A DNA stretch of 38,439 nucleotides from positions 1-38,439 of the forward strand of contig QHYM01000112.1 of the NCBI GenBank assembly GCA_003223295.1. Reading direction: 5' to 3'. The notes beneath the pieces were generated by a model that saw only the letters and a program-made list of their open reading frames with translations, had not been told where the DNA came from and did not search any database. Made by a program: the position numbers and the translations under genes. This DNA comes from Acidobacteriota bacterium. GTDB lineage: Bacteria > Acidobacteriota > Terriglobia > Acidiferrales > UBA7541. Of the stretch, positions 1-38,439 are shown in pieces (position 1 is the stretch's first letter; each line of letters starts with the position of its first letter).

Positions 1-92
1 TGTTCGGCGCGGAGTATGAGGAGTATTGCCAAAACGTGCCGCGCTGGCTGCCGCGTGTAAGACCGTGGGAGAGGAACGTGAACAGAGCGTAG
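1..92 (+). CDS. isoprenylcysteine carboxyl methyltransferase-like protein, C-terminal fragment
   Basis: This is the last 29 codons of a gene that begins outside the window; it is read in the frame starting at base 3 and stops with TAG at 90-92. The visible peptide begins FGAEYEEYCQNVPRWLPRV. It matches the C-terminal signature of the ICMT/PEMT family of small integral-membrane methyltransferases, where an FGxxYxxYxxxVPRWLP stretch closes the catalytic domain. The substrate cannot be judged from this fragment. The family call rests on pattern recognition of one short motif. Confidence 0.6.
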   Translation, partial: FGAEYEEYCQNVPRWLPRVRPWERNVNRA

Positions 93-131
93 CCCCGAGC
101 GGCGTTCTATTCTGCAGCCAGAGAAGTTGAT

Positions 132-177
132 TTGTACAGAAACGTACAACTCAGTAGATTTGTACGTTTCTGTACAG
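132..177. promoter_or_regulatory. tandem inverted operator-like palindromes (TTGTAC-N6-GTACAA)
   Basis: Two 18-bp sites occur at 132-149 and 160-177. Each is itself a dyad, TTGTAC-N6-GTACA(A/G). The second is the reverse complement of the first except at its last base, including the AGAAAC/GTTTCT spacer. Their centres are 28 bp apart. This suggests a dimeric or tetrameric repressor binding both faces near a promoter. The cognate regulator is not identifiable here. Confidence 0.55.
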
Positions 178-239
178 GTGAGAAGATGCTGGGCCACGGC
201 CGGGCCAGATAAAACCCGGATTCGCGCTGGCGGTGAGGC

Positions 240-355
240 GCTGTACGGAAAAACAGGATGCCGGGCAAAGGCCACGGAGCTACATATACACCTTCAAAGA
301 AAAAACAGAGAAGAAGAGCAGACTGTCCGCCGGTACTAGGGGGATGGTACCGAAG
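240..355 (+). ncRNA. possible structured leader RNA, weakly GEMM (cyclic dinucleotide riboswitch)-like
   Basis: CAAAGGCCACGGAGCTACA at 266-284 resembles the conserved CAAAGCCACGG-GCUAC string of class I cyclic-di-GMP (GEMM) riboswitches, with one extra G. A later GGTAC...GGTACC segment at about 333-352 could form the closing 3' side. The expected 5' half (GGCAAACC with its hairpin) was not found in a clear form. This is a tentative call that a covariance-model search would settle. Confidence 0.2.
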
Positions 356-500
356 GGCTATTACCGCTAGCGATTACAGAGAATACCCTGATGAACCCAA
401 CCCTCTCATGCGAAGGCCAGCGGAAAAAGATCCCCTTGGGCAGGAGACGCATGCCCCCGAGCGCCTCGGCAGGCGCATAAGAAAGCAAGCAACCCGGCAA

Positions 501-513
501 GTACGTTTCGGAC
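501..513. promoter_or_regulatory. third, degenerate copy of the GTAC operator motif
   Basis: GTACGTTTCGGAC here resembles GTACGTTTCTGTAC at 162-175, with one substitution and one base missing. It lies 34 bp before the ATG of the histidine kinase. If real, it would link the upstream palindromes to control of the kinase gene; chance similarity is possible. Confidence 0.3.
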
Positions 514-547
514 GACCGTCGAACGAATCCAGAGGTTCCCGGGACAC

Positions 548-2767
548 ATGAAACTGCGCAGCAAGTTCTTGCTATCGCTGGTGCTGGTCATCGCCACGAT
601 GACCGGTGGGACACTGCTGGCCGTGCGGCAATCCATGCAGGCGCAAGCGCAGCGGCAAGTGGAAGAAGACGCCCGCAATTCCATACTGACATACCAGGTG
701 ATGGAGCAGCAAAGACGGCTGGTGCTGAGTCGCAAGGCGGAGCTCCTGGCCACGCTCGCGTACATGCGGAATGGCGACCCGGCCGTAATTCGGGAAGTGA
801 GCCAGGATCCGTGGCAATCGGAAGAGTGCGACCTGTTCGCGCTGGTGGATGGCAAGGGCAAAGTCACCGCGTTGCAGAGCAGGATTTCCGATTTTCCGGC
901 GAATGTATCGAACGAAAGCATCAAGGACCTGGTGCGAAGCGCGGGCAATCAGGATTGGTGGGTCAACGGGAAGCGGATTTATCAGGTAGTGGTGAAACGG
1001 TTCTATAAGGACCCGCCGATCAATAGCCTGCCGATGGGCGAAGTGATTGTGGGGCGGGAGATTGATCCAAACAGGGCCAAGGATTTGGGGCGGATTCTGG
1101 CGAGCGAAGTGGTGTTTCGAGAGGGAGAAAATATTCGCGTAAGCTCGCTGCCGGCCGTGGAGGAGCAGGAAGTAGCACAGCAGCTCAAGAGCGCATACAA
1201 ACCGCTGGAGGCGCGGCTCGGGAAAAAGCATTTCTATGCGGGTTCGCTGGAGTTGATGCCGGGCGCGCGCCCGAACTTGAGTTTCATTGTGCTGAAATCG
1301 GACGAAGATGCGCTGGCGTCGCTTGGGCGACTAAACCACCTGCTCGTCGGCTTGGGGCTGATCGTGGTGCTGGCAGGCGTGATGCTGGTTTACGTGATTT
1401 CGGATGCGTTTACAAAGCCGCTGGGATCGCTGGTGGAAGGCGTTCGCGCGCTGGAAGAAGGCAATTTCAGCTACCCGTTAATGGCTGATGGCGGGGACGA
1501 AGTGGCACGCGTGACACGCGCGTTTGAAAGCATGCGCAATACGCTGGAGCGCAACCAGGAGCAGCGGGAACAACTGGAGGAGCAGCTCCGGCAGGCGCAG
1601 AAAATGGATGCGCTGGGCCGGTTGGCCGGCGGCGTCGCGCATGACTTCAACAATTTGTTGACGGTGATCAAGGGAAACAGCGACCTGGCACTGGAACGCG
1701 TCAAGCCGACGGACCCGGTGCACGGAAACTGCGAACAGATTCGGCGCGTGGCGGACCGGGCGGCATTGCTGACGCGGCAGTTACTGGCGTTCAGCCGCAG
1801 GCAAATGCTACAGCCCAAGATTCTGGACTTGAACGAATTGATCGTGGAAATGGGGCGGCTGCTGCAGCGACTGCTGCGCGAGGACATTGAGTATAAAGTG
1901 CAACTCGCCGAACCGCTGGGGCGGGTGCAGGCGGATCCGGGGCAAATGGAGCAGGTGCTCCTGAACCTGATCGTGAATGCCTCGGATGCCATGCCGCGCG
2001 GGGGAACGCTGACCATTGAAACGGAAAACGTTACGGTGGATGAGCGATACGCGCAATCGCACGCACCGATGGCGCCTGGGGATTACGTAATGCTGGCAGT
2101 AAGCGACACCGGGTACGGCATGGAAGCGAGCACCAAGGCGCGGATTTTCGAGCCCTTTTTTACGACGAAGGAACCCGGCAAAGGCACGGGGCTCGGTCTG
2201 GCGACGGTGTATGGCGTGGTGAAACAGAGTTCAGGCTACATTTTTGTGGACTCCGCACCCGGGGCGGGGGCGCGGTTTGAAATCTATCTGCGACAAGTGC
2301 TGGACAAGGCGCAGACTGCTCCCGCGGAAGAGCGCGCTGCCAAGCTGCGCGGGGGGCGCGAGACAGTGCTCCTGGTCGAAGATGAAGCCGATGTGCGAAC
2401 GCTGATCTGCGAATTCCTCAAGGCCGCCGGCTACCAGGTGCTGACCGCGGCGGATGGCGAGGAAGGACTCGACATCGGGCAAAAATTCGGGGAAGAGATC
2501 GATATTCTGGTTACCGACGTGGTGATGCCCCGACTGCGAGGCCCCGAGTTGGCGAAACGGCTAAAACGGCTGCTCCCTGACCTGAAAGTGGTCTACATGT
2601 CCGGGTATACGGAAGAGTTCAGCGAAGGACCGAATCTGTTGGAAAGCGGATCTTTCCTGCAAAAGCCGTTCTCGCGCGATACGCTGCTGCGGCAAATCCA
2701 TGACGCACTCAAAGGAAAGCCCGCCGAGCCAATCGACCGCCCTGCATTTTCTTTGCGCATCAATTGA
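548..2767 (+). CDS. hybrid sensor histidine kinase with C-terminal receiver domain
   Basis: This 739-residue membrane protein should sense a signal, autophosphorylate on His and pass phosphate to its own Asp. A first membrane helix lies at about residues 9-27 and a second at about 262-285, bounding an extracytoplasmic sensor of about 230 residues. HAMP (about 286-340), a coiled linker, HisKA with H365 in the GGVAHDFNNLL box, and an ATPase domain (N box NLIVNASDAM, G1 DTGYGM, FFTTK, G2 GTGLGLATVYG) follow. A receiver domain from about residue 602 carries D657 in LVTDVVMP. No DNA-binding output is fused, so a separate phosphotransfer partner or response regulator is expected. The ligand cannot be read from the sequence. 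The sensor part has a double-CACHE-like length but was not identified firmly. Confidence 0.93.
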   Translation: MKLRSKFLLSLVLVIATMTGGTLLAVRQSMQAQAQRQVEEDARNSILTYQVMEQQRRLVLSRKAELLATLAYMRNGDPAVIREVSQDPWQSEECDLFALVDGKGKVTALQSRISDFPANVSNESIKDLVRSAGNQDWWVNGKRIYQVVVKRFYKDPPINSLPMGEVIVGREIDPNRAKDLGRILASEVVFREGENIRVSSLPAVEEQEVAQQLKSAYKPLEARLGKKHFYAGSLELMPGARPNLSFIVLKSDEDALASLGRLNHLLVGLGLIVVLAGVMLVYVISDAFTKPLGSLVEGVRALEEGNFSYPLMADGGDEVARVTRAFESMRNTLERNQEQREQLEEQLRQAQKMDALGRLAGGVAHDFNNLLTVIKGNSDLALERVKPTDPVHGNCEQIRRVADRAALLTRQLLAFSRRQMLQPKILDLNELIVEMGRLLQRLLREDIEYKVQLAEPLGRVQADPGQMEQVLLNLIVNASDAMPRGGTLTIETENVTVDERYAQSHAPMAPGDYVMLAVSDTGYGMEASTKARIFEPFFTTKEPGKGTGLGLATVYGVVKQSSGYIFVDSAPGAGARFEIYLRQVLDKAQTAPAEERAAKLRGGRETVLLVEDEADVRTLICEFLKAAGYQVLTAADGEEGLDIGQKFGEEIDILVTDVVMPRLRGPELAKRLKRLLPDLKVVYMSGYTEEFSEGPNLLESGSFLQKPFSRDTLLRQIHDALKGKPAEPIDRPAFSLRIN

Positions 2768-2990
2768 AAGTCCTACACTCTTTGATTGACGGCTCACCTC
2801 ACTCAGCACTCCCTCCCCCGCGCGCCTCAAGTTGTTGCGATTGACAGAGAGAGAACAGGGGAATAGCGTAGGGCCACTGACATACTGTTTCTAGAAGGCT
2901 TCTTTTTTGTTGCTTGCCGTTGCGATTGCCACGTCAACAACTTTTCGAACGGCCCAGAAGGACTAGCGCCAGAGGCGGGAAAGAGGATTC

Positions 2991-4433
2991 GTGAATAAGA
3001 TGCTGATATTTGCGGTTTGCGCCTTGTGCGGTGTCACGGCCACGGTAGGAAACAACCGTCCGGTGGCGGACGAAATGGACGGAAAGGTAGATGCGCTTGT
3101 GCAGAGCGAGTTGCAAAAACAGCACATCCCGGGCGCGGCGGTGGGCGTGTATCGCGACGGAAGGCTGACGCGGGCACAAGGCTACGGGCTGGCGAACGTG
3201 GAGTGGGATGCGACGGTGACGCCCGACACCATCTTTCAGTCGGGATCGGTAGGAAAGCAATTCACGGCGACGGCGGTGATGATGCTGGTGGAGGAGGGCA
3301 AAGTAGGACTGGACGATCCCATCAAGAAGTACTTCCCAGATGCGCCGGAAACGTGGAACGACATCAAAGTGCACAACCTGCTGAGCCACACTTCGGGATT
3401 GAGCGAATACGAAACGGGAGCGCGTACGAAAGCCGGCGGACCGTTTTACATGCGGCTGGATTTCACGGAAGACGAGCTCTACAAGCGAATCACCGAGATG
3501 CCGATGGATTTCAAAACAGGCGAGGACTGGGCTTACCGGAACACCAATTACGTGCTGCTGGGGATTTTGATTCACAAGGTGACGGGAAAATTCTATGGCG
3601 ACTTCCTGCAGGAGAGGATCTTCAAGCCGCTGGGGATGAGCCGGACACGCATTATCAGCGAAGAGGACATTATTCCGAGGCGCGCGGCAGGCTACCGGCT
3701 GGTAAAAGGCGGATTGAAAAACCAGGAATGGGTATCGCCGTCGCTGAATTCGACGGCGGACGGTGCGCTGTATTTCACGGTGGAGGATTTACAGAAGTGG
3801 GACGCGGCGCTGTACACGGAGAGACTGCTGAAGAAGGCGAGCCTGGAGCGGATGTGGACAGTGGAGAAGCTCAACAACGGCAAGCCGAACAAAGCGAACT
3901 ATGGGTTCGCGTGGGAAATCAACAACGTAAGCGGACATCGCGTGATCGAGCATGGTGGGGCGTGGCAGGGATTTACGACTTATATTGCGCGCTACGTGGA
4001 CGACCGATTGACCGTCGTGGCGTTGACAAATCTGGATTCGGGGCATGCGAATCCGAAGAAGATCACCTCGGAGGTGGCGGCGATCTACAATCCGGCTCTG
4101 AAGCCCGTGGAACAGAAGCCGATTGAGGATAAAGAGCCTCGGGTAACGCAAATGGTGAAAGACCTCCTGCGCGGAATTGCCGAGGGAAAAGCGAAACCGG
4201 TGCAGTTCACGGAAGAAGCGCGGAAACGGCTTTTCCCAGATGAGATCCTGGAATTGGGACCGGCGCTGAAGGAGTTTGGAGAATTGAAGACGCTGGAGTT
4301 GATGGAACGATCGGAGGAGGGCGAGCGCAGGAATTACCGGTATCGCGTGAAGTTTGCGGAGATGACGCTCACGATTTCGATTGGACTGACGAAGGATGAA
4401 AAGATTGCGCGATTGAATTTTTCGGAGGAGTGA
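2991..4433 (+). CDS. secreted serine hydrolase, beta-lactamase/class C PBP-like family
   Basis: The 480-residue protein belongs to the serine beta-lactamase-like group that also includes D-aminopeptidases and esterases. A hydrophobic signal segment covers roughly residues 4-20. The SxxK nucleophile motif is S86-V-G-K89, the second motif is Y182-R-N184, and HGG in EHGGAWQGF (about residue 320) stands for the KTG element. About 110 C-terminal residues form an extra domain of the kind often appended in this family. The GTG at 2991 follows GAGG closely; ATG at 3000 is an alternative start. Its substrate is not predictable, and true antibiotic resistance should not be assumed. Confidence 0.88.
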   Translation: MNKMLIFAVCALCGVTATVGNNRPVADEMDGKVDALVQSELQKQHIPGAAVGVYRDGRLTRAQGYGLANVEWDATVTPDTIFQSGSVGKQFTATAVMMLVEEGKVGLDDPIKKYFPDAPETWNDIKVHNLLSHTSGLSEYETGARTKAGGPFYMRLDFTEDELYKRITEMPMDFKTGEDWAYRNTNYVLLGILIHKVTGKFYGDFLQERIFKPLGMSRTRIISEEDIIPRRAAGYRLVKGGLKNQEWVSPSLNSTADGALYFTVEDLQKWDAALYTERLLKKASLERMWTVEKLNNGKPNKANYGFAWEINNVSGHRVIEHGGAWQGFTTYIARYVDDRLTVVALTNLDSGHANPKKITSEVAAIYNPALKPVEQKPIEDKEPRVTQMVKDLLRGIAEGKAKPVQFTEEARKRLFPDEILELGPALKEFGELKTLELMERSEEGERRNYRYRVKFAEMTLTISIGLTKDEKIARLNFSEE

Positions 4434-4477
4434 GGGCCGGAAACGGGTTATTCCAGGTTTGAGAGAAAGATCGTGTC

Positions 4478-4595
4478 GCGCCTACGGCGCTCGGTTCCTT
4501 TGAAGATCGAATGCCCAGCGCTCACGCGCTGGGCTAACCTATAGTGCGTCTCCGGCGCTACGGAGGGCAAGGCTTCGGAGACGCGCTGAAGCGCG
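4478..4595. repeat. composite hairpin element between convergent genes (REP-like, possible bidirectional terminator)
   Basis: Four inverted repeats sit in under 120 bp. They are GCGCC-TAC-GGCGC at 4478-4490, a perfect 9-bp stem with TCAC loop at 4513-4534, GCGTCTCCG at 4546-4554 pairing with CGGAGACGC at 4576-4584, and CGCGCT-GA-AGCGCG at 4582-4595. The element lies between the 3' ends of two convergent genes. The arrangement resembles repetitive extragenic palindromes and could stop transcription from both sides, though no U-tract follows any stem. Confidence 0.6.
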
Positions 4596-4616
4596 CCCTA
4601 CAACTTCTCCGAAGTT

Positions 4617-7520
4617 TCACTGGCTTTTTGCGGAGGCGGCTTTGAGTTTCTTTAGTTCCCTTTCGTGGTCGAGATAGGTTTCCCCCTTGGTGATCCAAGG
4701 GGCGGCGGGCTCGTCCTTCAAGTAGTGACCAAACCACTGAAAAATGCGGCGCTGGTAGTCGATTTGATTTGCCCTTTTGCGAAGGCCATGGTCTTCGCCG
4801 GCATATTCGATGAGAACAACGTCTTTTTTGGCGCGGCGGGCGATGTTATAGAGCTCGACGCCCTGATGAAAGAAAACCGTGCCGTCACTGTCGCCCACTT
4901 CGATGAGCAGCGGCGTGGTCATGCCTGGTACGCCGAAAACGGCGGAGTTACGGATGTAGGCCTGGAGGTCTTCGTAAAGAGGAACTTCCATGCGCTGCTG
5001 ACCGGTTTCGATGTGGTCGGTTTCGGCAATGCCGGAGCTCCAATGATGATTGCCGTAATTGCTGACCAGATCGGTGATAGGCGCGCCAGCAACGGCGGCG
5101 GCGAAGAAATTCGTGGTATGGGTGGCAAGGTAGGTTGCGTCGAAACCGCCCCAGGAATGGCCCATGACGCCAATACGCTTCGAGTCAATGACCCCCATTT
5201 GGATGACGCGTTTTGCTGCTGCGGTGACGCAATCGGCAACGGATACGCCGGGATCGCGCGGCTTGAAAAGAATGTCAGGTTCGAGAACAAAGTAGCCATG
5301 AGCGTTCATCGCGCTCACGTTGTAATAGCTGCGCTCGGAGGGCGGGCTGTAGCGGTGGAGATTGTCCGAAAGCTTTTCGTACATGTAAACGATCATGGGA
5401 TATTTTTTGGAAGAGTCGTAGCCAGCGGGATAGAAAAGCGCGCCTTGCAGGCGTTCGTTGTGGCTGTTCTTGTATTCGATGAGCTCTTCGCGGCCCCAAG
5501 CGTAGTGGCTTTGGAACGAATTCGTCTTGGTGACTGCTTTCCCACTTTTCAGGTCGGGATCGGCGATGAGGGCGTTGGGTGATTCGAGAAAAGTTTGCTG
5601 GACGTATTCAAAGACGTCGGCATCTTTGGCCTTGGCGAGGTGGTCGAGGGTTTTGTCGAGCCAGACGAGATGCTCCTCCGTGAGCGAGCCGGAGGCACTT
5701 GGCTTGAGGCGAGCGAAGCCGGATTTTTTGGTCCAGATGCCGAACAAGCTGAGGTAGAGCGACTTGCTGGTGTCAATCCATTCTTCTTCCGGATCGAGCT
5801 TTTCATAGCGATGGCGAACTTGTTCGGCGGCACCGTCGGTGAGGCGGAGGGCGCGAGAGCCATCGGCTGCGACCTGCCAGAGATCGAATTTGTCATAGAG
5901 AATGACGGCGGCGTCATCTTTGGTCCAACCGGCAACGCCGAAGGGAGGTTTCTGCTTGATGGTCCAGTCGGATTCGCGGTCAACGAAGGCGGTCGGAGCA
6001 TTTTTGCTGATATTGACGACCGCGTGCGTGGCGATGTTGACGGTCCAATAGTTGTCGTCGCGGAAATAGAGGAGGTAGCGGCCGCCGGGACTCTCCTCGA
6101 GATAGTAGTCGTCGTTGAGACGATCCTGGATTTTCGTGCGCGCGCCCGTGGAGATGTCGACGAGAGAGATGTCCCCTGCGGGACGGCCAATGGAGCGTTC
6201 CATAGCGTAGGCGGACCAATTGTCTGCAACAGCGAGTACTTGATGTTTGAGCGGAGTGATGCGCTCATCTAAATCCTTGCCGAGAGGAACGAGAGAGTTT
6301 TTGTCCAGGTGCCACGCGGCAAGCAAGTTCTTCTGGCGGTCGTTTTTGGCGTTGAGCTTTTGCCGGGGCATGACTTCGGCATCGTGCCAATTCCAAACGT
6401 CCACGGTAGGGGGATCGTCGTCTTCCTTGTTCTTGCCGGCGTCGGCGTCTTTGGCTGTGGTATCGGCCGACTTGGAGCCGTCAGCTGATTTTGCGCCTTC
6501 CGCGGCGGGAGCGACAGGTTTTGCAGGCTCGCCGATTTTGTCTTCCCACTTGGCGAGACCGAGAAAAACGACTCCACCGTCGAGAGCCCAGTCGGGTTTG
6601 CGAAAGGAGACCATGCGCGTTGCGGCGGGAAATCGCGAGTCGGCGGTTGGCTCATAGAGATGAGCGGATTCCTTCGATTGGCCGACATCGATCCAGGCAA
6701 GCGCAACTTGTGTGGGGCCATCGCGGTGGTCATCGGATTTGGAGCGGAGAACGGCAAGGTCGGCGCTTTTCTTGCGCCAGGAAAGGCCGGAGTACACGGA
6801 GGCGGAGGTGTCGAGAACGCGGACCGACGCTGTGCGTACGTCAAAGACTTGGACGCCATTTCCGGTCTTGTCTTCGGTGCTGATGGTCATGGCGAGGAGC
6901 GTGCCGGTCTTGGGGAGGTCTTGCCAGGCGTACTCCGAGACGTTGCCGAAGGAGGTGTCGCGCCCCGTGGAAAGCTGGCGCAGCAGCAGCGTGGCGCCGG
7001 GACTGTCGTCCGAATCCGAGGCATCGGCAGAATCCTTTTTCTCGGAATCCTTTTTCTCAGGTGGAGTGCGACGCATGGCGAGCCAAGCGCCATCCGGACT
7101 GAAGGCAAAGGACTCGATGCCGTCCACTGTGGAGAGTTCGCCGGTGGAGAGATTGAGAAGGCCGATCTTCTTGGGGACGGGCTTCTTGTCTTTCTTTAGC
7201 TTTTCTTCCTGCGATTCGGAAATGCCGATGGAATAGGCCACCCAGTGGGAATCCGAGGAAAAGGCGGGTTGCCCGCCAAAGGCGACCGTCTTGGTGGTGC
7301 CGTCGGCAATGTTGGTGATGCGCAGCTCGTTGTTGCGATTCGAACGATTGATTCCGGAAGCGAGCCATTTGCCATCGGGAGAAAGACCGCCGTATTCGCG
7401 AAAGGTCACGAGAGATTCCCACTGGCCGTATTCGGAAGGAGGCACGGAGGGCTTGGACTGCGCATGGCCGAAGAGTGCGGTGGCAAGAATCAGGATGGAA
7501 GAGAAGATTGGACGTCGCAT
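4617..7520 (-). CDS. secreted prolyl oligopeptidase-family (S9) serine peptidase
   Basis: From the ATG at 7520, preceded by AAAGG, the protein has 967 residues and begins with a Sec signal (MRRPIFSSILILATALFGHA). A long N-terminal beta-propeller-like part carries repeated SxDGxWLA-type blades. It has a low-complexity Ala/Lys/Asp insert, typical of an exposed loop. The C-terminal alpha/beta-hydrolase domain has GHSWGG with S789, D879 in EVGDSDGTVF and H911 in GEDHGL, a complete catalytic triad. It most likely cleaves peptides in the periplasm or outside the cell. An in-frame upstream extension to 7646 is possible but lacks the signal-peptide logic. Confidence 0.92.
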   Translation of the reverse strand: MRRPIFSSILILATALFGHAQSKPSVPPSEYGQWESLVTFREYGGLSPDGKWLASGINRSNRNNELRITNIADGTTKTVAFGGQPAFSSDSHWVAYSIGISESQEEKLKKDKKPVPKKIGLLNLSTGELSTVDGIESFAFSPDGAWLAMRRTPPEKKDSEKKDSADASDSDDSPGATLLLRQLSTGRDTSFGNVSEYAWQDLPKTGTLLAMTISTEDKTGNGVQVFDVRTASVRVLDTSASVYSGLSWRKKSADLAVLRSKSDDHRDGPTQVALAWIDVGQSKESAHLYEPTADSRFPAATRMVSFRKPDWALDGGVVFLGLAKWEDKIGEPAKPVAPAAEGAKSADGSKSADTTAKDADAGKNKEDDDPPTVDVWNWHDAEVMPRQKLNAKNDRQKNLLAAWHLDKNSLVPLGKDLDERITPLKHQVLAVADNWSAYAMERSIGRPAGDISLVDISTGARTKIQDRLNDDYYLEESPGGRYLLYFRDDNYWTVNIATHAVVNISKNAPTAFVDRESDWTIKQKPPFGVAGWTKDDAAVILYDKFDLWQVAADGSRALRLTDGAAEQVRHRYEKLDPEEEWIDTSKSLYLSLFGIWTKKSGFARLKPSASGSLTEEHLVWLDKTLDHLAKAKDADVFEYVQQTFLESPNALIADPDLKSGKAVTKTNSFQSHYAWGREELIEYKNSHNERLQGALFYPAGYDSSKKYPMIVYMYEKLSDNLHRYSPPSERSYYNVSAMNAHGYFVLEPDILFKPRDPGVSVADCVTAAAKRVIQMGVIDSKRIGVMGHSWGGFDATYLATHTTNFFAAAVAGAPITDLVSNYGNHHWSSGIAETDHIETGQQRMEVPLYEDLQAYIRNSAVFGVPGMTTPLLIEVGDSDGTVFFHQGVELYNIARRAKKDVVLIEYAGEDHGLRKRANQIDYQRRIFQWFGHYLKDEPAAPWITKGETYLDHERELKKLKAASAKSQ

Positions 7521-7631
7521 GGCTGGCCTTTCTTGGGAAAATCGGAGCAGGCGAATTTTGAACTGATTTCGAGACGTACGCAAGGGTGTGATGCGACCAA
7601 AGTGAACTGCGCCTAAGCTGAGAAGGAATTT

Positions 7632-7677
7632 CAACACAGAGGGCACAGAGAAGAAGAGGAGTATTCGAATTTCGAAT
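7632..7677. repeat. short intergenic repeat: CACAGAG direct repeats and a 15-bp palindrome
   Basis: CACAGAGGGCACAGAG at 7635-7650 contains two CACAGAG units. A perfect palindrome ATTCGAA-T-TTCGAAT follows at 7663-7677, four bases beyond the racemase stop codon. The CACAGAG string resembles sequences often seen between genes in acidobacterial and related genomes. Its role is unknown; transcript end or repetitive DNA are both possible. Confidence 0.35.
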
Positions 7678-7681
7678 GAGG

Positions 7682-8911
7682 CTAGAGGATGCGGCGGGGG
7701 AGGAGCGGATTGAGATGCATGGTGAGATCGTAGACCGAGGCGCCGCAGGATTCCGAGACGTCTTCCGGGCGCGAGCCGGGCTGGGCGTCGAAAAAAGTGG
7801 CAACGTCACCGATTTTGACTTTTTCTTCGGAGCCGATTTCGACAATGCAGTGACTGGCAGAAACCGAGGCAATGACTGGATAGAGGTCACCGTTGATGCG
7901 AACTTTCGCACCTTTTGCGGCGTTGCGAGGCCAACCATCGGCGTGGCCGACGGGAAGCGTGGCGACCCAGACGTCGTCCTTGGCCATGTACGCGCGGTTA
8001 TAGCCGGCGCTGTCGCCCTTGCGCAGTTTTTTCACGTAGATGACGCGAGCTTTCAGGCTGATGGCGGGACGAAGGTCGAGAACACCGGTGTGTCGAAATT
8101 CGTTCTCGGAGTAAATGCCGTAGATGGCCATGCCGGGGCGAACCATGTCCAAAAAGGCGTCGGGATGCTGAAAAAGGCTGAAGCTGGAGGCAGCGTGCTT
8201 TTTTCCGATCGCGATGCCCTCTTTCTCGAACCCGGAGCAAGTCTCGTTAAAACGGCGAAGCTGTTCCTTGTCGAAGTCGGGATCTTCGGTGAAGGTCATC
8301 ATGGTTCCCTGGATGCGGACGGACTTGCGCGCAGCGAGATCGCCCACCAACGGAGCAGCCTGATGATAAGGCACGCCAACGCGGCCAATGCCGGTGTCGA
8401 TGCAGACGTGGAGCGCAACCGGCTTTTGCATTTTGGCGGCGATTCTGTCGAGCGCCAGCCCGACGGACGTGTAAACCATGGGCAGGATATCGCGGGCAAT
8501 GGCGTCCGCGAGGTTCTGCTGGTCGAACGGACCGAGGAGAAGTATAGGCTTTCGAATGCCAGCATCGCGGAGAGAGAAGGCTTCGTGAAGTTTGACGACG
8601 GCAAAGCCCAAGATCTCGCGCTGCGGTTCGAGAAGCTGGGCGATGTTGGCCACGCCCGTACCGTATCCATTGTTTTTGATGACGGCGAGAATGGGCCGGG
8701 CGGAGACGCGGCGGGAGATTTCGGAAACGTTGTGGCGAAGATTGTCGCGATGGATTTCGACCCAGGGATCGAAAGAGGAGTCTTGCGCGGGCGCCGTTAC
8801 TAGAGAATGGCCAGCGGCAAGCTCCGGAGCAGAATGCAGGGCGCAGGGCAGACCTACTACAGCAGGGAGGGTGAGACCGGCTTCTAGAAAGGCGCGGCGA
8901 GAGTGCTTCAT
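7682..8911 (-). CDS. Tat-exported alanine racemase-like PLP enzyme
   Basis: This 409-residue fold-type III PLP enzyme has the full alanine racemase architecture. The PLP lysine is in AVIKNNGYGTG (family norm KxDAYGHG), followed by MVRPGMAIYGI, AGYNRAY (catalytic Tyr region), PVGHADGWPR and a C-terminal VYDLTMHLNPLLPRRI. It starts with a twin-arginine signal, SRRAFLEAG plus a hydrophobic stretch, so it should be exported folded with cofactor. The MDQ segment near the second active-site wall is replaced by ASH (VSASHCIVEI). Export and these changes fit a periplasmic racemase of D-amino acids with altered or broad specificity rather than the cytosolic enzyme for wall precursor synthesis. Substrate is inferred only from family. 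Confidence 0.82.
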   Translation of the reverse strand: MKHSRRAFLEAGLTLPAVVGLPCALHSAPELAAGHSLVTAPAQDSSFDPWVEIHRDNLRHNVSEISRRVSARPILAVIKNNGYGTGVANIAQLLEPQREILGFAVVKLHEAFSLRDAGIRKPILLLGPFDQQNLADAIARDILPMVYTSVGLALDRIAAKMQKPVALHVCIDTGIGRVGVPYHQAAPLVGDLAARKSVRIQGTMMTFTEDPDFDKEQLRRFNETCSGFEKEGIAIGKKHAASSFSLFQHPDAFLDMVRPGMAIYGIYSENEFRHTGVLDLRPAISLKARVIYVKKLRKGDSAGYNRAYMAKDDVWVATLPVGHADGWPRNAAKGAKVRINGDLYPVIASVSASHCIVEIGSEEKVKIGDVATFFDAQPGSRPEDVSESCGASVYDLTMHLNPLLPRRIL

Positions 8912-9002
8912 GATGAGGCTCCTGACCGCACGAGGATATCAACGATGAGCAATTACCTACTAGGGCGGCAGAAGGAGCAGGAACGGCGGCATAAAACCGC
9001 CG

Positions 9003-9476
9003 CTACTTCTTGAAGAGATCCTCGAAGGCCTGGCGCGCGTCATTGGAGCGCGGGGGTGGAGCCGCCGGAGCCCCGGTGGACTGCGCGTAGGAAGTGGGCG
9101 CCGTATCTTTTTCGACGGTCATCCTGAACTCGTAAAACGTGCAGTTGTTGCGTGCATCTTTGGGAGAAATGCGCTCACGAATTGGCTGCGTGCATTCAAA
9201 TTGCGCGCCGGTATCAAAAAAGCGGCACTGCTTGCAGCAATGCAATTCGAACTGGCACTTAGGACATTTGCCGTTGGGATCGAAACCGGGAGCGAGGACG
9301 GCGCCACAATTGGAACAGCGGGAGCGCGTGACCGTTCCGACCATGCGCGGGGTGCGGGGCCCGAACTGATCGGCACCGCGCGGGCCGCCGGCCGGCGGCT
9401 TCTTGTCGTGAGAACGCTCGCGCTTCTCACCCTTCTCAGAATCGCGGTAACCGCGATGACCATACTTACGATCCAC
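9003..9476 (-). CDS. small zinc-ribbon protein of unknown function
   Basis: The 157-residue protein has a charged, Arg/Lys-rich N-terminus and then a treble cysteine region: CSNC...CPKC (a zinc ribbon), followed by HCCKQCRFF, FECTQP and NNCTFYEF. The second half has the spacing of a conserved cysteine-rich domain found in many uncharacterised bacterial proteins. The last 40 residues are Pro/Ala-rich and end in DLFKK. The GTG start is supported by GGAGG five bases upstream. No enzymatic motif is visible. Binding to nucleic acid or a partner protein is a guess from the basic N-terminus. Confidence 0.75.
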   Translation of the reverse strand: MDRKYGHRGYRDSEKGEKRERSHDKKPPAGGPRGADQFGPRTPRMVGTVTRSRCSNCGAVLAPGFDPNGKCPKCQFELHCCKQCRFFDTGAQFECTQPIRERISPKDARNNCTFYEFRMTVEKDTAPTSYAQSTGAPAAPPPRSNDARQAFEDLFKK

Positions 9477-9655
9477 AAACGCCTCCGCCCGCCAGCCCTG
9501 ACGGACTGCAACGGCTACAACTTAGACTTGCGCACAACGGTGTGCCAACTTGGCTTATATCCATTTGGATTGCTACACTCGGCCGGACCGCGCTATGCCT
9601 ACCTGAATTTGCTTTGCAGAGTGACGTACGTCCGAGAGCAGGAGATGGGACCTCT

Positions 9656-9961
9656 ATGTTTGTAGCGCTCTGGGAGTTCGAAGTCAAGCCGGGTTGCGAA
9701 GAACGGTTCCAGAAAGTGCATGGCCCCGAAGGGGACTGGGCCAAATTGTTCCGGAGCGACGCGAACTACCAAGAGACTCGATTATTGCACGATCCCGAGC
9801 ATCCCGCAATGTTTCTGACTTTGGATTTCTGGGCCTCGCAGCAGGCGTACGAAACATTCATGACATCGCATGCCGCTGAATACGAGAGGTTAGACGCGGA
9901 AGGAGAGAAATCGACGCTGAGAGAGCGGAAGATTGGATGGTTCGAGCAAGTTGATTCTTAA
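9656..9961 (+). CDS. antibiotic biosynthesis monooxygenase (ABM)-fold protein
   Basis: The 101-residue protein starts MFVALWEFEVKPGCEERF and has the ferredoxin-like ABM/dimeric alpha-beta-barrel pattern, with a beta strand, a helix with pairwise charged residues, LLHDPEHPAMFLTLDFW and a final strand. ATG 9656 is preceded by GGAG. Members of this fold include quinol monooxygenases and heme-degrading enzymes, but nothing here fixes the reaction. Its TAA (9959-9961) interlocks with the TAA of the convergent hpnE (9958-9960), so the two genes share bases of their stop codons and leave no room for a terminator between them. Confidence 0.72.
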   Translation: MFVALWEFEVKPGCEERFQKVHGPEGDWAKLFRSDANYQETRLLHDPEHPAMFLTLDFWASQQAYETFMTSHAAEYERLDAEGEKSTLRERKIGWFEQVDS

Positions 9962-11412
9962 AACCTGGGTGGCCGAGAATTGCCCAGCCACATTCGGATG
10001 AAGCCGTCGGGAGCGAGGTCAGGCTGGAGAAAAACTCGGGGTGTACCGGAGGCGCGAAGAACAGCTTCCGCGGCAAGGTAGCCGCCGCGAACCGCGCCTT
10101 CCATGGTGGCGGGCCAACCGGTTTGCGTCCAATCGCCTGAGAGAAACAAGCCAGGGATGAGAGTTGACTGCTGAGGCCGCCAGCGATCCACGCCGGGTTC
10201 GGGAGAAAAGGTGGCGGCGGCCTCCTTGATGACCGTGGCTTTGAGCAATTGAGCATCGCGGCCTTTGGGCAAAGCGTGCCTAACTTCGGCAAGGCAGAGA
10301 TCGATAATTTCCTGGCGAGATTTTTGCAGTAGATCGTAACTAGCACTGATGACGAGTTGAAGGTATTGGGTGTTCTGGGCGGATCCTGGCGCCCCGCTTG
10401 AACCGGTATCAAAGCCGGCGTAGAGCGTGGTCTTATTGAAAATCCATTGCGTCGTGGTGTCCAGCAGCGTAAGAAAGGGTTCGTCCATCACCACGCGATC
10501 GAACCAGAAATGGACGCCAGTAATGGGGGAAGTCTTGATTTTGTCGAGATGGGCGAGCGACGGATCCGACTGCTTCAGGCTTTCCGGGAGCAGCTCGGCA
10601 AGCGCTGTATGTGGAATCGCAAAGATGTAAGCATCGGCGGACTCCTCGCGGTTATCATCGAAGCGCACACCAACGAGCTGGCCGCTCTCCAGCTTCAGGC
10701 CACGCACCGGAGAGCGCAAAACCACTTCCCCGCCGCGGCCCTCGATTTCCGCTTTGCAGCCGTCATAAAGATTGGAGAGCGGAACGGCAGGCACACCCAT
10801 GCGATAGCCGGTGGTGCTGGAAAGAAAAGCCTTCCAGAATACATCGAGGCCAAAGCGTGCGTCGGTGCGATCCAGCTCTTCATCGAGCGCGCTGACCAGG
10901 ACGACTCGCCAAAACCGATTGATAGCGCCTTCGGTTTGGCCGCGGCGGCGAAGCCATTCGAGCATGGAGATGCCGTCTTCTTTGTGAACATCCGGGGGAT
11001 TGCCCGCATGCTGGATGATATTGAGCATGGCGCGCGCGATGGAGAGTTTGTCGAGTAGCGTAAGCGGAGCAAACGTTGCGAAGGAGCCCGTGAAGTGGAA
11101 CGGAGCGGGTAGCGCGCCCGCCTGCATTTCGCCGCGGCGGCCTTGCGGGTCGAGGAAAAGGAGCCGGTCGAAGAATTTGATCTTTGCGGAGGAACCCACG
11201 CGGCGGTAAAAGTCCTCGAGATTGGTGCAACAGCCGAGAGTGACGTGTTGGCAATTGTCGACGTGCTCGCCATCGGGCAAGACATAGGAGGTCGCCCGAC
11301 CGCCAAGGAAGGGACGCTGCTCGAACAGACGTACGCGCCAGCCGGAATCAGCCAGCGCGACGCCGGCTGCCAGTCCCGCCAGCCCGCCGCCTATCACGAT
11401 CACGCTTTTCAA
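9958..11412 (-). CDS. hpnE: HpnE, hydroxysqualene dehydroxylase
   Basis: This 484-residue FAD-dependent amine oxidase/phytoene desaturase-like protein should reduce hydroxysqualene to squalene, the last step of the HpnCDE route. The N-terminus shows the dinucleotide-binding motif VIVIGGGLAGLAAGVAL followed by the FEQRPFLGGRATS segment. The C-terminus carries the typical FAD-contacting GLFLSGDWTQTGWPATMEGAVRGG-like end. I chose TTG 11412, which has GGAAGAG eight bases upstream and gives the standard N-terminus. The longer frame to 11589 adds sequence unlike the family. The start lies inside the end of the upstream HpnC-HpnD gene (65-bp overlap), implying translational coupling. It is the last gene of the hopanoid operon. 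Confidence 0.9.
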   Translation of the reverse strand: MKSVIVIGGGLAGLAAGVALADSGWRVRLFEQRPFLGGRATSYVLPDGEHVDNCQHVTLGCCTNLEDFYRRVGSSAKIKFFDRLLFLDPQGRRGEMQAGALPAPFHFTGSFATFAPLTLLDKLSIARAMLNIIQHAGNPPDVHKEDGISMLEWLRRRGQTEGAINRFWRVVLVSALDEELDRTDARFGLDVFWKAFLSSTTGYRMGVPAVPLSNLYDGCKAEIEGRGGEVVLRSPVRGLKLESGQLVGVRFDDNREESADAYIFAIPHTALAELLPESLKQSDPSLAHLDKIKTSPITGVHFWFDRVVMDEPFLTLLDTTTQWIFNKTTLYAGFDTGSSGAPGSAQNTQYLQLVISASYDLLQKSRQEIIDLCLAEVRHALPKGRDAQLLKATVIKEAAATFSPEPGVDRWRPQQSTLIPGLFLSGDWTQTGWPATMEGAVRGGYLAAEAVLRASGTPRVFLQPDLAPDGFIRMWLGNSRPPRF

Positions 11413-13300
11413 GGATATTCTCTTCCGTGTGGTGGCCGAAACGGGCCTTGGCCATGAATACCATTTTTTCGGCTTTCGAAAGACGGACTTTTTCGCCGAA
11501 GACAGCGAAATCCAGGGCTTCGATGCGGCCGAGCAGCGCGCTGTACGTATGCACCAGGAGCCACAGGGCGCTTCGACTGTCTGGCTCAATCATACCGAGC
11601 AAGACCGAACCTTCCTCATAAAGCTGCCAGGCGCGGTCGCATTCGAACCGAAGCAGTTCACGAATGCCCAGGGTCACTTCGCCGCGGCCAAAATCTTCCG
11701 GCGAAACGCCGTAGCGCGCAAGATCTTCCTCGGGAAGATAGACGCGACCGAGTTGGTAGTCTTCGTGAACGTCACGAATGATGTTGGTGAGCTGAAAGGC
11801 GAGGCCGAGTTTTTCCGCGAGGTCGAGGGCACGGGCGTCGCTGAAGCCGAAGACATGCGTGCAGGTGAGGCCGACGGTTCCGGCGACGCGATAGCAGTAT
11901 TCGCGGAGACGGTCGAAAGTCGAGTAACGCCGAACAGTGAGGTCCATTTCCGCCCCGCTGATGAGATCGTGAATATAGCGCGCGGGCATGTGGTGGCGGG
12001 ACATGGTGTCGACGAGGGCAGGCAGGACTTCCGCAGCGCCGCCAAGAGCCGTGGCAGGAGAGGCCATCGCTGCATTGCCATCAAAAACTTGCTCCTGCCC
12101 GGTGATGGATTGATCGAGAGCAGCACGCCAACGCGCAAGCCCACGTTGCTTGGCGGCGAGGTCCTGGCCCTCGTCGGAGACGTCATCGATGAGGCGCATG
12201 AAAGCGTAGAGGGCGGCGAGAGCATCACGTTTGGGTTTGGGCAGAAGGAAAAATGCGTAATAGAAATTGCTGTGAGACGAACGGGCAATGCGATGGCAAT
12301 GTTCGTAAGAATTCGCAACCGGGATGCCGGGCTGAGGCACGGCGTGGGGAACCTCCGGGATTGTCACGGTTGATCTCTTGTGGGCCGGCTGTGAGCCCGA
12401 GGGGATTAGGTTCTTGATCAGCGCACGACCGAGAAGGCTGGCTTGCTTGAGCTTGCTGATGGCGGGGCGCTTGTGCAGCGTGTCGTAGCCGATGGATTCG
12501 ATGGCGTCGAGAACGGCGAGGCCGCCACGGCTAAACATTCCGAGGTCAACGCTGAGGCGCTTGTCGACCATCCCTGCGAGCGGCCTTCCCTCAGCAAACA
12601 GCGTGTGAGTGCGGGCGATGAGATCCTGCATCAAGCGTACGTAACGTTCGTCAAAGCGGCGCTCGACGATGTCCTTTTCGGTGATTCCCTGGGCCGCGGC
12701 GGCGTCAAGTGGAATATAAATGCGGCCCTTGTCGAGATCGCGCGAAACGTCCTGCCAGAAATTCGCCAGCTGCAGCGCCGTGCAGGTAGCATCGGAGAGG
12801 AGCTGGCGGGCTTCGTCACGGTAGCCACAGAGGTAGAGGACCAATCGGCCGACAGGATTGGCGGAATAGACGCAATACCCGAGAACGGCGCTCCAGTCAG
12901 GATAACGCTTGGTGGTCTGATCCTGGCGAAACGCTTTTAGCAAATCGGCGAAGGGCTGCTTGGGTAGGTCTTTGGCGAGAATCGTTTGGCGCAGCGCGAC
13001 AAAAACAGAATGAGAGGGCTTGCCTTCATAGCAGGCGTCAAGTTCGCGCTCCCACCAATCGAGAAGCTGAAGCGCCCGCAGGGGGTCGGGAACCTCGTCG
13101 CCGAGGTCATCGGCCCAGCGGCAGTAGGCGTAGATATTGTAGAAATGCTGATGAAGCGCTTTGGGAAGGAGCCAGGAAACAACATTAAAATTCTCGTAGT
13201 GATGCGTGGCGAGCCAGCCCGTGTACTCCTGCGCAGCGGCGGTCGGGCACCCCGGCTGGGGCACGTTGCGCATGATTTCGAGTTCGCCGGGAAAAAGCAT
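11348..13300 (-). CDS. hpnC-hpnD: HpnC-HpnD fusion: two squalene-synthase-like domains in one chain
   Basis: One uninterrupted 650-residue frame contains two trans-isoprenyl diphosphate synthase (squalene/phytoene synthase) domains. Residues about 25-290 are HpnC-like, with the first Asp-rich motif at D64-D68 (ADDLGDE) and the second in FWQDVSRDLDKGRIYIP. A Pro-rich linker of about 40 residues leads to an HpnD-like domain (about 330-625), with LIDDVSDEG and IIRDVHEDYQLGRVYLP. In the known pathway HpnD joins two farnesyl diphosphates to presqualene diphosphate and HpnC converts this to hydroxysqualene. These are normally separate proteins. ATG 13300 has AGGA about 13 bases upstream. Both Asp-rich motifs are intact in both halves, so each domain looks catalytic. 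Confidence 0.93.
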   Translation of the reverse strand: MLFPGELEIMRNVPQPGCPTAAAQEYTGWLATHHYENFNVVSWLLPKALHQHFYNIYAYCRWADDLGDEVPDPLRALQLLDWWERELDACYEGKPSHSVFVALRQTILAKDLPKQPFADLLKAFRQDQTTKRYPDWSAVLGYCVYSANPVGRLVLYLCGYRDEARQLLSDATCTALQLANFWQDVSRDLDKGRIYIPLDAAAAQGITEKDIVERRFDERYVRLMQDLIARTHTLFAEGRPLAGMVDKRLSVDLGMFSRGGLAVLDAIESIGYDTLHKRPAISKLKQASLLGRALIKNLIPSGSQPAHKRSTVTIPEVPHAVPQPGIPVANSYEHCHRIARSSHSNFYYAFFLLPKPKRDALAALYAFMRLIDDVSDEGQDLAAKQRGLARWRAALDQSITGQEQVFDGNAAMASPATALGGAAEVLPALVDTMSRHHMPARYIHDLISGAEMDLTVRRYSTFDRLREYCYRVAGTVGLTCTHVFGFSDARALDLAEKLGLAFQLTNIIRDVHEDYQLGRVYLPEEDLARYGVSPEDFGRGEVTLGIRELLRFECDRAWQLYEEGSVLLGMIEPDSRSALWLLVHTYSALLGRIEALDFAVFGEKVRLSKAEKMVFMAKARFGHHTEENILEKRDRDRRRAGGTGSRRRAG

Positions 13301-13360
13301 CAAAAGAGCAATTCCTCGTTCCGCTTGGAATGACGGGCAGGTTTGACGTGCAGCTGCAAA

Positions 13361-14473
13361 CTACGGCCTTACGGCCAGCTTGATCTCGCCGCTGCGGGAC
13401 TTCATGCGCTCGAAAGCCTGGGGCAAATCCGCGAGACGAATCTCTTCGGTGACAAAATCGTGTGCGGAAATATCTCCGCGGCGAATCGCTTCCAGCGCTT
13501 CGCGGAAGAAGCGCGGCGTGTGGTGGAACGTAGAGATGAGCTTGATTTCGGAATAGTGAATGGCCGCAGGCTCGATTTCGACGTGCGTGCCAGAGGGCAG
13601 GCCGCTGAAGAAATTTACAATACCGCCGCGGCGCACGATCGCCAGCGCCATGCTCCAGGTGGCGGGATTTCCCGCAGCTTCAACGACCGAATCAGGGCCG
13701 CACTGGTCTTCCGTGAGGGCTTTTACTGCGCCGACGGCATCTTCGATCTCGGTGACGTTTATGGTCGCGACAGCACCGAGCCGTCTTGCCACATCCAGGG
13801 GCGCAGCGCGACGCGCAATAGCGATAACACGGACACCACGGCGCGAAAGCATGCGAATGAACTTCAGGCCGATGGGACCACAGCCAATCACGGCAACGGT
13901 GTCGCCAGTGCGCGCTTCCATCTCATGAATGCCGCGAAGGACGCAAGCCAGCGGTTCTGCAAGCGCCGCGCTCTGATCATCCACGGAGTGCGGCACTTCG
14001 AGCATGTTTTCCACAGCGATGCGGCCGGGGATCCGCATGTACTCGGCGTAAGCGCCATTGTTGAAGAGCAAATCGTCGCAAAGATTTTCCTGGCCACGGC
14101 GGCAGTGGTAGCAGCGGAGGCACGGGGCGGAATTCGCGGCCACCACGCGCATGCCAATGCGCCAGCGCGGGTCCACGCGCTTGCCGACGGCGACGACATC
14201 ACCGACCAATTCATGACCGAAGACGGCCGGCGGCTGAATCATGCGGGCATGATAGCCGCGCTTCCACACTTTGAGGTCGGTGCCGTCCGTGAGGGCCAGG
14301 CGCACGCGAAGAAGCACTTCGTCGGCGGCTAGCGCGGGCACATCGATCATTTCAATGCGAAGATCTTCGCTGCCATAGAGAACCGCGGCCGTCATTTTGG
14401 ATGGCACCGCGACGCGTGTGACAGCAGCTTTCAATTCTTCGCCTATTTCCGTTTTCTTGGTAGTGGTCCTCAT
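13361..14473 (-). CDS. zinc-type medium-chain dehydrogenase, catalytic Cys replaced by Asp
   Basis: This 370-residue MDR-superfamily alcohol/polyol dehydrogenase has GHELVGDV (His ligand), AEPLACVLRG, the structural zinc cysteines in CLRCYHCRRGQENLC and the NAD(P) motif VIGCGPIGLKFI. The usual GxCGTD catalytic-zinc cysteine is D63 here (LALTDGTDLKVW). It overlaps the preceding dehydrogenase by ATGA (14470-14473) and so is co-translated with it. Inside the hopanoid operon it may oxidise or reduce a side-chain intermediate, but that role is inferred from position only. The first 26 residues exceed the family norm; ATG at 14395 is a possible shorter start. Confidence 0.85.
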   Translation of the reverse strand: MRTTTKKTEIGEELKAAVTRVAVPSKMTAAVLYGSEDLRIEMIDVPALAADEVLLRVRLALTDGTDLKVWKRGYHARMIQPPAVFGHELVGDVVAVGKRVDPRWRIGMRVVAANSAPCLRCYHCRRGQENLCDDLLFNNGAYAEYMRIPGRIAVENMLEVPHSVDDQSAALAEPLACVLRGIHEMEARTGDTVAVIGCGPIGLKFIRMLSRRGVRVIAIARRAAPLDVARRLGAVATINVTEIEDAVGAVKALTEDQCGPDSVVEAAGNPATWSMALAIVRRGGIVNFFSGLPSGTHVEIEPAAIHYSEIKLISTFHHTPRFFREALEAIRRGDISAHDFVTEEIRLADLPQAFERMKSRSGEIKLAVRP

Positions 14474-15576
14474 GCGTGTGTGATCAAAACCTTGAGCGAT
14501 TCCGCCGTGGGCCTGGCCGCCAGCTCCAAAGCCTCTTGAATGCTATCCAGTGGAAAGCGGTGCGTCACAATATCCATCACCGGAAGTTTCTTGTGGAGCA
14601 CCAGTTCCGCCGCTGCCTCTTGGATGTCCACGGCGGCGCTATAGCTGCCTAGGATTTCTTTCTCGTCAATGCCCACAGCAGCTGCGGGAAATTCAATCTT
14701 GGTGACAGGATCATTCGCGGCAAACAGCAGGACACGACCACCAGGCCTTGCCGCGGCCAGCGCTTCCACGACCACCGCGGGATGCGCCACCGCCACCAGA
14801 ACGGCATCAGCCCCCCGCCCCTCCGTGCGGGCCTTCATCTGCTCCACCAGCTTACCACCACTGGGGTCAAACGACTCAATCGCGCCTAAGGTGAGACTCT
14901 TGGCCCGGCGAACGGCCATGGGATCGCTGGTAAAAAGACGTGCGCCTGCAAGCTTCGCGACCATCAGGAGCTGGAGGCCAATGGGACCACAGCCGATCAC
15001 CAGGACAGTTTCCTTCGAGGCTACGCGGGCCTTTTGGACAGCTTTCAAAATGGTGTTGAGGGGCTCGATGAAGGTGGCTTCTTCGAAGGTCACGTTGTCA
15101 GGGAGCGCGACAATGCCACGTTCGGCAACCCAGGGCATGGCTTTGGCGTATTCGGCAAAACCGCCGCCGTTGGGAGTGAAGCCCGCGGTCAGACCAGTGG
15201 TTTTGTATTGCTTGCACTGAGAGAAGAGGCGGCGCTCGCAATAAAAACAGTGGCCGCACGGAATATGATGGAAACTCATGACGCGATCGCCGGGCTTCCA
15301 TTTCGTGACGCCGCGACCGACCGCAACGACCGTGCCAGCGAGCTCGTGGCCAAGAATCTGGGGCGGCTCAACATAGCGATGGAAGATTTTCTTGATATCG
15401 GTTCCGCATACGCCGCACGCCGCGACCTTGATGAGGACTTCGCCTTCGGCAACTTCGGGAACGGGAACTTCCTCGACGCGGACCATGCCCTTCTCGCGGT
15501 AGACCCCGGCGCGCATGGTCTTGGGGATGGGACCAATCGTGCGGGCGGCTTCCAGGGTTGGGCTTGTGCGGCTCAT
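14470..15576 (-). CDS. zinc-type medium-chain alcohol dehydrogenase
   Basis: This 368-residue protein is a paralogue of the next gene and of sorbitol/threonine dehydrogenases. It has the complete catalytic set: C57 in ACGVCGTD, GHELAGTVVAVG and FIEPLNTILKA. The structural zinc lobe is CGHCFYCERRLFSQC and the Rossmann motif is VIGCGPIGLQLL. ATGA overlaps couple it to hpnG upstream (15573-15576) and to the second dehydrogenase downstream. It is predicted to be a cytosolic NAD(P)-dependent oxidoreductase. A role in hopanoid head-group or side-chain chemistry is plausible from its operon but is not shown. Confidence 0.87.
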   Translation of the reverse strand: MSRTSPTLEAARTIGPIPKTMRAGVYREKGMVRVEEVPVPEVAEGEVLIKVAACGVCGTDIKKIFHRYVEPPQILGHELAGTVVAVGRGVTKWKPGDRVMSFHHIPCGHCFYCERRLFSQCKQYKTTGLTAGFTPNGGGFAEYAKAMPWVAERGIVALPDNVTFEEATFIEPLNTILKAVQKARVASKETVLVIGCGPIGLQLLMVAKLAGARLFTSDPMAVRRAKSLTLGAIESFDPSGGKLVEQMKARTEGRGADAVLVAVAHPAVVVEALAAARPGGRVLLFAANDPVTKIEFPAAAVGIDEKEILGSYSAAVDIQEAAAELVLHKKLPVMDIVTHRFPLDSIQEALELAARPTAESLKVLITHA

Positions 15577-16349
15577 CGGGCGAGGACCTCCTGCTCCATT
15601 GAACCGCTACTGGGCCTAGCAGCAGACACAGCCGGAATATATCGATCCAGAAAATCTGCGAGCCTCGCAGCTGCCTGCCTGCTGCGGTTGCCAAATTCAA
15701 TGACCGCAGGGATTTGCCGAGGACTGCGTACAACTTCAACTGCCATCTTGCGCAGACTGATTGATCCTCTTGAATTGATTGTTCGATTGAAATCCAGAGG
15801 CAAGCTGTCATCGGCGGTGTCGCTTATGGAACGGACAAGAATCGTCGGTATCCATTTCTGGCTCGCTTTGTTCAAGACTTCAAAACCTTCCATCTCCACG
15901 ACCTGACCATATCGTGCCGCCTCTTTCTTCTCCGATACTGAGCCAATCACCCGATCGCTGGTCACAAAGCGCTCAACAATCGTCGCTCCGCACTGGCGGG
16001 ACACTTGGACAAGTTCGGAGTTGCAAAAACCCACTTCGCTTCCAGTCAGCTCCGACACCGATTGAGCCGCAACAATCTGTCCGATTTCTAACGATTCTTG
16101 AAGCCCACCCGCCAAACCAGTTGAGATGCAAACGTCTGGGGACGTTTCAAGCAAATGAGACAATCCGGGCTCTGCCCCGCGAAGCTTTATTCCAGTCAGG
16201 AAAACGTCTACATGTGTGCCATTCACCACCGAAGAAAAACAAACCGAAAATCCATAGCCAGCAGCGTGAAATCGGCGTCTTTTGAAAAGCCATCGTCTGC
16301 GCCAAGGCGCGAATTCGGCTGCGACAGCGAAGGTGACGAGGACTCGCAT
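15573..16349 (-). CDS. hpnG: HpnG, hopanoid nucleoside phosphorylase
   Basis: The product is about 258 residues of the nucleoside phosphorylase/MTAN fold. HpnG removes adenine from adenosylhopane to give phosphoribosylhopane in extended-hopanoid synthesis. Recognisable segments are MRVLVTFAVAAEFAPW at the N-terminus, VCISTGLAGGLQ, the substrate-binding VEMEGFEVL and the catalytic-Asp region VRSISDTADD. I prefer ATG 16349 because it gives the usual N-terminus; GTG 16385, six bases after the hpnA stop, would add 12 residues. The gene lies between hpnA and the dehydrogenases with a 4-bp overlap downstream. Confidence 0.85.
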   Translation of the reverse strand: MRVLVTFAVAAEFAPWRRRWLFKRRRFHAAGYGFSVCFSSVVNGTHVDVFLTGIKLRGAEPGLSHLLETSPDVCISTGLAGGLQESLEIGQIVAAQSVSELTGSEVGFCNSELVQVSRQCGATIVERFVTSDRVIGSVSEKKEAARYGQVVEMEGFEVLNKASQKWIPTILVRSISDTADDSLPLDFNRTINSRGSISLRKMAVEVVRSPRQIPAVIEFGNRSRQAAARLADFLDRYIPAVSAARPSSGSMEQEVLAR

Positions 16350-16391
16350 GGTATCAAGTTTCAGATGCCCGACCGACCGCAGCACAGGGCC

Positions 16392-17414
16392 CTAGGCAGC
16401 GCGGGCCTGCGCGATCTTTCTGGCACGGCCTTTGGCGATGTAGCCATTGGCCTCGTACCACCGCACTGCGCGCTCGAGCGCGGCGGACACGGGCCCCGCC
16501 TTGAAACCCAATTCGCGCTGCGCGCGCAAACAATCCACAAACATCATGTGCCGCGCGATCTTTACGCCTTCGATCGGGATGCTAGGTTCACGGCCGATTA
16601 ATCTGGAAAATACGGTATTTGCATAGGCTACGCTAAGAGCGAGGCCGTGAGGAATTTTTAGCTTGGGCGAAGACAGTCCCGTAATTTTCGAGAGTGTGTC
16701 GAGCATCGCTTTGAGCGTTAGATTTTCGCCACCAAGGAGATAGCGTTCGCCGATTTTGCCTTTTTCGGCCACCAGCAGGTGACCGGCCGCGCATTCTTCG
16801 ACGCCCACGAAATTCAAGCCAGTCTCGACGTAGCCGGGCATTTTGCCGTTCAGAAAATCCAGGATAATTTTTCCGGTTGGCGTGGGCTTCCAATCCCACG
16901 GGCCAACGGGCGTCGTGGGCATAACGACGATGACCGGGAAGCCCGCCTTCGCAGCTTTGAGGACTTCCTGCTCGGCCATCCATTTGGAACGCTTGTAATG
17001 GCCGACCATTTCTTCGAGCCGAGAATCGGTGAATTCGTTGGGATGTTGTGGACGGTCGACGGCAATCGTGGCGACGGTGCTCGTGTAAATGAACTGCTCG
17101 ACGCCGGCGCGCATGGCGGCATCGAGAAGGTTTTTTGTGCCGCCCACGTTCGAATCATAAATGTCCCGCGAACGCTTGGCCCACAAGCGGTAATCGGCGG
17201 CGACGTGGAAGACCCGCTTGGCGCCCTGCATCGCACGCGCGACTGAGGCGGGGTCGCGCAAGTCACCTGTGACATATTCGAGCGAGAGATCCGCAATGGC
17301 GCGATTCGTGCTCGAAGGGCGCATGAGCACACGCACATCTTCGCCGCGAGACACCAATTGGCGGGCTACGTGGCTGCCAAGGAAACCGGAAGCGCCCGTC
17401 ACGAGTGTGGTCAT
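16392..17414 (-). CDS. hpnA: HpnA, hopanoid-associated NAD-dependent sugar epimerase
   Basis: This 340-residue extended short-chain dehydrogenase/epimerase begins LVTGASGFLGSHVARQL (NAD-binding GxxGxxG). It has D at the end of the TGDLRD segment, FHVAADYRLW, the catalytic YTSTVAT and Y-K-R-S-K (YxxxK), and MPTTPVGPWDWKPTPTG. These strings are characteristic of the hopanoid-associated epimerase HpnA, whose precise substrate remains uncertain in the literature. The ATG overlaps the stop of the radical-SAM-like gene by 4 bp (17411-17414), consistent with one polycistronic message from shc. Confidence 0.93.
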   Translation of the reverse strand: MTTLVTGASGFLGSHVARQLVSRGEDVRVLMRPSSTNRAIADLSLEYVTGDLRDPASVARAMQGAKRVFHVAADYRLWAKRSRDIYDSNVGGTKNLLDAAMRAGVEQFIYTSTVATIAVDRPQHPNEFTDSRLEEMVGHYKRSKWMAEQEVLKAAKAGFPVIVVMPTTPVGPWDWKPTPTGKIILDFLNGKMPGYVETGLNFVGVEECAAGHLLVAEKGKIGERYLLGGENLTLKAMLDTLSKITGLSSPKLKIPHGLALSVAYANTVFSRLIGREPSIPIEGVKIARHMMFVDCLRAQRELGFKAGPVSAALERAVRWYEANGYIAKGRARKIAQARAA

Positions 17415-18139
17415 GCCATTCCCATGCCTTCTTCGTGCGTTTCCGTCTGCGGATTTGTCGCCACGGCAGCAGAAGCGTGCAATTCCCTGCCCTGCGTTTT
17501 TGCCAGCAAGCCTTCTTCGACATAGTCGGAGAATTGACGCCAGAAACTGCTGCGGATTAGGGCACGGGCTTCGGCGGCCTTGCGCACGGTAGCTTCGTCC
17601 GTGGATCCCGCGGTAATCAGCCAGCCGTCCACATCATTTTCCGCAATGAAGGCGCGGAGCGCAGCGAATTGCGCAAGATCGGAATCTTCGTCAACGGGCG
17701 AATGGATGATACTGAAAAATCCGGAAAGACGCGCGACGCGGAGTCCTTCGACGGCTAGAGCGCATTCCGGAGCTTGCGGCGAATTAAGCCGAACGGTCAA
17801 AAACAATTGAGGCAGCGGCTGGAATTCGTGAACGCGGCGCCGCAGCAGGGTTCCATCGGTTTCGAGGAAAACAGAGTGACCCCTTTGGGCGATGGCGCGC
17901 ACAAAATGGCCAATGCCCGCATGGAGCAAGGGTTCCCTGCCGCCAATCCAGATCACCGGGGACGGATTCGCGAGGACCCCGTGCATCTTTTCGCATGAAA
18001 CGGGAGCTTCGGAGCCGGGATGAAGAACGTCCGCAGGGTTGAAATAATGAATAAGAGAATGCGCTGGCGCAGAATTCAGTATTTGCGCGATTCGGACTTT
18101 CGCCAGTTTTGCGGTAAGCCGCGCTGGGAAGCGCATCAT
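17411..18139 (-). CDS. radical-SAM-like protein lacking the Fe-S cysteine motif
   Basis: The 242-residue protein contains VIWIGGREPLLH followed by FVRAIAQRGHSVFLETDGTLL, which follows the radical SAM pattern of GGEP-LL, helix and TNGTLL strand. No CxxxCxxC is present: the only cysteines are isolated, so the 4Fe-4S cluster should not form in the standard way. The protein is also shorter than HpnH (over 300 residues). It starts 5 bp after the shc stop and overlaps hpnA by 4 bp, so it belongs to the hopanoid operon. It may be a pseudo-enzyme, scaffold or regulator of hopanoid synthesis. I cannot assign a function. The last 25 residues look disordered. Confidence 0.72.
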   Translation of the reverse strand: MMRFPARLTAKLAKVRIAQILNSAPAHSLIHYFNPADVLHPGSEAPVSCEKMHGVLANPSPVIWIGGREPLLHAGIGHFVRAIAQRGHSVFLETDGTLLRRRVHEFQPLPQLFLTVRLNSPQAPECALAVEGLRVARLSGFFSIIHSPVDEDSDLAQFAALRAFIAENDVDGWLITAGSTDEATVRKAAEARALIRSSFWRQFSDYVEEGLLAKTQGRELHASAAVATNPQTETHEEGMGMA

Positions 18140-18144
18140 GCTGG

Positions 18145-20160
18145 CTAAATCCCGCTGCGCAGCCGGAACTCGCTGGGCTGGAATTTCACGGTGGCGTACT
18201 CTTCCGCCTTCCGCGATTGATTGGAGTAGCGCGCGAGCGCATAAACCGGAAACGAATTTCGGTATAGGTGATATTTCAGGTAAAAGACCCCAGGGAAACC
18301 AGTACCGGTGAATTGCGGCTCGCTCCAGGAACCGTCCGCCTGCTGGCGATGGACCAGGTAAGCTACCGCTTTGGTGACCGCAGAATCGTCGGTACTAGCC
18401 CCAGCGAGCAAGCCAATCAACCCCCAAGCGGTTTGCGAAGCTGTGCTAGCGCCCTGTCCCTTGCTGGAAGGCACATCGTAACTCAGGAGCGATTCACCAA
18501 AGCTGCCGTCGGCTTTCTGAACGCTGCGCAACCAGTTGACGGCCCGCTGACAGAATTCGCGAGTAGCCAGTGAAACGGTTTCCAGAGCGCGCAGGACACC
18601 GCTCGTTCCATAAATGTAATTCACGCCCCAGCGGCCGAACCAGGAACCGTCCTTGCATTGATCCTGCAGCAGGAATTTTACGGCGCGCCGAATCACGGTG
18701 TGGTCCGCGGGCCAGCCGAAGCGGCCGAGACACTCGGCGACGCGCGCGGTAACGTCGGCGGTCGAGGGATCGATCATGGCATTGTGATCGGCAAAGGGAA
18801 TGTTGCAGAGAAACTTGCGATCGTTGTCGCGGTCGAAGGCGCCCCAGCCGCCATCGCGATTCTGCATGCTGAGAAGCCACTGAATGCCGCGGCGCATGGC
18901 GGCTTCCATGCGCGCGGGATCGGGATACTTCACGCGCTGGAGAGCCATCAGCACAAACGCGGTGTCGTCCACGTCTGGGTAAAAATCATTGCGAAACTCA
19001 AAGGCCCAGCCGCCCGGCTCAGCATCCTTGTTTTTGACCTGCCAATCGCCAGGCCCGAGCACTTGTTTCGAGAGAATCCAATCCGCGGCCTTGACGAGAG
19101 CCGGATGGTCCGGAGGAAGGCCCGCCTCTTCGAGCGCAACCATGGCAATGCAGGTATCCCATACGGGAGAAACGCATGGCTGCATGCGAATGGTGTGGTC
19201 TTCTTCGATTTCAAAGCGCGCAAATTCGTTGATTTCGCGCAAGGTCAAGGGATCATCCGGACCATGGCCCAGCGCCATCAACGCGAAAATGGAGTTCATC
19301 ATCGCGGGGTAAATGGCCGCGAGGCCTTCGGTGCGCTCGATATGATTCAGCATCCAGGACTTGGCTTCTCGCATGGCGCGCTGCCGGAACGGCTTCCAGG
19401 GCGACTTCTCATAAAGCTTCAAACCGCGGTCCAAGGCCAGGAAAACGTTTTTCCAGGAAAGAAGTTGATCACTCCAATCCAGCGCGGCGGTCTTGTGCTC
19501 AGGATCCTTGAACAGTTCGTCGACGTGGGCGGGCTCCGGCAACCGCCAGTGGGGGCGCAACACACACAAAATCGCCATGGGGATCACGATGCCGCGCGTC
19601 CACGAAGACATTTCGTAAATGTTGAAAATGAACCAATGGGGGATAAGCATTAGCTCGGGAGGAATCGAGGGAACAAGATCCCAGCTCACCGCTCCGACCA
19701 GCGCTAGATAAAATCGAACATAGGAATTGGAATGCTCCAGGCCGCCAAGACGATGCACCATTTCCCGCGCGCGCACCAGGTTTGGCGCATAGGGCGAATC
19801 GCCCGCCAGTTTCAGGGCGAAGTATGCCTTGCAAGTGGCGTTCAGTTCCGAAGGTCCGCCGGGATAGATGCTCCAACCGCCGTCGGGCTGCTGACGCTGC
19901 CGGATATAATTCGCCAGCTTGGCAATGCGCTCAGGGTCAGCCTTTCCGAGAACGTGGAGATAGTAGATGTAATCCGATTCGAGTGTGGAATCGGCCTCGA
20001 GCTCGCCCTGCCAGTAGCCCTGTTCCGCTTGAAGGGAGAGAAGATGATTAGCGCCGCGCTCGATGGCCCTCTCAACGCGCTCAGCCCAGTCTTGCTCCTG
20101 CCACGGGACTGGCGCCGGTGCAACAGCTGGTTCCTCTCCAATACGGGCAAATGAGGCCAT
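18145..20160 (-). CDS. shc: squalene-hopene cyclase
   Basis: This 671-residue class II triterpene cyclase converts squalene to hopene/hopanol at the membrane. The protonating DXDD motif is D396-V-D-D399 (YPDVDDTAF). Multiple QW repeats are visible, among them QNRDGGWGAFDRDND, QDQCKDGSWFGRWGVNYIYG, VQKADGSFGES and RQQADGSWSE. Length is close to characterised bacterial enzymes. ATG 20160 follows a strong GGGGGGAG; the longer TTG start at 20187 is less likely. It is the first gene of the hopanoid operon, about 155 nt behind a good sigma-70-type promoter. Confidence 0.97.
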   Translation of the reverse strand: MASFARIGEEPAVAPAPVPWQEQDWAERVERAIERGANHLLSLQAEQGYWQGELEADSTLESDYIYYLHVLGKADPERIAKLANYIRQRQQPDGGWSIYPGGPSELNATCKAYFALKLAGDSPYAPNLVRAREMVHRLGGLEHSNSYVRFYLALVGAVSWDLVPSIPPELMLIPHWFIFNIYEMSSWTRGIVIPMAILCVLRPHWRLPEPAHVDELFKDPEHKTAALDWSDQLLSWKNVFLALDRGLKLYEKSPWKPFRQRAMREAKSWMLNHIERTEGLAAIYPAMMNSIFALMALGHGPDDPLTLREINEFARFEIEEDHTIRMQPCVSPVWDTCIAMVALEEAGLPPDHPALVKAADWILSKQVLGPGDWQVKNKDAEPGGWAFEFRNDFYPDVDDTAFVLMALQRVKYPDPARMEAAMRRGIQWLLSMQNRDGGWGAFDRDNDRKFLCNIPFADHNAMIDPSTADVTARVAECLGRFGWPADHTVIRRAVKFLLQDQCKDGSWFGRWGVNYIYGTSGVLRALETVSLATREFCQRAVNWLRSVQKADGSFGESLLSYDVPSSKGQGASTASQTAWGLIGLLAGASTDDSAVTKAVAYLVHRQQADGSWSEPQFTGTGFPGVFYLKYHLYRNSFPVYALARYSNQSRKAEEYATVKFQPSEFRLRSGI

Positions 20161-20313
20161 AAATGCTCCCCCCAGAGCAACAGCCAAAATTGACGAGTTC
20201 AGAAGGCCGGTCCAACCCGCCGCATCAACCCCATGTAACTGCCTTGGTCCCTGTCACTTGCACTGCAGCTCGGCTGCAAAGCGATAAGAGTTCCGGTTAC
20301 ATCGGTACTATCG

Positions 20314-20342
20314 ATTATCACTGCCTTAACGCTGGCGGTCAA
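20314..20342 (-). promoter_or_regulatory. sigma-70-type promoter for the hopanoid operon
   Basis: On the minus strand, TTGACC (20342-20337) and GATAAT (20319-20314) are separated by exactly 17 bp, five of six matches to each consensus hexamer. The position is upstream of shc and downstream of the MobB-like gene, giving a leader of about 150 nt. Other upstream promoters may also read through from the lipid A genes. Confidence 0.6.
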
Positions 20343-20375
20343 CGGGTAAGATGCCGTCCAGTAAACGCGGAGTTG

Positions 20376-21068
20376 TCAAATTGAAACAGTTCCAGGTGAT
20401 TCGAGCGCTCGTTGAACGAGCACGCGCAACGGCTGAGGGAGGGGCTCGCCCTCTTGCTGCGAAACGGAGGGTTTCTCGCGAAGCAGTTTAGACGCGAGCT
20501 GTGTCCACGCCGGAGCCGCCGCCGAAAACGCGTCAGGAGAACCGCGAAGCACCAGGGCATCGGCGCGGTCCAGGGCGGCGCGGGCAGAATCTTTGAAATC
20601 TTCCTTGGCCGGATCGACTACCGCGAAGTACAGGCTCGGCTTCAAGAATTGCAGTAAGGAATTGCTTTCCAAAATGAGCGGGAGGGCTTGCCCATGGGCA
20701 TCTGCTGAGATTTGCTGCAGTTCGGCCCGCAAGAGCGGGAGCCCTTCAGCGAGGAAACCCTGCTTCGTGCGGAGCCAAAAACAGCGGCGGGCCCCCGCAA
20801 CGAGAAAGCGCGCGCTGTCCGTGCCAGTATCGGCGCGCGTCTCCCAATCGAACGCACAGACATGCTCGGTGGGGGCGCAGTCGCAATCTTCCCCGTTTTG
20901 CGCGCACACGCCGTGACCGTATTGCGTGATTTTTCCAGCGATCCAGTTAGCGCCAGGGAATGCCGCAATCACGTCACACACCAGTTGCGTCTTGCCGATG
21001 CTGCGCGTGTGTCCGCCAACAACAATGACGCGCCAGCGGGGCGAGGCGCCTTTTTCATCTGCCGCCAA
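20376..21068 (-). CDS. MobB-like P-loop protein with a cysteine cluster
   Basis: The 230-residue protein has a Walker A motif G18-GHTRSIG-K26-T27 preceded by the strand WRVIVV. A MobB-like GKITQYGHG (K46-H52) and [12 protein letters not shown] follow. Between them, C55, C62, C64 and C71 form a possible metal site (CxxxxxxCxCxxxxxxC). MobB proteins bind GTP in molybdopterin cofactor synthesis, but no molybdenum genes are nearby. TTG 21068 is chosen: it is in frame, has AGG six bases upstream and overlaps the lpxD end by 14 bp. The longer frame reaches back into lpxD without a better start. Function unknown; context suggests an envelope-lipid role, which is only inference. Confidence 0.6.
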
Positions 21069-22074
21069 GTTTGGCCTCAAGAATTTTGATGCGCGCGGCC
21101 AGCTCTGGAAGACGGCCGTAGAAGGCGTATTGCTCCTTGAATTTCTCGAGCGCCCGCGCGGGTGTTCCCCAAACAGTTTGACCGCTGCGAATGGTCTTTC
21201 CCCCCAGCACTCCCGATTGTCCTCCAATCACCGCGCCATCTTCCAGATCGCAGCGCTCGCCGAATCCGGCCTGCCCTCCGATGACCACGTTTTTTCCGAC
21301 CGTGCACGAGCCGGAAAATCCGACCTGTGCGGCCACCACAGAATGTGCGCCAATCTGACAGTTATGGCCGATGTGGACCAGGTTATCGAGCTTCACGCCC
21401 TCGGCGATGCGCGTGTCATCGAGCGAGCCGCGATCAATCGTGGTGTTCGCGCCAATTTCCACGTCGTCGCCGATTTCCACGATCCCGGCTTGCGGGAATT
21501 TCCAATGCTTCCCTTCTCCGAAGGCGTAACCAAATCCGTCCGCGCCAATTACTGCCCCGGAATGAATCTCCACACGATCGCCGATTCGAACGTGGTGATA
21601 GAGGGTTACACGCGGATGAATGCGGCAATTCTCGCCAATCCAACAACCGGCGCCAATCACGCAGTGCGCCCCTATCTGCGTTCCTGCGCCGACGTGAGCG
21701 TCCTCGCCAATCACCGCGTAAGGCCCGATGCTTGCGCTCTCCGCGACGCGCGCGAGCGGCGCGACAACGGCGGTTGGATGAATCCCGGAGGAAATCGGTG
21801 TTCGATCCAAAAGCAAAGCGGCAGCTTGAGCAAAAGCGAGCTTGGGGTGGGCGACCCGCAGCACGGTCTTGTCCGCCAATCCCAGGCCCTCGCCGGCGAT
21901 CACGCAAAGTGCAGCAGAAGCGGCGGCTCGTTCCGCATGCTTCGCGGAATCAACATAGATTAAATCACGCGACGCAGCCCTCTCCGGCGCAGCGACGCCG
22001 GTGACTTCCAGAGCCCCGTCGCCTTCCAGCATGGCGTCAATCGCGTCAGCTAATTCTCTCGCAGTTCTTCTCAT
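21055..22074 (-). CDS. lpxD: LpxD, UDP-3-O-acylglucosamine N-acyltransferase
   Basis: This cytosolic enzyme transfers a hydroxyacyl chain from ACP to the 2-amine of UDP-3-O-acylglucosamine, the third step of lipid A synthesis. The 339-residue protein has an N-terminal uridine-binding domain and then a left-handed beta-helix of hexapeptide repeats from about residue 98. The catalytic His is H237 in [10 protein letters not shown], and FGYAF at about 181 is the family signature. The C-terminal helix ([24 protein letters not shown]) is present. ATG 22074 has GAGG eight bases upstream; GTG 22086 would overlap the upstream acyltransferase stop. Presence of LpxD implies a lipid A-bearing outer membrane. 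Confidence 0.95.
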
Positions 22075-22082
22075 TTTCAGCC

Positions 22083-22991
22083 TCACGAAAAATCATACAC
22101 GGGTGGCTCTCCGCTCGGCCGCGTATTCCACCGGCCGTGGACCCAGACCCACTGGTCAGGATATTTTCGGATGATGTCTTCGAGAACTTTCGCAAAGTTC
22201 TGCGTGTTTTCGAGAATATCCTGTTCAGGGTCTCCCGTTCGAACGAGTTCCACGGCAGGCTCAAAACGCAGCCGGTACTTGCCCAGGCGCTCATCCCATA
22301 CGGCGTAGCCAGGCACGACAGCAGCACCCGTATGTAGGGCAAGCCGCGCAATCCCTGTAGTGGTGCTCGCCACCTTCCCAAAAAAATCCACGAAGACGGC
22401 TTCCGACGGCATGGTGTTTTGGTCCGCGAGAATGCCAATGGTACCCGCATCCTTCAAAACCTTCAGCGTGACGCGCGCCGATTCATTTTTGAAGATTGGC
22501 TGATTCCCCGACAGGCCGCGATACCCGTTCACCAGCGCATCGATCCGGCGATTCTCGATGGGCCGTGCCATGTAATGAAGCGGGAAACCGTAGAGCGCAT
22601 GCGCGAAGGAGGAAAGCTCCCATGCGCCAAAGTGTCCGGTCAAGTAGAGCACGCCTTTGCCGCGGCGCTGGCCTTCGAGAAAGTTTTCATGGCCGTCCAG
22701 GACGATGATTTGTTCGATATTTTGTTTCGTGTATTTCGGAAAGCGCGCAAACTCGGCAGCCATCCAGCCCACATTGCGGAGCATTCCGCGAATGACCGAT
22801 TTGAGCTGAGCCTCACTCCAATCCGGGAAGGCAATGCGTAAATTGATTTCAGCCGTCTTCTGCAATCGTGAAAGTAGGGCGTAAAGAAATCGGGTTAGGG
22901 CAGAGGCAATGGCTCGCGCCATTGCTCTGGGCAATAGCCCCAGCGCTTTCACGATCAGCCACACCCCCGCGTATTCGAGCCACTCTTTCAT
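22083..22991 (-). CDS. LpxL/HtrB-type lipid A acyltransferase
   Basis: This 302-residue inner-membrane acyltransferase has the H-x4-E catalytic motif (H120-FGAW-E125). [31 protein letters not shown] follows in the usual place. The N-terminus has a hydrophobic membrane segment ([20 protein letters not shown]). The family adds secondary acyl chains to Kdo2-lipid A or related glycolipids. It directly precedes lpxD with nine bases between stop and start, supporting a shared role in lipid A. Whether it is LpxL- or LpxM-like in specificity cannot be told. Confidence 0.9.
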
Positions 22992-23085
22992 CGTGGACTT
23001 ACATAGAAAGAAAAAGTCATTGCGCGACAGTATGCAAGAGGTTCGGCGGTAGAAGAAAGTATTTCAATGTTAGACTCAAGTTTCT

Positions 23086-24798
23086 GTGACGGAACCAAGC
23101 ACGCCCAAATCCAAACCTCCCCGCGCCCGCAGGGCCGCCCAGATTGCCTGGGTTGTGCTCAGCGGTGCCACCCTCTACGTCTGCTACTTCAGCCACCTTG
23201 GTGTGCTCGGGTTCATCGGACCCGATGAGCCGCGTTACGCCTGGATTGCGCGCTCTATGATGGAGACCCACGACTGGGTCACACCACGGCTTCATGGAAG
23301 GCCCTGGTTCGAGAAACCGCCACTTTTCTATTGGGGGGCGGGGCTCTGCTTCAAATGGTTTGGCGTGAGCGAAGCTGCGGCGCGATTGCCCAGCGCGCTT
23401 TCAGCGTTGCTGGCAACCCTGGCACTGGCGTGGCTTGCTTTGCGCCTTTATGGGGCTGAAACCGCGCGATGGCTTTTGCTCTTGCTGCCTACGACCGTGG
23501 GCATGATCGGCTTTTCGCACGCTGCAGCCACAGACATGCCTTTCAGCGGAATGTTCACCATCGCCATGGTTTGTGCGACCGTGGTCCTAGGCTTGACCCG
23601 CGACGAGAACACGCCAATCCTTCGCGGTACACTGTTTCTCGCGTTGATCTTGTTCGGTTTTTTCCTTGGTTTAGCGGTGCTCGCCAAAGGGCCTGCGGCA
23701 ATCATTCTCTGTAGCGGCGCCGTCGTTCTCTGGGCGCTGCTCACCAAGCGCCGCCATAACGCACTCCGCCTCCTTCATCCCGTGGCGATTGCCGCGTTCC
23801 TCGGGACGGCCCTGCCTTGGTATGTTCTCTGCGCCCGCCGCAATCCCGATTTCTTGCGCGTTTTCATCATCGAGCACAATCTCAAGCGCTACCTTACTCC
23901 CGAATTCCAGCACATCCAGCCCTTCTGGTTTTACCTGCCGGTGCTTCTGATAGCTCTCCTGCCATGGGCCGCGCTCTTTCTCTGGAGCACCATTCACGGA
24001 GCTGTTCGAATCGTGCGCACACGTTGCGCGAGTGAATCCACTTTGCTTTTGGCCTGTTGGGCGGGATTCTGTGTCGTGTTTTTCTCCATCTCGCGGTCCA
24101 AACTTCCGGGCTATATCCTTCCCGCGCTACCAGCTATTAGCCTGATCCTGGCTCATTCGCTCACGGCAATGGAGAAAATCCCGCGATGGTTGCTGCGTGC
24201 CGCGCTATGTCTGTTTTCGCTTTCCCTGTTTGTTCCTCTTGCGTTCATTGAACTTTTCGCCACGGACGTTCCCCGTGGAAACGGGCGCCTGGTCACCGGC
24301 GTATGCGTTGTAGTGGCCCTCATGGGAACCGCAAACCTTTTTTTGGCTCTCTTCGGCAGACCGGCACGCGAAAAAGCGCTTTTTCCCCTTCGTGCGGGGG
24401 TATGTGTTTTCCCGATTCTACTTTCCGCAATGCTGGCCTATTTCATCGCGCCGTCGATGTTCAAGTTTGATCCTTCCGGGAGAATCCTGGCGCGGGAGCT
24501 GCAAATGCGCAATATTCCACTGAATAAGTTAGCTGTGGGATGGATGAGTCGCGGTCAGCATTACAGCCTGAATTTTTATTTGCACGAGGAGATTACAGAC
24601 TGGAATCAGGAGAATCTTGCGAAAGAATACGTTGTGACGGATATGCCTTTATGCCGAAACCTGTCCCCGGTTCCCTTCGCGTGTGAGCCAATGCCCTTCA
24701 ATGAACACGCCACGGGCGCCTATCTCTACCATATCCTTATGCCCGGATCACCGCAGCGGCTTGGCGACCGTGGGGGGCAGGCGCAGAAGAAAGAATGA
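23086..24798 (+). CDS. ArnT-like polyprenyl-phosphate glycosyltransferase (GT83/PMT family)
   Basis: The 570-residue integral membrane protein has about 12 hydrophobic segments after a basic N-terminus. The first periplasmic loop holds GPDEPRYAWIAR and, further on, FEKPPLFYW, both hallmark motifs of lipid A 4-aminoarabinose and mannose transferases that use undecaprenyl-phosphate sugars. The GTG start at 23086 has only a weak Shine-Dalgarno. The gene is divergent from the lipid A acyltransferase (94 bp apart), so decoration of lipid A or another envelope glycan is a reasonable inference. Its 3' end overlaps the convergent hydrolase gene by 51 bp. Confidence 0.85.
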   Translation: MTEPSTPKSKPPRARRAAQIAWVVLSGATLYVCYFSHLGVLGFIGPDEPRYAWIARSMMETHDWVTPRLHGRPWFEKPPLFYWGAGLCFKWFGVSEAAARLPSALSALLATLALAWLALRLYGAETARWLLLLLPTTVGMIGFSHAAATDMPFSGMFTIAMVCATVVLGLTRDENTPILRGTLFLALILFGFFLGLAVLAKGPAAIILCSGAVVLWALLTKRRHNALRLLHPVAIAAFLGTALPWYVLCARRNPDFLRVFIIEHNLKRYLTPEFQHIQPFWFYLPVLLIALLPWAALFLWSTIHGAVRIVRTRCASESTLLLACWAGFCVVFFSISRSKLPGYILPALPAISLILAHSLTAMEKIPRWLLRAALCLFSLSLFVPLAFIELFATDVPRGNGRLVTGVCVVVALMGTANLFLALFGRPAREKALFPLRAGVCVFPILLSAMLAYFIAPSMFKFDPSGRILARELQMRNIPLNKLAVGWMSRGQHYSLNFYLHEEITDWNQENLAKEYVVTDMPLCRNLSPVPFACEPMPFNEHATGAYLYHILMPGSPQRLGDRGGQAQKKE

Positions 24799-25689
24799 CA
24801 CCACGCGATTTTCGTACTCGCGTTTCTCCTGATCGCTCAAACCAACAAAATTGCCGTGAGCAATGATGGCCTGCTCACGCGGCTCGGGCGCCTTTAGAAA
24901 CATGTCTCGCGTAGTGGCTGCCAGCTCCGGATCGTCCAGCGCCTGAATGAACAGCGTGGGTACGCCGTTGAGCGCAAGAAGCTTGGTGGAAAGCGGAGGA
25001 TCGTTCCGGTGGCCGTTGTTGAGGTAGCCGAAGCTGATCTGCGTGGAACGAATCATAAGCGGAAACTTACCCAGGCCGTTGTGCTCAACTCCGACCTTGA
25101 CCATCTGCTCAGGGTCGTCATACACCGAATCGAGGATCAGCGCGTGAATGCGCTTGTCGCCCTCAGCTTCACGCAACGCCGCATAAGCACCAAGATTGTA
25201 GCCCCACAATCCGAACCGCGTAGGATCCAAGTCATCACGGGCTGCGAGAGTGTCCACGGCCTTGCGCAACTCGTCGGCTTCGCGGTAGCCCAGTGTGGTG
25301 ATTCCCGTGTTCGCGCCATGGGCGGCAAAGTCAAAAACGAAAACGTTGTACTGGTGGTCCTGCAGGGCGGAAACCAGAGTCAACAATTCACCGCGGCTGG
25401 ATTCGTAGCCGTGGCACAAAACGATTGTGGGTGCGCGGCGCACGCCCGGGAAAAACCATCCTTCCCGTTTGCCCAGTTCCGGCACTTGGAAATCCATGAC
25501 TTCGGGATGCCCGGGAAAACTCGCCAGGCTGATTCCGGGGGCGCTGCGTTGGGGCTTCACTATACGGTAGACCAGAAATCCGGCAAGGGCTGAAATGGCC
25601 ACAAAGGCGAAGAAAGCCAACGCCAGAACAGGCATCAGCAATTTCGTGTACCACCGCGATGGATACCGCAGTTCAGAAAAGATTTGCAT
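24748..25689 (-). CDS. membrane-anchored alpha/beta hydrolase-fold protein with Asn in place of the nucleophile Ser
   Basis: The 313-residue protein has an N-terminal membrane helix (about 17-42) and an exported alpha/beta-hydrolase domain. Fold landmarks are TIVLCHGYESSRGE (oxyanion HG), FDFAAHG, the nucleophile elbow and a late AHGNFVGLS His loop. The elbow reads GLWGY-N165-LGAYAA, where the family has GxSxG. The codon is AAT, one base from AGT (Ser). It may be a non-catalytic paralogue or use another residue. Downstream D (ALDDPEL) and H are kept. The fold is clear; enzymatic activity is doubtful. Confidence 0.8.
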   Translation of the reverse strand: MQIFSELRYPSRWYTKLLMPVLALAFFAFVAISALAGFLVYRIVKPQRSAPGISLASFPGHPEVMDFQVPELGKREGWFFPGVRRAPTIVLCHGYESSRGELLTLVSALQDHQYNVFVFDFAAHGANTGITTLGYREADELRKAVDTLAARDDLDPTRFGLWGYNLGAYAALREAEGDKRIHALILDSVYDDPEQMVKVGVEHNGLGKFPLMIRSTQISFGYLNNGHRNDPPLSTKLLALNGVPTLFIQALDDPELAATTRDMFLKAPEPREQAIIAHGNFVGLSDQEKREYENRVVSFFLLRLPPTVAKPLR

Positions 25690-25881
25690 GCGTCGCTTGA
25701 GCCGCTGGGTTCGCGGCGCCTCTTACTTCGCTACTCCTCGGCAGACAAATTTGATGAACGCCATCGTAACACATCCCCTTCTGCGCGCTGCTGCAGCAGT
25801 TAAGCCTGTGTCGCATTTCGTATCACCGGCGCGAAGGACCTTCCAACCGGTCTTGCGCGAATCGGCTATGATAGAAGCATC

Positions 25882-26844
25882 ATGGCGGGGGCTCACCAAA
25901 TCCGCGCGGCTATGAACATCGTCGACTTGCGACAGACCACCGTACGCCAAATTGAGCCGCTCCTCGAGGAAGAGGCGCGGCACTGGCGCGATGAACTGCA
26001 TTGGGACTATCGCGGCGCGCTGGAACTGATTAAGCGCTTCATGGAAGCCCGCGCGCTTGCAGGCTGCGTTGCGTTTGAGAATGGTGCCGCCGCGGGCTAC
26101 TCCTTTTACGTCCTCGAAGAGCAAAAAGGACTCATCGGCGGCCTATACGTCTCCTGCAAATTTGCGCAAGAGACTCTGGGGCGGAGACTGCTTGAGGAAA
26201 TGCTCTACTCGATGCGGGCGATTCCGCATCTGGTCCGCATCGAAGCGCAGCTCATGCCGTTCAGCGGGCCCGTCGATGCGCCTTTGCTGGACCACGGCTT
26301 CCATCTCTACACCCGCCAATTCATGCTGCTGGATCTGCACAGAACGGCGGAATCGAAAGCCGGTGCTTCGGGAGGCCTGCGGCTCACTCGATGGAACGAC
26401 CGCTACTTTGAACCTTGCGCCAAGCTCATTTACTTGGCCTACGCAAATCACGTGGACGGCGAGATCAACGATCAATACCGCAGCCGCGCCGGGGCTTTGA
26501 AATTCCTGAAAAACATTATCCTGTTGCCGGGATGCGGCCAGTTTGTTCCCGGCGCGTCCTTTGTCCTTCACGAACCCGGCAGCGATGAGCTCGTAGCCGC
26601 GGTTCTGACCAGCGAAGTCTCTTCCGGTGTCGGACACACCACGCAGATATGCGTCTTGCCGGGCTTTCAGGGCCACGGCATCGGCCGCATGCTCATGCAA
26701 ACTTCGGCGGAAGCGCTGCGCTCGATGAAATTCCGCGAGTTGACGCTCACCGTCACTTCCGACAATCGCACTGCCGTGCAGCTCTACGAGAAGCTCGGCT
26801 TCCAGACAATCAAGTCATTCACCGCAGGCGTCTGGCCGCGCTAA
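25882..26844 (+). CDS. tandem-GNAT acetyltransferase
   Basis: This 320-residue protein appears to contain two GNAT folds. The first is degenerate (about 15-150). The second (about 170-315) has the acetyl-CoA motif QICVLPGFQGHGIGRMLM followed by TVTSDNRTAVQLYEKLGF. A start at 25912 (MNIVDLRQTT) is equally plausible; neither has a clear Shine-Dalgarno. The acetyl acceptor is unknown. It stands alone, divergent from the hydrolase gene and convergent with the M28 peptidase (8 bp between stops). Confidence 0.85.
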   Translation: MAGAHQIRAAMNIVDLRQTTVRQIEPLLEEEARHWRDELHWDYRGALELIKRFMEARALAGCVAFENGAAAGYSFYVLEEQKGLIGGLYVSCKFAQETLGRRLLEEMLYSMRAIPHLVRIEAQLMPFSGPVDAPLLDHGFHLYTRQFMLLDLHRTAESKAGASGGLRLTRWNDRYFEPCAKLIYLAYANHVDGEINDQYRSRAGALKFLKNIILLPGCGQFVPGASFVLHEPGSDELVAAVLTSEVSSGVGHTTQICVLPGFQGHGIGRMLMQTSAEALRSMKFRELTLTVTSDNRTAVQLYEKLGFQTIKSFTAGVWPR

Positions 26845-26852
26845 CGCTCAAT

Positions 26853-28886
26853 CTATTTCGATTTCGAAACCACGGTGTTTGTTATTGCCGGGGCCGCAAA
26901 GATCAGGAGATGGAGCGGCTCAATCGCAAGCCCCTTGCGCGGACTCGGAGAAAAATCAAGAACAAATTCGCAATGCAATTCAAAACTTCTCGTCTCTCCT
27001 GGCTGCGGAGAGAACGCCCACTGCCGCAAGCTGTCTTCAACCGCCCACCTCAGCAAAGCATGTCCATTTAAAATCTCGACGTGGTCCACTTTTCCGTCAT
27101 TCGTCACGGACGCTTTAGCAACGACGGTACCCGAAATGCGGGTCTGCCTCGCAAGCGGCGGGTAAGACGGAGACACGAAGTGGGTCACGTGAAGGTCAGG
27201 CCGTCCTGCAAAAAGAGCCTCTCCATCGATGCCTCCATCCCAGATTACGCGACGGGCTTTTTCAAACTCGTCCCCCGGCACCCACTTGATGGGCTCCGAC
27301 TGGAAAGCCGCCTGAAGACCTAGTTCATATCCGAAAGCCGCCATCTTCGCCAAACCCTTAAAGTCCCAATCGTCTCGATACACATCGGTTGGCTGATGGT
27401 AACGGTTCTTCACGTATTCCTTGGCTTGCTCTTCTCCCCAAGCCTCTTCGTGCCCTTGGAATTTCATTCCCTCACTGATGGAAAACGACGGTACGCCCAC
27501 GCGCGCTAAACTGAAGTGATCCGACCGGTAATAGTGTCCCGCCTCGGGCCTCGGATCGGGCCGGATGGCCAATCCAAATTCTTTTGCGGTCGCCTCCACC
27601 ACGGGATAGAACGAAGTGCGCTCTGCCCCGCTCACTTCAATTTCCTCGGGAATGCCCAAAGGTTCCAACGCGTCATAATTCAAGTCCAGGATCGGATCAA
27701 CCGGCAGATACACGACCTTCTTTCCGAGATGCTCGGAACCCTCTAGTCCTTGCTCTTCAGCGGTCACCGCCGCAAACAAAATCGAGCGCGGCGGAGCTTT
27801 CTTGGCTTTTGCCCACGCGCGAGCCAGCTCCAGAAGAATTCCGCATCCCGTGGCATTGTCGACCGCGCCGTTGTAAATATTGTGACCGGGCTTGCTTTTG
27901 TCGATGCCGAGATGATCGTAGTGCGCGGTGTAGAGAACGGCTTCGTTGTTCTTGTTCGGCTCCGAGCCAGCCCGCATCGCCAGGACGTTGTGCGCCGTGA
28001 ACGGGCGCATTTGGCTGGCAACATGCGCTTTCAATCGCACCCCCAACTCCACCGGCCTAAAATCCCGCGATTGTGCCCGTTCGAACAGCTTGTCAAGGTC
28101 CAGCCCTGCCATTCCAACGAGCTTTTGCGCCACTTCCTGTTGAACCCAACACGCCGCCTGCAGCTTCGGCGTGCTGCCCTTCTCCAAGTAGGACTTCTCG
28201 TTTCCCCATGAGTTTCGCACTACCTCCCATCCGTAACTGGCCAGGTCCGTGCGGTGGATGATCAGCGTGGCCACCGCGCCCCGGCGTGCGGTCTCCTCAT
28301 ATTTGTAGGTCCAACGGCCGTAATACGTCAGTGCCTTCCCTTTGAAAAAGTTCGGATTGTCGCTGACTGGTTCATTCACGAAAAGCAGCGCTACCTTTCC
28401 CTTGAGGTCGTAGCCTTTGTAATCGTCCCATTGGTATTCAGGCGCGGCGATGCCATACCCCACAAAGACGATCGGAGCATCCATGTCCGCCGATTCCGTC
28501 TGACTTTCATTGCTGGTCACAAAATCATCCAGATTTCGCAAATTCCGTGGTTGGCCATTCGCCGGGATCAGCGCGAATGTTGTGTCCGGAAGCGTCTTCA
28601 TGCTCACCATAGGGACGCTCTGAAGATACGTTCCGGCATCCGAAGCAGGCTGCAAGCCGTAACTTTTGAACTGCGCCGCGATGTACTCCGCGGCCATGTC
28701 GCCGCCTTTTTGCCCCGTTCCTCTCCCTTCGAGCGCATCACTGGCGAGATACTTGACGTGAGCTCGAATCTTCCCGGGGTCAATCTTGATCGGCTGCCCT
28801 TCTTTCGCCGCCACGCAGTAAGCCATTCCCAACACAAGCGCAAACGCCAACCCCACCCAGAGAGCGTTCACAACTTTCTTCTTCAT
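26853..28886 (-). CDS. secreted M28 metallopeptidase fused to a TonB C-terminal-like domain
   Basis: The 677-residue protein begins with a signal (MKKKVVNALWVGLAFALVLG); ATG 28886 has GAGGGG eight bases upstream. A PA-like insert (about 130-290) lies in the M28 aminopeptidase domain, whose zinc ligands are recognisable as H322 (TAHYDHLG), D343 (GAVDNATG), E377-E378 (TAEEQG), D405 (LNYDAL) and H497 (RYHQPTD). Residues about 565-645 (VSPSYPPLARQTRISGTVV...WAFSPQP) match a TonB C-terminal domain. That domain is normally at the end of periplasm-spanning energy transducers or standalone secreted proteins. The peptidase likely acts in the periplasm or on the surface; the added domain could tether it to an outer-membrane partner. 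Confidence 0.9.
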   Translation of the reverse strand: MKKKVVNALWVGLAFALVLGMAYCVAAKEGQPIKIDPGKIRAHVKYLASDALEGRGTGQKGGDMAAEYIAAQFKSYGLQPASDAGTYLQSVPMVSMKTLPDTTFALIPANGQPRNLRNLDDFVTSNESQTESADMDAPIVFVGYGIAAPEYQWDDYKGYDLKGKVALLFVNEPVSDNPNFFKGKALTYYGRWTYKYEETARRGAVATLIIHRTDLASYGWEVVRNSWGNEKSYLEKGSTPKLQAACWVQQEVAQKLVGMAGLDLDKLFERAQSRDFRPVELGVRLKAHVASQMRPFTAHNVLAMRAGSEPNKNNEAVLYTAHYDHLGIDKSKPGHNIYNGAVDNATGCGILLELARAWAKAKKAPPRSILFAAVTAEEQGLEGSEHLGKKVVYLPVDPILDLNYDALEPLGIPEEIEVSGAERTSFYPVVEATAKEFGLAIRPDPRPEAGHYYRSDHFSLARVGVPSFSISEGMKFQGHEEAWGEEQAKEYVKNRYHQPTDVYRDDWDFKGLAKMAAFGYELGLQAAFQSEPIKWVPGDEFEKARRVIWDGGIDGEALFAGRPDLHVTHFVSPSYPPLARQTRISGTVVAKASVTNDGKVDHVEILNGHALLRWAVEDSLRQWAFSPQPGETRSFELHCEFVLDFSPSPRKGLAIEPLHLLIFAAPAITNTVVSKSK

Positions 28887-28955
28887 AGGGAACCCCTCAC
28901 CGAAAGAAGGAATCACGAAGCAAGTTCTTTAACGAAATACGTCGGACCGGCAAGC

Positions 28956-30098
28956 TTAGACCGTCCAGATTTCCTTTAGCACGCGGCGGAAGTTGCCCCC
29001 AAGGATGGCCTCGATATTCGCGTCACTGTAATTACGGCGGATTAAAGCTTCGGCAAGATCAAACGGCCGCTTGGCAAAAGTGTAGCCGTCAAGGTCGATT
29101 TTATCGCGGAAGCCGTAAGTGCTCTTATAGCCGGCCTTGAGCTGCTTGTATTCGTCAGGCGGCATCGCGTCATAGCCGAGCAGGTCGATGTCGCTTCCGA
29201 CGCCGACATGTTCGACGCCCACGAGTTTCGCGACGTAATCGTAATGATCGAGCATGGCATCGACTCCCGTCGGCTCCCTGGGGCTCACGAACATGCGCAC
29301 TTCCGTGATGCCCATGACGCCGCCCTTGGCACCCATGGCTTTGATCGCTTCATCGGTTTTGCAGCGCGGATGATTGGGATTCAGCGTTCGGCAATTCGAA
29401 TGCGTGATGAGCACTGGCTTTTTCGACACTTCAAACGCGTCGAGCGTCGTCTTGTCTCCGCAATGCGAGACATCCACGGCCATACCGAGCTTGTTCATGC
29501 GCTCCACAATACTGACGCCAAAGTCCGAGAGGCCGTCGTCCCGCCGCTCCGTCGAGCCGTTTCCGATCAACGTGCGCGCATTGTAGGTGAGCTGGGAAAC
29601 GCGCTGGCCGAGCCCGTAGAAATAATCAACGTCGTCTGCCTTGCGAAAATGCTCCGAGTTCTGAATTCCGAGGATGAGGCCCACTTTTCCCGAGGCTTTG
29701 ATGGCATCGAGGCGCGCCGGTGTGTCCACGCGCTCGAACCACGCGTCGTGGCGGGCCAGGAAGCTGTTATAGCCGGACAGGAATTGCAGGGTCTCAAGAT
29801 ACGCATCCGGGCCACCAGTGCCGATGGCGATATGGAAGACATTGATGCCAGAGTCTTTGTAGGGGCCGAAATCCTCGGCCTTGAAGTTGTCCGCGTTGCC
29901 AAGCATCTTCTGCGTCTTGCTGGGACTGATCCACAGCGGAGCGAGCATGTCCATGACCGTGGAGCGCCGAACAAGCTCAACCGCCCGCGCGGAGTATGCC
30001 GGTCCGCCGGCAAACAGCAAATAGCGCCCGCGATTGATCATCGCCGCACCAACAGCAGCGCTGCTTGCTGCAGACTTGAGAAACTTTCTCCGGTGCAT
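28956..30098 (-). CDS. Tat-exported M19 (membrane dipeptidase-like) metallohydrolase with an altered N-terminal metal motif
   Basis: The 380-residue protein opens with a Tat signal (MHRRKFLKSAASSAAVGAAM) and GAGGAAAGAG before ATG 30098. The M19 fold is recognisable by GLILGIQNSEHF (bridging acidic position), DVSHCGDKT and THSNCR (His ligands) and VGVGSDIDLLG. The first metal motif, HxD in dipeptidases such as renal dipeptidase, reads V-M-D-M-L at residues 48-52, so one or both first-site ligands are changed. Activity on dipeptides is uncertain. It is downstream of nrdR (88 bp) and upstream of the M28 peptidase, so two exported peptidase-family proteins are adjacent. Confidence 0.87.
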   Translation of the reverse strand: MHRRKFLKSAASSAAVGAAMINRGRYLLFAGGPAYSARAVELVRRSTVMDMLAPLWISPSKTQKMLGNADNFKAEDFGPYKDSGINVFHIAIGTGGPDAYLETLQFLSGYNSFLARHDAWFERVDTPARLDAIKASGKVGLILGIQNSEHFRKADDVDYFYGLGQRVSQLTYNARTLIGNGSTERRDDGLSDFGVSIVERMNKLGMAVDVSHCGDKTTLDAFEVSKKPVLITHSNCRTLNPNHPRCKTDEAIKAMGAKGGVMGITEVRMFVSPREPTGVDAMLDHYDYVAKLVGVEHVGVGSDIDLLGYDAMPPDEYKQLKAGYKSTYGFRDKIDLDGYTFAKRPFDLAEALIRRNYSDANIEAILGGNFRRVLKEIWTV

Positions 30099-30186
30099 CT
30101 CTTTCCTCTTTTTAACCGTACTCTCTCAGGCATCACGCAAGCAGCCTGAACACAAACAACCTGCATGCAAAAAGCCTGCACGAAAA

Positions 30187-30654
30187 TCACTTTTGCACGG
30201 CACGGTCCTTCAGCAAATTCTTCAGCTCGCTCATAAACTCCTGCACGTCCTTGAAGTCCATGTAAACGGACGCGAAGCGCACGTACGCCACTTTGTCGAG
30301 CTTCTTCAGCCGGTGCATGATCATTTCGCCGATTTCCGTCGTGGTCAGCTCGCGCTCGGTGGACTCATGCACTACCGCTTCGATCTCGTCGACAATTCCT
30401 TCCAGCTTAGGAGTCGCCACAGGCCGCTTTTCACAGGCCTTCAATAACCCCTGCAAGATTTTTTGGCGTTCGAAGCGCTCTCGCCGCCCATCTTTCTTAA
30501 TGACCATGTAGGGAATTTCATCGATGCGCTCGTACGTGGTAAACCGGCGGCTGCATTTCAGGCACTCGCGCCTGCGGCGAATTGTGTCGCCGCCTCGGCC
30601 TTCCCGCGAATCGATCACTTTGTCATCCACGTGCGCGCAAAAAGGACACTTCAC
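30187..30654 (-). CDS. nrdR: NrdR transcriptional repressor of ribonucleotide reductase genes
   Basis: This 155-residue protein matches NrdR along its length. A zinc finger (MKCPFC...ECLKCSRRFTTYER) is followed by an ATP-cone domain (VIKKDGRRERFERQKILQGL... to VAYVRFASVY). NrdR senses ATP/dATP and represses nrd genes through NrdR boxes. The GTG start overlaps the flippase-like gene stop as GTGA (30651-30654). No nrd gene is present in the window. Confidence 0.95.
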   Translation of the reverse strand: MKCPFCAHVDDKVIDSREGRGGDTIRRRRECLKCSRRFTTYERIDEIPYMVIKKDGRRERFERQKILQGLLKACEKRPVATPKLEGIVDEIEAVVHESTERELTTTEIGEMIMHRLKKLDKVAYVRFASVYMDFKDVQEFMSELKNLLKDRAVQK

Positions 30655-31739
30655 GGGGCTGGATCTCCTTGCTGGGCGGCTGCGTTAGCCCCCGTTTCTT
30701 TCTCGTGTTCCACAAACTCGCGCAACTTCCCCAACGACAATCCTTCCTGAATCAGGAACGGCACGCCCGCAAGACTGCACGCCGCGAAGCCAATCAGCCA
30801 CAGCACGATGGCTGCAGCGGTTGCCGGCTCCGTTTCTACCCCAAATATCTTCGTATACACAAGCACCGATGCCAGTTGCGCCCCACCTCCAACTGCCGGC
30901 AACTGTACGACAGAGCCCACCAACGAAAACGCCATGACCAGCATCACATCGCCAAGACCGAGCGTGCCCATCTTTCCGCCAAAACTGCGCGTCCCCCAGT
31001 AATAGACCAGCAACACTAGGAACCAGTGCGCCGCGGAATAGAAGATGGCCAACAGCAACTCCTTGACATCCCGAATGGCCTGCACCCCGCGCACAAAACC
31101 AAGCAGTATTCGCGCAGCTGGGGCTCGCCAGCCGTGCGCATTTCGCCAGCCTTCAAGCCTGCGCTCCAGCAGCGTCGTCCCGTGCAATCGCAAGTACACC
31201 AGAAAGACTACCGCCGCAGCCACTCCCGCAAACAACAAACTGCCCGCAGCAGCCGTTCCCAATGCCGTTGTGGCCTCTCCGGCATTCACTTTCGAATTGA
31301 AAAAAAGTAGCGCCAGAGCAGCAATCACCGCCGTGCTCGCGGTATCAAACAATCGTTCCAGCGCATAGATGCCAAACATATCCGCAATCGGCAGCTTCTC
31401 TTTTCGCGCGAGTAAGAGCGGCCGAACGGGCTCGCCCGGCCGCCCCAGAATGAAGATCGCTGCGAATCCGGCGAGGGTCATCTTATAGATGACCCAAAAT
31501 CGCGAAGCGCCCAGATTGCCTTGGAACAGCTGCCAGCGCAGTGCTCGGATGGCGTAGCAGCCGTAAATCACGATAACCGGCAGCAGCAACAAATACAGAT
31601 CCGCTCCCGCCACCGCGTGCAGCAGTTTTTGTCCGCTGAAATTGGCTTTATGGATGAATCCGGAGGACTGATAAACAACAAACCCAGTCAGGATCAGGCC
31701 GACCAGGACGATCAGAAACTTCCTCGACGATGTTTGCAT
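30651..31739 (-). CDS. flippase-like integral membrane protein (UPF0104 / lysylphosphatidylglycerol synthase TM region)
   Basis: This 362-residue polytopic protein has about eight hydrophobic segments. It carries the family patterns GRPGEPVRPLLLARKEKLPIADMF (the conserved R-P-x-E-x-R-P-like loop) and LPAVGGGAQLASVLVY near the C-terminus. Members move or modify lipid-linked molecules, but specificity here is unknown. ATG 31739 is the first gene of a minus-strand group ending with nrdR and the two peptidases. The C-terminal tail is charged and Ala-rich. Confidence 0.85.
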   Translation of the reverse strand: MQTSSRKFLIVLVGLILTGFVVYQSSGFIHKANFSGQKLLHAVAGADLYLLLLPVIVIYGCYAIRALRWQLFQGNLGASRFWVIYKMTLAGFAAIFILGRPGEPVRPLLLARKEKLPIADMFGIYALERLFDTASTAVIAALALLFFNSKVNAGEATTALGTAAAGSLLFAGVAAAVVFLVYLRLHGTTLLERRLEGWRNAHGWRAPAARILLGFVRGVQAIRDVKELLLAIFYSAAHWFLVLLVYYWGTRSFGGKMGTLGLGDVMLVMAFSLVGSVVQLPAVGGGAQLASVLVYTKIFGVETEPATAAAIVLWLIGFAACSLAGVPFLIQEGLSLGKLREFVEHEKETGANAAAQQGDPAP

Positions 31740-31906
31740 GCGCTGGTCAGACTAACGGGAGCTGCACATCGCGTCAAGTTTGCGACTCTTTCCTGACTCC
31801 ACTTCCCCCGTGCCGCCCGGCGTGGGGAAGTCTCAAAGATAAAGTCTTTCCCCGCGCTTGCTTATGACGTTCGCTCCACGCCCTCGCAATCCGCGCCGAA
31901 GCGGGC

Positions 31907-31934
31907 TTGACACACCGCTCAGTCCATTCAGAAT
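31907..31934 (+). promoter_or_regulatory. possible sigma-70 promoter for the peroxiredoxin-like selenoprotein gene
   Basis: A perfect TTGACA (31907-31912) is followed after 16 bp by CAGAAT (31929-31934), four of six matches to the -10 consensus. Transcription would start at about 31941, next to ATG 31942, so the message may be nearly leaderless or may use ATG 31972. Confidence 0.4.
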
Positions 31935-31941
31935 GGGGGCA

Positions 31942-32475
31942 ATGAACGGCACCCTCAATAATCGCCTTTCCATGATTACCCTGGCGGACGCAGACGGTAA
32001 GGAACTCCGCTTTGGTTCGCTGTGGATCCGCCAGCCGGCCGTGGTAGTTTTCTTGCGTCATTACGGCTGAATTTTCTGCCGCGAGCACGTCGCGCAGTTG
32101 CGCGCGCACGAACAGGCCTTCCGAGACCGCGGAGCGGCCTTGGCCGCAGTTGGGCTTGGGGATCGCAGCTATGCGCGAGCTTTTCGCGACGAAGCGGGTA
32201 TCACCTTTCCGCTGCTCATTGACGAAAAGCGCGAAGCCTATTCCGCCATGGAGCTCAAGAACGCAAACCTGCTTCACTTGTGGCGAAGCGATAATGCTCA
32301 GGCTCGCGCCCGCGCCAAAGCGGCCGGGCACTCGCAGCACAAACTCGGGCGAAATCCTTTCCAGTTGGGTGGCAGTTTTGTCTTCGGGCCGGGCGATATC
32401 GATCGGTTCGTGCACCGCAGCCGGACTTTCGGCGATACTGCCCCCATCGGGGCCCTGCTTGCAGCACTGCCCTGA
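31942..32475 (+). CDS. peroxiredoxin-like selenoprotein candidate (in-frame TGA as Sec, UxxC redox motif)
   Basis: Read through the TGA at 32068-32070, this frame gives 177 residues of the AhpC/TSA-like thioredoxin fold (AhpC-TSA_2 group). The strand AVVVFLRHYG is followed by U43-I-F-C46, then REHVAQLRAHEQAF, GITFPLLIDEKREAYSAM and a typical C-terminal half. Relatives read FLRHxGCxFCREHVAQL, so TGA replaces the active-site Cys codon exactly, leaving UxxC. Homology continues in the same frame on both sides with no shift. A stem-loop follows the TGA as bacterial Sec insertion needs. Start is uncertain: 31933, 31942 or 31972 are possible. The alternative is a TGC-to-TGA nonsense change or sequencing error. 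It would reduce peroxides or other thiol-reactive substrates. Confidence 0.75.
32068..32097 (+). promoter_or_regulatory. candidate bacterial SECIS stem-loop downstream of the UGA codon
   Basis: After TGA 32068-32070, CTGC (32076-32079), a bulged C (32080) and GCGA (32081-32084) pair with TCGC (32090-32093) and GCAG (32094-32097). The apical loop is GCACG (32085-32089). This makes eight pairs with one bulge. The loop G residues lie 15 and 19 nt after the UGA, about the spacing known for bacterial SECIS elements that bind SelB. High GC makes chance hairpins common, so this supports rather than proves Sec decoding. Confidence 0.5.
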
Positions 32476-32561
32476 GGGCGCCTGCCGCCCCTTGTGGAAG
32501 TCCCTTGTTCTGAGTAAGATGCCTTCCTAATGACGGTCGAGATCCCGGCCCAGGTTCAAAG

Positions 32562-32587
32562 GGAACATTTCGCTAGCAGTTTTCGTT
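32562..32587 (+). promoter_or_regulatory. possible ECF-type promoter of the sigma factor operon
   Basis: GGAAC (32562-32566) and CGTT (32584-32587) are separated by 17 bp, the layout of many ECF sigma promoters (GAAC -35, CGT -10). This suggests autoregulation. Transcription would start near 32596, which places the TTG at 32594 outside the message and supports the later start at 32690. Confidence 0.4.
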
Positions 32588-32689
32588 CCATAGTTGGCAG
32601 GCCGAGATGGACTGCCAGCGGTTTTTTTAGAGAGAAGCCGGCTCCCAGACACGCCTTGCAGCGTAGTAGGTTCAGAGGCTGATGATACG

Positions 32690-33259
32690 TTGGAGCAGGA
32701 CGCCCAACTTGTCCAGCAATGCCTCCAGGGCGACGGGTCGGCCTGGGAGGAACTTGTGCGTCGCCACACGCGCCGCATCTTTAACATCTGCTACAGGTTC
32801 ACCGGCAACCGCACGGAAGCCGAGGACCTGACGCAGGATGTGTTCCTCCGGGTCTATCGGACTTTGGCAAGTTACCGCTCGGCTCATGGCGGTTTCGCCA
32901 CATGGGTGACCAGTGTGTCGCGCAATCTGCTGATTGACCATTACCGTAGAACGAAGAGGGACCGCGTCACGGACTCTCTGGACGATGCCATGCCGGTTGT
33001 GGAGAACAAGGAGTCGGCCGGGCGCCGCCCCGATGAGCAGGCGCTCTTGGGCGAATTGAGCGGGCAGGTGCAAAGCGCGTTGACCCGGCTTTCGCCGGAA
33101 CTGCGCGAAGCGGTCATCTTGCGCGACCTCCAGCAATTGGAGTACCTGGAGATTCAGCGGGTGTTGGCAGTGCCCGAAGGAACGGTGAAGTCACGCATCA
33201 ATCGCGGCCGCATCGAATTGGCCAGAATCCTGCAGCAGATGGGAGTGCGCCCGGCATGA
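32690..33259 (+). CDS. ECF-type RNA polymerase sigma factor
   Basis: This sigma-70 family protein of about 189 residues has region 2 (HTRRIFNICYRFTGNRTEAEDLTQDVFLRVYRTL... FATWVTSVSRNLLIDHYRR) and region 4 (LSPELREAVILRDLQQLEYLEIQRVLAVPEGTVKSRINRGR) in the usual ECF order. The start is uncertain. TTG 32690 has GAGG about 11 bases upstream; a longer frame begins at TTG 32594 but conflicts with the proposed promoter. The next gene is a zinc-finger anti-sigma factor 51 bp downstream, so activity is probably controlled by membrane sequestration and release upon an envelope signal. Confidence 0.9.
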   Translation: MEQDAQLVQQCLQGDGSAWEELVRRHTRRIFNICYRFTGNRTEAEDLTQDVFLRVYRTLASYRSAHGGFATWVTSVSRNLLIDHYRRTKRDRVTDSLDDAMPVVENKESAGRRPDEQALLGELSGQVQSALTRLSPELREAVILRDLQQLEYLEIQRVLAVPEGTVKSRINRGRIELARILQQMGVRPA

Positions 33260-33310
33260 GGTCTGTTATACGGATCGTTGAATTCTCGAAGCGGGTGGCG
33301 GAGTAGGGTT

Positions 33311-33994
33311 ATGAGCTGGACTTGCGAACAAACCGAGGCACGGTTGAGCGATTATCTCGACGGCCTTCTCCAGCCCGCCGAGCAAGCCGCTTTCGATCTT
33401 CATGTAAACACCTGTGAGCGCTGCACTCCGCTGGTCGCCAGTGTTTCCCATGTCCTTGGCGGTTTGCACAAGCTCGAGCAAATCGAACCTTCTCCGCGGC
33501 TCGTGAATTCCATCCTGACCGTCACGCAAGGCCCGCAGACCTGGCGCAACGCCAAGCGTTGGTTGCGCAGCTTGCAGTCACCACGATTTGTCTATAGCGC
33601 CGCTTCGGTCGCCGCCACGATGGTCCTGCTGCTGACCGCCACGGGTTTTAACTGGCGGAAACCGAAACTCGCGGACCTAGCGCCGGCCACCCTCTATCGC
33701 AATGCGAACAGCCGAGCCCATATCATGTATGCCCGCAGCACGAAGTTCGTCAGTGATCTGCGCGTGGTTTTAGAGATTCAGTCCCGCATGAACGAAGCCG
33801 ACCAGAATCCTGCTCTGCGCGAGGAAACCATTCCACAGAAGTCTCCCAAGAAAGAACCGGGCCGCACGGACAATTCCAATCCGTCTTCCCCGAAGCAGCA
33901 GAACCGCGCGGACGAGATTGGCAGAAATCTCCGCGTACTGGCCTGCGAATTCCCCATGTTGAGTGGCTCGCTGTTGGACAGGAGAGTGCCATGA
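33311..33994 (+). CDS. membrane anti-sigma factor with zinc-binding ZAS motif
   Basis: The 227-residue protein starts at ATG 33311 behind GGAG. Its N-terminus (CEQTEARLSDYLDGLL...HVNTCERC) is an anti-sigma zinc finger of the HxxxCxxC type. A single membrane helix (about 96-115: VYSAASVAATMVLLLTATGF) is followed by an exported Lys/Pro-rich tail. It should hold the upstream ECF sigma at the membrane. Its TGA overlaps the next start as ATGA, so the whole operon is translationally coupled. Confidence 0.88.
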   Translation: MSWTCEQTEARLSDYLDGLLQPAEQAAFDLHVNTCERCTPLVASVSHVLGGLHKLEQIEPSPRLVNSILTVTQGPQTWRNAKRWLRSLQSPRFVYSAASVAATMVLLLTATGFNWRKPKLADLAPATLYRNANSRAHIMYARSTKFVSDLRVVLEIQSRMNEADQNPALREETIPQKSPKKEPGRTDNSNPSSPKQQNRADEIGRNLRVLACEFPMLSGSLLDRRVP

Positions 33995-34623
33995 ACTGTG
34001 CCGTCCATACCGATGTGGACGCTGTCGGCTACTGCCGCAATTGCGGCAAGGCCATGTGCCCGGTTTGCGTGCGCCCGGTCCGCGATGTTCTCTATTGCGA
34101 AGATTGCCTGGCCACCATCATGGGGATTCCTGGCGCCGCTGCCGCGTCGGCTCCTGGCGCGTTTCCACCTGCGGCCGTGCCCCCTCGCTCCACAAGCAGC
34201 CCCGGCGTTGCTTTTGTCCTTGGTTTCTTCCCGGGTCTGGGTGCCGTGTATAACGCGGAGTACAACAAAGCGCTGATCCATATTGTCGTGTTTGCCGCGA
34301 TGATTGTGGGCCTCAACAGCGACATCGGCGACAACGCTGACCTGGTGCTCTCGCTTTTGCTGGCAGGATTCATCTTTTACATGGCCTTCGACGCCATGCG
34401 CACGGCCAAAGCCAAGAATCTCGGGGAAAGCCCTGTCGATCCGCTCGAATCCTGGAGCAAGAACCGCCCCGTTGGCCCGATTATCTTGATTGCCTTGGGC
34501 GTACTTTTTCTCTTGAACAATTTCAATTGGTTTCCGTTTTGGCGGATAGGCCGGCTCTGGCCTTTGGTTCTGATCGCCGTCGGCGTGCTCATGTTTCGCA
34601 ACCGGCTCGAGCGCCGTTCTTAG
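33991..34623 (+). CDS. B-box zinc finger plus LiaF-type transmembrane domain protein
   Basis: The 210-residue protein has a B-box-like zinc finger at residues 2-39 (CAVH...CRNCGKAMCPVC...CEDC). A Pro/Ala-rich linker and at least four hydrophobic segments follow. The last two, PIILIALGVLFLLNN and LWPLVLIAVGVLMF, fit the LiaF-type transmembrane domain (DUF5668). The LiaF family is tied to cell-envelope stress sensing. The zinc finger faces the cytoplasm and may bind a partner. Function unknown. Confidence 0.8.
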   Translation: MNCAVHTDVDAVGYCRNCGKAMCPVCVRPVRDVLYCEDCLATIMGIPGAAAASAPGAFPPAAVPPRSTSSPGVAFVLGFFPGLGAVYNAEYNKALIHIVVFAAMIVGLNSDIGDNADLVLSLLLAGFIFYMAFDAMRTAKAKNLGESPVDPLESWSKNRPVGPIILIALGVLFLLNNFNWFPFWRIGRLWPLVLIAVGVLMFRNRLERRS

Positions 34624-34641
34624 TGGAGAGGGTAAATTTCG

Positions 34642-34938
34642 ATGAGTGATCGCGTTCGTTGTAATTGCCAGCGCTGTACCATTCGCAGCCTCATGGGCCC
34701 CGGGATTCTGATTGCCGTCGGTATTCTGTTTCTGCTCGATCAGGTCCGCGGCGGACACTTCTCTTTTGGCCATACCTTTCCAGTGATTCTCATTGTCATT
34801 GGCGTCATCAGTCTCGCAAGCGCCTTGGCTCCTGCAGATGGGCACATTTCAGCTCCAGTTCCTTCCGCCCCCCCGGGGACCAGCCCTCCTTCTTCGCAGA
34901 ATCCGTTTTCGGGCCAAGGACAGGGCCAGGGACACTAG
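34642..34938 (+). CDS. small LiaF-type (DUF5668-like) membrane protein
   Basis: The 98-residue protein starts MSDRVRCNCQRCTIRSLMGP and carries two hydrophobic segments (GILIAVGILFLLDQV and FPVILIVIGVISLASAL), the LiaF-type pair. A short Pro/Ser/Gly/Gln-rich tail ends it. Cys residues at 7, 9 and 12 (CNCQRC) could bind metal. It begins 18 bp after the previous gene in a tight operon. It probably works with the neighbouring LiaF-type proteins. Confidence 0.75.
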   Translation: MSDRVRCNCQRCTIRSLMGPGILIAVGILFLLDQVRGGHFSFGHTFPVILIVIGVISLASALAPADGHISAPVPSAPPGTSPPSSQNPFSGQGQGQGH

Positions 34939-34944
34939 TTCTCT

Positions 34945-36297
34945 ATGGCAAATTCCCGCCTACCCCAAAGATCGCTCTTTCCCGGCCTCGCATTGCTTTT
35001 TGTCGGCCTGCTCCTTTTAGTACACAACTATCGCGGGCTGGATATTTCGCATCTGCTCGGCCATTGGTGGCCTCTTCTCATCATCTTTTGGGGCGCTATC
35101 AAGCTCTATGAACGCACTGCCGCCAGCCGCTCTGGCCAGCCAAGCGCTTCACCCATCTCCGGAGGCGAGATTCTCCTGGTCCTTGGGCTCCTTTGCCTTC
35201 TTGGAATCGTTGCCGGCGTCGACGTCGTCAAACACAAATTTCCGTTCGACGAATTCCCCGTCAGAGGCGACCGATTCGATTTCGACCTGAACGCAGAACC
35301 GAAAGCCGTTCCAGCCGATTCCCGCATTACCGTTCGTAACGTTCGCGGCGATATCAGCGTGCGCTCCGGCGACGAATCGCAAATCCGCGTGGACGGCAAG
35401 AAAAACATCAAGGCATGGAGCGAGACGGACGCTGAACACATTGCTTCTGCAATCTCCGTCGAAATTGTCAAGAACGGCGATGGCTACGAAATTCGCCCGG
35501 TAAATGCCGGTAGCGGCGATTCACGCGTCGGCTTGAACTTGGACATTTCCGTCCCGAAAAAAGCTTCGCTCACCATTCGTAATGAGCGAGGCGATGTTTC
35601 CGTGTCCGACATGGACAAGCCGGTGATCGTCAGCACCACACGAGGAGACGTCGAAGTCCGCGACACCGCAGGCGACGTCGCCATTGATACGGGCAAGGGC
35701 GACATCAAAGTGTCCGACACCAAGGGAAACGTCAAGATTTCCGGCCACGGCGGCCAAGTTAACATATCCTCTGCAACCGGCGGGCTGACCATTGACGGAG
35801 AATTCTTTGGCCCCATCCGCGCCGACAAAATTGCCAAGGGTGTGCGCTTTGTTTCCCAGCGCACCGACCTCACGCTCACACAGCTCACGGGCCACATGGA
35901 AACGGGCTCGGGCAACCTCGAAATCGCCGACGCTCCCGGCAATCTGACGCTGCGCACCAATTCCTACGACATCTCCATTGAAAACGCCGGCGGCAAAGTG
36001 AAAGTCGACAATCGCAACGGCAACGTCGAGGTGCGTTTCTCGTTTCCTCCCAAGGAAGACATCGAGATTACCAACTCTTCTTCTCCCATCACGCTAATCC
36101 TGCCGGAGTCCTCCAACTTCGAGATTGGCGCGGACTGCCACTCCTGCGACGTCGATTCCGAATTTTCGGCGGATTCCCTGAAACACGCATCCGCTGGCGG
36201 CGATTCTCATTTGGAAGGAAAATACGGTAACGGCCGCGGTCCCAAGATCATCCTGAGAACCAGTTACGGCTCGATCTCCATTCGCAAAACCAGCTAA
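34945..36297 (+). CDS. LiaF-type TM domain plus DUF4097 beta-helix envelope protein
   Basis: The 450-residue protein has three hydrophobic segments in the first 105 residues (LFPGLALLFVGLLLLVH, HWWPLLIIFWGAI, ILLVLGLLCLLGIVAGV). An extracytoplasmic right-handed beta-helix of DUF4097 repeats follows (about 120-450). The repeats have a rhythm such as RGDISVRS, RGDVSVSD, RGDVEVRD, KGDIKVSD, SGNLEIAD and NGNVEVRF. DUF4097 proteins are adhesin-like and often sit with LiaF or PspC domains in envelope-stress loci. It is the last gene of the ECF operon and may be its sensor or effector. The next gene is convergent. Confidence 0.85.
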   Translation: MANSRLPQRSLFPGLALLFVGLLLLVHNYRGLDISHLLGHWWPLLIIFWGAIKLYERTAASRSGQPSASPISGGEILLVLGLLCLLGIVAGVDVVKHKFPFDEFPVRGDRFDFDLNAEPKAVPADSRITVRNVRGDISVRSGDESQIRVDGKKNIKAWSETDAEHIASAISVEIVKNGDGYEIRPVNAGSGDSRVGLNLDISVPKKASLTIRNERGDVSVSDMDKPVIVSTTRGDVEVRDTAGDVAIDTGKGDIKVSDTKGNVKISGHGGQVNISSATGGLTIDGEFFGPIRADKIAKGVRFVSQRTDLTLTQLTGHMETGSGNLEIADAPGNLTLRTNSYDISIENAGGKVKVDNRNGNVEVRFSFPPKEDIEITNSSSPITLILPESSNFEIGADCHSCDVDSEFSADSLKHASAGGDSHLEGKYGNGRGPKIILRTSYGSISIRKTS

Positions 36298-36370
36298 GAG
36301 CAGCGACCCGCAAGTGCAGGCATCCACACGCAAGGCAGAGATCAGCGCGACGAGAGCAGACCTAACTAAG

Positions 36371-37735
36371 TTACGCCCCCACAACGTAACCGGAGCTGGC
36401 CGCGAGCTGGCCCAACTGCTGCATCGGGGTCGCAGACGACGAACCGCCGCTACTGAGAATTCCCCCAAACAAATTTTGCAGGCACGGCGCAGCAAGGAGT
36501 GGCGTGTGCGGAGCCGGCAAACTCGGCACTGTAGCGTCGGGCTGATTGAAATTCAATGCGTTCGCAAGATTGAAAATATCACTGCTGGCATCGCGCGGCG
36601 TCAGCGGCGCGAGTCCCCAGCGCCATTCAATCAGCTTCAGCACCGAAGTGTGATCGTACACCAGCGAATTCACGAGCGGGCTGCCGGGATTTCCCTTCGT
36701 GAACGGAGATGCGATCACCGTGGGCACGCGCAACCCGAGCAAGGTTTTCCCGTTCACAATGTCGGTGTCGAGCTGGTTTGCCGCCGTGGCGCGCGGCGGC
36801 GCGACATGCTCGAAGAAGCCGCCCCATTCGTCGAAGTTCACGATGAACACCGTGTTCGCCCACTTCGGCCCATTCGCCACCGCTTCGAATGTTTTATAAA
36901 GGAATTTGTCTCCTTCGCGAATGTCCGCGTGAGGATGGTCGTCGTTGCCCGTGCCGTCATCCAGAATCGTGTAGCGCGGGTCCACAAAGGACACCGGGGG
37001 GAGCGTTCCGGTGGCCGCTTGCACAAGAAACTCCGCGTAGAGTTTCGATATTCCGAGGTACTTCGCCCCCCACAGCGCGAGGAAGGGGACATTCGAATAA
37101 TAATAATTGGCGCTCACGCCCGCAGCCGCGAGCCGGTCCCAAATGGTCGGCACCGAGGTGAAGTTAACGCTGTCGGTCAAGCGATCCGTCTGCGCGGCAT
37201 GGAGAAAGATCCGGTTCGGGAAAGTCGGTCCGAGGATCGAAGGGAAATAGCGATCGCAGGTCGTATAGTTTCGCGCCAGCGCGGCGAAAAACGGAATGTC
37301 CGCTTCGCCGTAATAACCGATGGAGTAGACGTCGTTGCTCCCCGCCCGCAGAAACCCGTCCATCAAGCCGTTGTCATATTCCACGCGCCCGCCGCTATAG
37401 GAATGATCCGGACTCGGATGAGGACACCCCGTATTGTCGCCTGAGAGCGAATGCGTCGCGTGCGAGACGCCGTTCTTGTCCACGAACGTCAAGCCAGCCT
37501 GCTTGCCGTCGGCATTGGTCAACCAGCCAAGGAAATGATCGAAGCTGCGGTTCTCCATGGTTACCACGACGATGTGCTCGATCCCCGAGTTTTCCGGATT
37601 GGGCAACGGCTGTAGAGTTCCTTGTGCAAACAAGCTATTCCCCGGGTTATTTCCCGAGCGACAGGCCCCTCCAGCCAACATAGCTCCCGAGGCAAGTCCA
37701 ACGGTTTTCAGCAAGTCGCGACGATTCATCTTCAT
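36371..37735 (-). CDS. Tat-exported phosphoesterase (phospholipase C / acid phosphatase family)
   Basis: The 454-residue protein starts at ATG 37735, with GGGAG eight bases upstream, and has the Tat signal MNRRDLLKTVGLASGAML. The catalytic phosphoesterase domain opens with HIVVVTMENRSFDHFLGWL. It includes GPTFPNRIFLHAAQT, the metal-site NFDEWGGFFEHVAPP and RVPTVIASPF. These are hallmarks of the bacterial phosphatidylcholine-hydrolysing phospholipase C / AcpA superfamily. Reaction on phospholipids versus phosphomonoesters is not decided by the sequence. It is predicted to be exported folded. Confidence 0.9.
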   Translation of the reverse strand: MKMNRRDLLKTVGLASGAMLAGGACRSGNNPGNSLFAQGTLQPLPNPENSGIEHIVVVTMENRSFDHFLGWLTNADGKQAGLTFVDKNGVSHATHSLSGDNTGCPHPSPDHSYSGGRVEYDNGLMDGFLRAGSNDVYSIGYYGEADIPFFAALARNYTTCDRYFPSILGPTFPNRIFLHAAQTDRLTDSVNFTSVPTIWDRLAAAGVSANYYYSNVPFLALWGAKYLGISKLYAEFLVQAATGTLPPVSFVDPRYTILDDGTGNDDHPHADIREGDKFLYKTFEAVANGPKWANTVFIVNFDEWGGFFEHVAPPRATAANQLDTDIVNGKTLLGLRVPTVIASPFTKGNPGSPLVNSLVYDHTSVLKLIEWRWGLAPLTPRDASSDIFNLANALNFNQPDATVPSLPAPHTPLLAAPCLQNLFGGILSSGGSSSATPMQQLGQLAASSGYVVGA

Positions 37736-37910
37736 GACCACACTCCCTGGAAGAAAAAGGTTTCGAGTTTTCGGACGTTCTTGGCAACGCCCGCGGGCCG
37801 GGAGAAGGATGGGAACTGCAGGATAAAACATTGGGGAGAACTAGCAATCCGGTGTAAACCTGAGATGAATTTCTGGGAAAGTAAAACCGGACTGCAATCG
37901 GGAATTTACC

Positions 37911-38439
37911 CTAACGCTCGGCTAGCCGGTTCAACTCCGAGAAAAACGCGGGGAAAGACACACCCGCGCAATCGGCGTCGCGAATCACGGTGTTTCCCTC
38001 GGCGGCCAGCCCCGCAACGGCGAACGCCATCGCAATGCGGTGATCGCCGCGTGGCTCAATTTCTGCTCCGCGCAATTTCCCTGCGCTACGCCCTGCCACA
38101 CTAAGCCCGTCCGGCCGCTCTTCTATTCGCGCGCCCATGCGACGCAAATTTTCGGCCAACGCCGCGATTCGGTCGCTCTCCTTCACGCGCAGTTCTCCCG
38201 CGTCGCGAATCTCAATGCCTTCTTCCGTGAACGGGCCAAGCGCGGCCAGCATCGGCAATTCATCAATCACCAGGGGGATGCGTTCGCCGGCAATAACCCC
38301 CCCTTTGAGGGAAGCGCCTTTTACGGCCAGGTCGCCGATGATTTCTCCTTGCGAGCTCTTCAGCCCGAGCATTTGAATCGAAGCGCCCATTTCGGCAAAT
38401 ACGTCGAGAATCGCCGTACGCGTGGGATTCAAGCCAACA
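37911..38439 (-). CDS. aroA: EPSP synthase (AroA), C-terminal part
   Basis: The gene runs off the window; about 176 residues are visible, ending at TAG 37911-37913. AroA transfers an enolpyruvyl group from PEP to shikimate-3-phosphate in aromatic amino acid synthesis. Recognisable features are LNPTRTAILD, the catalytic-Asp IDELPMLAALG, LRVKESDRIAALAENLRRMG and GDHRIAMAFAVAGL, followed by a short C-terminal helix (FPAFFSELNRL). The frame is intact to the edge. Confidence 0.96.
   Translation of the reverse strand, partial: VGLNPTRTAILDVFAEMGASIQMLGLKSSQGEIIGDLAVKGASLKGGVIAGERIPLVIDELPMLAALGPFTEEGIEIRDAGELRVKESDRIAALAENLRRMGARIEERPDGLSVAGRSAGKLRGAEIEPRGDHRIAMAFAVAGLAAEGNTVIRDADCAGVSFPAFFSELNRLAER

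Follow-up and report, generated by a model that had tools for sequence, protein, structure and literature searches.

A gene for a thioredoxin-fold, peroxiredoxin-like oxidoreductase in an Acidobacteriota genome carries an in-frame UGA that is in all probability decoded as selenocysteine through SelB and a hairpin downstream of the codon. The selenocysteine reading is drawn from the conserved UGA and hairpin, from the fold predicted for the protein and from the presence of the decoding genes. The gene is located on the forward strand of the window, the whole 38,439-nucleotide stretch of DNA that was analysed. It extends from ATG 31942 to a terminator TGA at 32473-32475 as a single frame of 177 residues in which TGA 32068-32070 is the sole internal TGA, and read-through translation gives VVVFLRHYG-U-IFCREHVAQL around this codon, which occupies the first position of a CxxC motif. 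The features of the locus are as follows.

31935..31940, forward strand: GGGGGC directly upstream of the ATG, a possible ribosome-binding site, from reading of the sequence
31942..32475, forward strand: coding sequence of the probable AhpC-TSA_2/SelL-like selenoprotein, from profile matches and conserved close copies
32068..32070, forward strand: predicted selenocysteine codon, an in-frame TGA (U43 of U-x-x-C46); TGA in the close copies, Cys in 5 remoter homologues
32077..32079, forward strand: TGC for Cys46, the partner cysteine of UxxC; Cys in 28/28 close copies
32089..32106, forward strand: predicted bacterial SECIS-type hairpin with arms 32089-32095 and 32100-32106 and loop AGUU 32096-32099, from cross-copy comparison

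The original prediction of a peroxiredoxin-like frame spanning one TGA is borne out by the translation, by Pfam matches and by 27 further close copies. AhpC-TSA_2 (PF13911) is the best Pfam model for the 177-residue protein, at 60.8 bits and above its gathering cut-off of 27, and the AhpC-TSA (47.1 bits, cut-off 26) and Redoxin (29.5 bits, cut-off 26.6) models also match. As the frame is kept on both sides of the TGA in the 27 further close copies, each of which has the TGA, its occurrence is not due to chance. The neighbouring genes (LPG_synthase_TM, NrdR, an ECF sigma factor and zf-HC2) give no hint of function, and among the 29 loci searched, most with about 1.5 kb of flank, the gene order of the window is common only to L056 and L070.

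Conservation of the UGA codon among relatives

Relatives were collected from three samples: the phylum, with a match at E 0.001 for 105 of the 297 genomes, which in many cases is weak and points to another peroxiredoxin-like gene; the order, with matches in 16 of 95 genomes; and the class, with matches in 26 of 399 at E 1e-15. Of the 29 close loci, the truncated L070 was excluded from all counts, and L029, although interrupted by the end of its contig, includes the UGA region. The resulting 28 close copies come from 28 genomes and include the window, for which its copy L026 stands in the computations. They are 58-86% identical to the window protein and form one tree group with support 100/99 in a bootstrap that had not settled. 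All 28 have TGA at the UGA codon and Cys at +3. The 27 remoter loci comprise 18 with TGA at the motif, three of them UxxU and one UxxY, five CxxC homologues of the window protein's type and four Cys-containing peroxiredoxins of other types (L046, L050, L051 and L052) that were excluded from the alignment and from the Cys control (n=5). L047 and L053, of another peroxiredoxin type (RGxWUPxC), were excluded from alignment A1 and retained among the 18 remoter TGA copies. With Sec read as C, all 49 members have Cys or Sec in column 43 of this alignment, and L24, F37, L38, R39, H40, C43 and C46 are invariant or nearly invariant.

The original prediction had favored a UxxC selenoprotein over a broken gene, and had proposed that the protein be aligned with Cys-containing homologues and that UGA-containing homologues be sought in close relatives. 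Both comparisons support the selenoprotein: Cys aligns at the UGA, and the codon is kept throughout the close copies. Disabling mutations in relatives had been named as evidence that would speak against it, and here the picture is divided between the 28 close copies that keep the UGA and a same-genus copy, L070 in G313 (about 1500-1860, minus strand), which has the same neighbours and is without the UGA-bearing N-terminal part. This copy looks, from its sequence, either decayed or rearranged.

Estimates of dN/dS were computed for eight of the 27 other close copies. Against the nearest relative, G314, dN/dS is 0.074 over the 122 codons past the hairpin and about 1.0 over the 42 codons upstream of the TGA, where changes are few and the numbers small. 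Synonymous sites are largely saturated for the remaining seven copies, each of which gives a pN lower than its pS. Judged by these substitution patterns, purifying selection is acting downstream of the TGA. These data bear on the possibility that the locus is a nonsense pseudogene, in which the TGA truncates a peroxiredoxin-like gene that once contained Cys at this position. Such a reading would account for the frame broken by TGA, the truncated copy in G313 and the dN/dS near 1 in the short stretch upstream of the codon, but it is very unlikely given that the same TGA is present in every close copy, that the sequence beyond it is under purifying selection and that the hairpin is constrained.

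Selenocysteine decoding genes

A search of the source genome (6.03 Mb, 481 contigs, 95.2% complete, 4.49% contamination) for selA, selB, selC and selD, which the original prediction had also proposed, recovers all four. The selB (350.3 bits), selA (571.2 bits) and selD (349.1 bits) products exceed their curated cut-offs of 242.25, 267.9 and 125, respectively, and there is a tRNA-Sec (selC) with a TCA anticodon. Among the close-copy genomes selB is found in 26 of 28 (5/5 of the phylum sample, 13/15 of the order and 8/8 of the other class members), and the two genomes in which it was not found are incomplete (77% and 73%) and both have selA. As selB is common in any case, occurring in 194 of 297 genomes of the phylum sample and 80 of 95 of the order, its co-occurrence with the gene adds little and amounts to consistency, not proof.

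The UGA could instead specify a different amino acid (Trp, Gly or Cys) or be passed by simple leaky readthrough, without selenium. The gene has TGA as its own terminator, and the stop at or near the gene end in the close copies is TAA or TAG in 12/28 and TGA in 15/28, with 1/28 cut by a contig end; the terminator TGA of the window together with the TAA or TAG of those 12 copies indicates that TGA is also a stop here. Decoding without selenium is most unlikely in view of this use of TGA, of the selenocysteine genes in the genome, of the alignment of the UGA with Cys and of the hairpin downstream that fits the SECIS model.

Two further observations concern the decoding genes themselves. The selD gene of the same genome (L021, G000:C136 8380-9342, minus strand) has an in-frame TGA of its own in a UxxK pattern, and its product looks like a selenoprotein too; UxxK is the motif given for the SelD family in the available part of PMC13188914. 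Two identical tRNA-Sec genes are found at G000:C465 6472-6825 (L001 1497-1854), separated by 259 bases that include a run of N, which is possibly a scaffolding artefact instead of a true duplication.

The hairpin downstream of the UGA

The hairpin starts 19 nt past the UGA, with a spacing of 25 nt from the UGA to the loop. Five of its seven pairs are formed in the window (core 32091-32095/32100-32104), and the best-paired copies read GUCGCGC-AGUU-GCGCGAC. The bSECIS model, as set out in the accessible portion of PMC13188914, specifies a loop of 3-9 nt that has G among its first two nucleotides, a stem of 4-16 bp, a distance of 16-37 nt from the UGA and a minimum free energy of at most -7.5. 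The window hairpin, with loop AGUU, a stem of 5, spacing 25 and -7.5 kcal/mol, conforms to this model, its energy lying right at the limit, and an alternative register with loop AGUUGC scores about equally (-7.7 kcal/mol).

For counting, a strict rule was applied that combines the bSECIS model with a stem of at least 5, and overlapping codons of the same genes served as controls. A hairpin satisfying this rule follows the UGA in 25 of the 28 close copies compared with 124 of 2237 control codons, and in 10 of the 18 remoter TGA copies compared with 129 of 1440; for the Cys homologues the figures are 1 of 5 and 50 of 400. The copies are related and the counts are thus not independent. The rule is missed by L029, L068 and L071 among the close copies and by eight of the 18 remoter TGA copies. 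After the terminal TGA, no such hairpin is found in the window, and one is present in 2 of the 15 close copies with a TGA terminator.

Relative to protein-preserving synonymous shuffles, folding is strongest four codons past the UGA in both TGA groups, with a mean z at the hairpin of -1.22 for the close copies (n=28) and -1.18 for the remoter TGA copies (n=18), compared with +0.06 for the Cys homologues (n=5). The seven-pair register forms a mean of 5.79 pairs in the close copies versus 3.89 in synonymous-random sequences (sd 0.19, maximum 4.54 in 2000). Among the 18 remoter TGA copies its fit is limited to a subset (a mean of 4.17 pairs, versus 3.37 in synonymous-random sequences), and in some of the rest the hairpin is shifted and has a different loop. 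Codon choice within the hairpin is similarly restricted, with TTG for the Leu at +10 in 28/28 close copies (background 14%) and GCG for the Ala at +8 in 26/28 (background 28%). Pair 5 is C-G in 28 of 46 copies and G-C in 7 of 46, a two-sided change. Across the compared sequences, the hairpin is kept beyond what the protein sequence requires, and the short stem-loop originally noted past the TGA proves real and corresponds to the conserved hairpin at 32089-32106. Individual copies are less distinctive. Compared with dinucleotide shuffles, the window hairpin is not unusually stable (z +0.75 for 48 nt and -0.90 for 27 nt) and two other copies reach no significance (z -0.82 and -0.91), and compared with synonymous shuffles the window copy is not exceptional (z -1.33). 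As folding z values of single sequences are not significant, the SECIS assignment is based on the comparison across copies.

The hairpin also bears on the possibility that the locus encodes two products, a 42-residue peptide and a protein starting internally at TTG 32098. A mechanical ORF of 125 aa does span 32098-32475, but within the hairpin TTG 32098 serves as the conserved codon for Leu, and L24, F37, L38, R39, H40, C43 and C46 are near-invariant upstream although a downstream start needs none of them, so that separate products are exceedingly improbable. That the TGA was introduced by mistake in sequencing or assembly, conceivable in a draft genome of 481 contigs, has a negligible probability with TGA at the same codon in 27 other genomes.

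Variants of the motif occur among the remoter copies. L036, L037 and L038 have two in-frame TGA codons (UxxU), followed in L036 and L038 by a 7-pair hairpin with loop AGUU. In L079 (G611), UxxY replaces UxxC, yet the 7-pair hairpin with loop AGUU is kept.

Predicted fold and relation to known selenoproteins

The AlphaFold2 model of the protein has a mean pLDDT of 94.9. The solved structures that match best are those of human prostamide/prostaglandin F synthase, 9us9 in the sequence search (E 4.3e-22) and 9usa in the fold comparison (TM 0.82; next are Bcp4, ResA and AhpE). In the human enzyme, which is about 24% identical to the window protein and has Cys in place of its Sec, C44 and C47 are the counterparts of U43 and C46. 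Alignment to a Bcp-type thiol peroxidase places C46 on a Cys, which we take to be the peroxidatic one, and U43 on a Ser. We infer that the protein acts on peroxides or disulfides, which it would reduce as a thiol/selenol oxidoreductase of the UxxC type. During its synthesis, the hairpin would recruit SelB with Sec-tRNA(Sec), leading to insertion of Sec at the internal UGA, and the terminal UGA, without such a hairpin in the window, would end translation. The first turn of a helix would carry Sec43 and Cys46 as the redox pair of UxxC, and here the selenolate, or Cys46 in line with its alignment to the Bcp-type Cys, may attack a peroxide or disulfide. After the attack a Sec-S-Cys bond would close, from which thioredoxin or another thiol donor of the cell could regenerate the enzyme.

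The protein had been proposed as a new selenoprotein, which is the case for the gene itself; proteins of its kind are already on record, including UxxC/UxxU peroxiredoxin-like proteins, SelL, a UxxS protein and the NF040769 family. The NF040769 model ('SelL-related redox protein') matches residues 12-175 with E 1.3e-34 and, with Sec read as Cys, 119.3 bits, which is 0.7 bits under its curated cut-off of 120; all 49 members of alignment A1 match it at E 1e-5 or better. SelL is described in the available sections of the literature as a peroxiredoxin-like protein that occurs as a selenoprotein in both prokaryotes and eukaryotes (PMC2398784) and carries two Sec residues (PMC3473315). Compared with SelL, taken by description, the window protein is alike in its match to the SelL-related profile and in having UxxU relatives (L036-L038) in the phylum sample, and differs in having one Sec (UxxC) rather than the two of UxxU.

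Peroxiredoxin-like thiol:disulfide oxidoreductase selenoproteins of PF00578 with UxxC or UxxU are listed in the accessible parts of PMC13188914 and PMC9312934, and a peroxiredoxin-like UXXC selenoprotein appears in that of PMC1088965. The window protein resembles the PF00578 selenoproteins in its UxxC and in the UxxU of some relatives, and is set apart from them, by descriptions, in that its best Pfam model is AhpC-TSA_2. An AhpC/TSA family selenoprotein with UxxS, assigned to pfam13911 in the available text of PMC9312934 and to cd02970 in that of PMC13188914, shares its Pfam family and has Sec at the first motif position, but the window protein has UxxC. The available portions of these two sources contain no AhpC-TSA_2 entry with UxxC. 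The motif of classical Sec peroxiredoxins, TxxU in the part of PMC13188914 at hand, is not that of the window protein. Selenoprotein U, according to excerpts of PMC3473315 an animal selenoprotein with a Prx-like2 domain, is comparable by description only. Among the matches listed in a search of the literature on SelL-related and AhpC-TSA_2-type proteins, no title concerns bacterial selenoproteins.

It is conceivable, though rather doubtful, that the close and remoter copies together form an uncatalogued AhpC-TSA_2 subfamily of UxxC/UxxU selenoproteins spread over several families of one phylum, the odds being lowered because SelL has already been named in prokaryotes in the accessible text of PMC2398784. 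If such a subfamily exists, its UxxC, UxxU and CxxC members could show the origin of the double-Sec motif of SelL and the benefit of the second Sec. Nature provides this fold with one Sec, with two or with Cys, and the structure of a human Cys relative is solved, which makes the benefit of Sec testable. As standard annotation halts at the UGA or begins past it, such genes are probably missed or split. Knowledge of selenocysteine decoding itself is unchanged by the gene.

A wider scan of genome contigs, from which near relatives may be omitted, returned two named relatives, a Chloroflexi MAG and a Planctomycetia MAG, both with CxxC, and a search of a plasmid collection gave one partial match. 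In L047 and L053, the in-frame TGA of the RGxWUPxC motif is followed by a 7-pair hairpin, which suggests, from sequence, further selenoproteins in the phylum.
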